Position numbers and translations under genes: made by a program | NCBI GenBank assembly: GCA_021769425.1 | Contig: JAETSX010000017.1 | Span: 1-64,000 of the forward strand | Length of the DNA: 64,000 bases | Source of the DNA: Eubacterium sp. | Lineage (GTDB): Bacteria; Bacillota; Clostridia; Lachnospirales; Lachnospiraceae | Direction: 5' to 3' | The notes under the pieces: model-generated | Told to the model about the DNA's origin: nothing | The model's database searches: none | What the model saw: the letters and a program-made list of their open reading frames with translations, nothing else | Part shown: piece after piece, positions 1-64,000 of the stretch | Position numbering within the stretch: position 1 is the first letter of the stretch | How the letters are laid out: every line of letters begins with the position of its first letter

Positions 1-116
1 CGGCCCACCAAACGGCAGGTTGAGCATGATGGGAGTTTACTATGAAAGTCTCTGACTTCCATAGTATGGATGGCCATGCGGCCCGCCAAACGGCAGGTTG
101 AGCATGATGGGAGTTT
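1..116. repeat. 38-bp direct repeat pair flanking a small hairpin
   Basis: Bases 1-38 and 79-116 are the same 38-bp sequence with a single difference (A/G at position 8 of the unit). Between them lies an inverted repeat (39-50 against 54-65, 12-bp arms with one mismatch, 3-nt loop). The first copy touches the window edge, so further copies may lie upstream. No gene is seen here. It could be an intergenic repeat family or the tail of a repeat-rich gene to the left. Confidence 0.7.
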
Positions 117-164
117 CTAATAAATCAGATACTTTCATAGCAATAAGGCTGTCAGATAAAATAA

Positions 165-211
165 TTATGTAAAATGTAACCTTTGTCAATAAAAGGTTAC
201 ATTTTACATAA
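165..211 (+). promoter_or_regulatory. perfect 20-bp inverted repeat upstream of the first gene
   Basis: Arms 165-184 and 192-211 are perfect reverse complements around a 7-nt loop. The right arm ends only a few bases before the ribosome site (AGGTGGGAGG, from 214) of the gene starting at 233. There is no T-run after it, so it is not a typical terminator. It may be a double-stranded operator, or an mRNA hairpin that influences translation or stability of the surface-protein transcript. Confidence 0.6.
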
Positions 212-232
212 TAAGGTGGGAGGAAAAATTTT

Positions 233-2245
233 ATGCAACGGAAGAAAATTGCAGCCTGTATTTGTGCATTATCGCTGGCAGCAAGCCTTTTTGCCGCTGA
301 TACTCTGCCGGTCTTCGGGGCGTCAGTGCCGGAAGAATCTGCAGGCGGAATTCAGCAAGAACAAGAAGATTTTGGGGATGTACAAATGACTTGGGAGGAG
401 AATGCAGAATCGGACAATAATGCTCAGACAGAGAAGAGACAGCCGGAGGAGGAGACGGAAAATCCAGGTACAGGAAAAGAGTCGGATGGAACCGGAGAAG
501 AACTCCAAAATCCTGGTGAAGGAAAAGAATCAGATGAAACCGGAGAAAAACCCAAAAATCCCGGTGAAGGAGAAGAATCAAATGAAACTGAGGAGGGCCT
601 CCAAAATTCCGGTGACACAGAAAAAGAGCCGGAAAATTCCGGTGAAACCGAAGAGGGGCCGATGTTTTTTTCAGCGCCTGAACCGGGAGAAGGCCAAGAG
701 CCTGTGCCAGATGCGCCTAAACCGGGAGAAGGCCAGGAGTCTGTGCCAGAAGTGTCTGAACCCGACGATGGACGGATTTATGTAGATGGTGTGCTTTACA
801 GCGGATATTATATGGATGGCAGCGGTATGCTGCACCTGGTATCTAACGGAGTGGCAGAACCATTCAGCGGAACAGTCGGTGAAGGAGCCGAATATTACAG
901 CAGCACAGACAAGAAAGTAATGAAGCTGTCCAGGCAGACGGTGTATGTGGAAGGAAAGGTTTATACGGGGTATTATTTGGAGAATGGTATTTTTTATACA
1001 GTTTCCAATGGGACGGCAGAAGTAAAGAGCGGAACTGTGGCCAAAGGCGCCAAATATTACAGCTGTGGGGAATATGGGGTTGCAACGCTTAAAGAGCAGA
1101 CGGTGTTTGTGGCAGGAAAAGCATATACAGGTTATTACCTGGACAGCAGAAATAAGATGTTCAAGGTGAAAAATGGAATACGCACCCTGCACACCGGAAT
1201 GGTAAAAGCGAAAACCCAGTACTACAGTTATAAGGAAGGAAAAACAAAGAATCTTTCCAAAAAGACACTGTATGTAAAAGGAAAATTGTATACAGGGTAT
1301 TATATGAACAGCGAGAAGAAGCTGTATAAAGCAAAAAATGGAATCTGCACCCTACACACCGGAACGGTGAAGGCCGGCAAAAAATATTATAACTATAACA
1401 CAGAAAAGAAAAAGAAGCTGTCAAAAGATACGGTATATGTAAAAGGAAAGGTCTATACAGGGTACTACCTGGACAGCAAAAAGCGGATGTATTATGTAAA
1501 AAAAGGAACCCGCACCCTTCAGACAGGAATTATGAATACCGGAACGAAGTATTACAGCTATAATGGGAAAAAGACAAAAAAGCTGTCAAAGGATACACTG
1601 TATGTAAAGGGAAAAGTGTATACAGGTTATTATCTGGACAATGAAAATATTATGTACAGCGTAAATAATGGAACATGCACTCCGGTCAATGCAGCCTTGA
1701 ATGCCGGAACTGGTTATTACAGCTTTAAAGAAGGAAAGATGACAGCGCTTTCTAAAACGACTGTTTACATAAACGGAAAAGCGATGGAAGGAATGAGCCC
1801 GGAATCTCTTGCAACGCTTCAAAGAGCTCAGGCAGTGGTGTCCAGCATCACAAATGACGGTATGACAAGAGAAGAAAAACTGAGAATTTGCTTTGATTAT
1901 GTAAAAGAGGCTTACCCTGAAATCAAGCCAAGAATACCTCATTATCTTGGAATGGACTGGCCTGTAATTTATGCCAATGACATGTTTGTGAATGGAGCCG
2001 GAAATTGCTGCAGTTATGCGGCTGCTTTTGCGTATATGGCAAAAGCCATTGGATATGAAGAGGTCTATTGCTGCAACAGCGGCGGTCATGGATGGGCCGA
2101 GATTGACGGATTGGTTTATGATCCGGAATGGAGCAAGTGGCATCATGTGTACAATTACTATGCCCTCAGCTATGATACCAAGACGGATCAGAACTATAAA
2201 GGAGCCATTGGAGCCGGAAAGCCCTGGATGCGCATAAAAATCTGA
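233..2245 (+). CDS. secreted repeat protein with C-terminal transglutaminase-like domain
   Basis: The 670-residue product begins with a signal peptide (about residues 1-29), followed by a long Glu/Pro/Gly-rich acidic spacer (about 40-175). Six repeats of about 55 residues follow, each containing a GKVYTGYYLD-type core (about 181-510). The last about 130 residues form a transglutaminase-like fold: the Cys in GNCCSYAAAF (near 591), the His in GGHGWAEID (near 617) and the Asp in VYDPEW (near 632) match the Cys-His-Asp order of PF01841. The repeats probably act as a surface-bound or wall-binding stalk, and the C-terminal domain could crosslink or cleave peptides. Substrate unknown. The ATG at 233 follows a strong AGGTGGGAGG site. 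No LPXTG motif is visible. Confidence 0.8.
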   Translation: MQRKKIAACICALSLAASLFAADTLPVFGASVPEESAGGIQQEQEDFGDVQMTWEENAESDNNAQTEKRQPEEETENPGTGKESDGTGEELQNPGEGKESDETGEKPKNPGEGEESNETEEGLQNSGDTEKEPENSGETEEGPMFFSAPEPGEGQEPVPDAPKPGEGQESVPEVSEPDDGRIYVDGVLYSGYYMDGSGMLHLVSNGVAEPFSGTVGEGAEYYSSTDKKVMKLSRQTVYVEGKVYTGYYLENGIFYTVSNGTAEVKSGTVAKGAKYYSCGEYGVATLKEQTVFVAGKAYTGYYLDSRNKMFKVKNGIRTLHTGMVKAKTQYYSYKEGKTKNLSKKTLYVKGKLYTGYYMNSEKKLYKAKNGICTLHTGTVKAGKKYYNYNTEKKKKLSKDTVYVKGKVYTGYYLDSKKRMYYVKKGTRTLQTGIMNTGTKYYSYNGKKTKKLSKDTLYVKGKVYTGYYLDNENIMYSVNNGTCTPVNAALNAGTGYYSFKEGKMTALSKTTVYINGKAMEGMSPESLATLQRAQAVVSSITNDGMTREEKLRICFDYVKEAYPEIKPRIPHYLGMDWPVIYANDMFVNGAGNCCSYAAAFAYMAKAIGYEEVYCCNSGGHGWAEIDGLVYDPEWSKWHHVYNYYALSYDTKTDQNYKGAIGAGKPWMRIKI

Positions 2246-2272
2246 CAGAAATTTTGGGGCAAAGGAGAAAAA

Positions 2273-3667
2273 ATGGTTTTCAGTTCATTGGTATTTTTAT
2301 GCATATTTTTTCCGGTGGTATTCTGTCTGCACAGTGCAATTCCTTCCACAAAAGCAAGAAATGTGCTTCTGGTTCTGGCAAGCCTGCTCTTTTATGCTTT
2401 TGGGGAACCGGTTTATGTGTTATTGATGGTAATAAGCGCTTTTCTCAATTATTTGTGTGGGCTGTTAATGGGAACAGCCGGCCGGAAAGCTGTGCTGATT
2501 GCAGCAGCGGGAATTAATATCGGTATTTTATGCGTATTTAAGTATACGGGACTTTTCATAACAACGATAAACAGTGTGCTGCATTTAAATATAAATGTTC
2601 CTCAGATTACTCTGCCGGTTGGGATTTCTTTTTTCACATTTCAGGCATTGTCCTATGTAATAGACGTATATCGGGGACAGGTGGAAATTCAGAGAAATTT
2701 CGGCAAAGTGCTGCTGTATATCTCTTTTTTCCCTCAGTTGATTGCAGGGCCTATTGTAAAATACAAAGATATTGCGCTTGAGATTGACAGCCGAAGCGTA
2801 AAGCTGCAGGAAGCCGCCCTTGGCCTGCGGCGTTTTATCTGGGGCCTGGCCAAAAAAGTATTGATTGCTAATACTATGGCTCTGGCCGCAGATCAGGTAT
2901 TTCAGCAGGGAATGGCTTCCTTAAATATCATAAGCGCATGGCTTGGGGCAATTGCCTATACCATGCAGATTTACTTTGATTTCAGTGGATACAGCGATAT
3001 GGCAATTGGACTGGGGAGAATGTTCGGATTTCATTTCAGAGAGAATTTTGAACATCCGTACGGTTCTCTTACCATTAAGGAATTCTGGCGCCGCTGGCAT
3101 ATTTCCCTGTCCTCCTGGTTTAAGGAATATGTGTATATTCCTTTGGGCGGCAACCGGAGGGGGAAAGTGCGGACAGGGATCAATAAAATGATTGTATTTT
3201 TCCTAACCGGGCTTTGGCATGGCGCGAACTGGACTTTTGTGGTTTGGGGACTGTTCCACGGAGCCTTCAGTTTTCTTGAGGAATTTCTTCCTTCGCTGAA
3301 AAAGCTGTCCCGTGGTTTGCTGCATGCTTATACCATGCTTGTGGTGACAGTAGGTTTTGTTATTTTTCGGGCAGATACGTTAGGGTATGGGCTTCTTTAT
3401 ATTGGAAAAATGTTTACGGGTTTTGAGTTTTCAGCAGCCTCCATGTCTTTTGTGTGCCAGGAGTTGACGCCGTTTTTTATTGTCATGTTGGCAGCAACCG
3501 TAATTGGGTGCGCTCCCCTTTGTTTCCTTAACAGGAAAATCTTTGCATTATCCAAAAAAGAGGGATATGAGGCAGGCTTGTATCTGGCAGCCTTTGTGCT
3601 GCTTTTGTGGTGTATGCTCAGGCTGTCGGGAGGTTCTTATAATCCTTTCATCTATTTCAGGTTTTAG
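2273..3667 (+). CDS. MBOAT-family membrane O-acyltransferase (AlgI/DltB-like)
   Basis: This 464-residue polytopic membrane protein has the hallmarks of the MBOAT family: RRWHISLSSWFKEYVYIPLGG near residue 272 and the conserved-His region GLWHGANWTFVVWG near 311, as in AlgI/PatA-type enzymes that move acyl groups across the membrane onto an extracellular polysaccharide. The ATG follows AAAGGAG. It lies 27 bp after the preceding gene and 96 bp before a DHHW/AlgJ-like gene, the usual partner in O-acetylation pairs. The inferred role is acetylation of a cell-wall or surface glycan. The acceptor cannot be read from the sequence. Confidence 0.9.
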   Translation: MVFSSLVFLCIFFPVVFCLHSAIPSTKARNVLLVLASLLFYAFGEPVYVLLMVISAFLNYLCGLLMGTAGRKAVLIAAAGINIGILCVFKYTGLFITTINSVLHLNINVPQITLPVGISFFTFQALSYVIDVYRGQVEIQRNFGKVLLYISFFPQLIAGPIVKYKDIALEIDSRSVKLQEAALGLRRFIWGLAKKVLIANTMALAADQVFQQGMASLNIISAWLGAIAYTMQIYFDFSGYSDMAIGLGRMFGFHFRENFEHPYGSLTIKEFWRRWHISLSSWFKEYVYIPLGGNRRGKVRTGINKMIVFFLTGLWHGANWTFVVWGLFHGAFSFLEEFLPSLKKLSRGLLHAYTMLVVTVGFVIFRADTLGYGLLYIGKMFTGFEFSAASMSFVCQELTPFFIVMLAATVIGCAPLCFLNRKIFALSKKEGYEAGLYLAAFVLLLWCMLRLSGGSYNPFIYFRF

Positions 3668-3763
3668 AAGGCAGCGGATGATTGATATCCCTGTCTGCAT
3701 TTAAAGATCAAAGTTCTGCCTGAAAAAGCCAATGGCTGACTGTGCACAAAGAGGAGACTATAT

Positions 3764-5149
3764 ATGAAAAAACATTTGATATTCACGATCGCCTGTCTGG
3801 CGGTCTGTCTGCTGCCCTTTGCCGGGATGGCTGTGCGTCCCACAACAACCAGCACGGAAAATAAGGCAATGTCTGAATTTCCCGGTTTGAAGACAAAAGA
3901 CGGAGCCTGGAATTCAGACTTTTTTCAGGAGTTTGAAGAATATTTTCAGGAACATTTTGCTTTCCGCAATGAGCTGGTTTACGCGGATGCAAAGATTCAG
4001 ACTTCTGTGTTTCAGGTTTCCAATGTGGATACGGTAATATACGGAACAGACGGATGGCTGTATTATACATCCACCCTGGAGGATTATCTGGGAACAGGAA
4101 GGATGTCAAACCGTCAAATCTACAATCTTGTTCATAATATTTCGTTGGTTCGGCAGTATGTGGAGGAAAAAGGGAGTGACTTTCTTCTGGCAGTCCCTCC
4201 CAATAAAAACACATTGTATGGAGAACATATGCCTTACTATAATTCTTATATTGTAGATCAGGTACATAATGTGGATTTGCTGGCACCTAAGCTTGAGGAG
4301 ATGGGCGTTCCTTATGCGGATTTGCTGGGGTTGTTTCGGAATGAGGATGAAGAGCTGTATTTAAAACGAGATTCTCATTGGAACGGGAAGGGAGCTGTTT
4401 TGGCTTACAATTGTATTATGGATGCATTGGAATATGATCATGAGGATTATAAGGATACCTCCGTCACCAGGGCCAAAGAGGAGGACGGCGACCTGAATCG
4501 TATGCTTTATACGTTTTATGGAGAAAAAGAATTGAATTATTACTATGAGACAGAACAAAAGCATTCCTATATCAATGATGCAAAAAGTGTAGAGGATGTA
4601 TGGATTGAAACGGAAGGAGGGACAGGGAACGGCACACTGCTTATGTTTCGGGATTCTTTCGGAAATACTTTGATCCCGCTGCTTGCAGATCAGTTTGACA
4701 AAGCGTGGTTTACAAAAGAAGTGCCCTATGGGTTGGAAAATCTGATGGAACAGTACCATCCGGAAACAGTCCTGTTGGAAAAGGTGGAAAGGAATCTCTG
4801 GGAATACATCACCATGCCGCCGATTATCTCCGCTATGGAGACAGAGCTGCCCCGAATAGAGGAATCTTTGGAGTCGGACACTACAATATCCATGGAATCT
4901 CTGGATTATGATTTTAATTATTATAAAATCAGCGGGGAGCTGGAAGAGGCCATTATGAAAGAGGAAACAGACATTTTTGTCAAAGTCAATGATGTCTGTT
5001 ATAAGGCATACCATACTGGTTCTAACGGATATGAGATTTATGTCAAAAAGGAAAAGATACAGACCTGGCCGGCAGAGCTTGAAGCGCTGACAGAAGATCG
5101 CGGAGTCTGCAGGTCAGTTCAGACAAAAAGAATAGAGAAAGGAGAATGA
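3764..5149 (+). CDS. DHHW-family/AlgJ-like SGNH-type protein, acylation partner
   Basis: The 461-residue product has an N-terminal membrane anchor or signal (about 1-22) and an extracytoplasmic domain. The motif DSHWNGKGA (near residue 203) resembles the DHHW signature of the family, and FRDSFGNTLIPLL (near 295) resembles the Ser block seen in AlgJ/AlgX-like acetyltransferases and esterases. Such proteins act outside the membrane with an MBOAT partner, and that partner is the gene directly upstream. The start follows AAGAGGAG. Its stop codon overlaps the start of the following lipoprotein gene (ATGA), which suggests translational coupling. Confidence 0.85.
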   Translation: MKKHLIFTIACLAVCLLPFAGMAVRPTTTSTENKAMSEFPGLKTKDGAWNSDFFQEFEEYFQEHFAFRNELVYADAKIQTSVFQVSNVDTVIYGTDGWLYYTSTLEDYLGTGRMSNRQIYNLVHNISLVRQYVEEKGSDFLLAVPPNKNTLYGEHMPYYNSYIVDQVHNVDLLAPKLEEMGVPYADLLGLFRNEDEELYLKRDSHWNGKGAVLAYNCIMDALEYDHEDYKDTSVTRAKEEDGDLNRMLYTFYGEKELNYYYETEQKHSYINDAKSVEDVWIETEGGTGNGTLLMFRDSFGNTLIPLLADQFDKAWFTKEVPYGLENLMEQYHPETVLLEKVERNLWEYITMPPIISAMETELPRIEESLESDTTISMESLDYDFNYYKISGELEEAIMKEETDIFVKVNDVCYKAYHTGSNGYEIYVKKEKIQTWPAELEALTEDRGVCRSVQTKRIEKGE

Positions 5150-6105
5150 TTGCCATGAAGATGATAAAAAGAATGGCCGTGCTTGGCACAGCTGTATTTC
5201 TTATGGCGGGGCTGTGCGCCTGCGGGAAAGCTACCGTGCAGATCAATGACAGCGGCATGGTTACAGAACTGGAGGTTTCTACTCCATCCACGGTGGAAAA
5301 GATTCTGGAAGAAGCGGAAATTGCATGGAAGGACGGGGATGAAGTAAGTCCTGCCCTGGATACTAAGATCACAGAAGCCGGAGAAATAGTGATTTCCAGA
5401 AAAAATACGGTAAAACTGACGGCGGACGGAGAGACACGGGAAGTAGTCATGGTGGGCGGAACCATCAGCGATCTTTTAAAGCAGGAGGGCATTACCCTTG
5501 GAGAAAAACAGCATGTGAACTATGAGTTGGATGAATATTTAAAAGACGGGATGGAAGTTAAAATCTCTTATTCCTACAGCATTGAAGTGGCATGTGATGG
5601 AGAAACTTATATCCGGGAGACAGAAGCAGAGACGGTAGGGGATGTATTGGCGGAATTAAACATTACATTAGGGGAAGAGGATCGCATCACTCCTGCTGTC
5701 ACAGAGGCAGTTACGGAAGGCATGAAGATTGTGGTAAACCGGGTGACCTTTGATACGGTTGTGGAAACAGAGGCCATTGAATATGAAACCGTATATGAAG
5801 ATGACAGTTCCATGTTCAAAGGGCAGGAGGAAGTCAGCAGAAACGGCGAGAACGGGGAAAAACAGGTCACTTATCAGGTTACCTATGTGGATGGAGAAGA
5901 GGAATCCAGGGAGACGGCAGAAGAAACAGTGACGAAGGAACCAGTCAATAAGGTGGTCAGAGTGGGAACCCAGGAGGAATCTTCTTCCAGCGGTTCGGAA
6001 AGAAGCGTAGTGTCGAAAAAAGCATTCTATGACTGCAACGGTTCCGGGCATGGATATTACGAAATCACCTATTCAGACGGCAGTGTGGAGTATGAGGAAT
6101 TTTAA
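5146..6105 (+). CDS. lipoprotein with DUF348 repeats and G5 domain
   Basis: The 319-residue product has a signal peptide ending in a lipobox-like AGLCAC, with Cys near residue 26. It carries three ubiquitin-like DUF348 units (about 30-200) and a G5 domain (about 200-275) with the usual EVSRNGENGEKQVTYQVTY stretch. The family includes YabE/RpfB-type wall-associated proteins, but the catalytic 3D/RpfB domain is absent and only a short tail (CNGSGHGYYEITYSDG) follows. It overlaps the preceding gene by 4 bp. An in-frame ATG at 5155 is an alternative start with a shorter lead. A peptidoglycan or glycan-binding role is likely, with no sign of enzymatic activity. Confidence 0.85.
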   Translation: MIAMKMIKRMAVLGTAVFLMAGLCACGKATVQINDSGMVTELEVSTPSTVEKILEEAEIAWKDGDEVSPALDTKITEAGEIVISRKNTVKLTADGETREVVMVGGTISDLLKQEGITLGEKQHVNYELDEYLKDGMEVKISYSYSIEVACDGETYIRETEAETVGDVLAELNITLGEEDRITPAVTEAVTEGMKIVVNRVTFDTVVETEAIEYETVYEDDSSMFKGQEEVSRNGENGEKQVTYQVTYVDGEEESRETAEETVTKEPVNKVVRVGTQEESSSSGSERSVVSKKAFYDCNGSGHGYYEITYSDGSVEYEEF

Positions 6106-6216
6106 GAATGCTCTGGGAATATGGGAGGCGGAATATCTGGCAGAGTCATCTGTCACGGAACCCTATGCATTAAGATGAACTGAAACATTTTGTAGGAGAA
6201 AGGAAAGGGTGAATTT

Positions 6217-8082
6217 ATGAAAATGCAATGGAAAAACATTAGGATGCTGGTACCAGTGCTGGTGTTTGTGTTAGGAGTATTTTTCCTGCCGGGACAGGGA
6301 AGGATGGCACAGGCAGAAGGGTCGGACGCAGGTGGAACCAGGGCGGATGCAATGGAGATAGAAGTGAATAAAACCTATTCTGAAAGGATCGAATCTGATG
6401 CAGATGTGGATTATTTTAAGTTTACAACAACAGCACATGGATATTTCCAGGTACAGCTTGCGCATAATAGTGCAAACAGCACAAGCGAAGGGGGATGGTT
6501 AGCGAAAGTATTGGATGAAGAAGGGGATGTGCTGACAACAGTCAATGGCATTACGAAAACCTGGACCAGCATCGTTCTTCCCTATGCAGAACCGGGAAAG
6601 GTATTTTATGTTCAGGTGGAAAAGTATTACAGTTCAGCTATTAACGTAGTTTATGATTTGACGGTGATGCAGACGGCTTCTAATGAATGGGAGTCAGAGC
6701 CCAATGAGATTATGGCGAAAGCAAATCCTATAGAGGTGAATCAAACCTATCATGGAATTACAATAAATGAAAATGATAAGGATTTCTTTCAGTTTAAAAC
6801 CAGCGTCCGTGGATATTTCCAGATACAGCTTGCACATAATGAGACAAACAGCACAGATCAGGGAGGATGGCGCGTTCAAGTATTGGATGATAAAGGAGAA
6901 ACGCTGACAGCAGTCAATGGCATTACGAAAACCTGGACCAGCATTGTTCTTCCTTATGCGGAACCAGGGAGAGTATTTTATGTTCAGGTAGAAAAGTATT
7001 ACAGTTCAGCAGTACACGGTGTTTATGATCTAAAGGTGCTCCAGACGGCTTCCAGTGATTGGGAATTAGAGCCAAATGAAACAATTGCCGCTGCAAATGC
7101 CATAAGGGTAAATCATACATATCATGGAATAACCGTAAATGAAGATGATACAGATTTCTTTCAGTTTAAAACCAATGTCCAGGGATATTTTCAGGTGCAG
7201 CTTGCGCATAACGATACAAATATCTCGGATCAGGGAGGCTGGTATATCAATATACTGGATGAGGCAGGAGATAGGCTGGCCTCAGGAATCGGAATAGAAA
7301 AGAATTGGACCAGCGTTATCCTGCCCTATGCAAAGCCTGGCAAGGCATTCTATATCCAGGTTGGAAAATATTACAGCAGTGCAGTGCATTCTGTCTATGA
7401 CTTAAAGGTTACTCAGACAGCTGCGGAAAACTGGGAATCAGAGCCCAACGGAACAGTAAAGGAAGCAGCTTTGATAAAAGCAGGCAAAACCTACAACGGC
7501 ATTACCGGCGTAAGCGGAGATGAAGATTTTTATAAGCTGAACATACCGGCATCAGGAAAAATGAGTGTTAAACTTTCAGCTTCCGACACAAATCAGATGA
7601 GTGATATTGGTTCAGGCTGGGATGTTGTTGTCTATGACAGGAAATCAAATGTAGTGGCAGGAGTAAATCAGATCAAAACAGAAAAAATGTTCAGTTTGGA
7701 TGTCAAAAAAGGAACTTATTATGTTAAAGTAAAAGGCGCGTATGAAAGCTCAGCCGTACATTGCAGGTACACGCTTTTGGCAAATTTTGTAAAGGCGCCT
7801 GCAAAACCAAAGATTTCTTCTGTGAAGACCGGAAGAAGAACTGCAGTAGTAAAATGGAAAAAAGTACCCGGTGTAAATGGCTATTATGTATACCGTAGCA
7901 CATCCAAAAAGAGCGGATATAAAAAAGTGAAAACTTTAAAGGGCGCTTCCTCTCTCTCCTTTACCAATAAAAAATTAAGATCCGGAGGAAGGTATTATTA
8001 CAGGGTTGCTGCTTATAAAAAAGTAAAGGGAATGACGGTGGTATCGCCTTATTCTGCAGTGAAATCAGTAAAAGTGAAGTAA
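6217..8082 (+). CDS. secreted PPC-domain repeat protein with C-terminal Fn3-like domain
   Basis: After a signal peptide (about 1-33, ending near AQAEG), the 621-residue protein holds three nearly identical about 115-120-residue PPC-like beta domains (for example DFFQFKTSVRGYFQIQLAHN). A more diverged fourth copy (about 410-520) and a fibronectin-III-like tail (about 530-621, Lys-rich) follow. PPC domains usually accompany secreted peptidases, but no protease domain is present, so it is probably a structural or adhesive exoprotein. The first three copies are close at DNA level too, implying recent duplication or homogenisation. It sits 22 bp upstream of the LRR gene, probably in the same transcript. 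Confidence 0.85.
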   Translation: MKMQWKNIRMLVPVLVFVLGVFFLPGQGRMAQAEGSDAGGTRADAMEIEVNKTYSERIESDADVDYFKFTTTAHGYFQVQLAHNSANSTSEGGWLAKVLDEEGDVLTTVNGITKTWTSIVLPYAEPGKVFYVQVEKYYSSAINVVYDLTVMQTASNEWESEPNEIMAKANPIEVNQTYHGITINENDKDFFQFKTSVRGYFQIQLAHNETNSTDQGGWRVQVLDDKGETLTAVNGITKTWTSIVLPYAEPGRVFYVQVEKYYSSAVHGVYDLKVLQTASSDWELEPNETIAAANAIRVNHTYHGITVNEDDTDFFQFKTNVQGYFQVQLAHNDTNISDQGGWYINILDEAGDRLASGIGIEKNWTSVILPYAKPGKAFYIQVGKYYSSAVHSVYDLKVTQTAAENWESEPNGTVKEAALIKAGKTYNGITGVSGDEDFYKLNIPASGKMSVKLSASDTNQMSDIGSGWDVVVYDRKSNVVAGVNQIKTEKMFSLDVKKGTYYVKVKGAYESSAVHCRYTLLANFVKAPAKPKISSVKTGRRTAVVKWKKVPGVNGYYVYRSTSKKSGYKKVKTLKGASSLSFTNKKLRSGGRYYYRVAAYKKVKGMTVVSPYSAVKSVKVK

Positions 8083-8104
8083 ATGTGAAAGGACGGGAAG
8101 AAGA

Positions 8105-10510
8105 ATGAAAAATGGCAAGAAACGATTGGCGGGATTTCTGGCGCTGCTGCTTCTGATGGCAAGTATGCCTTTGAACAGCATAAAAGCCCGCGCAGAGGAC
8201 TGGATGGAATCAGAGGAATGGATGTATATTCTGGATGAAGAACACGGCATTGAGGGCGAGGAATGCGTAGAGCTCAAAAAGTATATAGGAGAGGATACAG
8301 ATATAATCGTTCCTGCGGAGATTGAGGGGAAGAAGGTTACAAGCATCAATCTGTTTTATTCTTTTAGCTACAATGTGGAAAGTGTGACAATTCCGGACAA
8401 TGTGAGATATATTGGAAAAACGACATTTGGCTCCTGCGCCAGTTTAACAAGCCTGGCAATCGGAAGCGGAGTAACAACCATTGAGAGTGACGGGTCGTTT
8501 GGCTTATTTCGCGGATGCAGCAGTTTAGAGAGTATTACGGTTGACGAAAATAATACAGTATTTGACAGCAGGGAAGACTGCAATGCGATTATCAGGACAG
8601 AAACCAATGAACTTTTTGCAGGCTGCAAAGGCACAAAAGTGCCGGACAGTGTGGTCAGCATCGGAACATCGGCATTCTGGGGCTGCAGCGGGTTGGAAAG
8701 CGTAGTATTGCCTGATAATATGGAAAGCATTGGGAAATTTGCCTTTGAAGGCTGCAGCGGATTGACAGAACTGATCATTCCGGACAGTGTAACAAGTATC
8801 GGAGGCCGCGCGTTTACCAATTGCGAAAATTTAACAAGCGTGTCTATAGGAAAAGGGATAACCAGCCTTGAAACTTATGTATTTTATGGCTGCAAAAAAT
8901 TGCAGGAACTAACGATTCCAAACAGCGTAACAAACATAGGGGCCTATGCATTTTCTAATTGCAGCAGTCTCAAAAACTTAACAATTCCAGACAGTGTGAC
9001 CAATATTGATGAAGCTGCATTCCACTATTGCAGCGGCCTGGAAAGTATCACAGTTGACAGTAACAATGAAGCATATGACAGCAGAAATAACTGCAATGCC
9101 ATTATATCGAAAGACGGCGGTATTCTTATAGCCGGATGCAGCAATACGAAAATGCCGGATCATGTAACAGCCATTGGTGAGTACGCATTTTCCGGCTGCA
9201 GCGGATTAACGGAATTAGAGCTGCCGGGCAGTTTGAAGAAAATCAGATACGGTGCATTTGTTGGCTGCAGCGGATTAACGGAACTAAAGCTGCCTGACAG
9301 TTTGGAGGAAATCGGAGAGCAAGCATTTTACAACTGCAGCGGGTTAACAGAAATAATCATTCCAAACAGTGTGGTCAGCATCGGGAAGGTAGCATTTTCC
9401 GGCTGCAGCGGATTAACAGAATGTGTAATTTCAAACAGTGTAACGAGCATTGAGACTAGCGTATTTTCCAATTGCAGCAGTTTGGAAAGCATAACCATTC
9501 CCGACAGTGTAACAAGCATAGGGTACTCAGCATTTTACAATTGCAGCAGCATGAAAAGCGTGACAATACCTGGCAGTGTAACAAATATAGGCAGCAACGC
9601 TTTTGGATTTTCCGAGGGAGCAAAAATTCCTGATTTTGTGATTTATGGCACAGATGAGAACTCAGCGGCAGCCGATTATGCAAAAGAACATGACTTTTTG
9701 TTCCGCCTTGTTTCAGATAACCAGCCGCCGGATTCTTCCCAGGATGACCCGGCAAAGGAGGATATTTCCAAGTCTGAGGTCACATTAGAGAAAAACAGCT
9801 ACATTTATGACGGAAAAGCCAAAACTCCGGCTGTCACAGTCCGATTAAACGGAAAAACGCTTACTCTGAATACAGATTATACAGTTTCATACAGCAATAA
9901 TGTCAATATAGGAACGGCAAAAGCAGTTGTTGCTGGCAAAGGGAATTATACCGGCAGCAAAACAGTAAATTTTACAATTATAAAAGCCGAAGAACAGCAG
10001 GATATGTCTATCACCTGTACAAAAAAACTGTATAAAGTTACTTACGGCGCGAAGCCTTTCCAAATCCGGGCCTCTTCGTCAGGTAAGCTGACCTTTGCCA
10101 GTTCCAAGCCGAAAATTGCCGCGGTGGACAAGAACACCGGAAAGGTGACAGTTAAAAACACCGGAATTGCAGTGATAACGGTCAGGACAGACAAAGACCT
10201 TGTCAGGGTAACAGTCAAAGTAAGCCCTAAAAAGCCGGCAATCAAATCTGTTAAGGCAGCAAAGGGAAAGAAACTGGCAGTGAAATGGGCAAAAGATAAA
10301 AGAGCCTCTGGATATCAGATTCAGGTAAGCGCTGCCAAGAATTTTAAGAAAAGCATGAAATCCCAGAGAACTTCCAAGACTTCATACACTTTTAAAAAGT
10401 TGAAGGCCGGGAAGAAATATTACGTAAGGCTCCGCAGTTATAAAAAAGTCGGTAAAGAGATGCTGTATGGCCCGTGGAGCAAGGTGAAGCAAAGCAGCAA
10501 AATAAAATAG
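8105..10510 (+). CDS. BspA-like leucine-rich-repeat surface protein
   Basis: The 801-residue product starts with a signal peptide (about 1-29). About fifteen LRR_5/BspA-type repeats of 23 residues follow (consensus GCSGLTELxIPDSVTSIGxxAF, about residues 80-510). Next comes an immunoglobulin-like module with YDGKAKTPAVTVRLNGKTL (about 565-630), a short Big-like stretch, and a C-terminal Fn3-like, Lys-rich module (about 710-801). Such proteins are secreted or wall-bound adhesins in gut Firmicutes and Bacteroidetes. Two repeats are interrupted by a longer insert containing DSRxxCNAI. No sortase signal is present, so the basic C-terminal module may provide surface retention. Confidence 0.85.
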   Translation: MKNGKKRLAGFLALLLLMASMPLNSIKARAEDWMESEEWMYILDEEHGIEGEECVELKKYIGEDTDIIVPAEIEGKKVTSINLFYSFSYNVESVTIPDNVRYIGKTTFGSCASLTSLAIGSGVTTIESDGSFGLFRGCSSLESITVDENNTVFDSREDCNAIIRTETNELFAGCKGTKVPDSVVSIGTSAFWGCSGLESVVLPDNMESIGKFAFEGCSGLTELIIPDSVTSIGGRAFTNCENLTSVSIGKGITSLETYVFYGCKKLQELTIPNSVTNIGAYAFSNCSSLKNLTIPDSVTNIDEAAFHYCSGLESITVDSNNEAYDSRNNCNAIISKDGGILIAGCSNTKMPDHVTAIGEYAFSGCSGLTELELPGSLKKIRYGAFVGCSGLTELKLPDSLEEIGEQAFYNCSGLTEIIIPNSVVSIGKVAFSGCSGLTECVISNSVTSIETSVFSNCSSLESITIPDSVTSIGYSAFYNCSSMKSVTIPGSVTNIGSNAFGFSEGAKIPDFVIYGTDENSAAADYAKEHDFLFRLVSDNQPPDSSQDDPAKEDISKSEVTLEKNSYIYDGKAKTPAVTVRLNGKTLTLNTDYTVSYSNNVNIGTAKAVVAGKGNYTGSKTVNFTIIKAEEQQDMSITCTKKLYKVTYGAKPFQIRASSSGKLTFASSKPKIAAVDKNTGKVTVKNTGIAVITVRTDKDLVRVTVKVSPKKPAIKSVKAAKGKKLAVKWAKDKRASGYQIQVSAAKNFKKSMKSQRTSKTSYTFKKLKAGKKYYVRLRSYKKVGKEMLYGPWSKVKQSSKIK

Positions 10511-10611
10511 AAAAGAATGTCAGAATTTCAGTATCTGGTGAGGGGCATATGGCAGAACAGCCGGCCTTTCACCGGAGTGAAAATTTCAGTACAAAAAATT
10601 TCGTTATTCCC

Positions 10612-10640
10612 TTGATTTTTCTAAAATCAGATGATATAAT
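10612..10640 (+). promoter_or_regulatory. sigma-A promoter for the rpmJ-rplQ operon
   Basis: TTGATT (10612-10617) and a perfect TATAAT (10635-10640) are separated by 17 bp, giving a start of transcription near 10647, about 90 bp before rpmJ. It is the only strong promoter between the LRR gene and the ribosomal genes. That suggests the ribosomal block is transcribed independently of the surface-protein genes. Confidence 0.75.
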
Positions 10641-10735
10641 AACTCGTGAACGCTTTTGGAGCGAGTTGTTTTTGTATACAAAAACATAAGGCAGGTTCAA
10701 TGAAACTGTACAGACAGCAGAAAGGAGGAATTGCT

Positions 10736-10849
10736 GTGAAGGTAAGATCATCCGTAAAACCTATTTGTGAGAAATGCAAGATTATTAAGAGAAAAGGAAG
10801 CATCCGGGTTATCTGTGAGAATCCAAAGCATAAACAGAGACAGGGTTAA
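10736..10849 (+). CDS. rpmJ: 50S ribosomal protein L36
   Basis: This is a 37-residue L36 with the zinc-ribbon ligands arranged as CEKC, a third Cys in VICENPKH and the following His. The ending KHKQRQG is the family signature. The start is GTG at 10736, placed by an AAAGGAGG ribosome site 7 bp upstream. Longer in-frame readings lack a site and are not typical of L36. It heads the alpha-operon block here. The usual upstream neighbours secY-adk-map-infA are missing. Confidence 0.95.
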
Positions 10850-11223
10850 TGCGGCGCGTTTGACAGACGCAGGTTTTGCCGGAGTATACCTGGCAGAACT
10901 TCCTTTTTGAGAAAAGAAACGCTTTATTTATGTGCGGCTGTAGTGAAACACCAGGGGCGGTTGTTCCTGAAATCCGTTTTGCTATTCATAATAAACAGCA
11001 GGTACGGCTGTTTCCGGGTTTTTTGATACCGAGGGAATCCGGGAGAACGTGCAGAATCAAATAGTAAGCAGAGAACAAAGATATACACTCATTTCAGGAC
11101 GAGCAACCGTAGCTGTATATGTTTGTTTTTCGTGTATAAGGCAGGTTTTGTTGCAGGTTTGCCTGAACTATTATCAAGAAATTATTGTAGATTCAGAAAA
11201 TTTTATGGAGGTGTACGACATAC
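10850..11223 (+). other. 374-bp leader region between rpmJ and rpsM, no gene
   Basis: No coding signal is convincing here. The ribosome site GGAGGT of rpsM is at its end. A few short inverted repeats can be drawn (for example GCGT/ACGC near 10857-10871, and AGGCA/TGCCT near 11140-11165). The spacing is unusually long for adjacent ribosomal genes and could house a regulatory leader, but no known ribosomal-protein leader is recognised. Confidence 0.4.
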
Positions 11224-11592
11224 ATGGCTCGTATCGCAGGTGTAGATTTACCAAGAGAAAAACGTGTAGAGATAGGATTGACTTATATTTACGGAATCGG
11301 CAGAGCAAGTTCTAACCGTATTCTGGCGGAAGCAAAAGTAAGTCCCGATACCCGTGTCAGAGATTTAACAGACGAAGAAGTAAAGAGAATCAGTGAAGTA
11401 ATTGACGCTTCCCAGATGGTAGAAGGTGATTTGAGAAGAGAAATCGCTTTGAATATCAAGAGATTACAGGAAATTGGATGTTACCGCGGGATCCGTCACA
11501 GAAAAGGACTTCCGGTTCGCGGTCAGAATACAAAGACCAATGCAAGAACCAGAAAAGGTCCGAAGAGAACTGTTGCAAATAAGAAAAAGTAA
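11224..11592 (+). CDS. rpsM: 30S ribosomal protein S13
   Basis: The 122-residue protein matches S13 along its length: [20 protein letters not shown] at the N-terminus, the helix-two-turn-helix region, and the basic tail [27 protein letters not shown]. It binds the head of the 30S subunit and contacts tRNA and the B1 bridges. The start is fixed by GGAGGT 10 bp upstream. It is followed 131 bp later by rpsK, the normal alpha-operon order. Confidence 0.97.
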
Positions 11593-11723
11593 GTATATTC
11601 GCGGATATAAAACAGGCAGGCGGTTTTGCGTAGCCTGAGGCATCAGAGATACCCGAAGGTTTGCCGGATATCACCGCCCAGGAACAAGTAAATAAATTAT
11701 TTAGAAAGTAGGTTAGTTTAGAT

Positions 11724-12119
11724 ATGGCGAAAAACACTGGAAAAAAAGTGACCAAAAAGCGCGTAAAGAAAAACGTTGAACGTGGACAGGCGCACATTCA
11801 GTCATCTTTTAACAATACAATTGTAACAATTACAGATGCTGAAGGAAATGCTTTATCATGGGCAAGTGCAGGCGGTCTTGGTTTTAGAGGTTCAAGGAAA
11901 TCTACTCCGTATGCCGCACAGATGGCAGCAGAAACAGCGACAAAAGCAGCTCTGATACATGGGTTGAAGACAGTAGACGTTATGGTGAAGGGACCAGGTT
12001 CCGGAAGAGAAGCGGCAATCCGTGCGCTTCAGGCATGCGGTCTTGAGGTAACCAGCATCAAAGATGTTACTCCGGTGCCTCACAATGGATGTCGTCCGCC
12101 CAAACGTAGAAGAGTCTGA
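11724..12119 (+). CDS. rpsK: 30S ribosomal protein S11
   Basis: The 131-residue S11 carries the typical core [34 protein letters not shown] and the C-terminal [13 protein letters not shown]. It is part of the 30S platform near the mRNA exit. It lies between rpsM and rpsD, with only 19 bp to rpsD. Its length and motifs are normal and nothing suggests damage. Confidence 0.97.
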
Positions 12120-12138
12120 TTAGGAGGTATAAAATAAG

Positions 12139-12732
12139 ATGGCAATAAATAGAGTTCCCGTTCTTAAGAGATGCAGATCTCTTGGTTTAGATCCAATTTA
12201 TTTAGGAATTGATAAGAAGTCCAACAGACAGTTAAAGAGAGCAAACAGGAAGGTTTCTGAATACGGACTTCAGTTAAGAGAAAAACAGAAAGCGAAATTC
12301 ATCTACGGAGTATTGGAAAAGCCGTTCCATAACTACTATTTGAAGGCTGACAGGATGAAAGGCATGACAGGTGAGAACCTGATGACAATGCTGGAAAGCA
12401 GACTGGATAATGTGGTGTTCCGTTTAGGTCTGGCAAGAACCAGAAAAGAAGCAAGACAGATTGTCGACCATAAGCATGTAATGGTAAACGGCAAACAGGT
12501 CAATATTCCTTCCTATCTGGTAAAAGCCGGAGATACCATCGAAATCAAAGAAAAATGCAAAGGCTCCCAGAGATACAAAGACATCCTTGAAGTTACAGCT
12601 GGAAGGTTAGTGCCGGAATGGCTGGAGGCAGATCAGGAAAACCTGAAGGGTACTGTAAAAGAATTACCGAACAGAGAAGTCATTGATGTTCCGGTAAACG
12701 AAATGCTTATCGTCGAGTTATATTCTAAATAA
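12139..12732 (+). CDS. rpsD: 30S ribosomal protein S4
   Basis: The 197-residue S4 has the S4 RNA-binding domain in the middle ([20 protein letters not shown], about residues 93-112, followed by [18 protein letters not shown]) and the expected C-terminus [12 protein letters not shown]. It nucleates 30S assembly and in many bacteria is the translational repressor of the alpha operon. The N-terminus is short and lacks the four-Cys zinc motif of some S4 proteins. The start follows AGGAGGT. Confidence 0.96.
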
Positions 12733-12773
12733 TCATTAACAAGCAACGATACCCGAAAAGGAGGGACTTTGTA

Positions 12774-13733
12774 GTGTTCGATTTTGAAAAACCAAAAATT
12801 GAAATTTCCAAAATTTCAGAAGACAAAAAGTACGGCCGATTTGTTGTAGAACCACTGGAAAGAGGCTATGGTACTACACTTGGCAATTCTTTAAGAAGAA
12901 TCATGCTTTCTTCATTGCCAGGCGCAGCAGTCAGCCAGGTAAAAATCGAAAGTGTTTTGCATGAGTTCAGTTCTATTCCAGGCGTAAAGGAAGATGTAAC
13001 TGAGATTATTATGAACATCAAGAATCTGGCATTAAAAAACACCAGCCCAACAAACGAGTCTAAAGTTGCTTACATTGAATTTGAAGGTGAAGGCATAGTT
13101 ACAGCAGCCGATATTCAGGTTGACCCTGATATCCAGGTATTGAATCCGGATTTGGTAATTGCGCATCTTAACGGCGGCGCAGATTCCAGATTGTATATGG
13201 AACTGACGATTACCAGGGGCAGAGGCTACGTAAGTGCTGATAAGAACAAGAGTGAAGATGTGCCCATCGGCGTGATTGCAGTGGATTCTATTTATACGCC
13301 GGTAGAACGTGTGAATCTTACCATTGAGAATACCCGTGTGGGACAAATCACAGATTACGATAAGCTTACCCTCGACGTATATACAAACGGTACACTGGAA
13401 CCGGATGAAGCGGTAAGTCTGGCAGCAAAAGTTTTAAGCGAGCATTTGAATCTGTTCATTGACTTATCTGAGAACGCAAGAACTGCAGAAGTCATGATAG
13501 AAAAGGAAGACAATGCAAAGGAAAAAGTTCTTGAAATGAATATTGATGAACTGGAGTTGTCCGTTCGTTCTTATAACTGCCTGAAACGGGCAGGAATTAA
13601 CACGGTAGAAGAGTTGACGAACAGAACACCGGAAGATATGATGAAAGTTCGTAATCTCGGACGTAAGTCTTTAGAAGAAGTGTTAGCAAAACTAAAAGAA
13701 CTGGGACTGCAGCTTAACCCCGGAGAGGAATAA
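12774..13733 (+). CDS. rpoA: DNA-directed RNA polymerase subunit alpha
   Basis: The 319-residue alpha subunit has an N-terminal assembly domain (for example [20 protein letters not shown], about 28-47), a linker with many acidic residues, and the C-terminal domain with [14 protein letters not shown] and [15 protein letters not shown], which contacts UP elements and activators. The start codon is GTG at 12774, preceded by AAAGGAGGG. The stop codon lies inside a 38-bp tandem duplication that runs into the intergenic region. Confidence 0.97.
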
Positions 13734-13799
13734 ATTTTCAGGGATTTGCAGAGAAGCCCAAAGAGGAATAAAATCTTCAGGGACTTGCAGAGAAACCAG
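13724..13799 (+). repeat. 38-bp imperfect tandem duplication across the rpoA stop codon
   Basis: The segment beginning AGAGGAATAAA at 13724 recurs at 13762 with a few substitutions, so the last codons and stop of rpoA are copied into the intergenic region. Further on, AAGACCAAAAGGC is also repeated (13818 and 13861). Both suggest local slippage or duplication and leave rpoA and rplQ intact. Confidence 0.75.
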
Positions 13800-13905
13800 G
13801 ATATATACAGGGTTTGTAAGACCAAAAGGCGAGGCCCTGTCAATCACATGTCCGGTAAATAAGACCAAAAGGCATTGCCGGATATTAAAATGGAGGATGA
13901 TTAAA

Positions 13906-14442
13906 ATGGCTAAATATAGAAAATTAGGCAGAACTTCTGATCAGAGAAAAGCTTTGATCAGAAACCAGGTAACAGCGTTGTTATATCATGGCAAAATTGT
14001 TACTACGGAAGCAAAAGCGAAAGAAATCCGCAAAGTGGCAGAAGGCTTGATTGCCATGGCAGTTCGGGAAAAAGATAACTTTGAAGAGGTTACAGTAACC
14101 GCCAAAGTGCCCCGTAAAGACAAGGACGGCAAGAGAGTGAAAGAAGTAGTGGACGGTAAGAAAGTTACTGTATACGACGAAGTAGAGAAGAAAATCAAAA
14201 AAGACCTTCCTTCCCGTTTGCATGCAAGAAGACAGATGAACAAGGTATTATATTCTGTAACATCTGTTCCTGCAGAGAATGCAGGAAAGAAGAGAAACAC
14301 CAAGAAAGTTGACGTTGCAACCAAAATATTTGACGAGATTGCTCCAAAATATGCAGACCGTAACGGTGGATACACCAGAATCGTGAAAATTGGACAGCGT
14401 AAAGGTGACGGCGCTTTAGAGGTTCTTCTGGAATTAGTATAG
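13906..14442 (+). CDS. rplQ: 50S ribosomal protein L17
   Basis: L17 of 178 residues beginning [17 protein letters not shown]. The start at 13906 is preferred over 13897 because the GGAGG site (13892-13896) then has a 9-bp spacing. The family is usually about 115-130 residues. This copy is longer because of a central Lys-rich insertion (about residues 62-115, including [18 protein letters not shown]), as is common in Lachnospiraceae. The conserved C-terminus [17 protein letters not shown] is present. It is the last gene of the operon, followed by a strong terminator. Confidence 0.95.
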
Positions 14443-14465
14443 AATCGGAAAATAGATATGCGAAA

Positions 14466-14517
14466 AAGCCGCTGGAAAGAGTATTTGAAATGTATTCTTT
14501 CCAGCGGTTTATTTTTT
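14466..14517 (+). terminator. Rho-independent terminator after rplQ
   Basis: Arms 14469-14483 and 14493-14507 form a 15-bp stem with one G-U pair. A T-rich tail with TTTATTTTTT follows. It closes the ribosomal operon. Confidence 0.9.
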
Positions 14518-14536
14518 GGGAAAAAGTGACGATGTT

Positions 14537-14644
14537 ATACTCAAGAGCATACTTATTTGCCAAATCATTTGCTTTTTGCTCAAAGCTGTGAAAGAACGGT
14601 CGGCAAATGATTTCGCTCACGGGCATATACTCAAGAGCAAACTT
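14537..14644. repeat. 18-bp direct repeats enclosing a 10-bp inverted repeat
   Basis: The 18-bp sequence starting ATACTCAAGAGCA occurs at 14537-14554 and 14627-14644 with one mismatch. Between the copies are inverted arms 14563-14572 and 14603-14612. The stretch lies between the rplQ terminator and the next gene and contains no ORF of interest. It may be a regulatory region of the downstream gene or a degenerate small repeat element. Confidence 0.5.
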
Positions 14645-14724
14645 GCGGATATCGCTATAGAAGCAAGTTCAGGCATTGGATAGGGAAAGGATTCCCGAAG
14701 GAGAGTTTCAGGGAGGGAACAGTT

Positions 14725-15591
14725 ATGAAGGTAACATCGTACAGCGCCGGGGGCGTGGCCGCAGGCAGCATGCAGGGAAGCGTTTCAACCAACAGTGCAA
14801 AGAGACGCGCAGGAGTTTCGAAAAAGAGCAATCAGAATAGAGGACAAAAGAAAAATGTAAATTATAATCCCAGAGAGATTCGTTCAGCATTGAGCCGGGT
14901 AAAAAAATCCCAAAGCGCCGGACAGGTGCTGGCACAGGCCAAAGGGAAGCTTGCCAATCTGCTGAAAGCCAAGGGAACAGGCCAATTTAAGGAGGCAGAA
15001 CTTGCCGCTGCCATTATTCATGCCAGAAGAATGGTGCGCTGCGCTCAGATGAAGACGCAAAATTTAAAGCAGGAGGAACAGCTTCAAAGGAAGCATGAGA
15101 AAGAAATCAAAGCGGAAGAACAGCAGCAGAAAAATGAAATTAAGCTTCGGGTGAAACAAAAAGAGAGGAATCTGAAGCAGAAAGCAAAAAGCGAAAAGAC
15201 GCAAAAGCTTCAAAGGCAGAAACGTCAGCAGATGGAATTGATGCAAAGACGCCGAATTCACCGCAATATGGAACATGGCAAAATGGAAGAGGCAGATCTG
15301 GAATATAAGAAGAATATGAGCAATGCTGCCAGCAGTTCGGAAAGCGTAAGCTATGAGCCGTCCTATATTATGCCCAAAGGCGTGGAACTGGAGCTGAGCG
15401 AGGATGGAATTGAACTGACAGAGGCCCAGATTGAGGCTCAAATCGAACAGCAGGTAGAGATGATGATTGCAGCGGAGATGGCAGGCGGCGCCGGAATGCC
15501 GGATGTTTCAGCCGCGGCGGCAATACCGGATGCAGCCGGAGCTGATATGGGCGGTGCGGATATTCCGGCAATAGATATAGCGATTGGGTAA
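14725..15591 (+). CDS. coiled-coil protein of unknown function
   Basis: The 288-residue product is not recognised. It has a basic, Ser/Asn/Lys-rich N-terminus without signal peptide (1-50) and an alanine-rich helical segment (about 55-105). A long, highly charged Gln/Lys/Glu coiled coil follows (about 108-200), then a Met/Ala/Gly-rich acidic tail (about 215-288, with EAQIEAQIEQQVEMMIAAEM). It has its own AGGGAGG site at normal spacing and stands alone between the ribosomal terminator and the IclR regulator. The composition suggests a cytoplasmic scaffold or assembly protein. That is a guess from shape only. Confidence 0.7.
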   Translation: MKVTSYSAGGVAAGSMQGSVSTNSAKRRAGVSKKSNQNRGQKKNVNYNPREIRSALSRVKKSQSAGQVLAQAKGKLANLLKAKGTGQFKEAELAAAIIHARRMVRCAQMKTQNLKQEEQLQRKHEKEIKAEEQQQKNEIKLRVKQKERNLKQKAKSEKTQKLQRQKRQQMELMQRRRIHRNMEHGKMEEADLEYKKNMSNAASSSESVSYEPSYIMPKGVELELSEDGIELTEAQIEAQIEQQVEMMIAAEMAGGAGMPDVSAAAAIPDAAGADMGGADIPAIDIAIG

Positions 15592-15617
15592 GACGAAAGA
15601 AGAAAAGGTGGAAATTT

Positions 15618-16394
15618 ATGGGTCAGGGAATTACCATTCAGTCTGTAGAACGTGCATTTCATATTCTGGAATGCTTTACCGGAAGTATTTCGGAATTGGG
15701 AATTACAGACATTTCCCGTCAGATGGGACTGGGAAAGAGCACGATTTACGGACTGGTCAATACCCTGGTACAGGAAGGGTATCTGGAACAGAATCCGGAA
15801 AATAAATGTTACCGTTTGGGTATCAAGCTATTTGAAATGGGCTGCATTGTCCAGGAGCGGATGGATATCCGGGAAATTGCAAAGCCCTATTTGAGGGAAC
15901 TGTCTTCCTGTTTCAAAATGACAGTGCATATGGGATTGTACAAGGATTATGAAGTGGTTTACATCGACAAAGTAGATGCGCCGGATACCAGAATTGTTTA
16001 TTCCCAGGTGGGAAAGCGGGCTCCTATGTACTGCACCGGAATTGGAAAGGCAGTTTTGGCGGAACTGGAACAGCGGGAAATTGAATTTTTGCTGGAGGGA
16101 CAAAAGCGGGAATCCTTAACGCCTCATACGCTTACGTCAAAAGACGACATCATCAGGGAATTAGAGGAAATTCGTCAGAGAGGCTATGCAATAGATAATG
16201 AAGAAGTAGAGCTTGGCCTGAAATGTGTGGCTTCCGCCATTTATGATTATCAGGGAAAGCCTGCGGCAGCAATCAGTATTTCCAGTTCTGCAGTCAGAAT
16301 GACTGAGGAGCAGATTGAAGAGGCTTCCCGAAAGCTGAAAAAGGCAGCGGCAGATATTTCCAGGAAATTGGGATATCGCAGAAACGTTGACTGA
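15618..16394 (+). CDS. IclR-family transcriptional regulator
   Basis: The 258-residue protein has an N-terminal winged helix-turn-helix (about 8-68, ELGITDISRQMGLGKSTIYG) and a C-terminal IclR effector domain (about 80-250, with GKRAPMYCTGIGKAVLAELE and CVASAIYDYQGKPAAAISIS). It follows an AGGTGG site. It is transcribed toward the sugar locus, and two 17-bp palindromes of the same half-site (GTTCA) lie just after it, upstream of the PfkB gene. It therefore probably regulates that locus in response to a sugar acid or sugar phosphate. The effector is unknown. Confidence 0.92.
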   Translation: MGQGITIQSVERAFHILECFTGSISELGITDISRQMGLGKSTIYGLVNTLVQEGYLEQNPENKCYRLGIKLFEMGCIVQERMDIREIAKPYLRELSSCFKMTVHMGLYKDYEVVYIDKVDAPDTRIVYSQVGKRAPMYCTGIGKAVLAELEQREIEFLLEGQKRESLTPHTLTSKDDIIRELEEIRQRGYAIDNEEVELGLKCVASAIYDYQGKPAAAISISSSAVRMTEEQIEEASRKLKKAAADISRKLGYRRNVD

Positions 16395-16508
16395 AATTGC
16401 GGGTAACAGTGAAGCCAAAGGCGGAACCGTTAGAATTGCAGAATGGAAATCAGGGAAATGCTCTTGAAAAGTTTTCTGTTTTATATTATAATTAAAAATA
16501 CGAACAAG

Positions 16509-16609
16509 GTTCAATAATATTGAACAAAGAAAATGATAGATTACATAACCTGCGAAAAAGCAGGAAAAATTATGCCATAATTATAGAACATAGTTCAATA
16601 TTACTGAAC
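16509..16609 (+). promoter_or_regulatory. two putative IclR operators upstream of the PfkB gene
   Basis: Palindrome 16509-16525 (GTTCAATA-A-TATTGAAC) is perfect. Palindrome 16593-16609 has the same left arm with one mismatch in the right arm. Their centres are 84 bp apart, eight helical turns at 10.5 bp per turn, and the second ends 20 bp before the start codon. A possible -35 TTGAAC overlaps the first. Such paired 15-17-bp palindromes are typical of IclR-type control. Binding is inferred, not shown. Confidence 0.65.
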
Positions 16610-16629
16610 ACATAGAGAAAGGAGGAACT

Positions 16630-17559
16630 ATGATTCTGACAGTAACGCTGAATGCGGCAATCGACAAAAGGTATCGAATGAAGAAACTGCGGCTGGGTGA
16701 GGTGAACCGGGTTTCCCAATATCAATGCAGTGCAGGCGGAAAGGGTTTGAATGTGGCCAGAGTTGCGGCAATTGCTGGGGAAAGGGTAACGGCTTTTGGA
16801 TTCGCAGGCGGCCATGCGGGGGCACTGCTGGAGGAACTGGCAGAGAAGGATGGAATCAGGACAGCTTTTGTGCAGACCAGAGGTGAAAGCCGGACTTGCC
16901 TGAATATTCTGGATGAAACAACTGGTTTACAGACGGAATTACTGGAAGGGGGAATGGAAATTTCCAGTGCAGAAACAGAGCAGATGGTGCGCAGGTACCG
17001 GGAGCTTCTGAGAGAGGCAGATGTGGTAGTTCTTTCCGGAAGCCTGCCCCCGGGAGTGGAGGCAGACGTGTATGTAAGGATGATACAGGAGGCGAAACGG
17101 GCGTCTGTTCCCGTGCTGTTAGATACCAGCGGATCGATATTGCGGGAATGTGTAAAAGCAGCTCCTTCTATGATTAAGCCCAATCAGGATGAAATCAGGC
17201 AGCTGACAGGCAGGGAAGAGCTTTCCCAAAAAGAATTGCTGCAGGCGGCAGAACAGCTTGGAAAAAGAGGAATTTCTTATGTTGTGATATCTTTGGGGCA
17301 GGAAGGGGCAGTTATGGCCGCAGCTTCTGGCATCTATCAGGCGGCGGTTCCAGAGATAGAGGCTGTTAATACCGTAGGCTGCGGGGACGCTATGATGGCC
17401 GGCTTTGCAATCGGCATGAAGAACCATTGGGAACCCTCAGAAATCCTTCGGTATGCCAGTGCATTGGCGGCGGCAAACGCAAGGCAGGAGAGAACCGGAT
17501 ATTTTGTAAAGGAGGAATTTGAGGAGCTTTATGAAAAAATATCGGTTCGGAAACTGTAA
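16630..17559 (+). CDS. PfkB-family sugar-phosphate kinase (1-phosphofructokinase/LacC type)
   Basis: The 309-residue protein starts MILTVTLNAAIDKRY, characteristic of the FruK/LacC branch of the PfkB superfamily. It has the GGKGLNVARVAA signature (about 37-48) and the C-terminal anion-hole motif NTVGCGDAMMAGF (about 247-259), where the Asp is the catalytic base. The expected reaction is ATP-dependent phosphorylation of a ketohexose phosphate to the bisphosphate, which a class II aldolase such as the one at 19876 would cleave. Tagatose-6-phosphate and fructose-1-phosphate cannot be separated by eye. Confidence 0.88.
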   Translation: MILTVTLNAAIDKRYRMKKLRLGEVNRVSQYQCSAGGKGLNVARVAAIAGERVTAFGFAGGHAGALLEELAEKDGIRTAFVQTRGESRTCLNILDETTGLQTELLEGGMEISSAETEQMVRRYRELLREADVVVLSGSLPPGVEADVYVRMIQEAKRASVPVLLDTSGSILRECVKAAPSMIKPNQDEIRQLTGREELSQKELLQAAEQLGKRGISYVVISLGQEGAVMAAASGIYQAAVPEIEAVNTVGCGDAMMAGFAIGMKNHWEPSEILRYASALAAANARQERTGYFVKEEFEELYEKISVRKL

Positions 17560-17618
17560 ATACAGATGTGGGAATGAAGTACAGAGATAATCAGAAAGTA
17601 TAGGGAATGGAGGAAATT

Positions 17619-17905
17619 ATGGAGAAAGTAAAAGCAGCAATTATCGGGCCGGGAAATATAGGCTCTGACTTAATGTATAAAATAATGCGAAGCGATTGTC
17701 TGGAAATGTCTTACATGGTGGGCATTGTGGAATCTGAGGGAATCCGCCGGGCAAGGAAGCTGGGATTTGAGACAACCACAGAAGGGGTGGAGGCAATATT
17801 GGATAAGGATGAGCTTAAGATAGTATTTGATGCCACAGGAGCGAAGGCCCATGCCCTTCACGCCCCCCTTGCTGCGTAAAGCGGGAAAAATTGCCATTGA
17901 TATGA
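17619..17905 (+). pseudogene. remnant of acetylating acetaldehyde dehydrogenase (MhpF/DmpF type)
   Basis: From a good site (GGAGG) and ATG at 17619 the sequence encodes the NAD-binding N-terminus of this family ([45 protein letters not shown]). The frame stops at 17879. A continuation in the next frame ([11 protein letters not shown]) restores the family sequence. The break lies at a run of six C (17863-17868) where five would keep the frame. After about 17905 homology ends, so roughly two thirds of the usual about 300 residues are gone. Non-functional. Confidence 0.8.
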
Positions 17906-17966
17906 CCCTACCAAGGAACGTAAGGCAAGGCCCGTATCCGGCGGCAGAAAGGGGGCGCAGTCATGA
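17906..17966 (+). pseudogene. possible 3' tail of a deleted upstream ABC permease gene
   Basis: Right after the dehydrogenase remnant, one frame reads a short basic tail ending GGRKGAQS and stops at TGA 17964-17966, overlapping the ATG of the next permease (ATGA). First and second permeases of sugar ABC operons often overlap this way. The tail is therefore inferred to be all that is left of the first permease after a deletion that also removed the solute-binding protein. The match is too short to be certain. Confidence 0.4.
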
Positions 17967-18790
17967 AGAAAAAACACAGGTTTGGATTTTATCTGGCGGT
18001 AGCAGTGATGGCAGCCGGGGCATTTTTTATGGCGCTGCCGCTCTATTGGATGGTGGTATCTTCTTTTAAGGGACAGTCTGAGCTTTTGCAGATGCCGCCC
18101 ACGATGTATCCCCATGAATGGGTGTTTTCCAATTTCAGCCGTGTGCTGGAAAGTATTCCTTTTATCCGCTATTACGCCAACAGTCTTTTGACAAGCGCGC
18201 TTAATACGGCAGCCGGGGCGTTTACAAGCGCCATTTTGGGCTTTGTTTTTGCAAAATACAGGTTTAAGGGAAGGGATGCTGTGTTTCTCTGCATTCTGGC
18301 ATTTATGATGATACCTTATGATACTTTGATGATCCCTTTGTACAAGTTGATGGCAGGCATGAAGCTGACCAACAGTTACTTTGTGCTGACGGTTCCGTAT
18401 TTTATCAATATTTTCGGAATATTTCTGATGCGCCAGTTTTATCTGGATTTGGCTGACGATTATCTGGAAGCGGCGGAAATGGACGGCTGCGGCCACTTCA
18501 AACGGTTTTTTACCATTGCGCTGCCGATGGCGAAATCTATGATGTCGGCATTGTTTATCTATCTGTTTATGGCAAGCTATAATTCCTATCTGTGGCCTCT
18601 GATTTCGGTGAGCAAACGGAATCTTTTTACCCTGACTGTGGGAATTGGAGCGTTTTTCAGCGATCGGGGCACACAGACAGATTTGATTATGGCGGCTTCT
18701 GCCATGATGATTGTACCTATTGTAGTGATTTTCTGCCTGGCACAGAAAAACTTTGTAGAAGGGCTTACGGTAGGCGGCGTAAAAGGATAG
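17963..18790 (+). CDS. carbohydrate ABC transporter permease (MalG/UgpE family)
   Basis: The 275-residue protein has about six membrane segments and the EAA loop EAAEMDGCGHFKRFFTIALP (about 171-190), which contacts the ATPase. An ATGA overlap with the inferred remnant upstream and a site AAAGGGGGC support the start. No binding protein, first permease or ATPase lies nearby, so the transporter encoded here is incomplete. It could function only if a partner permease were supplied elsewhere. Confidence 0.88.
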   Translation: MKKKHRFGFYLAVAVMAAGAFFMALPLYWMVVSSFKGQSELLQMPPTMYPHEWVFSNFSRVLESIPFIRYYANSLLTSALNTAAGAFTSAILGFVFAKYRFKGRDAVFLCILAFMMIPYDTLMIPLYKLMAGMKLTNSYFVLTVPYFINIFGIFLMRQFYLDLADDYLEAAEMDGCGHFKRFFTIALPMAKSMMSALFIYLFMASYNSYLWPLISVSKRNLFTLTVGIGAFFSDRGTQTDLIMAASAMMIVPIVVIFCLAQKNFVEGLTVGGVKG

Positions 18791-18807
18791 AAAAGGACAG
18801 GTGAAGG

Positions 18808-19794
18808 ATGAAATATTATTTGGGAATTGATGGAGGCGGTACGAAAACCGCATATCTTCTCGTGGATGAAAATGGATCGTTTCTTTCGCAATTGGAGACA
18901 GAAGGCTGTTCCTATTCGGAGCTTGGAGCAGAGAAAATGATAGAACGCCTGATGGCAGGGACGGAAAGCTGTCTGCAAAAGGCGGGGATTTCTTTCAATG
19001 AGCTGTCTGCAGCGGGAATCGGACTGCCTGGCCTGGGAGAAAACCTGGATATGGATGTCCGTATAGTGGGGACATTGGAAGAGAGGTTTGCCGGAAGTTC
19101 CATCTGCTGCGTCAATGATGTGGAAGTGGGCTGGGCCGGCTCTCTTGGAATGGAACCGGGCATCCATCTGGTGTCAGGAACCGGGAGCATTGCTTTTGGC
19201 AAAAATAAGGCCGGGGAAAGCAAAAGAAGCGGCGGCTGGTCTGCGTTTTTCGGAGACGAAGGTTCCTGCTGCTGGCTGGGCCGGCGGACCATGGAATTGT
19301 TCTCTAAGCAGGCGGATGGAAGGATTCCTGCGGGGCCGTTGTACCATATAGTAAGAGAAAGATTTCAGTTAAAACAAGATATGGATTTTATTGCATCCAT
19401 GGAAGCAGAGTATATTCCTGTGCGCAGTAAGACAGCATCCCTGCAAAAGCTGCTGCTTGCGGCGGCAAAGCAGGGGGATGAATCGGCAAAGTCCCTGTAT
19501 CGGGAAGCGGCGGAGAAATTGGGGATGATGGCGGAAAGTATTGCAGCAGAAATTTTTCCGGAGGGAAAGGCATTGGTTTCTTATTCCGGCGGTCTGTTTC
19601 ATGGAAAGGAATTTGTGCTGCCTGTTTTGGAGGAGAAGATTGCCGGATGGAAGGGAAGACTGGCAGAACCGCTGTTTTCTCCGGTTCAGGGAGCGGCGCT
19701 TCTTGGGGCGGCTCAGGATGGGAAAGGGCAGATGGATAGAATGAAAGAGAGATGGAAATGTGCAGCAGGTTTATCAGAAAACAGCAGTGTATAG
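18808..19794 (+). CDS. BadF/BadG-family sugar kinase (N-acetylglucosamine kinase type)
   Basis: The 328-residue protein begins MKYYLGIDGGGTKTAYLLVD, the phosphate-1 motif of the ASKHA fold. It has GIGLPGLGENLDMD, the adenosine and phosphate-2 region GIHLVSGTGSIAFGKN (about 112-127) and GGWSAFFGDEGSCCWLGRR, as in N-acetylglucosamine and glucosamine kinases of this family. Its place between a sugar permease and an aldolase suggests an amino-sugar or hexose route. The final codons are copied in a 28-bp tandem repeat starting at 19771. Confidence 0.85.
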   Translation: MKYYLGIDGGGTKTAYLLVDENGSFLSQLETEGCSYSELGAEKMIERLMAGTESCLQKAGISFNELSAAGIGLPGLGENLDMDVRIVGTLEERFAGSSICCVNDVEVGWAGSLGMEPGIHLVSGTGSIAFGKNKAGESKRSGGWSAFFGDEGSCCWLGRRTMELFSKQADGRIPAGPLYHIVRERFQLKQDMDFIASMEAEYIPVRSKTASLQKLLLAAAKQGDESAKSLYREAAEKLGMMAESIAAEIFPEGKALVSYSGGLFHGKEFVLPVLEEKIAGWKGRLAEPLFSPVQGAALLGAAQDGKGQMDRMKERWKCAAGLSENSSV

Positions 19795-19826
19795 CATTTT
19801 ATCAGAAAACAGCAGCATATAGCAGG
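19771..19826 (+). repeat. 28-bp tandem duplication at the end of the sugar kinase gene
   Basis: TTATCAGAAAACAGCAG occurs at 19771 and again at 19799, each followed by TATAGCA after two or three differing bases. The first copy contains the stop codon of the kinase gene (19792-19794), so the duplication lies across a gene end like several others in this window. Confidence 0.7.
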
Positions 19827-19875
19827 TTTGGAAAAGCTTGCAGGAATCGTGAAAGATCAAAAGGGAGGAAAGAAT

Positions 19876-20704
19876 ATGTCATTGGTAACGACAAAAGAAA
19901 TGCTAGTCCATGCCAAGGAAGAACATTACGCAGTGGGTGCATTTAATGTGGAAAATATGGAAATGATCCAGGCGGCGCTTGAGGCGGCAGAAAGGCTTAG
20001 GGCTCCTGTGATTATGCAGACCACTCCTTCTGCCCTAAAATATGCCGGTGCAGATTATTTCTATGGAAATGTGTTTGCGGCGGCCAGGGATTCCAGTGTA
20101 CCGATTGCACTTCATCTGGATCACGGCTCAGATTACAGCCTTGCAGTGCAGGTGGTTCGGGCAGGGTATACTTCGCTTATGATAGACGGTTCGAAACTGC
20201 TTTTGGAGTCTAATATTCAGATCACCAAAAAGGTAGTGGAACTGTGTGACAGCGCCGGAGTGCCGGTGGAAGCAGAACTGGGAAAAGTGGGAGGCAAAGA
20301 AGATGATTTGGAAGCCGGGCCGGGAGAGGCCTATACAGATCCAGAGGAGGCGAAGTTCTTTGTGGAGCAGACCGGCATTTCTTCTCTTGCAGTGGCAATT
20401 GGAACGGCTCATGGATTCTATCAGGGAGAGCCTCGGCTGGATTTGCAGAGACTCTCAGAGATCAGGCAGAGAGTCTCAGTTCCGCTAGTGCTTCACGGCG
20501 CTTCCGGGGTTCCGGCGGATGCAGTTGCAGAAAGTATCCGCAGAGGAATCTGTAAAGTAAATTATGCCACTGAGCTTCAGGCTGCTTACAGCGCAGCAGC
20601 CAAAACTGATTGATCCTAAGGTATTTGGAAAAGCAGGGCGGGAGCAGGTGATGGAGCTGGTAATGGAAAAAATGAAAGTATGCGGCTGCGTTGGGAAAGC
20701 GTAG
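19876..20704 (+). pseudogene. class II sugar-bisphosphate aldolase, frameshifted near the C-terminus
   Basis: From ATG 19876 (site GGGAGG) the frame encodes a GatY/KbaY/FbaA-type aldolase: AYGAFN-like AVGAFNVENMEM, LHLDHGSD with a metal-binding His, AELGKVGGKED, VAIGTAHGFY and LVLHGASGVP. The reading stops at 20613 after about 245 residues. The missing family tail (PKLIDPKVFGKAGREQV and on to the stop TAG at 20702-20704) is readable in the next frame from 20600. A small deletion, not a multiple of three, fits the shortened spacing. The active site is present, so residual activity is possible, but the C-terminal helix is lost. Confidence 0.8.
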
Positions 20705-20712
20705 TAAATCAT

Positions 20713-20841
20713 GCCATAGTCTGAAAGACGGCCCAGTTCTGCCCGAAGGAAGAGCGTTCCAGGGCTGCTCAGTTTTGCCCGAAGGAAGAGCGTTGAGGGT
20801 TGCTCAGTTCTGCCTGGAGGAACGGCCGTCTCAGACAATGG
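20713..20841. repeat. three about-36-bp tandem repeats between convergent genes, with flanking inverted arms
   Basis: Units starting CAGTTCTGCCCGAAGGAAG lie at 20734, 20770 and 20805 (periods 36 and 35), the third more diverged. They are bracketed by near-complementary arms, CATAGTCTGAAAGACGGC on the left and GCCGTCTCAGACAATG on the right, the right arm reaching into the 3' end of the kinase gene. The structure lies between convergent genes and could act as a bidirectional barrier to transcription. Confidence 0.65.
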
Positions 20842-22252
20842 CTTCGTTCTTATCTTGTTTTAAGGGCAGGGTAAAGATAAATTCCGTGCCCACCCCTTCT
20901 GTGCTGATGACATTGATATTTTCATTATGGGCGGAAATAATCTCCTTTACAATGGCAAGGCCAAGGCCGGTGCCCCGCTTGTCTTTTCCCCGGGACAGGT
21001 CGGTTTTGTAGAACCTTTCCCAGATTTTTTTCAGGCTGTCCTTTGGAATTCCGATTCCCGTATCTTTGACGGAAATAAAGACCTTTTCATTTTTCTCGGT
21101 GGTTTCGATGGTAATGGTGGAGTCCGGGTTGCTGAACTTGATGGCATTGTCAATGAGGTTGTAGAGCACCTGTTGAATTTTGCTCATGTCTGCCCAGACA
21201 AAAGAAGTATGGCCTGTCAGAATCAGTTCGAAAGAAATTTTCTTTTCCTGGCAGGTTCCTTCAAAGGATTGGACCACCAGCTTGATGGTGTTGTTAATGT
21301 CAAAACTGCTGATGTCTAACATGGTGCCTTTGGAGCCGTATTTGTTCAGTTCCAGCATGCTCTGGGTCAGCTTGTTCAGCCGCTCTGTCTCAAACAGGAT
21401 GATATTTAAGTATTTATCCTGCATTTCGTGAGGAATGGTGCCGTCCATAATGGCTTCAATATAGCCCTTGATGGAAGTCAGAGGGGATCGGAAATCGTGG
21501 GAAACATTTGCAATAAATTTCCGCTGATCTTCTTCTAAGGTGGAAAGCTCAGTTGCCATATAATTCAAAGAGGCTGCCAGATAGCCGATTTCATCGTTGG
21601 TGTGAATGCTGATCTGAGTATCAAAGTTTCCCTCCGAATAATCTCTGGCGGCCCGGGTAATTTTTCGAATAGGGATGTATACCGTAGCCGTGAAAAGCCC
21701 TAAGACTACAAAGGCGCAGAGAAAAATAATGGCAAGCGTCATATAGGAAATATTGATAAAACCGTCTTTCAGTGAAATCAGATCCTGCACAGGTTTGTGA
21801 ATCAATACATAGCCCCGGACCTTGTAATTGATCGTAATGGGTGAAAATACCGATAATGTATCTTCAGAAAAAGTATCAAAAAAAGTGCCTGTCTGGTAAT
21901 AACTGCTGCCGAAAGCTGTTATGTCAAAATTTTCCACTGTATCAGCAGAAAAGTCGGAACCGGAATTAATCAAAATCTGGCCGTCCGGGTTCACAACCTG
22001 AGTATCTGCATCCAAATAGATGGCTACTGCGTGAAAGTGTGCGGTCACATCTTCCAAAGTCATGGTGCCCCGGTAATAATTAGCGGCATAGTTGGCGGCC
22101 AGCAGATTGGATTCCCGGTATAAGTTGGAAGCAGTGTCTTCTTTTATGTAATTCAGCGTCAGCCGGGAGGTAAAAGTGGCAATGGTGAGAAAGCCAAGAA
22201 TTCCAAACGCCACATAACCGGCCAGTATTTTCAGATAGAGTGTCCGTTTCAC
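20831..22252 (-). CDS. membrane sensor histidine kinase
   Basis: The 473-residue protein has an N-terminal membrane segment (about 8-30), an extracytoplasmic sensor of about 130 residues, a second membrane segment (about 165-190), then HAMP (about 190-240), HisKA with FIANVSHDFRSPLTSIKG (phospho-acceptor His near 251) and HATPase_c with N, G1 and G2 boxes (NLIDNAIKF, DTGIGIP, GTGLGLAIVKE). It starts at GTG 22252, overlapping the regulator stop by four bases (GTGA), so the two are translationally coupled. The signal sensed is unknown. Confidence 0.93.
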   Translation of the reverse strand: MKRTLYLKILAGYVAFGILGFLTIATFTSRLTLNYIKEDTASNLYRESNLLAANYAANYYRGTMTLEDVTAHFHAVAIYLDADTQVVNPDGQILINSGSDFSADTVENFDITAFGSSYYQTGTFFDTFSEDTLSVFSPITINYKVRGYVLIHKPVQDLISLKDGFINISYMTLAIIFLCAFVVLGLFTATVYIPIRKITRAARDYSEGNFDTQISIHTNDEIGYLAASLNYMATELSTLEEDQRKFIANVSHDFRSPLTSIKGYIEAIMDGTIPHEMQDKYLNIILFETERLNKLTQSMLELNKYGSKGTMLDISSFDINNTIKLVVQSFEGTCQEKKISFELILTGHTSFVWADMSKIQQVLYNLIDNAIKFSNPDSTITIETTEKNEKVFISVKDTGIGIPKDSLKKIWERFYKTDLSRGKDKRGTGLGLAIVKEIISAHNENINVISTEGVGTEFIFTLPLKQDKNEAIV

Positions 22253-22950
22253 TGTTTCACCTCGAATTTATAGCCGATGCCCCAAACGGTTGCAAGGCTC
22301 CAGGAACCGTGATCTTTGATTTTTTCCCGAAGCCGTTTCACATGGACATCTACGGTACGGGTGTCTCCGATGTATTCATATCCCCAGATGTGATCCAGCA
22401 ATTGTTCCCTGGTAAATACCTGATTGGGGGATGAAGCCAGAAAGTATAACAGTTCCAGTTCTTTCGGAGGCATATCCACCGGCTTGCCGCAGTAAACTAC
22501 GGAATAATTGGTCTGGTTGATCACAAGGTCGGGGTATTCCACACATTTGATATTGGCGGTGGAAGCTTCCGGTCTGGAAGGCTGGTAGCGGCGGAGCACT
22601 GCTTTAACTCGGGCCACCAGTTCTTTGGAATCAAAAGGTTTCATAATATAATCGTCTGCGCCCAGCTCCAGTCCCAGTACTTTGTCGAAAATCTCTCCTT
22701 TGGCGGAGAGCATAATAATTGGAAGGCTGGATTTGGCGCGTATTTCCCTGCATACCTGATAACCGTCAATGCCGGGAAGCATCAAGTCCAAAAGAATCAG
22801 GTTGGGCTGGTACTGTTCATAGACGGCCAGGGCTTCCTCACCGTCGTGTACCATCCGGGTGTCATAGCATTCTTTGGTTAAATAAAGGGAAATCAGTTCT
22901 GCAATATTTACATCATCATCTACGATGAGAATTTTCTGTTTTGATACCAT
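22249..22950 (-). CDS. OmpR/PhoB-family response regulator
   Basis: The 233-residue protein has a receiver domain with acidic pocket DDD (11-13), phospho-acceptor Asp55 in LLDLMLPG, the conserved Thr/Ser position (MLSAKG) and Lys in MKPF. A C-terminal winged helix follows (about 130-230, with PKELELLYFLASSPNQVFTREQLL split around the recognition helix). It is immediately downstream of mutS2 on the minus strand (27-bp gap) and upstream of its cognate kinase. Confidence 0.95.
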   Translation of the reverse strand: MVSKQKILIVDDDVNIAELISLYLTKECYDTRMVHDGEEALAVYEQYQPNLILLDLMLPGIDGYQVCREIRAKSSLPIIMLSAKGEIFDKVLGLELGADDYIMKPFDSKELVARVKAVLRRYQPSRPEASTANIKCVEYPDLVINQTNYSVVYCGKPVDMPPKELELLYFLASSPNQVFTREQLLDHIWGYEYIGDTRTVDVHVKRLREKIKDHGSWSLATVWGIGYKFEVKQ

Positions 22951-22977
22951 GGGGCTCCTTTCGTCATTAAAAAATTT

Positions 22978-25148
22978 TTACTTAAAGGTTACAATGGTAA
23001 TGCCGGAATCTCCCTCGCCAAGATACGCGTCGTCTAAATATTTGTCCAGCAGGGCCACAGCCTCGTCTGTGGTTTTTCCAATCAGGTTGATTTCTGCGGA
23101 AATGGAGGCGGATTTGGACATCTTCAGCTTGCCGGCGCCGGTTGATTTCTTCTTATTGCCAAGGGTTGGGGTGTCTTCCAACAGTACCAGATCTTTGATG
23201 TTCACCAGGGAACGCAGAATTCCCATCTGCACATACAAATCGCCCTTGTCGTTGGGCAGTGTGTGGACGGTTCCTTTTAAGTTCATGCTCAGAACCTTAA
23301 CCGAATCTCCGATCCGCAGATTTTTGGGAACTTTGTGATTGGATGTTTCCTTCTGCTTCATGGTCATATTTTTTTCCAGGTCGTTCATTTTACCCCGAAG
23401 CTTGCTGCGTTCCTGTTCCATTTCTTTGGCGGAAACATTTCCCTGGCCGTATTTGTGGAAGTTTTTGATCGTTTGATCCGCCACTTCCTTGGCGTCCCGC
23501 AGTATGGCATGAGCTTCTTCGTTGGCCTGACGGATAATTTTTTCCCTCTGGCTGTCCAAGCGATCCCGTTTCTCTTCCAGCTTCCGTTTCAGTTCTTCGA
23601 TTTCTTTTTTGTACTGCTCTGCTTCCAGACGTTCTTTCTCTATGGTAATCCGGCTGGCTTCCAAATCAGAGATCAAATCCTCAAAATTCTCATCCTGTTC
23701 TGTCATGCGGCTCTTGGCGCCTTCGATAATATCCGCCGGAAGGCCCAGCTTGCCGGAAATGGCAAAGGCATTGCTTTTGCCGGGGATTCCAATCAGAAGA
23801 CGGTATGTGGGGCTTAAAGTTTCCACTGAAAATTCACAGCTTGCATTTTCCACGCCTGGGGTGGAAAGGGCAAATACTTTCAATTCGCTGTAATGGGTGG
23901 TGGCCATGGTGCGGACGCCGTAATCGTGGAGCCTGGACAGGATGGAAATTGCCAGTGCAGCTCCCTCTGTTGGGTCCGTTCCGGCGCACAATTCGTCGAA
24001 AAGCGCCAGAGAATTTGCATTTACCTGCCTCAAAATAGAAGTAATATTTGTCATATGAGAAGAAAAAGTGCTGAGGTTTTGTTCAATACTCTGTTCATCT
24101 CCGATATCTGCAAAAACTTCTTCAAATATGGAAAGCTCTGAACGGTCATTGGCAGGGATATGCAGGCCGGCCTGTCCCATCAGGGTGAAAAGCCCTACGG
24201 TTTTTAAGGAAACGGTCTTGCCGCCGGTATTAGGGCCAGTGACAATCAAAAGGTCAAATTCTTCTCCCAGGTGAATGTCGATGGGCACAACTTTGCGGCT
24301 GTCCAATAGCGGGTGGCGGCCTTTGCGTATCCGGATTCTGTGTTCCTCATTAAAAATCGGTGCAGTTCCGTTGTATTTCCGGGCCAGGGAACCCTTGGCA
24401 AAAATAAAATCCAGTTCTGTCAAAATCTCATAGTCATCCTGCAGATAGGGGATATATTCTCCGGTGAGGCTGCTTAAATTGGCCAGAATCACTTCGATTT
24501 CTTCCTGTTCCTTCAGATAAAGCTCTTTCAGATCATTGTTTAACTTTACAATCGCCATAGGCTCAATGAAAAGGGTGGAGCCGGTGGAGGACTGATCGTG
24601 AATCATGCCCGGCACCTGTCCTTTGGATTCCGCTTTTACCGGAAGGCAGTAACGGCCGCCACGCATGGTGATAACGGCATCCTGCAAATGGGTGCGGTTG
24701 CTGTTTAGCAGATCATTCATCTGGCTGCGGATTTTTTCATTTGTGTTTTTGATAGAGCGGCGGATATTTTTTAATGCAGAGGATGCGTCGTCTGCAATTT
24801 CATCCTCGGATAAAATACAGCGCCGGATTTCTTCCAACAGCGGGCTTAAAGGCTCCAGCCTGGAAAAATAATCGTCCAGGGAGTCGGCTTTGGTATCTTC
24901 CCGTTCGCTGCGGGAATAGGCTTTGGCGCGTTTGGCCACTTCCAGCAGGGAAGCAATCTTTAAAAATTCTCCGATGCTGAGTGCGCCGCCCACTTCCAGA
25001 CGCTTCAGGGAGGCGCCTATGTTGTGGATGCCGGAAAAGGAAAGTGAACCTTTTTGGTAAATCTTTGTCAATGCGCGGAGGTTGCGCATTCGGTGAGCAT
25101 ATCTATGATTTTATGGTATTCTAGTGTGTGGAGAGCTTTTTTATTCAT
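22978..25148 (-). pseudogene. mutS2: MutS2-type protein gene with two internal deletions
   Basis: The ancestral start is at 25148 (MNKKALHTLEYHKIIDMLTE, site AAAGGA). That frame ends after 26 residues at 25068. The family sequence resumes in another frame at ALTKIYQKGSLSFSG, so about 30 residues are lost. The long frame that follows (703 residues if started at 25089, where no ribosome site is seen) has intact clamp and ATPase regions (GPNTGGKTVSLKT, DELCAGTDPTEGAAL). At the C-terminus the Smr nuclease domain jumps from KYLDDAYL to GEGDSGITIV. It lacks about 39 residues, including the HGKGTGALR motif. Probably inactive in ribosome rescue or recombination control. Confidence 0.8.
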
Positions 25149-25191
25149 TTATGTGATCCTTTTCTTTTCTTGATTTATATAGCTTCAAATG

Positions 25192-25429
25192 GATGGAAAG
25201 ACCCTCAGGGCTCCTCCCGGTAAAGGAAAGAGCTCGGTTAAGAACCGGGTCCCTCCTCAGTGATAGATGGAAAGACCCTCAGGGCTCCTCCCGGTAAAGG
25301 AGAGTAAAGGAAAGAGTTCGGTTGAGAACCGGGTCCTTCCTCAGTGATAGATGGAAAGACCCTCAGGGCTCCTCCCGGTAAAGGAGAGTAAAGGAAAGAG
25401 TTCGGTTGAGAACCGGGTCCTTCCTCAGG
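25192..25429. repeat. three about-75-85-bp direct repeats with internal hairpin
   Basis: Units start at 25192, 25266 and 25350 (GATGGAAAGACCCTCAGGG). The second and third carry an extra 10 bp (AGAGTAAAGG), a nested duplication of the flanking AGTAAAGG-like sequence. Each unit contains complementary blocks CCCGGT and ACCGGG, so it can fold as a hairpin. They fill the gap between the divergent mutS2 and HtrA-like genes. No match to a T-box or a known riboswitch was recognised. Confidence 0.8.
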
Positions 25430-25456
25430 GTAAATTATACCCCATAAATAAAATTC

Positions 25457-25485
25457 TTGCAACAAGGCGGGGAAAAACGTATAAT
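25457..25485 (+). promoter_or_regulatory. sigma-A promoter of the HtrA-like gene
   Basis: TTGCAA (25457-25462), 17 bp, TATAAT (25480-25485). Transcription would start about 60 bp before the gene at 25551. This is one of the best promoter matches in the window. Confidence 0.75.
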
Positions 25486-25550
25486 AGTCATAGTTAGGTA
25501 ATTTTTGGGGAAAGACGTGGACGGAACTGTATTTTATAGGAGGGCGTACC

Positions 25551-26843
25551 ATGAAGCAACAGGAGAAGAAGGAGCAGGAATTTGATTTTATTAAGGAGAA
25601 AATAAAAGATAAACCGGTCAACAAACGGCGGCTGCTGGTTCGTGCGGGATTTAACCTTCTCTGTGCTGTGATTTTCGGAATCGTGGCTTGTTTTGTATTT
25701 GTGCTGCTGAAACCTTATTTGGAAGAATGGATGTATCCGGAGAAAGAATCGACCATCAGTATTCCGAAAGATGATGTTCCTCAGGAGGAAGGAGCAAAGG
25801 AACCGGAAGAAACTCCAACCCCCGCCCCGGCAGAACCGGAAGCTGAGCCAGTTGTGGTGGAGGCAGAACTGGAAATTGAAGACTATCAGGAATTGCAGAA
25901 TAAGCTGTATGAAATTGGAAAGCAGGCCAATAAATCTATTGTGACAGTTACCGGCGTGACCAGTGGCAAGGACTGGTTTAATACGCCTTATGAAAATGAG
26001 AACAGCGCAGCGGGAATCGTAATTGCAAATAACGGCCAGGAACTGCTGATTCTGACAGAAAAAAAGGTGATCAAGGATGCCCAGGCAATCAGCATTACCT
26101 TTATTGATGAAGCAGTAGTTTCTGCTTCTCTGAAAAAATACGACGGAAATACAGGAATCGCCATCATCAGCGTTCCCCTGGCTGAAATACCGAAGGAAAC
26201 GATGGACCGTCTGGCGGTGGCTTCTCTGGGGAATTCCTATATGATTCAGCAGGGAACAACTGTGCTTGCCATCGGAAGCCCTCTGGGGGCGAATTACTCT
26301 ATATTATGCGGAACCATAACTTCATATCAAAACGAAGTTTCCACCATAGATAAAAATTTCACCATTTTCACTACGGATATTGTTGGCAGTGCAAACGGAA
26401 GCGGCGTGCTGATTAATCTGGAGGGTGAAATTGTGGGATTGGTGCTGCAGAGTTACAGCAGCCAGAACGACCGGAATACCATTACGGCGCTGGCAATTTC
26501 TGAGTTGAAACAGATTATAGAGGATTTATCCAATAACCGGGACGTTCCTTATGTGGGGCTGCGCTTAAGCACTGTGACAGATGATATTGCGAAGGAATAC
26601 AGCATTCCCAAGGGCGTTTATATTAAATCTGTGGAAATGGATTCTCCGGCAATGGCCGCAGGGCTCCAGGAAGCAGACGTGATTGTCAAGCTTAATGGAG
26701 AAGAGGTTGCCACGGTAGAGCAGTATAACCAGAAAATATATCCGCTGAATCCGGAAGATACCGTTACGGTTACGGTTAAGAGGCAGAACGGAGAAGAGTA
26801 TGTGGATTTGGAATGTGCAGTGGTGGTTGGCGTGTTGAAATAG
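25551..26843 (+). CDS. membrane-anchored HtrA-like protein, catalytic triad lost
   Basis: The 430-residue protein has a cytoplasmic basic head, one membrane segment (about 30-53), a Pro/Glu linker, a trypsin-like domain (about 115-325) and a C-terminal PDZ domain (about 328-420, VGLRLSTVTDDIAKEY onward). Aligned to HtrA/DegP, the His site TNNHV reads TEKKV, the Asp site (DxxTDLAV) reads DGNTGIAI, and the Ser site GNSGGP reads ANGSGV. All three triad positions are therefore changed. It is likely a non-proteolytic scaffold or peptide-binding pseudoprotease at the outer face of the membrane. The start follows AGGAGG. Confidence 0.85.
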   Translation: MKQQEKKEQEFDFIKEKIKDKPVNKRRLLVRAGFNLLCAVIFGIVACFVFVLLKPYLEEWMYPEKESTISIPKDDVPQEEGAKEPEETPTPAPAEPEAEPVVVEAELEIEDYQELQNKLYEIGKQANKSIVTVTGVTSGKDWFNTPYENENSAAGIVIANNGQELLILTEKKVIKDAQAISITFIDEAVVSASLKKYDGNTGIAIISVPLAEIPKETMDRLAVASLGNSYMIQQGTTVLAIGSPLGANYSILCGTITSYQNEVSTIDKNFTIFTTDIVGSANGSGVLINLEGEIVGLVLQSYSSQNDRNTITALAISELKQIIEDLSNNRDVPYVGLRLSTVTDDIAKEYSIPKGVYIKSVEMDSPAMAAGLQEADVIVKLNGEEVATVEQYNQKIYPLNPEDTVTVTVKRQNGEEYVDLECAVVVGVLK

Positions 26844-26864
26844 CCGGCACGGAAAACAGAATGC

Positions 26865-27060
26865 AAAAGAGAATGCGGATTTGGAATGTGCAGCAGAGTG
26901 CCAAAACAGCAGGAATGAAAACAGGATGCAAAAGAGAATGCGGATTTGGAATGTGCAGCAGAGTGCCAAAACAGCAGGAATGAAAAACAGGATATAAAAG
27001 AGAATGCGGATTTGGAATGTGCAGCAGTGTATTGAAACAGCAGGAATGAAAAACAGGAAA
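26865..27060 (+). repeat. three 65-66-bp tandem repeats derived from the HtrA-like gene's 3' end
   Basis: Units starting AAAAGAGAATGCGGATTTGG lie at 26865, 26930 and 26996. Their core GGATTTGGAATGTGCAG is identical to a sequence inside the last codons of the HtrA-like gene (from about 26803). The array therefore looks like repeated copying of the gene tail into the intergenic region. Confidence 0.8.
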
Positions 27061-27162
27061 TAACAGAGAAAAGAATATAAAACCGAGGCGGCGGCCATAA
27101 GCATGGTGACAAAGTCAGAAGGACAGACAGTGGATATTGAAACAGGAAGAAGGAGTAAAGTT

Positions 27163-28110
27163 ATGAAATTTATAGAGGAATTGAGAGAGGGAGAGCGCGT
27201 TGGAAGCATCTATCTGTGCAAAGTAAAGCAGACAGCTTTGACAAAAGCTGGAAAACCTTATGAGTCACTGACTCTGCAGGATAAAACAGGAACGCTGGAT
27301 GCCAAAATCTGGGATCCTAATTCTCAGGGAATTGATGAATTTGAAGCATTGGATTATATTGATGTGGTGGGAGATGTCACCAGTTTTCAGGGTGCGCTGC
27401 AGCTGAATATCAAACGGGTTCGCAAGGCCCGGGAAGGAGAATATGATCCGAAAGAATATCTGCCTGTCAGTGAGAAAAATATTGACGAGATGTATCGGGA
27501 GCTTACGGGATTTATCCAGGGCATGAAAAATCCCTATCTGAAAAAATTATGCAGCAGCTTTTTTCTGGAGGATAAAAAATTTGAAAAAGACTTTAAATTC
27601 CACAGTGCGGCAAAAAATGTTCATCATGGATATGTAGGCGGCCTTTTGGAACACACCTTAAGCGTGACAAAGTTGTGCAATTATTATACCCAGGCATATC
27701 CCCTGTTGAATAAAGATTTGCTGTTGGCAGCGGCAATGTTCCATGATATCGGAAAGCTTCAGGAACTCTCAGCTTTTCCGGAAAATGACTATACAGATGC
27801 CGGACAGTTGCTGGGACACATTATTATCGGGGAAGAATGGGTGGGAGAGCGGATTCGTTCTATTCCAGGATTTCCGGTGAAACTGGCCAATGAATTGAAA
27901 CATTGTATTCTGGCGCATCACGGAGAACTGGAATACGGCTCTCCGAAAAAGCCCGCCCTTGCGGAGGCAGTGGCCCTTAGTTTTGCAGACAATACGGATG
28001 CAAAAATGCAGACTATGAAAGAGGCTCTTGCTTCAGCCGGGGAAAATAACGGTTGGCTGGGATATAACCGGCTCTTTGAATCCAATATACGAAAAACCAG
28101 CGGGGAATAA
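27163..28110 (+). CDS. YhaM-type 3'-5' exoribonuclease (OB fold + HD domain)
   Basis: The 315-residue protein has an N-terminal OB-fold nucleic-acid-binding domain (about 15-90, with LTLQDKTGTLDAKIWD) and an HD hydrolase domain with HHGYVGGLLEHTLSV, MFHDIGKLQEL and ILAHHGELEYGSP. This arrangement is that of YhaM/CBF1, which degrade RNA and single-stranded DNA from the 3' end. The start at 27163 has AAGGAG upstream. A longer in-frame reading from 27103 lacks a good site and adds a non-conserved tail. A terminator follows directly. Confidence 0.9.
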   Translation: MKFIEELREGERVGSIYLCKVKQTALTKAGKPYESLTLQDKTGTLDAKIWDPNSQGIDEFEALDYIDVVGDVTSFQGALQLNIKRVRKAREGEYDPKEYLPVSEKNIDEMYRELTGFIQGMKNPYLKKLCSSFFLEDKKFEKDFKFHSAAKNVHHGYVGGLLEHTLSVTKLCNYYTQAYPLLNKDLLLAAAMFHDIGKLQELSAFPENDYTDAGQLLGHIIIGEEWVGERIRSIPGFPVKLANELKHCILAHHGELEYGSPKKPALAEAVALSFADNTDAKMQTMKEALASAGENNGWLGYNRLFESNIRKTSGE

Positions 28111-28115
28111 AGAAA

Positions 28116-28151
28116 ATGCCCATGCACAGGAATGGCTGCATGGGTATTTTT
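28116..28151 (+). terminator. Rho-independent terminator between yhaM-like gene and rlmD
   Basis: Arms 28116-28126 and 28137-28147 give an 11-bp stem with one G-U pair, a 10-nt loop and a following T5 run. It shows that rlmD must start further right and has separate expression or read-through. Confidence 0.85.
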
Positions 28152-28205
28152 GATGAAAAATTATCTCTATCCGACGGTTTTACAGCAATTGCGAGGAATC
28201 AGGAA

Positions 28206-29897
28206 ATGAAAAGTAAACAGAACAAAAACAGGAAACAGGGTTTTTCCAGGCAGGAAAAGAAAAACTTTTTTCAGAAAGATATGGAACTGGAACTTCTGAT
28301 AGAAGATATGGGAACAGAAGGAGAGGGTATCGGGAAAAAAGATGGCATGACATTTTTTGTTAAAGATGCAGTATTGGGAGATCTGACGCTGGTGAAAATA
28401 ATGAAAATGAAGAAAAATTACGGATATGCCCGTTTGATTCAGGTATTGAAGCCTTCTTCCTTTCGGACAGAGCCTCGGTGCCCCTTTTACCGCCAATGCG
28501 GCGGTTGCCAGATTCAGGCTTTGGATTATGGGAAACAGTTGGAATTTAAGGAAAATAAGGTAAAGAATAACCTGAAACGGATTGGTGGTTTCCGATTGGC
28601 GGAGGATGCTTCTTATGAACGATTAAAAGAGGTGAAACAGGGTACGGCTTCTTCGGGGGAGGATCTTTCTTATGAACGATTAAAAGAGGTGAAACAGGGT
28701 ACGGCTTCTTCGCAGAGGGATTTTTCTTATGAACCATTAGGTGGGAAAGACGGCAGTACAGAGTTTTTTTCGGAAAAAGATTGCTATGAATTATCAAAAG
28801 AGGAAAAAAGGAATGGGGTTTCTGGAGGAGAGTTAGAAATCCCGGTGATACGCCCGATTATCGGAATGGAGGAACCTTACCATTACAGGAATAAGGCGCA
28901 GTTTCCCATTGGAGCCGATAAAAATGGAAAAATTGTCACAGGGTTTTATGCGGCCCGCAGCCATACCATTATTCCAAACCGGAACTGTTTTCTTGGAGCG
29001 AAAATTAACGAAGAAATACTGGAACTTGTGATTGCGTTTATGGAAGAAAATGGGATTTCCTCATATCAGGAAACCACCGGCACAGGGCTGGTGCGGCATG
29101 TGCTGATTCGGTGCGGGTTTGCGACAGGAGAGGTTATGGTCTGTCTTGTGATAAATGGAAGAGAGTTGCCTTTTGCCGAAAAGCTGACAGAAAAACTGCA
29201 GAACTTTCCAGGAATGACTAGCATTACCCTGAATGTGAATGAGCAAAATACCAATGTAATTCTGGGGGATGAAATTATTACTCTCTGGGGGCAGAACTAT
29301 ATTACCGATTACATTGGGAATGTAAAATATCAGATTTCTCCCTTGTCCTTTTATCAGGTCAATCCCGTGCAGACACAGAAATTATATGAAAAAGCTCTGG
29401 AGTATGCAGGACTTACCGGTACAGAAACCGTATGGGATCTGTACTGCGGGATTGGGACGATATCGCTGTTTCTGGCACAGAGAGCAAAACAGGTGTACGG
29501 TGTTGAGGTGGTGGAGCCTGCCATCCGGGACGCCAGAAACAATGCCAGGATAAACGGAATTAAAAATGTGGAGTTTTTTGTGGGGAAGGCAGAGGAGGTT
29601 TTGCCGGAGTTCTATGAAAATGGCGGTTTAAATGGCGAAGCGGAGGATATGCTGCACCCGGATGTAATCGTAGTAGATCCGCCCCGGAAAGGCTGTGATG
29701 AGAAATGCCTGGAAACTATCGTGAAAATGCAGCCGGAACGGGTGGTTTATGTAAGTTGCGATTCGGCGACGTTGGCTCGGGATTTGAAATATTTGTGTGA
29801 GAGGGGGTATGGGGTACGGGAGGTGCAGATGGTGGATATGTTTGCGCAGACAATACATGTAGAGTGCGTATGTCTACTACATCGGAGGGATTCGTGA
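28206..29897 (+). CDS. rlmD: 23S rRNA (uracil-C5)-methyltransferase RlmD/RumA
   Basis: The 563-residue protein has an N-terminal TRAM domain (about 20-80), [4Fe-4S] cysteines in CPFYRQCGGC, a Rossmann SAM site WDLYCGIGTISL (near 408), VVDPPRKGCDE and the catalytic Cys in YVSCDSATLARDL. It methylates a uridine of 23S rRNA. Between the Fe-S and central domains lies an extra about 75-residue stretch with a perfect in-frame duplication (SYERLKEVKQGTASS twice, 57-bp period at 28611-28668). The C-terminus HVECVCLLHRRDS ends at the ICE junction. Start 28206 is chosen because the upstream ATG at 28116 lies in a terminator stem. Confidence 0.9.
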   Translation: MKSKQNKNRKQGFSRQEKKNFFQKDMELELLIEDMGTEGEGIGKKDGMTFFVKDAVLGDLTLVKIMKMKKNYGYARLIQVLKPSSFRTEPRCPFYRQCGGCQIQALDYGKQLEFKENKVKNNLKRIGGFRLAEDASYERLKEVKQGTASSGEDLSYERLKEVKQGTASSQRDFSYEPLGGKDGSTEFFSEKDCYELSKEEKRNGVSGGELEIPVIRPIIGMEEPYHYRNKAQFPIGADKNGKIVTGFYAARSHTIIPNRNCFLGAKINEEILELVIAFMEENGISSYQETTGTGLVRHVLIRCGFATGEVMVCLVINGRELPFAEKLTEKLQNFPGMTSITLNVNEQNTNVILGDEIITLWGQNYITDYIGNVKYQISPLSFYQVNPVQTQKLYEKALEYAGLTGTETVWDLYCGIGTISLFLAQRAKQVYGVEVVEPAIRDARNNARINGIKNVEFFVGKAEEVLPEFYENGGLNGEAEDMLHPDVIVVDPPRKGCDEKCLETIVKMQPERVVYVSCDSATLARDLKYLCERGYGVREVQMVDMFAQTIHVECVCLLHRRDS

Positions 29898-30034
29898 AAA
29901 TCCTTGATTTTAGGCACTTTGAGAGGTTTTTTAGCTTTTCAAAAAGTGACCGGAAAACGTATAAAAAGGCGATTTCCGATGGTGTAAACGTCTCCGTGGT
30001 TCTGGATATGGTATCACGGAACACATCGAAGTAA
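29870..30034 (+). CDS. small ORF across the ICE left junction, unknown
   Basis: A 54-residue frame begins inside the last codons of rlmD in a different frame (MSTTSEGFVKILDF) and runs into the element, ending SVVLDMVSRNTSK. The start has no clear ribosome site. The Lys/Phe-rich sequence looks protein-like but is not recognised. It may be the displaced end of an element gene that is complete in the circular form, or chance. Confidence 0.3.
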   Translation: MSTTSEGFVKILDFRHFERFFSFSKSDRKTYKKAISDGVNVSVVLDMVSRNTSK

Positions 30035-30085
30035 AGTTAATAATTCATCAAAAACTGTGTTATTCAATTAAATAAAAAGTATGGG

Positions 30086-30145
30086 AGACCGTTCATTTTC
30101 AAAGTTTTTTCAGAAACTTGCTTTGAGGATGGATGGTCTTTTTTA
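30086..30145 (+). terminator. imperfect terminator hairpin ahead of parB
   Basis: AGACC (30086-30090) pairs with GGTCT (30135-30139), and the inner sequences are complementary with several G-U pairs and mismatches. A T6 run follows. It probably insulates the element's partition genes from rlmD transcription. Confidence 0.55.
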
Positions 30146-30171
30146 GTTATTTTTAAGAGGTGGTGATGGAA

Positions 30172-31182
30172 ATGGCAGGGAAAAAGCAGAATGATTCTTC
30201 AACCGTTCAAGACAAGAGTGTTGAAAGCAAGCAGAACACTTTTGATGGTAAAATCGAATATTTGTCCCTAAATCAACTGGTGGACTTCAAGAACCATCCG
30301 TTTAAGGTGGAAATGAATACGGAATTATTTGAACTGATGCAAAGTATTGAAAAGGAGGGGGTTTTAGTACCGCTGCTTGCAAGGCCGAACCCGGCAGGGC
30401 AGGGATATGAGCTGATAGCAGGGCACAGGAGAAAGGCAGCCAGTAAGTGGGCAGGGGTGGATAAGGTTCCTGTCATGGTTGTGGAATTGGATGATAACCA
30501 AGCGGTAATCGCAATGGTTGACAGCAACCTGCAGAGGGAGCATGTCAAGCCGAGTGAAAAGGCATTTGCTTACCGGATGAAATTAGAGGCAATGAAACAG
30601 CAGGGGAAACGGACAGATTTAACTTTGTCCCAAGTTGGGACAAAGTTGATGGATAACCCAACTTTATCAGTTGCAAAAGTTGTAGCTAATTACGATGAGA
30701 CAGGAAAATGGGAGCTGCAGAATGATTTCATCAATATGCGTACGGATGAAATGCTTGCGCGTCAGGTTGGAGAGAGCAGGAATCAGATTGCACGATATAT
30801 CCGTTTGACATACCTTATTCCTAAGATATTAGAAATGGTGGATGAAGGGAGGATAGCATTCACCGTTGCGGTGGAGTTATCTTATCTGAATGAGGAGGAA
30901 CAGTATGAACTTCATGCCGTTATGGATATAGAACAGTGTACGCCCTCATTATCACAGGCGAACAGGCTGAAACGCATGAGCCAGTCCAGAAATCTGGATA
31001 TGGATGGTATTTATCTGGTGTTGGAAGAAGAAAAACCGAACCAGAGGGAACAGATACGGATTCGTTCTGACAGGCTGAACCCATATTTTCCAAAAGATTA
31101 TACGGACAGGCAGAAAATAGAACTGATAGAAACACTTGTTAAGGAATGGCATCGGGAACAGATGCAGTCAAAAAATAGATAA
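30172..31182 (+). CDS. ParB/Spo0J-family partition protein of the ICE
   Basis: The 336-residue protein has the ParB N-terminal nuclease-like fold (VDFKNHPFKVEMNTELFELM, GYELIAGHRRKAASKWAG, about 40-110), a helix-turn-helix (about 205-230, RQVGESRNQIARYIRLT) and a C-terminal domain. A perfect 27-bp palindrome lies inside the coding region (30621-30647), encoding LSQVGTKL. Between GTKL and TDEMLARQ there are about 35 residues that look like an insertion relative to close relatives (inference). Start 30172 is placed by AGGTGG with 8-bp spacing; ATG 30166 and two GTG codons upstream are alternatives. Confidence 0.85.
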   Translation: MAGKKQNDSSTVQDKSVESKQNTFDGKIEYLSLNQLVDFKNHPFKVEMNTELFELMQSIEKEGVLVPLLARPNPAGQGYELIAGHRRKAASKWAGVDKVPVMVVELDDNQAVIAMVDSNLQREHVKPSEKAFAYRMKLEAMKQQGKRTDLTLSQVGTKLMDNPTLSVAKVVANYDETGKWELQNDFINMRTDEMLARQVGESRNQIARYIRLTYLIPKILEMVDEGRIAFTVAVELSYLNEEEQYELHAVMDIEQCTPSLSQANRLKRMSQSRNLDMDGIYLVLEEEKPNQREQIRIRSDRLNPYFPKDYTDRQKIELIETLVKEWHREQMQSKNR

Positions 31183-31194
31183 GGAGCTGGTTAC

Positions 31195-32142
31195 ATGAAA
31201 AGGAGGACACAGAGAATGGAGAATAAAATTGAGGTAATCGGGATTGACCACGGCTGGTCCGGGATGAAGACGGTGCATGAGGTATTTACGTCGGGCTGTA
31301 AGGAGATTAGCACAGAACCGGCATTTACAGAAAATTTGCTGGAATTTGGAGGGAAGTATTACAAGATTGGCAGTAAGCGTCTTGAAGTAAAGGATACAAA
31401 GGTAACGGATGAAAATTACTATATGCTGACACTGGCAGCGGTGGCAAAGGAACTGAAAATCAGGGGCAGGAAGACAGCGCGTGTGCTGCTGGCGGTGGGG
31501 CTGCCGCTGACAAGGTTCGGGGACGAGAAGAAAGATTTTATTGCTTATCTGTCAAAGGCAAAGGAAGTCTCATTTGCCTTTGAGAAAGAGGAATACCATA
31601 TTTCCATTGAAAATGTGTGCGTCTATCCCCAGTGCTATGCGGCGGTGATTGACCGGATAGACAGGTTCCCGGAGAAACAGCTTGTAGTGGATATTGGTTC
31701 ATGGACGGTGGACATCATGCCGATTATTAACCGCCTGCCGGATGAATCGGCGTGCCTGACACAGCCGCATGGGATTATTACCTGCATCCAGCAGATTAAC
31801 AAGGAATGCATGAGGCAGTTAAACGCAGAGGTGGACGAGTATGATATACAGAAAGTCATGGCAGACGGCGCGGGCAGCCTGCCGGAAAAGTATCAGAAGA
31901 TTATCAAAAAGGAAATCCGCAGTTACTGCCAGAAGATTTACCACAACCTCCGGGAGATTGGCTATAACATGGACTTGACGCAGATTATCTTCGTGGGCGG
32001 GGGAGCCGGGGTGATGAAACGCTTTGGCGGTCTGGAGCAGAAGAATATCCGGTATATTGAGGACGTGAAAGCGAATGCAAAGGGGTTTGAGATGCTTGGG
32101 AACGCATATCTGGCGCAGATGCAGAGACGCAGGATGGGATAG
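31195..32142 (+). CDS. ParM/StbA-like actin-family plasmid segregation protein
   Basis: The 315-residue protein has actin-like ATPase signatures: VIGIDHGWSGMKTV (phosphate 1), VVDIGSWTVDIM (phosphate 2) and IIFVGGGAGVMKRF (adenosine). ParM filaments push sister plasmids apart. The ribbon-helix-helix gene 11 bp downstream is the expected ParR adaptor. Two starts are nearly equal: ATG 31195 (AAGGAG upstream) and ATG 31216 (AAAGGAGG upstream, giving MENKIEVIGID). The presence of this pair suggests the excised element needs active partition. Confidence 0.85.
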   Translation: MKRRTQRMENKIEVIGIDHGWSGMKTVHEVFTSGCKEISTEPAFTENLLEFGGKYYKIGSKRLEVKDTKVTDENYYMLTLAAVAKELKIRGRKTARVLLAVGLPLTRFGDEKKDFIAYLSKAKEVSFAFEKEEYHISIENVCVYPQCYAAVIDRIDRFPEKQLVVDIGSWTVDIMPIINRLPDESACLTQPHGIITCIQQINKECMRQLNAEVDEYDIQKVMADGAGSLPEKYQKIIKKEIRSYCQKIYHNLREIGYNMDLTQIIFVGGGAGVMKRFGGLEQKNIRYIEDVKANAKGFEMLGNAYLAQMQRRRMG

Positions 32143-32153
32143 GGGGGATTGTA

Positions 32154-32582
32154 ATGGCTTATGGGGAACTGTTCCGTCATTTTACCATACGTTTTTCCAT
32201 GAAAAAAAGAAATCATGTCAGGCTGCTGGAAAAGTTTGAGGATAATAAGCTCAATGGCGGCAAGGCAAAGAATCAGGTAGTCATGGATGCGTTGGAAATG
32301 TACTACGATGCGTTAGAGGCGGGCAATGGGAACGGACCGCCGGAAAAAATAACGCCGGACTATCTGGAAAGGCGGCTGTCCGGCATGAAAGAGCAGATAA
32401 AAACGGAGCTGCTGCAAGAGATTATCCACATTGTCCTTGGCAGTGCCGTGGCAGGGCAGCCGGTTATGGCACATCTTCCTGACGGGGAGGCGGAGCCAGG
32501 AGATATGGCGGAAGACGGGGCAGCAGACATTAGCGGAATGCCGGACATTATGGATAAGATAATGGGCTGGAGTGAAAATTAG
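32154..32582 (+). CDS. ParR-like/CopG-type adaptor of the ParM system
   Basis: The 142-residue protein begins with a ribbon-helix-helix-like segment (HFTIRFSMKKRNHVRLLEKF and NQVVMDALEMYYDAL, about 9-60), as found in ParR. A disordered acidic tail rich in Gly, Asp and Met follows. It directly follows the ParM-like gene and probably binds the element's centromere and caps the filament. Its target could be the phased repeat array at 40282-40469, by inference from the repeat geometry. Confidence 0.65.
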   Translation: MAYGELFRHFTIRFSMKKRNHVRLLEKFEDNKLNGGKAKNQVVMDALEMYYDALEAGNGNGPPEKITPDYLERRLSGMKEQIKTELLQEIIHIVLGSAVAGQPVMAHLPDGEAEPGDMAEDGAADISGMPDIMDKIMGWSEN

Positions 32583-32594
32583 GAGGAGGTCATT

Positions 32595-32675
32595 ATGGAA
32601 AGGCAGGGAATCAGAGGCATTATGAGATTGGATAATGGTTCAGTCTTTACCCGTGGCAGGATGGCAATGGAATAA
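32595..32675 (+). CDS. 26-residue small ORF with strong ribosome site
   Basis: An AGGAGGAGG site lies just before ATG 32595. The product MERQGIRGIMRLDNGSV.. is basic in its N-terminal half and is not recognised. It sits between the ParR-like gene and the terminator, so it would be the last gene of the partition operon. Its small size makes it uncertain. Confidence 0.4.
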   Translation: MERQGIRGIMRLDNGSVFTRGRMAME

Positions 32676-32711
32676 GGGAAAGCACGGTATGCGGACCGGC
32701 TTTATGGGTTG

Positions 32712-32744
32712 AAAAGGCACGCTCTGGAAAAGGCGTGCTTTTTT
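32712..32744 (+). terminator. terminator of the partition operon
   Basis: GCACGC (32717-32722) pairs with GCGTGC (32733-32738), extended by A-T pairs to about 11 bp with one G-U, followed by T6. It lies before the adhesin gene and inside a longer open frame, which argues against an adhesin start further upstream than 32835. Confidence 0.85.
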
Positions 32745-32746
32745 CT

Positions 32747-32780
32747 GCACAAATGCCGGGGATATGCCCGGCATCTGTGC
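32747..32780 (+). promoter_or_regulatory. very stable hairpin in the 5' region of the adhesin gene
   Basis: Arms 32747-32760 and 32767-32780 (14 positions, one mismatch, GC-rich) close a 6-nt loop immediately after the terminator. There is no T-run, so it is not a second terminator. It may stabilise the adhesin mRNA 5' end or mark a protein-binding site. Confidence 0.5.
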
Positions 32781-32834
32781 CGGCAGGGAATATCCGCAGG
32801 AAACGGAATGTCAGGACATGAATGGAGGATGTAT

Positions 32835-35800
32835 ATGAAGAAAAAGAGGTTGAAAAGGGTTATGGCTCTGGCAATGGCTTTTGTCATGGTTATGGGAACT
32901 GTCATCCCCATATCAGCTTATGCCAATGCAACCGGGCCGGATGCAGACACGGTGGCAGGCAGTGTGGAGGAAAGCCAGACAGTGGCAGCGGACGGCAGCG
33001 GAAACGGTTTCGTGGAGGAAGAACAGGAGCCGGCGCTGTACCGTGAGACAGACAGGCCGGATTTGGAATCAGCAGAGGTTGTGGCGGCAGAGGACATTAT
33101 TGTAGCTGTAGGCTATGGGTTTGATGTGGAGCAGTCTTTTGATGGGATTTCCTACGATGATAAAGCTGTCAAAGTCAGTTACTACATGGGAAAGGGTTCT
33201 TTTGACGGGGATAAGACGGGAGACTACAGTGCTTACTATAAAGTGGAACCAATAAGCGGAAAAACTCCTTATCTCATCTGCCGCACGATTTCTGTCCGTG
33301 AGCCGGAGGTGGCTGTAGAGGATAGCCTGCAGGTTGAAGAGGGACAGATGGAAACGGAGAAAGACAGGGGCGGCGGGGAGGATGTGCCTGCCCCTGGAGA
33401 GGATATGAAAGAGGTTTCCTTATCAGATGGGGAAATCGAAACTTTCGGCTCTGGGGACACCATGATGATTCAGGCGGCGTCTGCCCCGGTGTTAAGGGCG
33501 GCGGGCTCTGCGGACAGCATGAATGTGTCATGCAGCGGGTATGCGAAATACTGCGGTCACAGCATGGGAATTAAATATGTCTCTGAATCAGGGGCATACA
33601 ACAACCATCTGGTCTACTGTCTGGAATTGAGCAAGAACACCACGGCCGGAGCAGTGGGGGCATCTGGACCGGGCAGCAGCATCAAGCCGGAAATCACTTA
33701 CTGCTTGGTAAACGGTGCGAGAATGTTAAATGAGACATGCTACAACGGCAAGTATTCCGAGGGCTCTGCCCCCGCCGATTATTTCATTACCGGTGCAGCG
33801 ATCCATGTGCTGAATGGGGAAGTGGGGTTAGGTTATTACGACAACGGCAGCAGCGTCTATTATAAAATAGCGGCTCTGGTATCTGATGCAGAAAATTATG
33901 ATGCAAACCAGTACGACGAGGCAACCGGGATTACGAAATCCATCACTTATGCGATTTCACCTAAAAAGACAGAGTGGCAGGACATGGGGGACGGGCTGTA
34001 CCGTTCCAAAGAGAAGTTTGTCCGTACGAAAACGGGAACGATTACTAATGTTTCCTATAAAATCACAGGGCAGCCGGATGGCCTGACCGTAGGGGAATTG
34101 AAAACGGATGCCAGTGAGATTGAGGATGATTCCGATTTGAAAAAGTACGACATCTGTGTGGCACAGACGGATGCGAACAAGCCATCTTCCAATTTCTACC
34201 TGTACTGCAATCAGGAGGCAATAGACAAGATTGTGGCGGTGGACAGCACTGTCAAGCTGACTGCAACCGCAAAGTCTAAGGAAATGGGCGGGCGGAAATG
34301 GACGCCTACGGTTGTGTCACAGCAGAAGATTACTTTTCTGGAAGAATTTGAGCCGGGAACCGTGACAGCCAGTGTCAAAGTGGTTTCCAAATTTAAGGAG
34401 GGCCGGTTTGAACTCCGTAAGACAAACGCGTACAACGGCAGGCCGGTACCGGGGGCAGCTTATTACCTGTATGAAGATGCGGAGTGTACGGACCTGCTAT
34501 GCAAACTTGGCAAGACAAATGCAGATGGGCAGGCGCTGTCGGGGAAAGAGACGTTGACACAGAGTACCTATTACCTGAAGGAAGTCAGGGCTGCACGGGG
34601 ATACCTGAAGGATAAAACGGTTTATCCGGTGGGGCTGGAGTATTTTACCCTTTATGACAGTGATGGGAAGATAACCCAGAAAGGAAAGACAATGCCGGTT
34701 GTGGAATATCCTGATACAGTGGGCGTCATAGTGTCAAAGACAGATTCGGAGTCAAAAAATATCGTAAAAGGGGCAGGGTTTGCCGTATTTGCCGATGCCG
34801 GATGCAAAAAACGGGTTTCCGTAAATGGGGACGGCAGGACAGAAGTGCCGGTGTTCTATTACGATGAGGATTTAGGCATGGCGGCATCTGAAAAATTTGT
34901 GAAAACGCAGGATAAATATTATGTGAAAGAGGTCGTTGTCCCTGACGGCTACCGCGATGACGGAAAGGTGTGGGAAGTGGCGCCGGGTTACGGCGAGATG
35001 TCTGACTTCAAGGCGGAGAATACGCCGATCCGCTGTGATGTGGTAGCGAAAAAAGAAGACAAGGAGACCGGGGCAGAGCCGCAGGGGGATGCCAGGCTGT
35101 CCGGGGCTACCTATGGGCTGTATGCGGCGGAAAACATTGCCTACCCGGATGGGAGGGGGACAGTAACCTATACGGGAGATGACAATATCACAAGCACGCT
35201 GGGGACAGATTTTGTGTCAACAGGCGTGCCGGCAGAGAAAGGGGCGCTGCTTGCCACGGTAAAGACAGGGGAACAGGCAGATTTTAACTTTGGGAACCTG
35301 TACTATGGCAATTATTATATCCGTGAGGTCCGGCCAAGCGAGGGGTATCTGCTTGATGACACTATTTATCCGGTAAATTTCCGCGAGGCGCAAAATGTCC
35401 ATCAGGATATTTCCCTCAATACAACCGTGATTGAGACAGTAAAGAAACAGGCATTTGAGATTATCAAAGTTTCCACCGATGGCGCAGGCACAGAGACGGA
35501 TTATGTGAAAGGCGCGGAATTTACCGTAAAATTACAGTCGGATATTGACAAAAACGGATGGGATAATGCAGAAACCCATGATGTGCTTGTGACGGATGAA
35601 AAAGGCTATGCGCTCTCAAAAGAGCTGCCTTACGGAACCTATCTGGTAAAGGAGACGAAAGTGCCAAAAGATTTGTATAAAACAAAAGATTTTACTGTGA
35701 CGGTTACGGAGGATTCAAGGGAGCCGCAGCAGTGGCGGGTATTCAATGACGCGCCATTTAAAGCCTACATCCGGATAGTGAAAAAAGATGCGGAAAATGG

Positions 35801-37598
35801 GAATACAGTGCTGCTTTCCGATGCGACCTTTAAGATTAAGAATGCAGACACGGGGGAGTATCTGGAACAGAAAGTAGGGGATAAGAAAATCAGCGAGTTT
35901 GCCACGGATGAGACGGGAACCGTAACCACGCCTTTGCAGTTGGAACATGGGAATTATGTGGTAGAGGAAATTACAGCGCCGGAGGGATATGTCATTACGG
36001 AGGAAGTTTTCCCTTTGGAAGTTACTGCGGATGGGGCTTTAAAAGTCTCGGAAGATATAGACGGCGATCCGGTCATTGAGATAGTCATTGAAAACAATCC
36101 CGTCAAGGGCAGCATTTCCATTGGAAAATCAGGGGAGAAATTGACTTCCATTGTATACGACACCATTATTGACCGTATACTCTGCACAGTGACAGGCGAA
36201 AACAGGGGCGTAGACTTCATTTATGAGGAAAAGCCGCTTGCCGGGGCAGTGTTCCATGTCATTGCGGCAGAGGATATTTATACCCCGGACCACCAGACGG
36301 ATGAAAATGGGAACCGCATACTGGAAGTGATTGGTGGAGTGCCCGCGAGCAAAGGGGCGGTTGTCGCAGCGCTTACTACGGATGAAAAAGGGGAGGCCGT
36401 CATTGACAACCTTCCCCTCGGAAAATATCAGGTGGCAGAGGTGCAGCCGCCAGAGGGCTTTGCTATCTGTGAGGAGCCAAAGGAGGTTACCCTTTCCTAT
36501 GCTGACGGGCATACGGAAATCGTCTATGGGGAGACAGGGTTTGTCAATGCGAGGGTAAAACCGGTGCTGTCACTGATTAAGACGGACAGCGTGACAGCTT
36601 ATCCGGTAGCCGGCGCCATTTACGGCATTTATGCGAAAGAGGACATTGTAAGCGTAATGGGGGAAGTGCTTATAAAAGCAGATGACCTTGTGGATACTGC
36701 CGTTACGGATGAAAATGGCAAAGCAGTATTTGGGGCGGATTTGCCGCTTGGGCTGTACTATGTAAAAGAAGTGGAGTCCCCGGCGGGCTACCTGCTGGAT
36801 GAAAAGGCATATGATGTCGATTTCACTTATGCGCAGGAGATGTCGGCTATTCCGGTTGCAGAAAAGCAGCTTGAAATGAAAGACACGCCGATGATTGTGG
36901 AGGTGTCGAAAACAGATATTACGACAGGAAAAGAATTGCTGGGAGCAACGTTGGAGGTCATTGATTCCAACGGGGAAGTATATGCCTCATGGAAAACGGA
37001 TGGAAGACCGTATCGGCTGGAGGCAATCCCTGCGGGAAAGTATACCCTGCGGGAGACAGCATCGCCATATGGCTACCTGATTGCAAATGAAGTTTCCTTT
37101 ACTGTCAAAGAAACGGGAAAAATACAGAAAGTCTCCATGTGTGATGAGAGGGTAAAGGGAAAGATTGTAATATACAAGGCCTGCAGTGAGTCGGGGCAGC
37201 CGCTGGGCGGCGTCATGTTTGAACTCCGGGACAAGAAAGGGAAAAAACTGGAAACGCTGGTAACGGACAGGGCCGGCTATGCAGAGACAGGGCTGTTGGA
37301 CATCTGCACTTACAATAAAGACGGCAGTTATAAGGCGGATATACCATATTATATCGTGGAAACAAAAACAATAGACGGTTATATCCTTGACGGCACTCCC
37401 TATGAGGTACGGCTGCAGTATGATGACAGCGCGGCAGAAACGGTGGCTTATACGCTGAAATTAAAGAATAAACCAAACAAGCCAAGACTGCCGCAGACAG
37501 GCGGGAATTACCGTCCGTGGATATTTTGTGCAGCAGGAGGCGTGTGTATCGCCGGCGGTGTATTTTATGGCGGGAAACGCAGAAAGAAAAAAGCGTAA
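32835..37598 (+). CDS. large Cna_B/SpaA-repeat adhesin with LPQTG anchor
   Basis: The 1,587-residue surface protein starts with a signal peptide (KKKRLKRVMALAMAFVMVMG, cut near SAYA). A Glu-rich N-domain follows, then a thioester-domain-like region (about 230-335, with VYCLELSKNT). A long array of SpaA/Cna_B beta-domains with typical E-containing strands (for example YYVKEV, GNYVVEEITAPEGY) fills about residues 510-1540. A sortase signal LPQTG near 1551 precedes a hydrophobic segment and KRRKKKA. Isopeptide bonds are expected in many domains. The start is set by GGAGG before ATG 32835. It probably mediates mating contact or host attachment for the element's host. Confidence 0.92.
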   Translation: MKKKRLKRVMALAMAFVMVMGTVIPISAYANATGPDADTVAGSVEESQTVAADGSGNGFVEEEQEPALYRETDRPDLESAEVVAAEDIIVAVGYGFDVEQSFDGISYDDKAVKVSYYMGKGSFDGDKTGDYSAYYKVEPISGKTPYLICRTISVREPEVAVEDSLQVEEGQMETEKDRGGGEDVPAPGEDMKEVSLSDGEIETFGSGDTMMIQAASAPVLRAAGSADSMNVSCSGYAKYCGHSMGIKYVSESGAYNNHLVYCLELSKNTTAGAVGASGPGSSIKPEITYCLVNGARMLNETCYNGKYSEGSAPADYFITGAAIHVLNGEVGLGYYDNGSSVYYKIAALVSDAENYDANQYDEATGITKSITYAISPKKTEWQDMGDGLYRSKEKFVRTKTGTITNVSYKITGQPDGLTVGELKTDASEIEDDSDLKKYDICVAQTDANKPSSNFYLYCNQEAIDKIVAVDSTVKLTATAKSKEMGGRKWTPTVVSQQKITFLEEFEPGTVTASVKVVSKFKEGRFELRKTNAYNGRPVPGAAYYLYEDAECTDLLCKLGKTNADGQALSGKETLTQSTYYLKEVRAARGYLKDKTVYPVGLEYFTLYDSDGKITQKGKTMPVVEYPDTVGVIVSKTDSESKNIVKGAGFAVFADAGCKKRVSVNGDGRTEVPVFYYDEDLGMAASEKFVKTQDKYYVKEVVVPDGYRDDGKVWEVAPGYGEMSDFKAENTPIRCDVVAKKEDKETGAEPQGDARLSGATYGLYAAENIAYPDGRGTVTYTGDDNITSTLGTDFVSTGVPAEKGALLATVKTGEQADFNFGNLYYGNYYIREVRPSEGYLLDDTIYPVNFREAQNVHQDISLNTTVIETVKKQAFEIIKVSTDGAGTETDYVKGAEFTVKLQSDIDKNGWDNAETHDVLVTDEKGYALSKELPYGTYLVKETKVPKDLYKTKDFTVTVTEDSREPQQWRVFNDAPFKAYIRIVKKDAENGNTVLLSDATFKIKNADTGEYLEQKVGDKKISEFATDETGTVTTPLQLEHGNYVVEEITAPEGYVITEEVFPLEVTADGALKVSEDIDGDPVIEIVIENNPVKGSISIGKSGEKLTSIVYDTIIDRILCTVTGENRGVDFIYEEKPLAGAVFHVIAAEDIYTPDHQTDENGNRILEVIGGVPASKGAVVAALTTDEKGEAVIDNLPLGKYQVAEVQPPEGFAICEEPKEVTLSYADGHTEIVYGETGFVNARVKPVLSLIKTDSVTAYPVAGAIYGIYAKEDIVSVMGEVLIKADDLVDTAVTDENGKAVFGADLPLGLYYVKEVESPAGYLLDEKAYDVDFTYAQEMSAIPVAEKQLEMKDTPMIVEVSKTDITTGKELLGATLEVIDSNGEVYASWKTDGRPYRLEAIPAGKYTLRETASPYGYLIANEVSFTVKETGKIQKVSMCDERVKGKIVIYKACSESGQPLGGVMFELRDKKGKKLETLVTDRAGYAETGLLDICTYNKDGSYKADIPYYIVETKTIDGYILDGTPYEVRLQYDDSAAETVAYTLKLKNKPNKPRLPQTGGNYRPWIFCAAGGVCIAGGVFYGGKRRKKKA

Positions 37599-37626
37599 CA
37601 GATGGATAATGACAGTATAAGAGTAT

Positions 37627-37660
37627 GGAGAGAGACCGTTTTGGTTTCTCTCCTGTTTTG
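37627..37660 (+). terminator. terminator after the adhesin gene
   Basis: Arms 37627-37637 and 37643-37653 form an 11-bp stem with one G-U pair and a 5-nt loop, followed by TGTTTTG. It isolates the adhesin from the following replication and transfer genes. Confidence 0.75.
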
Positions 37661-37675
37661 TTAGGAGGTTGTATT

Positions 37676-38668
37676 ATGATGGATTATGAAGTGTTTAAAG
37701 CGGTTGTGAGAGAGAAGTTTTTAAGTTATCTGCCATCGGAATACAGGGATGCAGAGATTAATATATCCCCGGCACAGAAAGTAAACCGTACGCGGGACGG
37801 CCTGTCAATATATAAAAGCGGTGATACCCAGATATTCCCGACCATATATGTGGATGATATGTACAGGCATTACCAGTCCTGCAATGATTTGGAGGCCGTG
37901 CTCCGGCAGTCGGCAGGGAAGTATGCAGAGATGCAGGACAGAGTGAAAGAATTTAAGACGGACTTTAGCATGGAACATTTTAAGGACAACGTAGTGATGT
38001 GCCTTGTAAATACGGAACAGAACCGGGAATTGCTGGCGGATGCGCCAAACAGGGCGTTCCACGACTTATCGGTTATCTACCGTTGGGTGATTGGGGGTAT
38101 CCCGGATGCAGCAGGCAGCGTTATTGTTACAGACAGCGTGGCAAAAATGGCAGGCGTAACGGAGGAAGAACTGTTCCGGTGCGCATCTCAAAACACCAGA
38201 AAAATCAGCCCGGTCAGCATCATAACGATACAGGATTTAATGCTTGAACTGATGCAGCTGCCGCCGGAAATGAAAAGCATGTTTGAACAGGAAAAAAGTC
38301 CCGGAGAGAACATGTGGATTATCACCAATGAAAACAGATACAATGGCGCGGTTTCCATGCTGTATGAGGAGAACCTTCATGAACTGGCAGAAAAAGTGGG
38401 GGATGACCTTTTTATCCTGCCGTCATCCATCCATGAAGTGATTGCAGTTCCGGCAGAAATGGCAGAGGGAAATCCGGCTTATCTGGCAGAAATGGTACAC
38501 AATGTAAACATGGGGGAAGTGGAACTGGAGGAACGTTTGTCAAACAGCGTCTACCACTATGACAGGAATGCAAGGAAGGTAACCCTTGCAGTGGAGTCAC
38601 CGGAAAAGAGGCTGGATGGGAAACAAATGGACTTGCCATTGATTCAGGAAGAAAAAAAGACAAGATAG
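37676..38668 (+). CDS. DUF5688-family ICE protein
   Basis: The 330-residue protein (MMDYEVFKAVVREKFLSYLP) matches, by pattern, a family found in Lachnospiraceae ICEs and annotated DUF5688, with NTRKISPVSIITIQDL and GAVSMLYEENLHELAEKVGDDLFILPSSIHEVI in the C-terminal half. Function unknown. No signal peptide or membrane segment is seen. The AGGAGG site precedes tandem ATGs at 37676 and 37679. It heads the operon leading through the RadC-like and toprim genes to the repeat array. Confidence 0.7.
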   Translation: MMDYEVFKAVVREKFLSYLPSEYRDAEINISPAQKVNRTRDGLSIYKSGDTQIFPTIYVDDMYRHYQSCNDLEAVLRQSAGKYAEMQDRVKEFKTDFSMEHFKDNVVMCLVNTEQNRELLADAPNRAFHDLSVIYRWVIGGIPDAAGSVIVTDSVAKMAGVTEEELFRCASQNTRKISPVSIITIQDLMLELMQLPPEMKSMFEQEKSPGENMWIITNENRYNGAVSMLYEENLHELAEKVGDDLFILPSSIHEVIAVPAEMAEGNPAYLAEMVHNVNMGEVELEERLSNSVYHYDRNARKVTLAVESPEKRLDGKQMDLPLIQEEKKTR

Positions 38669-38677
38669 GGGCTGCAT

Positions 38678-38800
38678 ATGGAAAATCAGACAAGGGATAT
38701 TTCAGACAAGGAGCTGGCGGCGTTGTTGGAAACCATGCCGGACAATGTGGTTGTCCGGGTAACTTTCGGGGAGGAGGAAAGGGATGTGGCAAGAGAATGA
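38678..38800 (+). CDS. small 40-residue ICE protein
   Basis: ATG 38678 opens a 40-residue acidic frame (MENQTRDISDKELAALLETM..) that overlaps the start of the RadC-like gene by 17 bp. It fills the only gap between two operon genes and has a helix-strand-like pattern. It is not recognised as a known family. Confidence 0.5.
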   Translation: MENQTRDISDKELAALLETMPDNVVVRVTFGEEERDVARE

Positions 38801-39326
38801 TTTTACACTGGAAGTCGTATCTGTCCGGTTAGTCCGGGATTTCCCTATCTTGTCAGAAACAGAAATCAGAACCCCGGAGGATGCAGTAAGGTTAGTGGGG
38901 CAGGAATTGTGTGATATGGACCGGGAGGTGGTGTGTGTCATCAACCTGAGGGCAGACCGGACACCGATTAATTGCCATTTTGCAAGTGTCGGCGCTTTGG
39001 ATTATTCAGTGGCTCATCCGAGAGAACTGTTGAAAACCGGCATCCTGTCGAATGCCGCAGGGATGATTATCTGCCACAACCATCCTTCCGGAAACCTTCT
39101 CCCATCAGGGGATGACGTGAAACTGACGGACCGTATGCAGCAGATATGCGGACTGGTGGGGATTGGACTGCTGGACCATGTGATTGTCGGCGGGGACAAC
39201 AGCCGGTTTTTTAGTTTTAAGGAAAAAGGGCTGGTAAAAAATCCGCAGAGGGAATACCAGACTGATTACCGGCGGCTGGAATGGGACAGCCCGGCAGAGG
39301 TGGCGGAGAGAGGGGGAAGAAGATGA
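38784..39326 (+). CDS. RadC-like JAB/MPN-domain protein
   Basis: The 180-residue protein has the JAMM metal-binding motif HNHPSGNLLPSGDD (about 92-105) and the RadC core (NLRADRTPINCHFASVGALD, LLDHVIVGG). Such stand-alone RadC-domain proteins are common on mobile elements and may help in DNA processing or anti-defence. The role is not settled. ATG 38784 follows GAGGAGGAAAGG. The stop overlaps the start of the toprim gene (ATGA), so the genes are co-translated. Confidence 0.82.
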   Translation: MWQENDFTLEVVSVRLVRDFPILSETEIRTPEDAVRLVGQELCDMDREVVCVINLRADRTPINCHFASVGALDYSVAHPRELLKTGILSNAAGMIICHNHPSGNLLPSGDDVKLTDRMQQICGLVGIGLLDHVIVGGDNSRFFSFKEKGLVKNPQREYQTDYRRLEWDSPAEVAERGGRR

Positions 39327-40288
39327 GGTTCACAGCGGAGGAACTGGCACTTGCCAAGCAGGTTGATTTGTGCAGGGTGGCGGAGCATCTGGGCTATACC
39401 GTAAAACGGGTTGGGCAGTACCATACGCTGAAAGAAATGGATTCCATCCGTATTTATGACAGGAGCCATTGGTGCAGGTTTTCAAGGAGGCAAGACAAGG
39501 GGGAGAACGGCGGCAGCCAGATTGATTTCCTGCGTGTGTTTGCGGGGCTGGATGTGAAAGAGGCGGTGTTCTGGCTGCTGGATTTTGCAGGATACCACAG
39601 GGAGGAAAACGTCAGGGAGATTCATAATATCATTCCATACCGGAAGAAAGAGGAAAAGAAAAAACCGTTTGCACTGCCAGAGCCTGCCGGGAGCAATGCC
39701 TATCTGTACCGTTATCTGGTGAATGAACGCGGGATTGCCCGCCCGGTAATTGATTTCTTTGTGAAAAAGGGGATTTTGTATGAGGCGAAGAATTACCACA
39801 ACATTGTCTTTGTCGGGACAGACAGGGACGGTGTGCCAAAATTTGCCAGTATGCGGGGCGTCTTTGACAGGAATGGAAAGGGCTTTAAGTGTGACGTGGC
39901 AGGGAATGACAAACGGTACGGTTTCCATCTGTATTATGGGAAAAGCAGAAAGGTAATCGTGTTTGAGGCGGCAATCGACCTGATGAGCTATATCACCATG
40001 TTTCCGGCGGACAAGGCAAGCATGCTGGCTCTTGGGATGCTGGCGGATGCCCCTCTGGAAACATTCCTTGCGGAACACCCGGAGGTAGAAGAAATGCAGT
40101 TTTGTCTGGATAATGACGGGCCGGGTAGGAAAGCAGCGGCAGCTTTGCAACAGAAGTATATGAAAAAGGGATACCAGACAAATGTTTTCCTTCCCCCGGA
40201 GCCATATAAAGACTTCAACCAGTGGAATGTGGAGATGAAAAGAGCACAGAGGCAGCAGGAAACCAGGGAAAATGCCAGGGTGATGTAG
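39323..40288 (+). CDS. DUF3991/toprim-domain protein (primase-like)
   Basis: The 321-residue protein begins with a zinc-ribbon-like segment reduced to WCRFSRRQDK and a DUF3991 module (about 20-85). A toprim domain (about 190-290) follows, with KVIVFEAAIDLMSYITMF and the acidic pair FCLDNDGPGRKAA. Toprim domains with DUF3991 occur in element-encoded primases and nickases. It may prime DNA synthesis after transfer or during plasmid-like replication. Its stop codon (40286-40288) is part of the first GATGTAG heptamer of the repeat array. Confidence 0.82.
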   Translation: MRFTAEELALAKQVDLCRVAEHLGYTVKRVGQYHTLKEMDSIRIYDRSHWCRFSRRQDKGENGGSQIDFLRVFAGLDVKEAVFWLLDFAGYHREENVREIHNIIPYRKKEEKKKPFALPEPAGSNAYLYRYLVNERGIARPVIDFFVKKGILYEAKNYHNIVFVGTDRDGVPKFASMRGVFDRNGKGFKCDVAGNDKRYGFHLYYGKSRKVIVFEAAIDLMSYITMFPADKASMLALGMLADAPLETFLAEHPEVEEMQFCLDNDGPGRKAAAALQQKYMKKGYQTNVFLPPEPYKDFNQWNVEMKRAQRQQETRENARVM

Positions 40289-40469
40289 AAAAGGTGTAGG
40301 TTCCGGGATTTTTGGTGTAGGAATGATGTAGAAAATGCAAAAAACGGTGTAGGAATGGTGTAGGCTTTTTGGAAAGCCTTTTTTTGATGGTGTAGGAATG
40401 GTGTAGGAAAGCGGAAAAATGATGTAGGAATGGTGTAGAAAATAAAATAATGATGTAGAAATGGTGTAG
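40282..40469. repeat. array of 12 GRTGTAG heptamers in six phased pairs (candidate centromere/iterons)
   Basis: GATGTAG or GGTGTAG occurs at 40282, 40293, 40314, 40325, 40346, 40357, 40389, 40400, 40421, 40432, 40452 and 40463. Within each pair the starts are exactly 11 bp apart. Pair-to-pair steps are 32, 32, 43, 32 and 31 bp, all close to whole helical turns. The extra 11 bp in the 43-bp step contains a terminator hairpin. Regular direct repeats of this kind bind ParR-type or initiator proteins. The element encodes ParM and a ParR-like protein. Confidence 0.85.
40362..40385 (+). terminator. terminator embedded in the repeat array
   Basis: AGGCTTT (40362-40368), loop TTGG, AAAGCCT (40373-40379), then a T7 run including the final T of the stem. 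It ends the transcript of the toprim operon inside the array. Confidence 0.85.
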
Positions 40470-40508
40470 ATTTTTTATTTTATGATGTTTATCCGTATAT
40501 TATCAGGG

Positions 40509-40621
40509 TTTTAGGGAGTGTGTCCCTAACCAGAAAGCCGGGCCATTGGCAGGCTTGCATTTTGTGACACAAAATGCGTATCTGGCGAAAACTTTGGGAG
40601 CGCAAGCGTGCCAAAGTTTTC
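40509..40621. other. cluster of palindromes, candidate oriT
   Basis: Four inverted repeats follow one another upstream of the mobilisation genes. TTAGGGA/TCCCTAA (40511-40517 with 40523-40529) and AAGCC/GGCTT (40535-40539 with 40552-40556) come first. Next is a perfect 21-bp palindrome (40557-40577), then 11-bp arms 40587-40597 with 40611-40621 around a GC-rich 13-nt loop that can form a small inner stem. MobC and relaxase genes start within 1 kb. The nick site is not identified. Confidence 0.6.
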
Positions 40622-40698
40622 AGGGCAGGAGAGGATTTGCAGCAGATAAAAACAGACAGGTAAGAAAATGAAAACAGGAGGTGCAAAGGAGCATGGGA

Positions 40699-41253
40699 AT
40701 GGAGGCACTGGAAGTAAATACGCCCGGTGAGCTGGTTATGTGGCTTTATCTGGCAGAATCAGAGGTTATCATGGAACAGGGTGAGGCGGAAATCATTTTG
40801 GACTATCTGAAAGGGTATAACATGGCACTGGCTGTCCATAATCAGGAACTGGTGGTAAAAGATATGGGAGAGGATTCCCCGGAATATCAGCCGTATTCCA
40901 TAGATGATGCCATTCACGATGTCTGTGAGTGGAATCTGGAGCTGATGGATGAGATGGAGGAAGGCATGAAAAATCCTGACAGTCAGGAGGACTATAACCG
41001 GTTTAGCGACGCGCTTGATATTCTGAAACAACAGGAGAAAGTGCTTGATGGTCTGTACCAGCAGACAAAGTATGAGCAGATTGCAGTGGAATGTGCATTG
41101 CAGGCAATTATTGCCACATTCGGAAATGTGCCGGAGGGCATACAGGAGAAATTGGAGGCATATAGGAAAGGCAGGACCGGGCAATTGGAAAGGACAGAAG
41201 GGAGAAAAGAAGAAGTCGGACGGCTGGCCGGGCAGCAGGAAAGGTTGAGGTAG
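40699..41253 (+). CDS. ICE protein of unknown function upstream of mobC
   Basis: The 184-residue acidic protein (MEALEVNTPGELVMWLYLAE) is predicted all-helical, with the segment EDYNRFSDALDILKQQEKVLDGLYQ suggesting a coiled coil and a basic tail. It is not recognised. Start 40699 has AAAGGAG at 7-bp spacing; ATG 40693 is too close to that site. Its stop abuts the mobC start, so it belongs to the mobilisation operon and may be an accessory relaxosome protein. Confidence 0.65.
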   Translation: MEALEVNTPGELVMWLYLAESEVIMEQGEAEIILDYLKGYNMALAVHNQELVVKDMGEDSPEYQPYSIDDAIHDVCEWNLELMDEMEEGMKNPDSQEDYNRFSDALDILKQQEKVLDGLYQQTKYEQIAVECALQAIIATFGNVPEGIQEKLEAYRKGRTGQLERTEGRKEEVGRLAGQQERLR

Positions 41254-41577
41254 ATGGCAAAGGAGGTTGTAAAGCATTTTCGCCTGACCGCTCATGATGC
41301 CGGGATTTTCTCGGAGAAGGCGAAAGAGGCGGGAATGAAGGAATCGGATTACTTCCGTCTGCTGATAACGCAGGAGCCGAACGACTATCCGGAAGTAAGG
41401 CAGGGTTTAAAAGCCCTTATCAATGAAGTGAACCGGATCGGCGTCAACATCAATGAAATTGTCCATAACAACAATTCCGGCCTGTATCGGGAGTCGGATA
41501 AAATCCGTCTGGTTGCCTATATGCGGAAACTGAATGAGGGGATGGAAAGGGTGGTGGCTGCTCTTGGCTATCACTAA
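41254..41577 (+). CDS. MobC-like relaxosome accessory protein
   Basis: The 107-residue basic protein has an N-terminal ribbon-helix-helix-like segment (VKHFRLTAHDAGIFSEKAKE, then SDYFRLLITQ) and the MobC signature ALINEVNRIGVNINEIVHNNN. MobC proteins open the DNA at oriT and help the relaxase nick. It begins directly after the stop of the upstream gene and overlaps the relaxase start. This is the standard mobC-relaxase order. Confidence 0.88.
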   Translation: MAKEVVKHFRLTAHDAGIFSEKAKEAGMKESDYFRLLITQEPNDYPEVRQGLKALINEVNRIGVNINEIVHNNNSGLYRESDKIRLVAYMRKLNEGMERVVAALGYH

Positions 41578-43015
41578 GATTCTGACTATAAATGACAGTG
41601 GCGTGAAGTTTGCGGGGAAACATCTGGAGCAGGCAGTTTCTTATATCCTTGACATGGAAAAGACGCAGCGGGGCAGATTGGTGACGGGGATTAACTGCCA
41701 GCCGGGGAAAGCCTATGAACAGATGGCGGCGACGAAACGAAAGTATGGAAAGACGGATAAGAGGCAGGGCTACCACCTCATCATTTCCTTTGAGGCGGGG
41801 GAGGTTACACCGGACACTGCTTTTGAGATTATACGGAAGTTTACGGAGGAATATCTGGGGCAGGAGTATGAGGCTGTCCTTGCTGTCCATGACAACACTG
41901 CCCATGTCCATGGGCATATCATATTCAATAGCGTGAATTATTGGGACGGCAGGAAGTACCGGTATGAAAAAGGAGACTGGGCGAAAAAGATACAGCCCAT
42001 CACGAACCGGCTCTGTGAGGAATATGGGCTTTCCACCATAGAGATAGAGGAACACGGCAGGAAACGCAATGAGCACTACAAAGACTGGAATGAGTTTCGG
42101 GATGGGAAATTTATCTGGCGGGACATGATACAGAGGGATGTGGATGCCTGCATCATGCAGGCGGAATCCTTTGAGGAGTTTCTGGACCTTATGGTGGAAA
42201 AGGAGTATGACATCAAGCAGAATAAATACTTGGCGGTAAAGCCTAAGGGGATGCAGCGGTTCTGCCGGTGCAAATCTCTGGGGGAGGATTATACGGAGGA
42301 AAGGATACGGGAGAGAATCCGGCTGGAAAGTCTGGAAACTTATGCAAAAAGAAACCGTGAACAAAATCCCCACACCATAGTACCGCCGGAGGATGAGTTC
42401 TTATGCAGGACAAGGCTAACCGGTATACAAAAAACCTATTATGTGAAAATATGCCGCCTACGCCATCTGGAACGGCTGCCCTACAGCAAGGCATGGCAGT
42501 ACCGGGAGGAAATACGAAAGATGCAGGAAGTCCATGAGAAATACCTGTTTCTTGTTAAAAATGGAATCCATTCCCTTACGGAGCTTATCGCAGTAAGGGA
42601 TAACCTGAAAGAAAAAGCGGCGGAATGCGGAAAGGAGAGGCGGGAACTGTACCGTGAAAAAAAGCAGATGGAACCGCTGTTTGCTGTTGCGGATAAGATG
42701 GAGGAATTAGCCCCGGCAGAAAGGAGCTGGCAGGCAGGGGATGATTTTTTTGAAAAGGAGCATTTCCGGTATCAGGCGTTGGAGGGACAGTTACAGAGTG
42801 AGGGGTATTCACTCGAAGAAACAGAAAATCTCCGCAAAAAATATAAGGATAAGGGCAGTGGAGTTTACCAGAGACAGAGAGAAATCAACAGAAGATTAAA
42901 AATGTCAGGGGATATGATACAGGAATTTACGGAAAACCTTGAACGGGCAAGGGAGAGACAGGACAGGGAACAGGCAGAGAAGGAGAGAAAGCGGGAAAAA
43001 CAGGATAGGAAATAA
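41564..43015 (+). CDS. MobP-type relaxase (MobA/VirD2 family)
   Basis: The 483-residue nuclease has the relaxase core in its first 200 residues. It includes AVSYILDMEKTQRG, a region ending RQGYHLIISFEAGEV, and the metal-binding HDNTAHVHGHIIFNSVN (about 108-125) with the His pair. The C-terminal half is charged coiled coil. It cuts oriT and pilots the strand through the VirD4/T4SS channel. TTG at 41564 is preferred as start because it gives (M)AITKILTIND, the usual relaxase N-terminus; an in-frame ATG at 41534 lies further inside mobC. Confidence 0.87.
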   Translation: MAITKILTINDSGVKFAGKHLEQAVSYILDMEKTQRGRLVTGINCQPGKAYEQMAATKRKYGKTDKRQGYHLIISFEAGEVTPDTAFEIIRKFTEEYLGQEYEAVLAVHDNTAHVHGHIIFNSVNYWDGRKYRYEKGDWAKKIQPITNRLCEEYGLSTIEIEEHGRKRNEHYKDWNEFRDGKFIWRDMIQRDVDACIMQAESFEEFLDLMVEKEYDIKQNKYLAVKPKGMQRFCRCKSLGEDYTEERIRERIRLESLETYAKRNREQNPHTIVPPEDEFLCRTRLTGIQKTYYVKICRLRHLERLPYSKAWQYREEIRKMQEVHEKYLFLVKNGIHSLTELIAVRDNLKEKAAECGKERRELYREKKQMEPLFAVADKMEELAPAERSWQAGDDFFEKEHFRYQALEGQLQSEGYSLEETENLRKKYKDKGSGVYQRQREINRRLKMSGDMIQEFTENLERARERQDREQAEKERKREKQDRK

Positions 43016-43081
43016 TCAGGTACAGCCGGGGGTGGAATAGAAAAACAGGCTGTTATTTTTATGCAGAAAGTGAGGCAGGAT

Positions 43082-44308
43082 ATGGAAACAAGGAGACCGG
43101 AGAATGCACAGGTAGCATCCGTTATTGTGGAATTTAAGGACAGGGGATGCAGGGATGACGTGCTGAAACTTGCAAAAGAGGATTTGGAGCTTGGCTATCC
43201 AAAGGAACTTGTTGCATTGTATGCGGAGTCAGGATGGCAGATGGACCGTAGCAGGAAGTTTTCTTCCATCATGCGGGCAAATAGTGACGGGGATTTACTG
43301 CAACTGCTGGCTGAGGGAGGACTCAATCCCTACCAGATGCAGCTGCTGGCAAATTATTATGAGAAAGGCGTGTCTGTGGCACAGTTAAAGGATGTGGGTG
43401 CAAAGAACCTGACCGCCTATGACATGGAGCAGGCATTGAAACTGGTATGTCAGGCGAACCGGGAGACAGATGCCGCACAGGGAAGGGAGAGCCCGGTAAC
43501 AGAAATTTCACAGGGGAAGATTGCTGCCATGACGGAGGCACTCAGACAGCGGGAAAAAGAATTGGAGGAGCAGCAGGAAACCAATAACAGGCAGGCATCA
43601 GAGAATGCAAAATTACGCATAAAAGCTGAAAGTCTGGAAAAGCAGGTAAAGGAACTGGAACAGGAGAGAACCGGCTATGACAGCGAAAAGCGTTCCATTT
43701 TAGAGGAACGGGACCGTCTTTATCAGCAGAGCCAGACACTTATGAAAGAAAAAGGACAGTTAATTGCAGACCTTGAGGAAGTCCAAAAAGAAAAAGATGG
43801 GATGGAACAGCGGTTAAAAGAAATGGAAAACAAGGCTTTGGAAAAGACGGCAGGTCCACAAAGGGCGGCAGCACAGCAAGCCGCAGGGGAACAGCAGGCA
43901 GCAGGGCAGCAGGAGGCATCCGGTGTGAAGAAAGCGGCAGCAAATCGGCAGGGAGCAGAGTCCCAGGATATTAACTCCGAGAATTTTACCGGGCATGATA
44001 TTCTTGCTGCCATAAGGGGCAGGAACGGGGAAAGACATTTTGTCCCGGTGGAGAGGATGGCACGCAGAAAACCGGACGGCCTGAAAGCCTTTGCGGAAAA
44101 GATTTTCGGCAGGGGCAGGCAGGATTCCGGGCTGATAAGGCAGCTTACAGGAAAAGGACTGAACCCGGCACAGATGGAACAGGTTAGGATGGCGGTACAG
44201 GCAGGGCTTACGGAACAGGAAGTGAATGACCTGATTGACAGCGGTTTCAGTGCGGAGGAGATGGCGCAGGCAGTCGAGATTGTGGTTGCAGAGAAAGCAT
44301 ACCAATAA
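43082..44308 (+). CDS. coiled-coil ICE protein of unknown function
   Basis: The 408-residue protein has an N-terminal helical repeat region (GCRDDVLKLAKEDLELGYPK, GGLNPYQMQLLANYYEKGVS), a long coiled coil (about 150-250) and a Gln/Ala-rich linker. A C-terminal copy of the helical motif follows (GKGLNPAQMEQVRMAVQAGL, then AEEMAQAVEIV). The repeated LNPxQM motifs at both ends suggest duplicated short helical domains. No catalytic motif is visible. It lies between relaxase and PcfB genes and may serve DNA processing or coupling. ATG 43061 is an alternative start without a site. Confidence 0.65.
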   Translation: METRRPENAQVASVIVEFKDRGCRDDVLKLAKEDLELGYPKELVALYAESGWQMDRSRKFSSIMRANSDGDLLQLLAEGGLNPYQMQLLANYYEKGVSVAQLKDVGAKNLTAYDMEQALKLVCQANRETDAAQGRESPVTEISQGKIAAMTEALRQREKELEEQQETNNRQASENAKLRIKAESLEKQVKELEQERTGYDSEKRSILEERDRLYQQSQTLMKEKGQLIADLEEVQKEKDGMEQRLKEMENKALEKTAGPQRAAAQQAAGEQQAAGQQEASGVKKAAANRQGAESQDINSENFTGHDILAAIRGRNGERHFVPVERMARRKPDGLKAFAEKIFGRGRQDSGLIRQLTGKGLNPAQMEQVRMAVQAGLTEQEVNDLIDSGFSAEEMAQAVEIVVAEKAYQ

Positions 44309-44340
44309 TAAAAGGATTTCATAGAGTTTGGAGGTAAAAA

Positions 44341-45462
44341 ATGTCAGAGATAGCAGATGCAGTACAGATTATCCGTGTCACCTATGACGGGATAGAGATA
44401 GCAATGAAGATGGGCAGCGCCTCCATCCATTCCATGCAGAAAGCGCTGGATTTGATTGTGGGGCTGCTGGAGCATGAGAAGGAAATGGGAAAGACAAACC
44501 TGAAGGGGCTGCTGGCAAAGGGCGGCGACATACAGGTGCTTTCCTTTGCGGATGAGGATTTGAAGAAGTTCCGGAAACTGGCAAAGAAATACGGGATTCT
44601 GTATTCGGAGATGCCGGATGCGGACCGGAATGACGGGCTGACGGAAGTAATGTTCCATTCCGAGGCGGCGCCGAGGATACGGATGATGTCACAGAAGTTA
44701 CAGGACGGCAGGGTATTCAACATGGATGAATACTTAAAAAGCGGAAATGAGGAAAAGCTGAACCAGTTACTGCGGTATCTGGAGAATGAAAAAAAGGGAA
44801 AAAACGGCAGAACCCCACGGAAACTCCATGCGGATGAGACTACTCGGGCAGATAATGCCATTGATGGGCTGATACAAAAAGTCGGGCATTATGCTGTGGA
44901 GAAGAAGTCAGTCAGCGTGGAGGCGGTAAAGGCAGACCTGCAGGTGGGGGCAGACGAGGCAAAAAAGGCAATCGGGCAGCTTGCGAAAATTGGTGTCCTT
45001 GACCGGGCGGATGAGGCGGGCAATTATCGTGTCATCATGGAACGAGAGGCGTTTGACAGGCGAATCAGTCGGTATCAGGAATTAAACAGCCGCATGAGGC
45101 AGATAGCGGCATCGAAAAACACTTCACTGCTTGACATTACCATCACAAAAAAGCTGATTACACAGGAGAATGAGCGTGCCGTAAAGACAAGGGTGCCGGG
45201 AATGTACGGACCAAGCGAGGGGTATATCTGGATAAATAAGGCGGACATTATGGAAATCCATAACGGAAAGACGTTGCTTACCTATCTGGATAAGAATAAG
45301 GAGTATAAGATATACTCCGCAGACAACCGGGTACTCCGTACTATCAAAGGGGAAGAACTTTACAGCGGGCATTATGACCGGGTGGAGGCGGCAGTAAGGC
45401 AGCGCTATAAGGCAGCAAAGCCACAAATGGCAAAAACCGTGGAAAGGACGAGGAGGAGATAA
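44341..45462 (+). CDS. PcfB/DUF3801-family conjugation protein
   Basis: The 373-residue protein has the DUF3801 N-terminal domain (about 1-130, with ALDLIVGLLEHEKEM and KKFRKLAKKYGILYSEMPD). A basic central stretch and a winged-helix-like segment (SVEAVKADLQVGADEAKKAI) follow. In enterococcal pheromone plasmids PcfB is a relaxosome/coupling accessory factor, and here it directly precedes the VirD4-type gene with a 2-bp gap. The site GGAGG sits before ATG 44341. Confidence 0.8.
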   Translation: MSEIADAVQIIRVTYDGIEIAMKMGSASIHSMQKALDLIVGLLEHEKEMGKTNLKGLLAKGGDIQVLSFADEDLKKFRKLAKKYGILYSEMPDADRNDGLTEVMFHSEAAPRIRMMSQKLQDGRVFNMDEYLKSGNEEKLNQLLRYLENEKKGKNGRTPRKLHADETTRADNAIDGLIQKVGHYAVEKKSVSVEAVKADLQVGADEAKKAIGQLAKIGVLDRADEAGNYRVIMEREAFDRRISRYQELNSRMRQIAASKNTSLLDITITKKLITQENERAVKTRVPGMYGPSEGYIWINKADIMEIHNGKTLLTYLDKNKEYKIYSADNRVLRTIKGEELYSGHYDRVEAAVRQRYKAAKPQMAKTVERTRRR

Positions 45463-45464
45463 CC

Positions 45465-47735
45465 ATGCAGACAACAAAAAAGAAACCAAATATCATACTG
45501 ATTGTGCTGGGCGCCCTTGCCTCTGCCTTTTTGGGGTATCTTTTGGCAGGGGCATGGAGGGAGGGGATAGAGTTTAACGAGTTTCTGGACCGTTTTACAG
45601 TCGTCTGCTCCTATCCCCTGCATGATTATTATAATGAATTTACTTTCCGCATGATTGGCCATACGCTGCTGGTGTATGCGGTGGTAATCGTGATGTACTA
45701 TACAAGCCAGAGGAACCTCATGCCGGGGAAAGAGTATGGTACATCCAAACTGGCGGATATAAAGCAGGTCAACCGTTTTCTGTCAGACAAGGATGAGGGC
45801 AGGAACCGCATTTTGAGCCAGAATGTCCGCATGAGCCTTGACACAAGGCACACAAAACTCAATAACAATGTCCTTATTATTGGTGGTTCCGGTGCGGGAA
45901 AGACATTCTATGAGGTAAAGCCCAATTTAATGCAGATGAACACATCTTTTATTTTGACCGATCCGAAAGGGGAGCTGCTGCGCAGTGAGGGGGAAATGCT
46001 AAAGAATAACGGCTACAACGTGAAAGTCATTAACCTTCTGGAAATGGCAAAATCGGACTGTTACAATCCCTTTGCCTATATCCGGGAGGAAACGGACGTA
46101 GTTAAACTGATAACGAATATCATGAGCAACACTACGCCCAAAGGCTCTAACCCCTCCGATCCGTTCTGGGAGAAGGCGGAAGGGCTCTTTTTACAGGCTC
46201 TTTTCTATTATGTGTGGCTGGAAGAAAAGCCTTCAAAGAGGAATTTTGCCTCGGTGCTGAAACTGATGGCGGAGGCGGAAGTTACGGAAAAGGGCAAGCC
46301 TTCCATGCTGGACACAAGGATGAAGTTTCTGGAGACGACAAGCCCGTTGAAAGATAACCACCCAGCGGTCAAACAGTATAATAAATGTATGCGCGGTGCC
46401 GGGGACACGGTGCGTTCCATCATTATAAGCGCCAACTCCCGTCTGGCAACTTTGGAAAACAAACAGGTCCTGCGTATGCTGTCAAGGGATGAGTTAAACC
46501 TTGCGGAGCTTGGGATTGGCGTCAACGGGGACGGAAAGACAAAAACGGCATTGTTCTGTGTGATACCAGATTCCGACAAGTCCTATAACTATATCATCGG
46601 AATGCTCTACACGCAGATATTTCAGGAACTGTACTATCAGGCGGATTTTAACTGCGGGGGCAGGCTGCCGGTGCATGTTACTTTTATGCTGGATGAGTTC
46701 AGCAATGTGGCGTTGCCGGATGATTACTGTTCGCTGCTATCCACCATGCGCAGCAGGGAGATTTCCAGTGTGATTATCATCCAGAACCTGGCACAGATAA
46801 AGGCTTTGTTTAAGGATACATGGGAAACAATTCCGGGGAATTGCGACAGTTTAGTTTATCTTGGCGGCAACGAGCAAAGTACCCATGAGTACATCTCAAA
46901 GCTGCTTGGCAAGGCGACCATTGACAAAAAATCAAGCGGCGAGACAAGGGGGCGGCAGGGAAGTTCCTCAAGGAATTATGACGTCCTCGGCAGGGAGATT
47001 ATGACACCCGACGAGGTCAGGAAAATGGACAATAAAAAATGCCTTATCTTTATCCGTGGTTTCGATCCGATACTGGATAGTAAATATAATCCGTTCAAAC
47101 ATCCGGTATTTGCCCAGACCGCAGACGGGGAGGGAATGCCTTATGAGCATGAGCCGGCAGCAGAGGGGGAGAGTGCGGAACCGGGCTTTACCATTTTGAA
47201 CAAGAAGTCTCTTGTTTACTATGAGGGACTGAAAGAAAAGGGGGAGCCGGTTTATATCGACACAATCCCTTATGAGGACTTTATGCTGCTGGGGCAGGTG
47301 GACATGGAGAAACGGTTTATTGATTTGGACGAGCAGGAGCAGAGGGAACGGCTAAATGGGGAAATGGAGCCGGGGCTGGAATTGGAATATGCTTTTGATA
47401 TGGAAGATGAAACGGCGGATTCGTCAGGAGAAAATGCCGGAATGCTGGAATCCTTTGTAATAGGGGAGTCAGGGACAGCAGTACCACTTGTGACAGGAAA
47501 TATCCAAAAACCAGAGATGGCATTGAAAAGCTGGGCAGAAAAGCCGCATGAGGGAAAGGAGGATAAAGAAGATTCCATTTCTTACCGTATGTTCCACTGG
47601 AAATTTAGCGTGGAGCAAAAAGAGGAAGTAAAACGGGCAATGGCTGTCCGTGTGCCAAAGGATGTGATACTGTCGTATTTTTACCCGGAAACTTCGGTGG
47701 TGCGGATGATGGAGATACGCAGGAGGTATGAATAA
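45465..47735 (+). CDS. VirD4/TraG-type conjugative coupling ATPase
   Basis: The 756-residue protein has two N-terminal membrane segments (about 8-30 and 65-85), Walker A GGSGAGKTFYEVKP (about 142-155), Walker B TFMLDEFSNVALPD (near 406) and the VirD4/TraG motif ILTDPKGELLRSEGEML. It is the hexameric pump linking relaxosome to channel. The C-terminal about 150 residues are acidic and variable, probably the substrate-recognition tail. The start follows GAGGAGGAG. It closes the mobilisation operon, after which two cargo genes interrupt the transfer genes. Confidence 0.93.
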   Translation: MQTTKKKPNIILIVLGALASAFLGYLLAGAWREGIEFNEFLDRFTVVCSYPLHDYYNEFTFRMIGHTLLVYAVVIVMYYTSQRNLMPGKEYGTSKLADIKQVNRFLSDKDEGRNRILSQNVRMSLDTRHTKLNNNVLIIGGSGAGKTFYEVKPNLMQMNTSFILTDPKGELLRSEGEMLKNNGYNVKVINLLEMAKSDCYNPFAYIREETDVVKLITNIMSNTTPKGSNPSDPFWEKAEGLFLQALFYYVWLEEKPSKRNFASVLKLMAEAEVTEKGKPSMLDTRMKFLETTSPLKDNHPAVKQYNKCMRGAGDTVRSIIISANSRLATLENKQVLRMLSRDELNLAELGIGVNGDGKTKTALFCVIPDSDKSYNYIIGMLYTQIFQELYYQADFNCGGRLPVHVTFMLDEFSNVALPDDYCSLLSTMRSREISSVIIIQNLAQIKALFKDTWETIPGNCDSLVYLGGNEQSTHEYISKLLGKATIDKKSSGETRGRQGSSSRNYDVLGREIMTPDEVRKMDNKKCLIFIRGFDPILDSKYNPFKHPVFAQTADGEGMPYEHEPAAEGESAEPGFTILNKKSLVYYEGLKEKGEPVYIDTIPYEDFMLLGQVDMEKRFIDLDEQEQRERLNGEMEPGLELEYAFDMEDETADSSGENAGMLESFVIGESGTAVPLVTGNIQKPEMALKSWAEKPHEGKEDKEDSISYRMFHWKFSVEQKEEVKRAMAVRVPKDVILSYFYPETSVVRMMEIRRRYE

Positions 47736-47748
47736 TTCTGACTGGCAG

Positions 47749-47778
47749 TTGTGTATTAGCGCATGTGCGTGTTACAAT
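47749..47778 (+). promoter_or_regulatory. putative promoter of the fluoride-exporter cargo gene
   Basis: TTGTGT (47749-47754), 18 bp, TACAAT (47773-47778), about 30 bp before crcB. It suggests the cargo has its own promoter. No fluoride riboswitch consensus is visible in the 72-bp gap. Confidence 0.5.
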
Positions 47779-47807
47779 ATATTCAATACTATCAGGAGGA
47801 AAAAAGA

Positions 47808-48173
47808 ATGGGCTTTTTATGGGTTGCATTAGGCGGTGCAGTTGGTGCAATGGGAAGATATGCGATAAGTTTAATTCCCACAAAAGCTACATTTCCGTTT
47901 CTAACACTTGTCACAAATATAATAGGTGCAATATTAATTGGATTTGTAGTCGGAGTCGTCAGTACAGGGGAAGATGTATCACAAAACAGTATTCTGTTTT
48001 GGAAGACAGGCATTTGTGGCGGGTTTACAACTTTTTCCACGTTTTCACTGGAGGCATACAAGTTGTTTGAAGATAAATTATATATGCAGGGTGGATTGTA
48101 TGTTGCTTTAAGTGTGATATGCTGTATATTGGGAGTTCTGTGTGGTAAGAAACTGGCATTATTATTAAAATAG
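47808..48173 (+). CDS. crcB: CrcB/FluC fluoride ion exporter
   Basis: The 121-residue protein has four membrane helices and the family motifs GGAVGAMGRYA (N-terminal), TNIIGAILIG with pore Asn, and GICGGFTTFSTFSLEA with the Na-binding and phenylalanine-box region. Dual-topology Fluc proteins export fluoride as a homodimer, so a single gene suffices. It starts after AGGAGG, has a promoter-like sequence upstream, and lies between the coupling-protein gene and the T4SS genes, so it is likely cargo. Confidence 0.9.
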   Translation: MGFLWVALGGAVGAMGRYAISLIPTKATFPFLTLVTNIIGAILIGFVVGVVSTGEDVSQNSILFWKTGICGGFTTFSTFSLEAYKLFEDKLYMQGGLYVALSVICCILGVLCGKKLALLLK

Positions 48174-48239
48174 GTGAAACAGGTTAAAAGGTACAACAAT
48201 TTCTTTTCCTGTCGGACTAAAAATATGGAGGTGGCAGCA

Positions 48240-48822
48240 GTGAAGAAAATTCTTGTGGTACAGGGAGGCGGCAGGCCAAAAGGGAATACGGCACAGCTTG
48301 TCAGCCATTTTGTAAAAGGGGCAGAAGAAAGCGGGCATTCAGTTGAAGTCATTTCATTGGTAAAGAATGAAGTCAAAGGGTGTCTTGGCTGTAATGTCTG
48401 CCGATATGGGAAACCATGTGCAGAAAGACGCTTTTAACGATATTGTTCCCAAAATAAAAGAGGCGGACTGTATTGTCTTTGCCTCACCATTGTATTTTTG
48501 GACGGTATCCTCCCGGATAAAGGCTTTTATTGAAAGGTTTTACTGTATCGCAGAGGAAGATGCCAACCCGCCATTGGGCAGATATGAAAGGTATCCGGTT
48601 AAGGACTGTGCTTTGCTTATGACTTCAGCAGACGATTTCTTCTGGACTTTTGAGCAGGCGGTTTCCTATTACCAGTTCACAATGGTAAATTATATCGGGT
48701 TTACGGACAGGGGAATGCTGCTTGCGGGTGGATGCGGCGACACGAACGGCAGACCACAGATTGACAAAACAAGCCATTTGCGGGAGGCTTATGAATTTGG
48801 AAAGAGAATTTATTCAGAGTAA
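48240..48822 (+). pseudogene. NADPH-dependent FMN reductase/flavodoxin-like gene, frameshifted
   Basis: From GTG 48240 (site GGAGG, 8-bp spacing) the frame gives KKILVVQGGGRPKGNTAQLV and the Cys motif KGCLGCNVCRYGKPC, then leaves the family. The rest (VQKDAFNDIVPKIKEADCIVFASPLYFWTVSSRIKAF and on) is in the next frame to 48822. Loss of two bases in a TGTG run near 48418 would explain it. The intact protein would be an iron-sulfur or FMN flavoprotein of about 190 residues. A sequencing slip cannot be excluded. Confidence 0.8.
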
Positions 48823-48869
48823 TATTTTTTGTTCATAGCATTTTGGCACAAATGAAAATAAGAAACATG

Positions 48870-48904
48870 ACATCAGCCATTTACATTAGGTTGGTGTTTT
48901 TTTG
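48870..48904 (+). terminator. terminator after the cargo block
   Basis: Arms 48870-48878 and 48889-48897 pair over 9 positions with two G-U pairs, 10-nt loop, followed by T-rich sequence. It separates the cargo genes from the T4SS operon. Confidence 0.65.
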
Positions 48905-48940
48905 TTTCCGAACAGGAAAGGGGTGGTTAAAGCATAACGT

Positions 48941-49082
48941 ACCGGGGAAAACCCGGTTTCACCTGACAGCGGGAATATTCATATTCCCGAAAAGATATAG
49001 GGTAGCAGATGTGGATGGACTTGTTTCATCGGCGGAGATAAAAGCCGTGGATGGAAGAAGTCTGTCCGCATTTTTATCTCCG
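48941..49082 (+). promoter_or_regulatory. structured leader with three hairpins upstream of the pilin gene
   Basis: Three inverted repeats follow in series. ACCGGG/CCCGGT (48941-48946 with 48952-48957, loop GAAAA) is first. A perfect 8-bp stem (48970-48977 with 48982-48989, loop TTCA) is second. Long 11-bp arms (49033-49043 with 49072-49082) are third, with a T6 run at about 49087 after them, so the last could be an attenuator-type terminator just before the pilin gene at 49111. No known riboswitch was recognised. Confidence 0.55.
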
Positions 49083-49110
49083 TAAATTTTTTAAGGAAAA
49101 GGAGATAGCA

Positions 49111-49464
49111 ATGATGAGAAACAACACAGGTAAGAAAAAACAAAACAAGATTGCCGATTTTTGCAAAAGGGTTCTGGTTCCGTCCTTTGCTGGGGCGGCA
49201 TATGCCATGTCACAGATGACAGCAACGGTTTTTGCGGCAGGGGGAGACACCAGTGCCGTCACAAAGCCGCTTGACAATTTAAAGACGTTAGTGATTGCAG
49301 TGATAGGGGCGGTGGGTGTGATTATCCTTGCAAAGAATGTGATGGAGTTTGCACAGGCATATCAGCAGCAGGATTCTTCCGCCATGAACTCAGCACTGAA
49401 AGGGATTGTGGCTGGTGCCATGATGGCAGGGATTTCCTCCGTGCTGACATTCCTGGGCTTTTAG
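49111..49464 (+). CDS. VirB2/TrbC-like (Maff2-type) small membrane protein, putative pilin
   Basis: The 117-residue protein has an N-terminal basic stretch, a first hydrophobic segment ending TATVFAAGG (possible signal cut after FAA), then two membrane helices (LVIAVIGAVGVIILAKNVM, and GIVAGAMMAGISSVLTFLGF) joined by a short polar loop. This topology is that of VirB2/TrbC pilins and of the Maff2 proteins found at this spot in Firmicutes elements. ATG 49111 follows AAGGAG. It opens the T4SS operon. Confidence 0.75.
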   Translation: MMRNNTGKKKQNKIADFCKRVLVPSFAGAAYAMSQMTATVFAAGGDTSAVTKPLDNLKTLVIAVIGAVGVIILAKNVMEFAQAYQQQDSSAMNSALKGIVAGAMMAGISSVLTFLGF

Positions 49465-49490
49465 GAAAAGCGGAAATGAGGTGATTTGAG

Positions 49491-50333
49491 ATGGATATTT
49501 TTAAGCTGGGTGACAAAATCCTTGCCCTGCTGGAAACAGTGTTTGGGTTCTGGAATAATCAGATTTCCCTTATCTTTGACCTGCTGGGGCAGTCCCCCGA
49601 TGCATTTAAGGGAGGCGGGCCGTGGAATGTCATAGCCGGCATTGAGCCGATTTTTGTGGCGGTGGGTTCTTCCCTTGTAGTGCTGTTTTTCGTGATAGGG
49701 TTCTGTTCGGAAAGCGTTGACATCCGGGAGGAAATGCGGTTTGAGGTTATCCTGCGTATCCTGATACGGCTGGGGATTGCAGAGTATATGGTGGCAAATA
49801 ATGTAACAATTATGAAAGTCGTTTTTACCTCAGTTGGAAATCTGGTAGGGTTGCTTGGCGCTGGAAATCGGACGGAACTGAAAATTGCAGAGGAGCAGGC
49901 GGAGGTCATTAAAAATTTAGGGTTTGGGGAGAGCCTGATTATGCTGATACTGGCAGCGTTATTGTCGCTGGTTGTGATAATCTGCGGTTTTTTCCTGCTC
50001 TACACGGTGTATTTTCGTTTTTTGAAACTGCTGATTATTGTGCCGCTTGGTTCGATTGCCTACTCGACCATGAGTGGAAACAGGATGGTGGCACACACAG
50101 CCGTCACTTACAGCAAGTATTTCCTGTCTGTTGTGTTTGAGGCGGTTACAATGGTGCTGGCGATTGTCGTCTGCAATGCCTTTATCAATGCGGGCCTGCC
50201 GTCCTTTACGGGGGATTATTCGGATTGGGCAAAAACCTTGGTTTATCTTTGCGAGATGACATTTACAATTGCATTGACTGTGGGAAGTGTCAAGGGAGCA
50301 CAGAGCCTTACCAGTAAGGCGTTAGGACTGTAG
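49491..50333 (+). CDS. VirB6/TrbL-like polytopic transfer protein (CD1112 type)
   Basis: The 280-residue protein contains about six membrane helices, with two close together in SLVVLFFVIGFCSESVDIRE and RFLKLLIIVPLGSIAYSTMSGNRM, and the conserved C-terminus GSVKGAQSLTSKALGL. It fits the VirB6-like component of Gram-positive type IV secretion, forming the inner channel. The site GAGGTGATTTGAG precedes ATG 49491. It lies directly after the pilin gene. Confidence 0.85.
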   Translation: MDIFKLGDKILALLETVFGFWNNQISLIFDLLGQSPDAFKGGGPWNVIAGIEPIFVAVGSSLVVLFFVIGFCSESVDIREEMRFEVILRILIRLGIAEYMVANNVTIMKVVFTSVGNLVGLLGAGNRTELKIAEEQAEVIKNLGFGESLIMLILAALLSLVVIICGFFLLYTVYFRFLKLLIIVPLGSIAYSTMSGNRMVAHTAVTYSKYFLSVVFEAVTMVLAIVVCNAFINAGLPSFTGDYSDWAKTLVYLCEMTFTIALTVGSVKGAQSLTSKALGL

Positions 50334-50349
50334 AAAGGGGGAAATTTTT

Positions 50350-50955
50350 TTGAATATCAGGAAGGTTACAACGGAAGATTTGCGGTGCATGGAGGATAAG
50401 GAGGGACTTATCCTGCAGGGATGCGGAGGGGAACTGAAAGAGTGGGTGGATGGAATCAACCAGATGCTCACGGAGGAAGGAATTTTATTGGAGGGGGCAA
50501 AATTTCAGGATATTTTTGTGTTTGAGCATGACGGGCTGACCTGTATTCTGTATCCATTTGAAGATGTAAAGCTGGCTATGGGGAAACTTGCCGTGTGGCG
50601 GCTGCAGACGTATGAAAATTTTGGCGGCACATGGTTCTCTGACTATGTGCCGAACCGTTTAGGCGGTTTCAAAAAAGAATCCATGGCAAAACCGGACTGT
50701 GCCCTGATTGGGGAAAATGGCAACATTTTCAATCTGGCGGGGATTGCCGCCGGAACGCTCAGAGAGCATGGCATGAAGGAACAGGCGGAGGAAATGAAAG
50801 GCCGTATCTGTTCCTCACACAGCTATGAGGAAGCACTCTGTATCATTGGCGAGTACGTCAATATCACATCCGGGGATGGGCAGGAGCTTGTGGATATGGA
50901 AAGGGAACAGGAAACAAGGCATGAGGAAACGGAGAAGAAAGAGAGGGGGAGATAA
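50350..50955 (+). CDS. T4SS-operon protein of unknown function
   Basis: The 201-residue protein starts at TTG 50350 (site AAAGGGGGA) and reads MNIRKVTTEDLRCMEDKEGL. It is soluble, acidic, with a Trp-rich middle (GGTWFSDYVPNRLGG) and a charged C-terminal tail. A family is seen at this place in related elements but no function can be assigned. Its position between VirB6 and PrgI genes, with a 2-bp gap to the latter, makes a role in the channel or its regulation plausible. Confidence 0.65.
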   Translation: MNIRKVTTEDLRCMEDKEGLILQGCGGELKEWVDGINQMLTEEGILLEGAKFQDIFVFEHDGLTCILYPFEDVKLAMGKLAVWRLQTYENFGGTWFSDYVPNRLGGFKKESMAKPDCALIGENGNIFNLAGIAAGTLREHGMKEQAEEMKGRICSSHSYEEALCIIGEYVNITSGDGQELVDMEREQETRHEETEKKERGR

Positions 50956-50957
50956 CG

Positions 50958-51476
50958 GTGGTAATCGAAATCAATAAAAACATTGACAATTACAAAGAGT
51001 CTGTGGTGCTGGGATTGTCTGCAAGGCAGCTTGTGTATTCTGTTTTATCTGTGGTCGTTGGTGGCGGTATTGTGCTGCTCTTGTATCATCATGTGGGGCT
51101 GACCGTCAGTGCCTATATTGCAATCCCTGTGGTTGCTCCCATCGCCATGACAGGTTTTTATTCTTATCATGGCATGACATTTATGGAGATGATGAAATTA
51201 AAGCTGTACTTTGCATTTGTCAACCGCACTTACACCTATGTATCGACAGAGGGGGAGGATGCGGTCCGGCAGTTTCGGCAGGAGGAAATGCAGGGGCAGC
51301 AGAAAAAGAAGAACAAGGCCGGCAGCGGCAAGAGTATGGAAAAGAATGAAACAGACAGTGGCTTTGATAAAGCAGACTCTGATAAAGTCCGAAAAAAGAT
51401 GTTCCGTATGCTTGCCATAACCGTCTTATTAATCATTCTATTTGCTGCATTTGCGGTCTGGTACAAGTACAGATAA
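50958..51476 (+). CDS. PrgI-family T4SS membrane protein
   Basis: The 172-residue protein has two adjacent membrane helices (about 25-75) and the PrgI core MVIEINKNIDNYKESVVLGL with GFYSYHGMTFMEMMKLKL. A charged linker and a third C-terminal membrane helix follow (LAITVLLIILFAAFAVWY). PrgI replaces VirB3 in Gram-positive conjugation systems. The start is GTG 50958 with GAGGGGGA upstream. Normally VirB4 follows at once; here a DNA methyltransferase gene has been inserted between them. Confidence 0.87.
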   Translation: MVIEINKNIDNYKESVVLGLSARQLVYSVLSVVVGGGIVLLLYHHVGLTVSAYIAIPVVAPIAMTGFYSYHGMTFMEMMKLKLYFAFVNRTYTYVSTEGEDAVRQFRQEEMQGQQKKKNKAGSGKSMEKNETDSGFDKADSDKVRKKMFRMLAITVLLIILFAAFAVWYKYR

Positions 51477-51533
51477 GGAAAAAAGAATAGACAGCAGTCA
51501 GGGCATTTTCCGCCGGGGAGGTGTCTTTTTTGT

Positions 51534-52538
51534 ATGGAAAAAGAAAGGGAAGGTATGCAGGATTTAACACATGTCAGCCTGTTTACGGGCATTGGCGGCC
51601 TTGACCTTGCGGCAGAGATGGCAGGGTTCCGTACCATTGCGCAGTGTGAGTGGGCTGATTTTCAGAATGAGATATTGGAAAAACAATGGAGGGATGTGCC
51701 TAGATTCAAGGACATCCGGGATTTGAACAGGGAGGAGTTTTATGCGAGAACAAACGAAAGAAATGTTACGCTTATCTCAGGGGGATTCCCCTGCCAGCCG
51801 TTTTCCTTTGCCGGGAGACGCAGGGGCTTTGAAGATGACCGTTACCTCTGGCCGGAAATGCTTAGAGTCATCAGAGAGCTCTCCCCCGCTTGGGTGCTTG
51901 GAGAAAATGTTGCTGGGTTCCTGGGTATGGGACTCGAACAGACGGTTTCTGATTTGGAAGGAGCAGGTTATGAAGTCCGGGCTTTCGTACTACCTGCTCT
52001 CGCCGTCGGCGCGTGGCATGAGAGGAAACGGGTATTCATTGCCGGACACCTGGCCGACGCCGGTGGCGGCCATTGGGAAGATGGATGTTTCCACTGCCCT
52101 CATTGGCAGGATGAAGAAAACGGGAACATTAAAGAAACTCAACTCGACGGGGACGCTCTGGAACCCCAACCTGCAGATGCGGGTATTCTGTACCCCGGAG
52201 GTAATGGAGCAGACGGGGACCGGGTTCCACGAACCGGAGACGGAGGAGCAGAGGGAGCTTTTTACGGAAGTCACGGAACTTTCCATGAAACAGCACAAAC
52301 TCAACCCAGAGTGGGTGGAATGGCTGATGGGCTTCCCGGTTGGATGGACGGACATAGGATGTGGGAAAAAGAGCCGGAGGGTGTAAGCCGCATTACGAGA
52401 CCTTACCCGCTGTGGGGCAGCCGTATGTTTTCGCTTGGGAATGCGGTGGTGCCGCAGCAGGCCTATCCGATACTGAAGTGTATTGCGGATATTGAGATGG
52501 GCAGGTGCAGGTCTTTCTGTCCGGAGAAGAAACAGTAG
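51534..52538 (+). CDS. C5-cytosine DNA methyltransferase
   Basis: The 334-residue enzyme has motif I (SLFTGIGGLDLAAEMAG), motif IV with catalytic Cys (GGFPCQPFSFAGRRRG), motif VI (LGENVAGF), motif VIII-like HERKRVFIAG and the C-terminal motif X SLGNAVVPQQAYPILK. It likely methylates cytosine at a short site and protects the element from host restriction during transfer. It sits between prgI and virB4. From 51742 to 52386 the same DNA carries a second long frame with its own start (separate entry). ATG 51534 has GGGGAGGTG upstream. Confidence 0.9.
   Translation: MEKEREGMQDLTHVSLFTGIGGLDLAAEMAGFRTIAQCEWADFQNEILEKQWRDVPRFKDIRDLNREEFYARTNERNVTLISGGFPCQPFSFAGRRRGFEDDRYLWPEMLRVIRELSPAWVLGENVAGFLGMGLEQTVSDLEGAGYEVRAFVLPALAVGAWHERKRVFIAGHLADAGGGHWEDGCFHCPHWQDEENGNIKETQLDGDALEPQPADAGILYPGGNGADGDRVPRTGDGGAEGAFYGSHGTFHETAQTQPRVGGMADGLPGWMDGHRMWEKEPEGVSRITRPYPLWGSRMFSLGNAVVPQQAYPILKCIADIEMGRCRSFCPEKKQ
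51742..52386 (+). CDS. nested ORF overprinted on the cytosine methyltransferase gene
   Basis: A 214-residue open frame, +1 to the methyltransferase, begins at ATG 51742 with a strong site (GGAGGAG, 51731-51737) a few bases upstream. Its sequence has the look of the tail of phage-type DNA methylases: NGYSLPDTWPTPVAA in the middle and LNPEWVEWLMGFPVGWTD near the end. Those motifs are recognisable in other methyltransferase proteins, so this is unlikely to be chance openness. It could be a separate small protein or the trace of an ancestral frame switch. Expression unproven. Confidence 0.5.
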   Translation: MREQTKEMLRLSQGDSPASRFPLPGDAGALKMTVTSGRKCLESSESSPPLGCLEKMLLGSWVWDSNRRFLIWKEQVMKSGLSYYLLSPSARGMRGNGYSLPDTWPTPVAAIGKMDVSTALIGRMKKTGTLKKLNSTGTLWNPNLQMRVFCTPEVMEQTGTGFHEPETEEQRELFTEVTELSMKQHKLNPEWVEWLMGFPVGWTDIGCGKKSRRV

Positions 52539-52612
52539 AAAGGAAAACAGTGCAGATGGGGAGCCGGCAGGGAGTTTGCCGCTTTCCCTATTGCACGGGA
52601 ATGGAGGCAGAC

Positions 52613-55273
52613 ATGGGAATTTTTTCAGATGGATTCAAAGAGCTTAAAAAGGCAGATGTGCCCCTTTATAAGACGCCGAAATCCATACAGGAGACAATAG
52701 AGATACTGTCGGTGGCTGAGAACGGCATTTTTGAGGTTGCAAAAAACCGTTATTCAAAGAGTTACCGTTTTATGGACATTAATTACACGACTGCCAATGA
52801 GGGGGAGCAGGAAAGCATTTTTGAGAGGTACTGCAAATTCCTCAACTCACTGGACTGTAATTTTAAGGTTACCATAAACAACAGGAATAAGGACATGGCC
52901 AATTTGCGGGAGATGGTGCTGCTGCCATACCGCCAGGACGGGTTTGACCGGTTCCGTAAAATCTACAATGACATCATAGAGGGCAAAATCCGTGAGGGCA
53001 GGCAGGGGATAGAGCAGGAACGGTATCTGACGCTTACGGTTGAGAGGAAGAATTTTGAGGAGGCAAAGGCGCAGTTTGCCACGCTGGAGGCTGTACTGCA
53101 CAAGGCTTTTGGGGAACTTGGGGCAGAGATAGAGCCGCTTTCTGGAAATGAGAGGTTAAAGGTGCTGCATGATTTTTACCACCTCGGCAGGGAGGACGGT
53201 TTTGACTTTGACATCCGGCGGGCAAAAAAGGTTGGCTTGGATTTCCGCAATGATTTGTGCAATGGGATGCTGAAATACTTCCCGGAGCATATCGAAGACG
53301 AGGGTAAGTTTGTAAGGGCGCTGTTCATTAAAAAATATCCCAGCAGCTTATCCGACCGTTTCCTTAATGAAATTACGTCACTGCCTGTCCATTCCATTGT
53401 GAGCATTGACGTTGTGCCGGTGCCGAAAGATTTGACGACAAAGATACTGCAGAAAAAATATCTCGGCATTGAGAGCGACATTATCAGGCAGCAGCGGGTA
53501 AGGAACAAAAACAATGACTTTTCCTCGGAAATTTCCTATGCAAAGCGCATGGAGAAAAAAGACATTGAGGAAATCATGGATGACGTGAGGGAAAACGACC
53601 AGTGTTTATTTTATGCGGCGGTCAGCATTATTCTTGTGGCAGAGAGCAGGGAGGAACTGGAGAGCGTGACGGAGACGGTGGAGACCATTGGGAAACGCCA
53701 TTCGGTTATCATCGACACCCACTACCTGAAACAGAGGGAGGCGTTAAATACTGCACTTCCTATCGGGGTAAGGCAGGTGGAGACCATGCGCACCATGCTG
53801 ACGCAGTCCCTTGCGGCATTGTTGCCTTTCAATGTGCAGGAATTAAACGATGCCGGGGGCAACTATTACGGCATTAACCAGATTAGCAAAAACATCAACG
53901 TGGGGAACCGGAAGACGCTGATAAATGGCAATGGGTTCATTTTCGGCGTGCCGGGCTCCGGCAAGTCCTTTTTTGCAAAGCAGGAGATGGGCAGCGTGTT
54001 CTTAAATACGGATGATGACGTGATAGTCATAGATCCGATGAATGAATATTTTGACATTGCGGCGACTTACGGCGGTGCGGTTGTGAACCTGTCAGCATAT
54101 ACGAAAAACTTTGTCAACCCGCTGGAGACAGATATGGCACACACCAATGAGAAAGGGCTGCGGGAGGCCATTGCTGACAAGTCGGAATTTATGCTTTCCC
54201 TCTGCGACCAGCTGTTAGGCAACGTCCTGAACCAGAAACACCATTCCATCATTGACCGCTGTGTCCGCAGCCTTTATATGGCGGCATGGAAACAGCAGAG
54301 GGTTCCGGTCATGTCAGATTTTTATCGGATTCTCAAGGCACAGGAAGAAATGGAGGCGCAGGAGCTGGCACTTTCCCTTGAATTATTCGTGGAGGGTTCC
54401 CTTAACATCTTCAACCACCACACGAACGTGGATGTGGACAGCCGTTTTACGGTGTACGGCATACAGGATTTGGGGAGCCAGCTTGCGCCGGTGGCAATGC
54501 TTGTGATGATGGAGGCGATTCAGCAGAGGATTTTGGACAACGCAAAGCGGGGCAGGGCAACGTGGCTGTATATTGACGAATGCCATGTGCTGCTTGGCAG
54601 TGAGTACAGTGCAAAGTATTTACAGCAGTTGTGGAAAAAGGTCAGAAAGCAGGGCGGCCTCTGTACCGGAATCAGCCAGAACGTGTCAGATTTGTTACAG
54701 AATTATATCGCCACTACTTTGTTATCCAACAGTGAGTTTGTGGTGCTGTTAAAGCAGTCCAATGTGGACAGTGCAAAGCTGGCGGAGACCATAGGCGTGT
54801 CGGATGCGCAGCTGCGTTTTGTCAGCAATTCATCAAGCGGAACGGGACTGTTAAAGTGTGGCAGTGTTGTCATTCCTTTTGACAACAGGATAAGTAAGGA
54901 GACGGATTTGTACCGTCTGTATAACACGAACCTCCATGAGAAGATAGCGGAGGGGGCATTGCAGGATAATGGGAACACCGGTTTTTTGTCTATGCCGGAA
55001 TCGGAAACAGAGCCGATGGATGGCTTTATGCCAGAGCAGGAAACAGAACCGGTAGGAGGTTTTATGCTGGAATGGGATATGCTGCAACTAGCAGCAGAGG
55101 AAATCGGAATGGCAGGAAATATCTTTCAGCCGGACAACAGGGATGTATCTGGGGAGGATAATGCGCCAATGAAAATATATGAGCCAAAGCACCGCAGGAC
55201 AGAAAGCGGGCAGTTTTTTTCAGGGCCGCAGAAGACGGAAAAAGCGGGTAATGACTGGATGATATATGGTTAG
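52613..55273 (+). CDS. VirB4/TraE-type conjugation ATPase
   Basis: The 886-residue protein begins MGIFSDGFKELKKADVPLYK. It has the VirB4 N-domain (about 40-400), Walker A GVPGSGKSFFAKQE (near 444) and Walker B TWLYIDECHVLLG (near 652) with RecA-fold motifs. It powers pilus biogenesis and substrate transfer. Start 52613 is chosen from GGAGG at 5-bp spacing; longer in-frame readings overlap the methyltransferase gene. The last about 90 residues are acidic with a short repeat (SETEPMDGFMPEQETEPVGG). Confidence 0.93.
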   Translation: MGIFSDGFKELKKADVPLYKTPKSIQETIEILSVAENGIFEVAKNRYSKSYRFMDINYTTANEGEQESIFERYCKFLNSLDCNFKVTINNRNKDMANLREMVLLPYRQDGFDRFRKIYNDIIEGKIREGRQGIEQERYLTLTVERKNFEEAKAQFATLEAVLHKAFGELGAEIEPLSGNERLKVLHDFYHLGREDGFDFDIRRAKKVGLDFRNDLCNGMLKYFPEHIEDEGKFVRALFIKKYPSSLSDRFLNEITSLPVHSIVSIDVVPVPKDLTTKILQKKYLGIESDIIRQQRVRNKNNDFSSEISYAKRMEKKDIEEIMDDVRENDQCLFYAAVSIILVAESREELESVTETVETIGKRHSVIIDTHYLKQREALNTALPIGVRQVETMRTMLTQSLAALLPFNVQELNDAGGNYYGINQISKNINVGNRKTLINGNGFIFGVPGSGKSFFAKQEMGSVFLNTDDDVIVIDPMNEYFDIAATYGGAVVNLSAYTKNFVNPLETDMAHTNEKGLREAIADKSEFMLSLCDQLLGNVLNQKHHSIIDRCVRSLYMAAWKQQRVPVMSDFYRILKAQEEMEAQELALSLELFVEGSLNIFNHHTNVDVDSRFTVYGIQDLGSQLAPVAMLVMMEAIQQRILDNAKRGRATWLYIDECHVLLGSEYSAKYLQQLWKKVRKQGGLCTGISQNVSDLLQNYIATTLLSNSEFVVLLKQSNVDSAKLAETIGVSDAQLRFVSNSSSGTGLLKCGSVVIPFDNRISKETDLYRLYNTNLHEKIAEGALQDNGNTGFLSMPESETEPMDGFMPEQETEPVGGFMLEWDMLQLAAEEIGMAGNIFQPDNRDVSGEDNAPMKIYEPKHRRTESGQFFSGPQKTEKAGNDWMIYG

Positions 55274-55383
55274 GTTTTGCTGGAGAAAATGGCAGACAGA
55301 AAATAGGATGTTTTGACAGGAGAGGACGCTAGAAATAGCGTTCTTTCTGCATATCCCTGTTGGGGAAAGGAGGTTGGGTAAGA

Positions 55384-57294
55384 TTGAAAATCAGGAAAGT
55401 GGATGACAAACTGATGGTTATCCACACAAAGCGAAAGCCCCGTCTGCACCTGCAAACAGGTAAAAAGGCAGTAACCAGAAAAAAGGCGGAAAGCACTTCT
55501 GCCGCCGTAAAAGGAAGAAAGCCGCATATTGGCATTAGGGATAAATATACGGAGTCCGGGAGGTCGGTCAAAGTCCGTAACCAGAGTTTGAAAATTATGG
55601 CGGCAGCAGGGGCAAGGGCAGGGGCAGGACAGGTTGAAGGCGGCGAGGAGATAAAGGAAAGCCTTGATTTGGCGGCGACAGCAGCAGCCCCGGCAATGGG
55701 TATCACTTCCGGGGCGGGAAAGCTGTACCGCAGAAAAAAAACTAAAAATGAGAAGAAAGAGGAGAAAAAACGTGTCCGCACGGACAGAAGTGAGGCAGGG
55801 CTTTCCAACCATGCCAGAGAAAGGGGCAGTAAAGGAAAAGACAGAAATGGGAGAAAGCACAGTGGAAAAAAAGACAGTGCAAAGAAGAAAACTGGGAAAG
55901 GTTCTTCGGTCAATGGCGCTGTCAAAGGACGTATGATTGACACATTTCTGGATGCCTTCCGGACAGAGAGGCAGGAGCAGAAAGATTTGATAACTTGTAC
56001 AAAGTCAGCGGCAAAGGCAGCTGTCCTGCTGCTTGCAAAACAGGCAGCGGCGGCACTTACACCATTACTTCTTGCCGTGTCTTTTGTGGCTGCCGTTGTG
56101 GGAATTATTGTGGCTGCCATACTGGCGGCAATTTATAATTCACCGATTGCTATCTTTTTTCCGCTGCCGGACACCGGGTATGACAATCCCCGGACCGTGT
56201 TAAGCGAGTATTACCGGGATTTTAACAGCCAGGTTGCCTCACTGGAGGAGCAGGGCTATGTTATCACTTACCGGAACAGTGAGGATGGCGTTCCCATATC
56301 GAATTTTAACGATACCCTCATGGTATATATGGTAAAGTACGGAACCGGGCAGGCGGCTTATGTCATGGATGACGAGGGGAAGAAACATCTGAAAGAAGTT
56401 TTTGACGAGATGAATTACTGTGACAGTTCCAGCAGCAAAACGCAGATTCCGGCAGGTGCGTCATTGGGGCAGGTGGTGACGACGGGCTACTGCAACTGTT
56501 CCCTCTGCTGTGGGAAATGGGCAGGCGGGCATACCGCCTCCGGCACTGTGCCAAAGGCAGGCCATACGCTGGCGGTGGATGCACACAGCCCCAAAGTGCC
56601 GATGGGGACAGAAATTGTAATGAATGGAAAGACTTACAAGGTGGAAGATACAGGGAACTTTGCCCGGGATGGCACAGATTTTGACATTTATTTTGACAGC
56701 CATGCAGCGGCTTTGGCATGGGGAAGGCGGAAAGTGGAGGCGTTTCTGGCAGAGGGGAACGAGAATACCGTGGAAGTTACGGTGTCCGGCACGCTGGTAC
56801 ACAACCTGGCTTATGAAGATTACCTTGCATTGGGTAAATTAACGGAGGAACAAAAGGGCTGGCTGGAATCCATGATGGATGATGAAATGCAGGACAGCTT
56901 TCCGGCAGGCGCAGGGGGACAGACGGTCGCTGAACTTGCCGTGACAAAGATAGGCTGCCAGTACAGCCAGGACAAGCGGTACCAGGAGGGGTATTACGAC
57001 TGCAGCTCCCTTGTGCAGAGATTATATAAGGAGGCCGGCATCGACCTTCCGGCGACAGCGGCAGAGCAGGGGAAATATTGTTATGTCAATGCCATGATAA
57101 TCAATAAAAAGGAGCTGGAGCCGGGGGACTTGATATTTTATTCCTATGAGGAGAATGGGGAGTTTCGTAATATCTCCCATGTGGCGATTTATGTGGGGGA
57201 TGGGAAGATGGTCCATGCAGCCAGTCCGTCCAGGGGCGTTGCGCTTGATCCGTTACGAACAAATAAAGTTGTATTTTATGCCAGGCCGTATTAG
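55384..57294 (+). CDS. T4SS-associated cell-wall hydrolase: 3D domain + NlpC/P60
   Basis: The 636-residue protein has a long basic cytoplasmic head (1-200), one membrane segment (about 220-250), and an extracellular part. That part holds a 3D/RlpA-like domain (about 360-455, TTGYCNCSLCCGKWAGG and the DTGNFARDGTDFDIYF Asp block) and a C-terminal NlpC/P60 endopeptidase with Cys in YYDCSSLVQ (near 537) and His in ISHVAIYVG. It opens peptidoglycan for the channel. TTG 55384 is taken as start (site AAAGGAGG; MKIRKVDDKLMVIHTK is the usual N-terminus); ATG 55360 precedes the site. Confidence 0.88.
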   Translation: MKIRKVDDKLMVIHTKRKPRLHLQTGKKAVTRKKAESTSAAVKGRKPHIGIRDKYTESGRSVKVRNQSLKIMAAAGARAGAGQVEGGEEIKESLDLAATAAAPAMGITSGAGKLYRRKKTKNEKKEEKKRVRTDRSEAGLSNHARERGSKGKDRNGRKHSGKKDSAKKKTGKGSSVNGAVKGRMIDTFLDAFRTERQEQKDLITCTKSAAKAAVLLLAKQAAAALTPLLLAVSFVAAVVGIIVAAILAAIYNSPIAIFFPLPDTGYDNPRTVLSEYYRDFNSQVASLEEQGYVITYRNSEDGVPISNFNDTLMVYMVKYGTGQAAYVMDDEGKKHLKEVFDEMNYCDSSSSKTQIPAGASLGQVVTTGYCNCSLCCGKWAGGHTASGTVPKAGHTLAVDAHSPKVPMGTEIVMNGKTYKVEDTGNFARDGTDFDIYFDSHAAALAWGRRKVEAFLAEGNENTVEVTVSGTLVHNLAYEDYLALGKLTEEQKGWLESMMDDEMQDSFPAGAGGQTVAELAVTKIGCQYSQDKRYQEGYYDCSSLVQRLYKEAGIDLPATAAEQGKYCYVNAMIINKKELEPGDLIFYSYEENGEFRNISHVAIYVGDGKMVHAASPSRGVALDPLRTNKVVFYARPY

Positions 57295-57325
57295 CAGGTC
57301 CGACGTTTTGGGAAAGGAGAGGTAA

Positions 57326-58195
57326 ATGAGAATACAGGATATGGTTCTTGTGATAGCGAATATCAAGGGCAGCGAAAAAAATATGCTGATGACACTGAAA
57401 GAATATAAGGAGGAGTACCTTTTTGTGCCTGCTTTATCAAGGGAGGAGTCGGCACAGACGTTAAAGGAGCTGTTTGACACAAAGTTATCAGCACCAGGAG
57501 AAGGCTGGGCGGAGCATTATATTACCGCAAACAAAAGCTTTTATGCGAAGTTCTGCAGCGGCAGTGATGAACTGCAGTGTTTTCTCTGCGGAAGTTACAA
57601 TGACGATAAGGAGTTCCAGTTTGACAGGGAAGAAAGCAGCCAGGAGTGCATGAGGGCATTGGAGGAATATAACCTTGATGTAAACGGTGGAATGAAGGGC
57701 TGTATGTTCCATTATGAACAGGAAGAACATGAGTTTAAGCAGGGGGAAGTCCTGCATAACTTCAATGGAACGGATTATAAAGTGATGGAGCGCTACAGCA
57801 AAAATAACCTCCTGATGATGAATATGGCATCAGGGCAGTTTCTGGTGGCGGTTGGCGTGCAGTGTTATTCACGTTATCCTTATGCCGGGGAGTATACAAA
57901 GGAAAACGCAGAGACCGGCATTGAGTGGGGGCATGGGGTATACCTTTCTGCCACGCCGTCGGAAATTGACTTTGTGGGGCTTAGGTCAGAATATTGTGAG
58001 CCGTACCATCAGAAAGGGGACAGCTTTCCAATAGAAATCCGCGAGGTATTGTCGAGGGTGGAAAACATTGAGGCGGAAACGCTTGGGGATGCCATTGACA
58101 AGGCAATGGAGCTTTATAAAAATTCAGAGGTAGTCCTTGATGCAGAGGATTTTAAGGATGTTTCTTATCTTCCGGCAAAAGCAGGGGGCAGATAG
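57326..58195 (+). CDS. ICE protein with DpnD/PcfM-like C-terminus
   Basis: The 289-residue protein has an unrecognised N-terminal two thirds containing several Cys (CFLCGSYNDD, KGCMFHYEQEE). Its C-terminal about 50-residue module resembles the DpnD/PcfM family (PIEIREVLSRVENIEAETLG, ending VVLDAEDFKDVS). PcfM-like modules occur in conjugation regions of enterococcal plasmids but have no firm function. ATG 57326 follows AAAGGAGAGG. It lies between the wall hydrolase and the giant helicase genes. Confidence 0.7.
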   Translation: MRIQDMVLVIANIKGSEKNMLMTLKEYKEEYLFVPALSREESAQTLKELFDTKLSAPGEGWAEHYITANKSFYAKFCSGSDELQCFLCGSYNDDKEFQFDREESSQECMRALEEYNLDVNGGMKGCMFHYEQEEHEFKQGEVLHNFNGTDYKVMERYSKNNLLMMNMASGQFLVAVGVQCYSRYPYAGEYTKENAETGIEWGHGVYLSATPSEIDFVGLRSEYCEPYHQKGDSFPIEIREVLSRVENIEAETLGDAIDKAMELYKNSEVVLDAEDFKDVSYLPAKAGGR

Positions 58196-58204
58196 GGGGC
58201 GTAT

Positions 58205-61200
58205 ATGGGAGTAGAATATATGGCTCGCCAGATATATCAGGATGTGGTTTCCAGGGTGACGCAGACTGAGGCGGACTGGAAGGCAGTCTGCCGTCTGGCA
58301 GGGCGGATATATCGGTATGAGTTTGACAATGTGCTTATGGTGTATGCACAGAGGCCGTCTGCCACGCTGGTTGCGGATTATGATACATGGAAAAAGGTAC
58401 GCCGCCATGTGAAACGGGACAGTAAAGGAATTGCCATCTTTCCATCGAGGATATTAAAGCCGGGGATGCGTTATGTGTTTGACATTGGCGATACCGGAGG
58501 GAAAAACGTAAAGCTGGCGTGGGATTTGGAGGGGGAAAACCTGCCGGATTTGCTGTCGGCACTCCGGAAACGGGGAGAAATTGCGGAAGTATTAGGAACA
58601 GACAGGAAAAGCTGGCTAAAGCAGCTGAAAGCCTTTACAAAGCAAGAAGTGTGCGGTATTCTAAAAGAGGACTTCGGTAAGCAGCTTGCCGAGGCCGCCA
58701 TGCTTGCAGGACGTGAGATAACTGGCGGAGAGAATGAAACGCCAGAGCTTACCGCACAGAAATTGATTTTTAACAGCATTTTCTATGCGGTGGGGACAAG
58801 ATGCGGATTTGACTTAAGCAGCGAAGAACAGGACTTAGGTGCAATAGTTAATGTGAAAGATGAGGGCAGCATTAGCGTACTTGGTACTCTGGTAAGTGAC
58901 GTATCCTGTACCGTTCTTCGGAATATTGGCCGTGAAATAATGGGTATTGAACAGGGAAGAAAGCGGGCTGCATATCTGCAGCAGAATCTTTCCGGAAAAG
59001 GAGGCAGGAATGGCACTAGCAATCAGTTACCACGAGGGGACAGACGGGATGCTGTACCCGGACATCAAAGCAGCGGAACAGACGGAAACAGGGACGTTAG
59101 GGAAGTTCGGAATCATGGCGATGGAATATTTGGAGGAAAATTACCCGCAGAGATACCGGAGCCTGATACGGTTCGGCAACCTCTACCCAAAACTGAAAGA
59201 AGTGGAGGAGGAGGCAGGCCGGATGTTGGAAAGTCTCATGGAGAAGTATCTGGAAAGCCACAGGCCGGAGAATCCGGAATCCACAATGGAGATGTTACGC
59301 ATCCGGAAACAGGGGATGATGGAGGCAGAGGAGATTATCCGTCACGACCTGATAAACCAATTTCATTAGAAACGCAGGAAGAATTAGACAGGGAGCAGGA
59401 TGACTTAAATTCATTTGGTACGGAAAGGGAGGCCGTTTTCAGACAGGCTTCTCTTTTTGATTATAAAGAAACAGGGATTGACAGCTATGCGATTCCTGAC
59501 GAGGCAGACCAAATGGGAGTGCCGGATGCCGTGCGTTTTGAGCAACGGCAAAAAATAAATAACTATCATGTCGCTTATGAAGATTCGGAGGGAAAAGAGA
59601 AAAAAGAACCAGTTTCGGAGTCTGCTGACACCAGAGAAAAAGAACAGGTTCCGGCAGCAGAAACTGAAAATATAATGCTGCCACAGCCCCATAATTATGT
59701 CATTGACATTCACAAACAGGAGACCGGCGGGGAAAAGGCACGCTATAAGTGGAACGTGGATGCCATAAAAACATTAAAGCAGATAGAGACAGAAAACGGG
59801 CACGCCACGCCGGAGGAGCAGGAAATCCTTGCCAGGTATGCCGGGTGGGGCGGCACGTCACAGGCATTTGATGAAAAAAGCGAAAGCTGGCGGAAAGAAT
59901 ATGCGGAGTTGAAGGAACTCCTTACCCCAGAGGAATACCGGGAGGCAAGGGCAACGGTCACGACTGCTTTCTACACACCGCCTGCGGTAGCTGCTGCCGT
60001 TGGAGAGGCGCTGGTGCAGTTTGGCTTTGCCGGAGGAAATGTGCTGGAGCCCTCTGTAGGGACAGGGCATTTCTTTGGGACCATGCCGGAGCAGCTATGG
60101 GGCAGCAGACTTTTTGGCGTGGAGAAAGACAGCATCAGCGGCAGGATTGCAAAACTTCTGTACCCGGGGGCAGATATACAGATAAAAGGGTTTGAGGAAA
60201 CAGACTTCCCGGACAACTTTTTTGACGTTGTGGTGGGGAATGTCCCATTCGGGGATTTTAAGGTCTACGACAGGAAGTACAATGCAGAGAATTTCAAAAT
60301 CCACGACTACTTTGTGGCAAAGTCCATAGACAAAGTACGTCCGGGCGGCATTGTTGCCGTGATTACCACGAAAGGGACAATGGATAAGAAAAACAGCAGT
60401 GTCCGTAAATATCTGGCGCAGCGTGCGGAACTTGCCGGGGCGGTCAGGCTGCCGAACAGCGCTTTCAAGGCAGAGGCAGGGACGGAAGTCACCAGTGATA
60501 TTTTGTTTTTCCAGAAAAGGGAACGGAAAATATCGGCGGAGCCGGGCTGGGTTCACCTCGGCATGACGGAAAATGGAGTGCCTGTCAATTCGTATTTCGT
60601 GGAACACCCGGAGATGATGTTAGGCCGCATGGAGTATGATACCGGCAGGTATGGCAGTGATGCGGGATATACAGTATGTGTCAATGACAGGGAAGATTTT
60701 GACCTGTATGGGGCATTGCAGCAGGCGGTAAGCCGCCTTTTGGTGCAGATGCCGGATTATGAAATCTTACAGGAGGGGGAACCGGAGGAGAGCATACCGG
60801 CTGATCCGGATGTAAAGAATTACACCTACACGTTTGTGGATGGGGCACTGTATTACCGGAAAGATTCACGGATGCACCGGCAGGAAGTGGGAAATACCGT
60901 GTTTGGACGCATAAGGGGAATGGATAAACTGCGGAAATGCACCAGACACCTGATAGACATCCAGTTAAACGGGTGCAGTGAGAAAGAACTGAATGCAGCA
61001 CAGGGGGAATTAAATTCCATATATGACAGCTTTACAAAAAAATACGGTTATATCACTTCACAGGGTAATTCGAGGGCCTTCCGGGACGACGAGGATTACC
61101 CTCTTTTATGTTCACTGGAAATGGTGGATGCGGAGAATGGCGCTGTCACCAAAGCGGATATGTTTACGAAACAGACCATACGGGCAAGGAGGGAAATGGA

Positions 61201-64000
61201 CCATGCAGAGACAGCGGTGGAGGCCCTCAACCTTTCCATATGTGAGTACAACGGCGTCAATCTTCCGTATATGCTGCAGATTTATGAGCCGGACATCAGC
61301 GGATATGCAGAAAAACTCAGGGAAAGGCAGAAAGATATGCAGGAAGAAATTCTCCTTTCTGTGGCTGACGGAGGAGAATTAAAGAGAGAAAAACTGATTG
61401 AGGAGCTGAAAGGCGTTATCTTCCTGAATCCGCAGAAATACCTTACGCATGATAAAAACCAGGGATGGGAGACAGCGGATGAGTACCTGTCCGGCAATGT
61501 CCGGGACAAGCTGCGTGTGGCAAAAGCAGCAGCGGGCGAACACCCGGAACTGTTCGGGGATAACGTGGCAGCGTTAGAACAGGTGCAGCCGCGGGATTTG
61601 GATGCCGGGGAGATAGATGTGAGGATTGGCACGACATGGATTGAGCCGGAGGACTATGAGAAATTCCTTTATGAAACGCTGCACACGCCAAAACGGGCGC
61701 AGGCGAGGAGACATGACTATGGTTCTTCCGGGATACAGGTGCAGCTGAATAAGTTCCGGATGGAATGGTTTGTTGAGAATAAACCTTTAGACAATACTTC
61801 AGTGGCGGCAACCAAAACCTACGGTACGTCAAGGATGGACGCTTATACTATTTTTGAAAGCACGCTGAACCTGCGCACCGTGACGGTTCGGGATCGGATT
61901 GAAGATGGTGGGGGAAAGCACCATTATGAAACGAACCAGAAGGAGACCATGCTGGCAAGGGAAAAACAGAACCAGTTAAAAGAGGCGTTCCGGGACTGGA
62001 TATTTGCAGAGCCAAAGCGGAGGAATAAATATGTCGGTTATTATAATGAGACCTTTAACAATGTAAGGCTGCGGGAGTATGACGGCAGCCATTTACAGTT
62101 TCCCGGCATGAACCCGGATATCCGGCTAAAGCCGCACCAGAGGAATGCCATTGCAAGGATTCTGATGGGAGGGAACACCCTGCTTGCCCACTGCGTGGGT
62201 GCAGGCAAGAGTTTTGAGATGATGGCGGCGTGTATGGAACAGAAACGTCTGGGGCTTTCTAACAAAACGGTCATGGTAGTGCCAAAGCCGCTGATCGGGC
62301 AGACTGCCAGTGAGTTCCTGCGCCTTTATCCCTCTGCAAACATTCTGGTGGCTGCCGAGAGGGATTTTGAGAAACACAGGAGAAAGCAGTTTATCTCCCG
62401 CATTGCCACTGGGGACTATGACTGCATCATCATGTCGCACTCGCAGTTTGAGAAAATCCCGGTATCAAAGGAAAGGAGGGAAATGCTGTTAAACCGCCAG
62501 ATTGACGACATCAGCTTTGCCATTGCGGAAATGAAGGAGCGCAACCGGGAGCGGTGGACCGTCAAGCAGATGGAGGCACAGAGAACGCGGATGGAGGAGC
62601 AGCTGCGGGAAATGGCGGATGAGGAGCGGAAGGATGACCTCATTACCTTTGAGGAACTCGGCATTGACTCCATCATGGTGGACGAGGCACACGCGTTTAA
62701 GAATCTCGCCGTATTTTCAAAAATGAACGTGTCGGGGATAACCGGCAGCGGCAGCCAGAGGGCAATGGACATGTACCTCAAATGCCAGTATGTCAATGAG
62801 ATAAACAATGGGAGGGGGATTGTCTTTGCCACGGGGACGCCGGTCAGCAATACAATGTGTGAGATGTACGTCATGCAGCAGTTTCTGCAGAAAGACACAT
62901 TAGAGCAGCTTGGGATTTACCATTTTGACAGCTGGGCGGCTAATTTCGGGGAGCAGACAACGGCTCTGGAACTTACTGTTGAGGGCAGCGGGTTCCGGTT
63001 CAAGACAAGGTTTAATAAATTTACCAACCTGCCGGAGCTGATGAACATTTTCCGGGAGGCAGCGGACATCCAGACAAGGGACATGCTGGACCTTGACGCC
63101 CCGGAACTGCGGGGCGGGAAATATATCATCGTGGAGAGCGAGCCGGACTGGTATGTGAGGCAGGTCATGGAAACTTTTGTCCGGCGGGCGGAGGCAATCC
63201 GTGACGGCGGTGTCGATCCGAAAGTAGACAATTTCCTTAAAATCACCCATGAGGCAAGGCTGTTAGGCACAGATGCAAGGCTTTTAACCCCGGACGCACC
63301 GGGGAGCGTGGATGGCAAGTTAAATAAAGTGGTGGAAAATGTGCTGTATGAATACCGTAAGGCAGAAAGTGAGGGGAAAGTAGGCACACAGCTTATCTTT
63401 TCGGATATTGGCACGCCGAAACGTTCATGGAGCCGGGATATGTTAAACACACCGTGGCATGAAATAGGAAGTTTTGATGTTTATAATTATATCAAGACGG
63501 AACTGGTAAAGCAGGGCATTCCGGCGGAGGAAATCGCATTCATACACGATTCCAAAACAGACGCACAGAGGGACGTCCTGTTCCGTGAAATGCGTTCCGG
63601 CATAAAAAAGGTGCTGATTGGCTCTACGGACAAATGCGGCACCGGCGTCAACGTGCAGACGCACCTTGTGGCAATGCACCACTGCGACTGCCCGTGGAAA
63701 CCCTCAAGCATAGAACAGCGTGAGGGCAGGGGACTCAGACAGGGCAATGAGAATGATGAGGTTGCCGTGTACCGCTATGTGACAAAAGGGACCTTTGACG
63801 CATACAGTTGGGCGCTGGTCGAAAACAAGCAGCGCTTTATCTCACAGGTAATGACAGGGAAATCCATATCAAGGACCTGTGAGGATATTGACGAGGCAGT
63901 CCTCTCCTATGCGGAGATAAAGGCTGTGGCTACTGGGAATCCGATGATAAAAGAAAAAATGCAGACAGACAATGACGTGCAGCGTCTGAAAATGCTGAAA
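58205..64000 (+). CDS. giant ArdC-like/N6-DNA-methylase/SNF2-helicase protein (3' end beyond window)
   Basis: The frame is open for 1,932 codons to the window edge. It has an ArdC-N-like ssDNA-binding region (about 1-130, [20 protein letters not shown]) and a low-complexity Gly/Arg/Asp/Pro linker (about 265-390). An N6-adenine methylase fold follows ([13 protein letters not shown] near 612; GNVPFGDF near 678 as NPPF variant). A SNF2-type helicase is last, with [13 protein letters not shown] (near 1328), DEAH in [10 protein letters not shown] (near 1492), [10 protein letters not shown] and [14 protein letters not shown]. Such proteins accompany Tn1549-like elements and probably protect or unwind element DNA. 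The linker DNA also encodes a TnpV-like frame. Confidence 0.88.
59010..59369 (+). CDS. TnpV-like protein nested in the helicase gene (alternate frame)
   Basis: ATG 59010 follows a near-ideal site AAAAGGAGG (58996-59004) at 5-bp spacing and opens a 119-residue frame: [40 protein letters not shown], ending [14 protein letters not shown]. The layout (short beta start, GKYGRMR-like block, charged helices, final EEII) matches the transposon-encoded TnpV family as I know it. It lies in the +1 frame wholly inside the low-complexity linker of the giant helicase, and both frames are free of stops. Probably a real overlapping gene. TnpV function itself is unclear. Confidence 0.65.

Follow-up and report, generated by a model that had tools for sequence, protein, structure and literature searches.

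A tnpV-family gene nested out of frame in the linker of DarB-like methylase-helicase genes: a probable dual-coding pair

Introduction

Can one stretch of bacterial DNA be kept for two proteins that are read from the same strand in different frames? Long co-directional overlaps in prokaryotes remain an open question, since a 2008 survey of 968 overlaps of more than 60 bp (715 of them co-directional) reported, in the portions cited here, no real co-directional prokaryotic case (PMC2478687), whereas small or overlapping genes were called prevalent in 2025 (PMC12350097). The question is raised again by a 64,000-nt stretch of DNA from Eubacterium sp. (contig JAETSX010000017.1, positions 1 to 64,000; hereafter the window), for which an initial annotation had described a TnpV-like gene lying out of frame inside the linker of a giant helicase/methylase. 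We propose that this locus is probably a true dual-coding gene pair (probability about 0.9), a reading that appears supported about as well as sequence alone allows. The overlap, of ~360 bp, was seen in Clostridia, Bacilli and Tissierellia with selection readable in each frame, and offers a naturally occurring case in which to study how a stretch of DNA can serve two genes over long periods.

Results and discussion

A DarB-like gene with a tnpV frame in its linker

The host gene, carried by a gut-bacterial mobile element, occupies positions 58205–64000 of the forward strand, its frame being open from 58205 beyond the window end (2151 aa of open frame in the contig). Its product joins an adenine methylase to an SNF2-type helicase, the combination that marks a DarB-like polyvalent protein, according to Pfam matches to Eco57I (30.9, cut-off 25.3), SNF2-rel_dom (29.2, cut-off 24.9) and Helicase_C (33.5, cut-off 23.5), with a match to DEAD as well. 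The start of the conserved methylase module (P0004, 59690–60560, +), which served as a TnpV-independent query, matched P1 DarB at 34.5% identity across 75% of the query (tblastn). The N-terminal domain (58220–58993, +; model residues 1–258) matched the structure of ArdC (6i89) in Foldseek with a probability of 1.00 and an E-value of 3.4e-3, and scored 20.2 bits against PF08401 (ArdcN), under the cut-off of 22.6. Overall, the host protein resembles the ArdC/DarB 'polyvalent' antirestriction proteins. The polyvalent proteins of conjugative elements, which have been proposed to enter recipients together with DNA, have been described with ArdC-N, adenine methylase and SNF2 ATPase domains, and a domain that precedes the methylase, LPD36, was named for the DarB-like members (PMC5512222). 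With the DarB-like polyvalent proteins that carry ArdC-N the host shares the adenine methylase and the SNF2 helicase, besides an N-terminus that resembles ArdC; neither TnpV nor 'overlapping' occurs in the main text of that paper (0 instances each; PMC5512222).

The nested gene, tnpV (59010–59369, +), starts with ATG and encodes 119 aa in the +1 frame of the helicase, such that its second codon position is the helicase wobble base. It scored 81.2 bits (E = 6.9e-23) against the Pfam family TnpV (PF14198; curated cut-off 27), residues 11–115 aligning onto positions 5–111 of the 111-position model, which bears out the family assignment that had been proposed from resemblance. The gene was also said to have its own start signals, and it does: a ribosome-binding site, AAAAGGAGG (58996–59004, +), lies within the host reading frame at a spacing of 5 nt from the ATG. 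TTG at 58947 is an alternative start in the same frame, and the ATG at 59010 was preferred because both the ribosome site and the homologues favour it. Among 36 thinned homologues, a GAAAGGAG-like block at -16 to -9 of tnpV was conserved above its flanks.

Across 59010–59369 the host frame is open, and its reading of these bases is a low-pLDDT, probably disordered linker (helicase residues 269–389; 59009–59371, +); the linker is thus the out-of-frame reading of tnpV, as the initial annotation had held, and its further suggestion that this would explain the odd linkers of such helicases was upheld for these helicases as a class. The window linker contains G 19, P 11, D 10 and R 9%, and over homologues the main residues were G 15.9, A 10.8, D 10.6, R 10.2, E 10.1 and P 9.1%. 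This composition correlated with that of the same frame of standalone TnpV genes (r = 0.67) and with that of the host N-terminal domain (r = 0.58). The hydrophilic share was 89% in the linker vs 76% in the same frame of standalone TnpVs, and there may be some compositional selection, or selected codon choice, in the linker. In a model of the host N-terminus and linker (alignment of 37 rows), block means of pLDDT were 72–96 up to residue 260 and 29–51 across the tnpV footprint (model residues 264–384), and stayed low (32–50) beyond the footprint through the model end at residue 483. The model therefore agrees with a disordered linker yet does not delimit the tnpV footprint.

Nesting recurs in most related helicase genes examined

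A scan with the PF14198 profile found 11 matching stretches in the genome of origin and none in 14 control genomes. At four of these loci (L002, L004, L007 and L008, the last being that of the window) tnpV lay within a long open frame in identical relative phase, and the helicases of the other three shared 22–43% identity with the window helicase over the aligned N-terminal part. Three TnpVs of the same genome were standalone (L001, L003 and L006, with 7, 5 and 3 stops in the frame corresponding to the host), and the matches at L005 (two pieces), L009 and L010 were partial or interrupted. PF14198 was present in 46 of 80 relatives; among the 29 loci retained from these, mostly the best match of each genome, 4 were nested (L028, L031, L033 and L034) and 25 were not.

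Sampling by host gave a different picture. A profile of four helicase N-termini, without TnpV, gave 308 confirmed stretches in genome contigs, of which the best 80 were kept, and 4 loci in viral contigs; a TnpV followed on the same strand in 78 of the resulting 84 loci, 724–886 nt from the start of the N-terminus and in the +1 phase every time (78/78). Compared with 4 of 29 in the TnpV-based sample, these counts indicate that nesting is the rule for these helicases and not for TnpVs. As to the six loci without TnpV, the contig ended first in four (L073, L107, L121 and L122), and at the other two (L097 and L100) the helicase frame ended early and no TnpV was found. The host frame was open over tnpV in 75 of the 78, the exceptions being L059 (contig end) and L099 and L112 (stop). 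These last two, on contigs of one MAG (JAJQCB01), had a host stop within the overlap and an intact TnpV. One locus (L113) comes from a MAG labelled Smithella and may be contamination.

All 78 nested TnpVs had an in-frame ATG, and the ribosome-site match was 4 nt or longer in each case. A match of 6–7 nt preceded 59 of 73 complete TnpV starts, cf. matches of at least 6 nt at 23 of 3754 other +1-frame ATGs, the TnpV start in both counts having been picked as the start codon that scored best close to the profile match, a choice that somewhat favours TnpV; the remaining 14 had a 4-nt match, a level also reached by 17% of other ATGs. Across homologues, then, the nested frame proved to be open, with start and ribosome site, instead of holding many stop codons.

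A second sample of 199 genomes, drawn from the phylum and chosen regardless of TnpV, was searched with P0004. It yielded 16 strong helicase copies (E < 1e-70) outside the genome of origin, with TnpV nested in the +1 phase in 15, including those of G105 (25.5 bits, under the PF14198 cut-off) and G108 (30.6 bits); the exception (L183, in G224) had a different N-terminus, a short linker and no TnpV. In this sample, TnpVs with the helicase N-terminus upstream were all free of host-frame stops, and all full-length TnpVs without it had at least one, except L142 (in G148). The L142 TnpV, free of stops in the frame that a host would use, could have escaped only recently. On plasmids, 16 helicases were picked by methylase match among the 60 rows listed from 1895 records, and 11 of them held a nested TnpV in an open host frame; one more (L195) had a TnpV in +1 phase to the N-terminus with a broken host frame, and four (L198, L201, L203 and L205) had no TnpV. 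By taxonomy lines, nested tnpV was seen in Clostridia, Bacilli and Tissierellia. On a viral contig (L187), a helicase whose N-terminus differs has a Gly-rich linker, the +1 frame of which resembles TnpV very weakly (16.2 bits, E = 5e-4); this might be a far-diverged nested TnpV.

The host frame is kept free of stops

Host-frame stops were counted in 81 nested TnpVs, near-copies included (73 of the 78 above plus L002, L004, L007, L008, L028, L031, L033 and L034, leaving out the incomplete L059, L083 and L106 and the stop-bearing L099 and L112), and in 26 standalone TnpVs (without L005, L006, L009, L010 and L027). All 81 nested genes had 0 stops, compared with 2–12 in the standalone genes. When the nested proteins were recoded with standalone codons, 5.8 stops appeared on average and the frame was open in 0.2% of draws; when synonymous codons were shuffled within each gene, 2.2 stops appeared and the frame was open in 8%. 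GC content was 0.46 in standalone and 0.56 in nested TnpVs. That the host frame has been kept open beyond chance suggests that it is read across tnpV.

Purifying selection is seen on TnpV and not on the host amino acids

Among 25 disjoint pairs of nested loci (mean divergence 0.054), differences fell at first, second and third TnpV codon positions in the numbers 123, 83 and 247, so that third positions took 247 of 453. The corresponding dN/dS was 0.27 for TnpV (95% interval 0.23–0.32) and 1.26 for the host over the same bases (1.02–1.63), and 33 pairs at a divergence of 0.12–0.35 gave 0.39 and 1.35; these are simple ratios from an OLGenie-like count, uncorrected for transition bias and multiple hits, so the host values above 1 are not read as positive selection. 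A second estimator, with only 63–80 doubly synonymous sites behind it, gave 0.16–0.23 for TnpV and 0.76 (0.48–1.63), 0.82 (0.58–1.33) and 0.78 (0.62–1.04) for the host (SN/SS), all three intervals including 1. Standalone TnpVs, in only 3, 6 and 9 pairs, gave 0.29, 0.23 and 0.28 in their own frame; their hostless frame gave 1.03, 0.70 and 0.86, or 0.41, 0.68 and 0.81 by the second estimator. The host itself was constrained on either side of the overlap, with a dN/dS of 0.14 in close pairs and 0.28 in the wider bin upstream (the ArdC-like domain) and of 0.36 and 0.49 downstream. Between the window and its nearest relative (L123), differences numbered 8, 6 and 23 by TnpV position (dN/dS 0.21 for TnpV vs 1.51 for the host), and the distant pair of window and L007 gave 0.66 and 1.74.

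Within the overlap, therefore, TnpV appears to be under purifying selection and none was seen on the host amino acids; the selection detectable on the host frame takes the form of stop avoidance. The substitution test that the initial annotation had called for, dN/dS and codon positions in both frames, thus came out with purifying selection in the nested frame and not in the amino acids of the helicase.

Two products or one

Annotation tends to show one gene of the pair only. On E. faecalis p1207_3 and L. seeligeri p60 an SNF2-related CDS is given and the nested TnpV has no entry, although the gene table of PLSDB is incomplete and a missing entry there is weak evidence. In a Monoglobus record, TnpV is annotated and the helicase is begun downstream of it, and a Cohnella record has TnpV and no helicase entry; the helicase frame is open throughout in both. 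At the annotated TnpVs of L190 and L191 the helicase frame is open.

Such tables could be taken to mean that one frame alone is used. Translation of the helicase alone, with TnpV as a fossil or a chance open frame, accords with the two plasmid tables that list the helicase alone, and is very improbable: a fossil is ruled out by the dN/dS of 0.27, with more than half of all differences at third positions, a chance frame by recurrence, stop counts and selection together, and the TnpV start and ribosome site are conserved in a sequence similar to standalone TnpV genes. The converse is that TnpV alone is translated here, that the ArdC-like domain and the methylase-helicase are made as separate proteins, and that nothing but accident leaves the host frame open. 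It fits the lack of visible purifying selection on host amino acids and some annotations that place the methylase start downstream of the nested gene. It is nonetheless improbable, if less so, because an unread helicase frame is disfavoured by the stop avoidance (0 stops in 81, against 5.8 or 2.2 expected and 2–12 in standalone TnpVs) and because a constrained domain (dN/dS 0.14) lies upstream in the same host frame.

Under dual coding, we envisage a single message, from which read-through would give the ArdC-like/methylase/SNF2 megaprotein and internal initiation at the strong ribosome site would give the small helical protein TnpV by +1-frame reading. To the host the tnpV stretch would be only a tether, hydrophilic and probably disordered, that links the ArdC-like head to the methylase. 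Since few demands beyond the absence of stops would be made on the sequence of such a tether, the overlap would be evolutionarily cheap. The +1 phase fits this tether because the T at second positions of TnpV codons (hydrophobic residues) becomes the host wobble base, favouring codons of the G/R/D/E/A/P type, as we infer from the genetic code. Phase-1 bias has a compositional null, however (PMC2542354), so phase alone is no evidence of selection.

One DNA stretch thus appears to make two proteins, an arrangement that would account for linkers rich in Gly, Arg, Asp, Glu and Pro across a widespread class of proteins and would link TnpV to antirestriction proteins for which entry into recipients along with the DNA has been proposed (PMC5512222). 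The overlap is co-directional and longer than 60 bp, like those surveyed in 2008, and passes orthologue and selection tests, whereas the cited portions of that survey record no real case (PMC2478687). As in overprinted viral genes, two proteins share one stretch in different frames (PMC8227390); unlike the examples considered there, the pair belongs to a bacterial mobile element, spans several classes and has a constrained nested gene. We found no description of a tnpV nested in another gene in the portions of the open-licence literature that were searched.

Origin of the overlap

Pairwise distances between TnpVs and between helicase N-termini were correlated at r = 0.90 (n = 36 loci; p = 0.001 from 999 permutations, the highest of which reached 0.25), as expected if the two had joined long ago and been inherited together. 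A TnpV tree of similarity-thinned rows (59 nested, 30 standalone) has few well-supported forks and is read as unrooted. In it, 27 of the 30 standalone rows formed one group (SH-aLRT 92) and three fell elsewhere, for a minimum of 4 changes of state, or 5 without the two longest branches. A single clade of all standalone rows was marginally rejected (p-AU 0.048, the group having been named after the tree was first seen), and a clade of the 27-row core was not rejected (p-AU 0.86). Among the helicases examined, with and without TnpV, there was no clean unfused ancestor.

The initial annotation had suggested that tnpV was captured when the genes on either side of it fused in frame, and we infer the same: tnpV would most likely have stood with an ArdC-like gene on one side and a DarB-like gene on the other until, early in the history of Bacillota, the host frame came to run through it by extension or fusion, both being inherited together since. 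It is less likely that TnpV was born de novo inside the helicase linker and that standalone copies escaped from it, as could be read from the nested TnpVs spanning the tree, the 27-row standalone group lying inside nested diversity under midpoint rooting, and the rejection, albeit marginal, of a single standalone clade. The minimum of 4 (or 5) changes does not tell which state came first, and constraint on TnpV, with hardly any on the linker, makes the linker look like the derived one of the two readings. At two loci (L001 and L018), by eye, a standalone TnpV starts 185 and 19 nt past a helicase fragment. TnpV-bearing cargoes inserted in snf2 genes have been described in Streptococcus suis (PMC9815147), so genes with a nested tnpV in place may be targets of elements that carry TnpV.

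What TnpV may do

The predicted structure of TnpV (pLDDT 87.9, the first 30 residues being weaker) is a hairpin followed by four helices. No match at an E-value of 0.001 or better was found by Foldseek in the PDB or the viral models of BFVD, the best BFVD row being an uncharacterised siphovirus protein (probability 0.98, E = 0.16), and a profile search of PDB sequences likewise gave nothing at 0.001 or better (best E = 0.082). In PHROGs, TnpV matched phrog_24764, annotated as of unknown function. Xis-like excisionases have a small winged-helix DNA-binding fold, and the TnpV of Tn4451 is linked to a large serine recombinase. The TnpVs of Tn4451/Tn6104-type elements (PMC3158075) belong to the same family by the curated cut-off of PF14198; in the parts of that source considered they appear as ordinary genes, whereas tnpV here is wholly inside another gene in the +1 frame. 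Copies of tnpV have also been described beside tet(O) and in IMEs (PMC11913394, PMC9815147).

As a guess, TnpV might be an accessory made together with the antirestriction protein for entry of the element. The main alternative is that TnpV is an excisionase-like recombination factor and its nesting a neutral accident of element packing. For the TnpV of Tn4451, homology with lambda Xis led to a postulated role in excision (PMC3158075), and serine recombinase ORFs adjoin 2 of 10 standalone loci inspected by eye (L022 and L026); yet the modelled hairpin and four helices had no Foldseek match at the above threshold, and nesting that has been retained across classes is hard to call neutral, so we regard this alternative as doubtful. 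Mimicry of DNA by an acidic TnpV was considered and set aside, since the window copy has a net charge of -8 but the nested median is -2.

Other nested frames in related genes

Another +1 ORF was found in the corresponding linker of a Burkholderia plasmid helicase (L205); its 100-aa product was found in 66 plasmid records (tblastn). The host frame was open through this gene, in the same phase, in 9 of 10 loci examined (L205–L212 and L214), and at the tenth (L213) the gene was standalone with 5 stops in the host frame. A QLxFDF-like stretch seen by eye upstream in the host frame in 6 of the 9 (L205, L206, L207, L211, L212 and L214) argues that the host starts upstream of the 100-aa gene; gene tables give that gene plus a later host start for L205, L211, L212 and L214, and the host only for L206–L210. 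Three pairs gave a dN/dS of 0.44 for the nested and 1.61 for the host frame (0.57 and 1.88 with a fourth, distant pair). Homology between TnpV and this Pseudomonadota protein was not detected by hhalign (probability 0.2%, E = 0.33, with a profile of only 7 rows), and no relative of the latter was confirmed in a scan of viral contigs.

Overprinted linkers might be a general device of antirestriction and methylase genes of mobile elements, whose linkers would repeatedly contain complete small genes in the +1 phase, with TnpV, the apparently unrelated Pseudomonadota protein and a frame in a cytosine methylase as independent instances: a hydrophilic, disordered linker would tend to arise from +1 nesting of a helical protein, and the small protein would be made, and would probably act, with the megaprotein. 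We hold this generalisation tentatively, at slightly less than even confidence.

The cytosine methylase gene of the window (51534–52538) contains a 214-aa ORF in its +1 frame (51742–52386, +). Both frames were open in 13 of 13 loci, the window included and several of them near-copies. The 214-aa ORF had no Pfam match, and no start was found for it. Substitutions fitted the methylase frame in the first 105 codons and mostly the nested frame after that, ending near LNPEWVEWLMGFPVGWTD. By nested codon position they numbered 11, 11 and 35 between L215 and L219, and were flat (55, 53 and 54) in the distant pair L220/L215. The ORF is a candidate either for a second overprinted stretch or for a frameshifted alternative end of the methylase.
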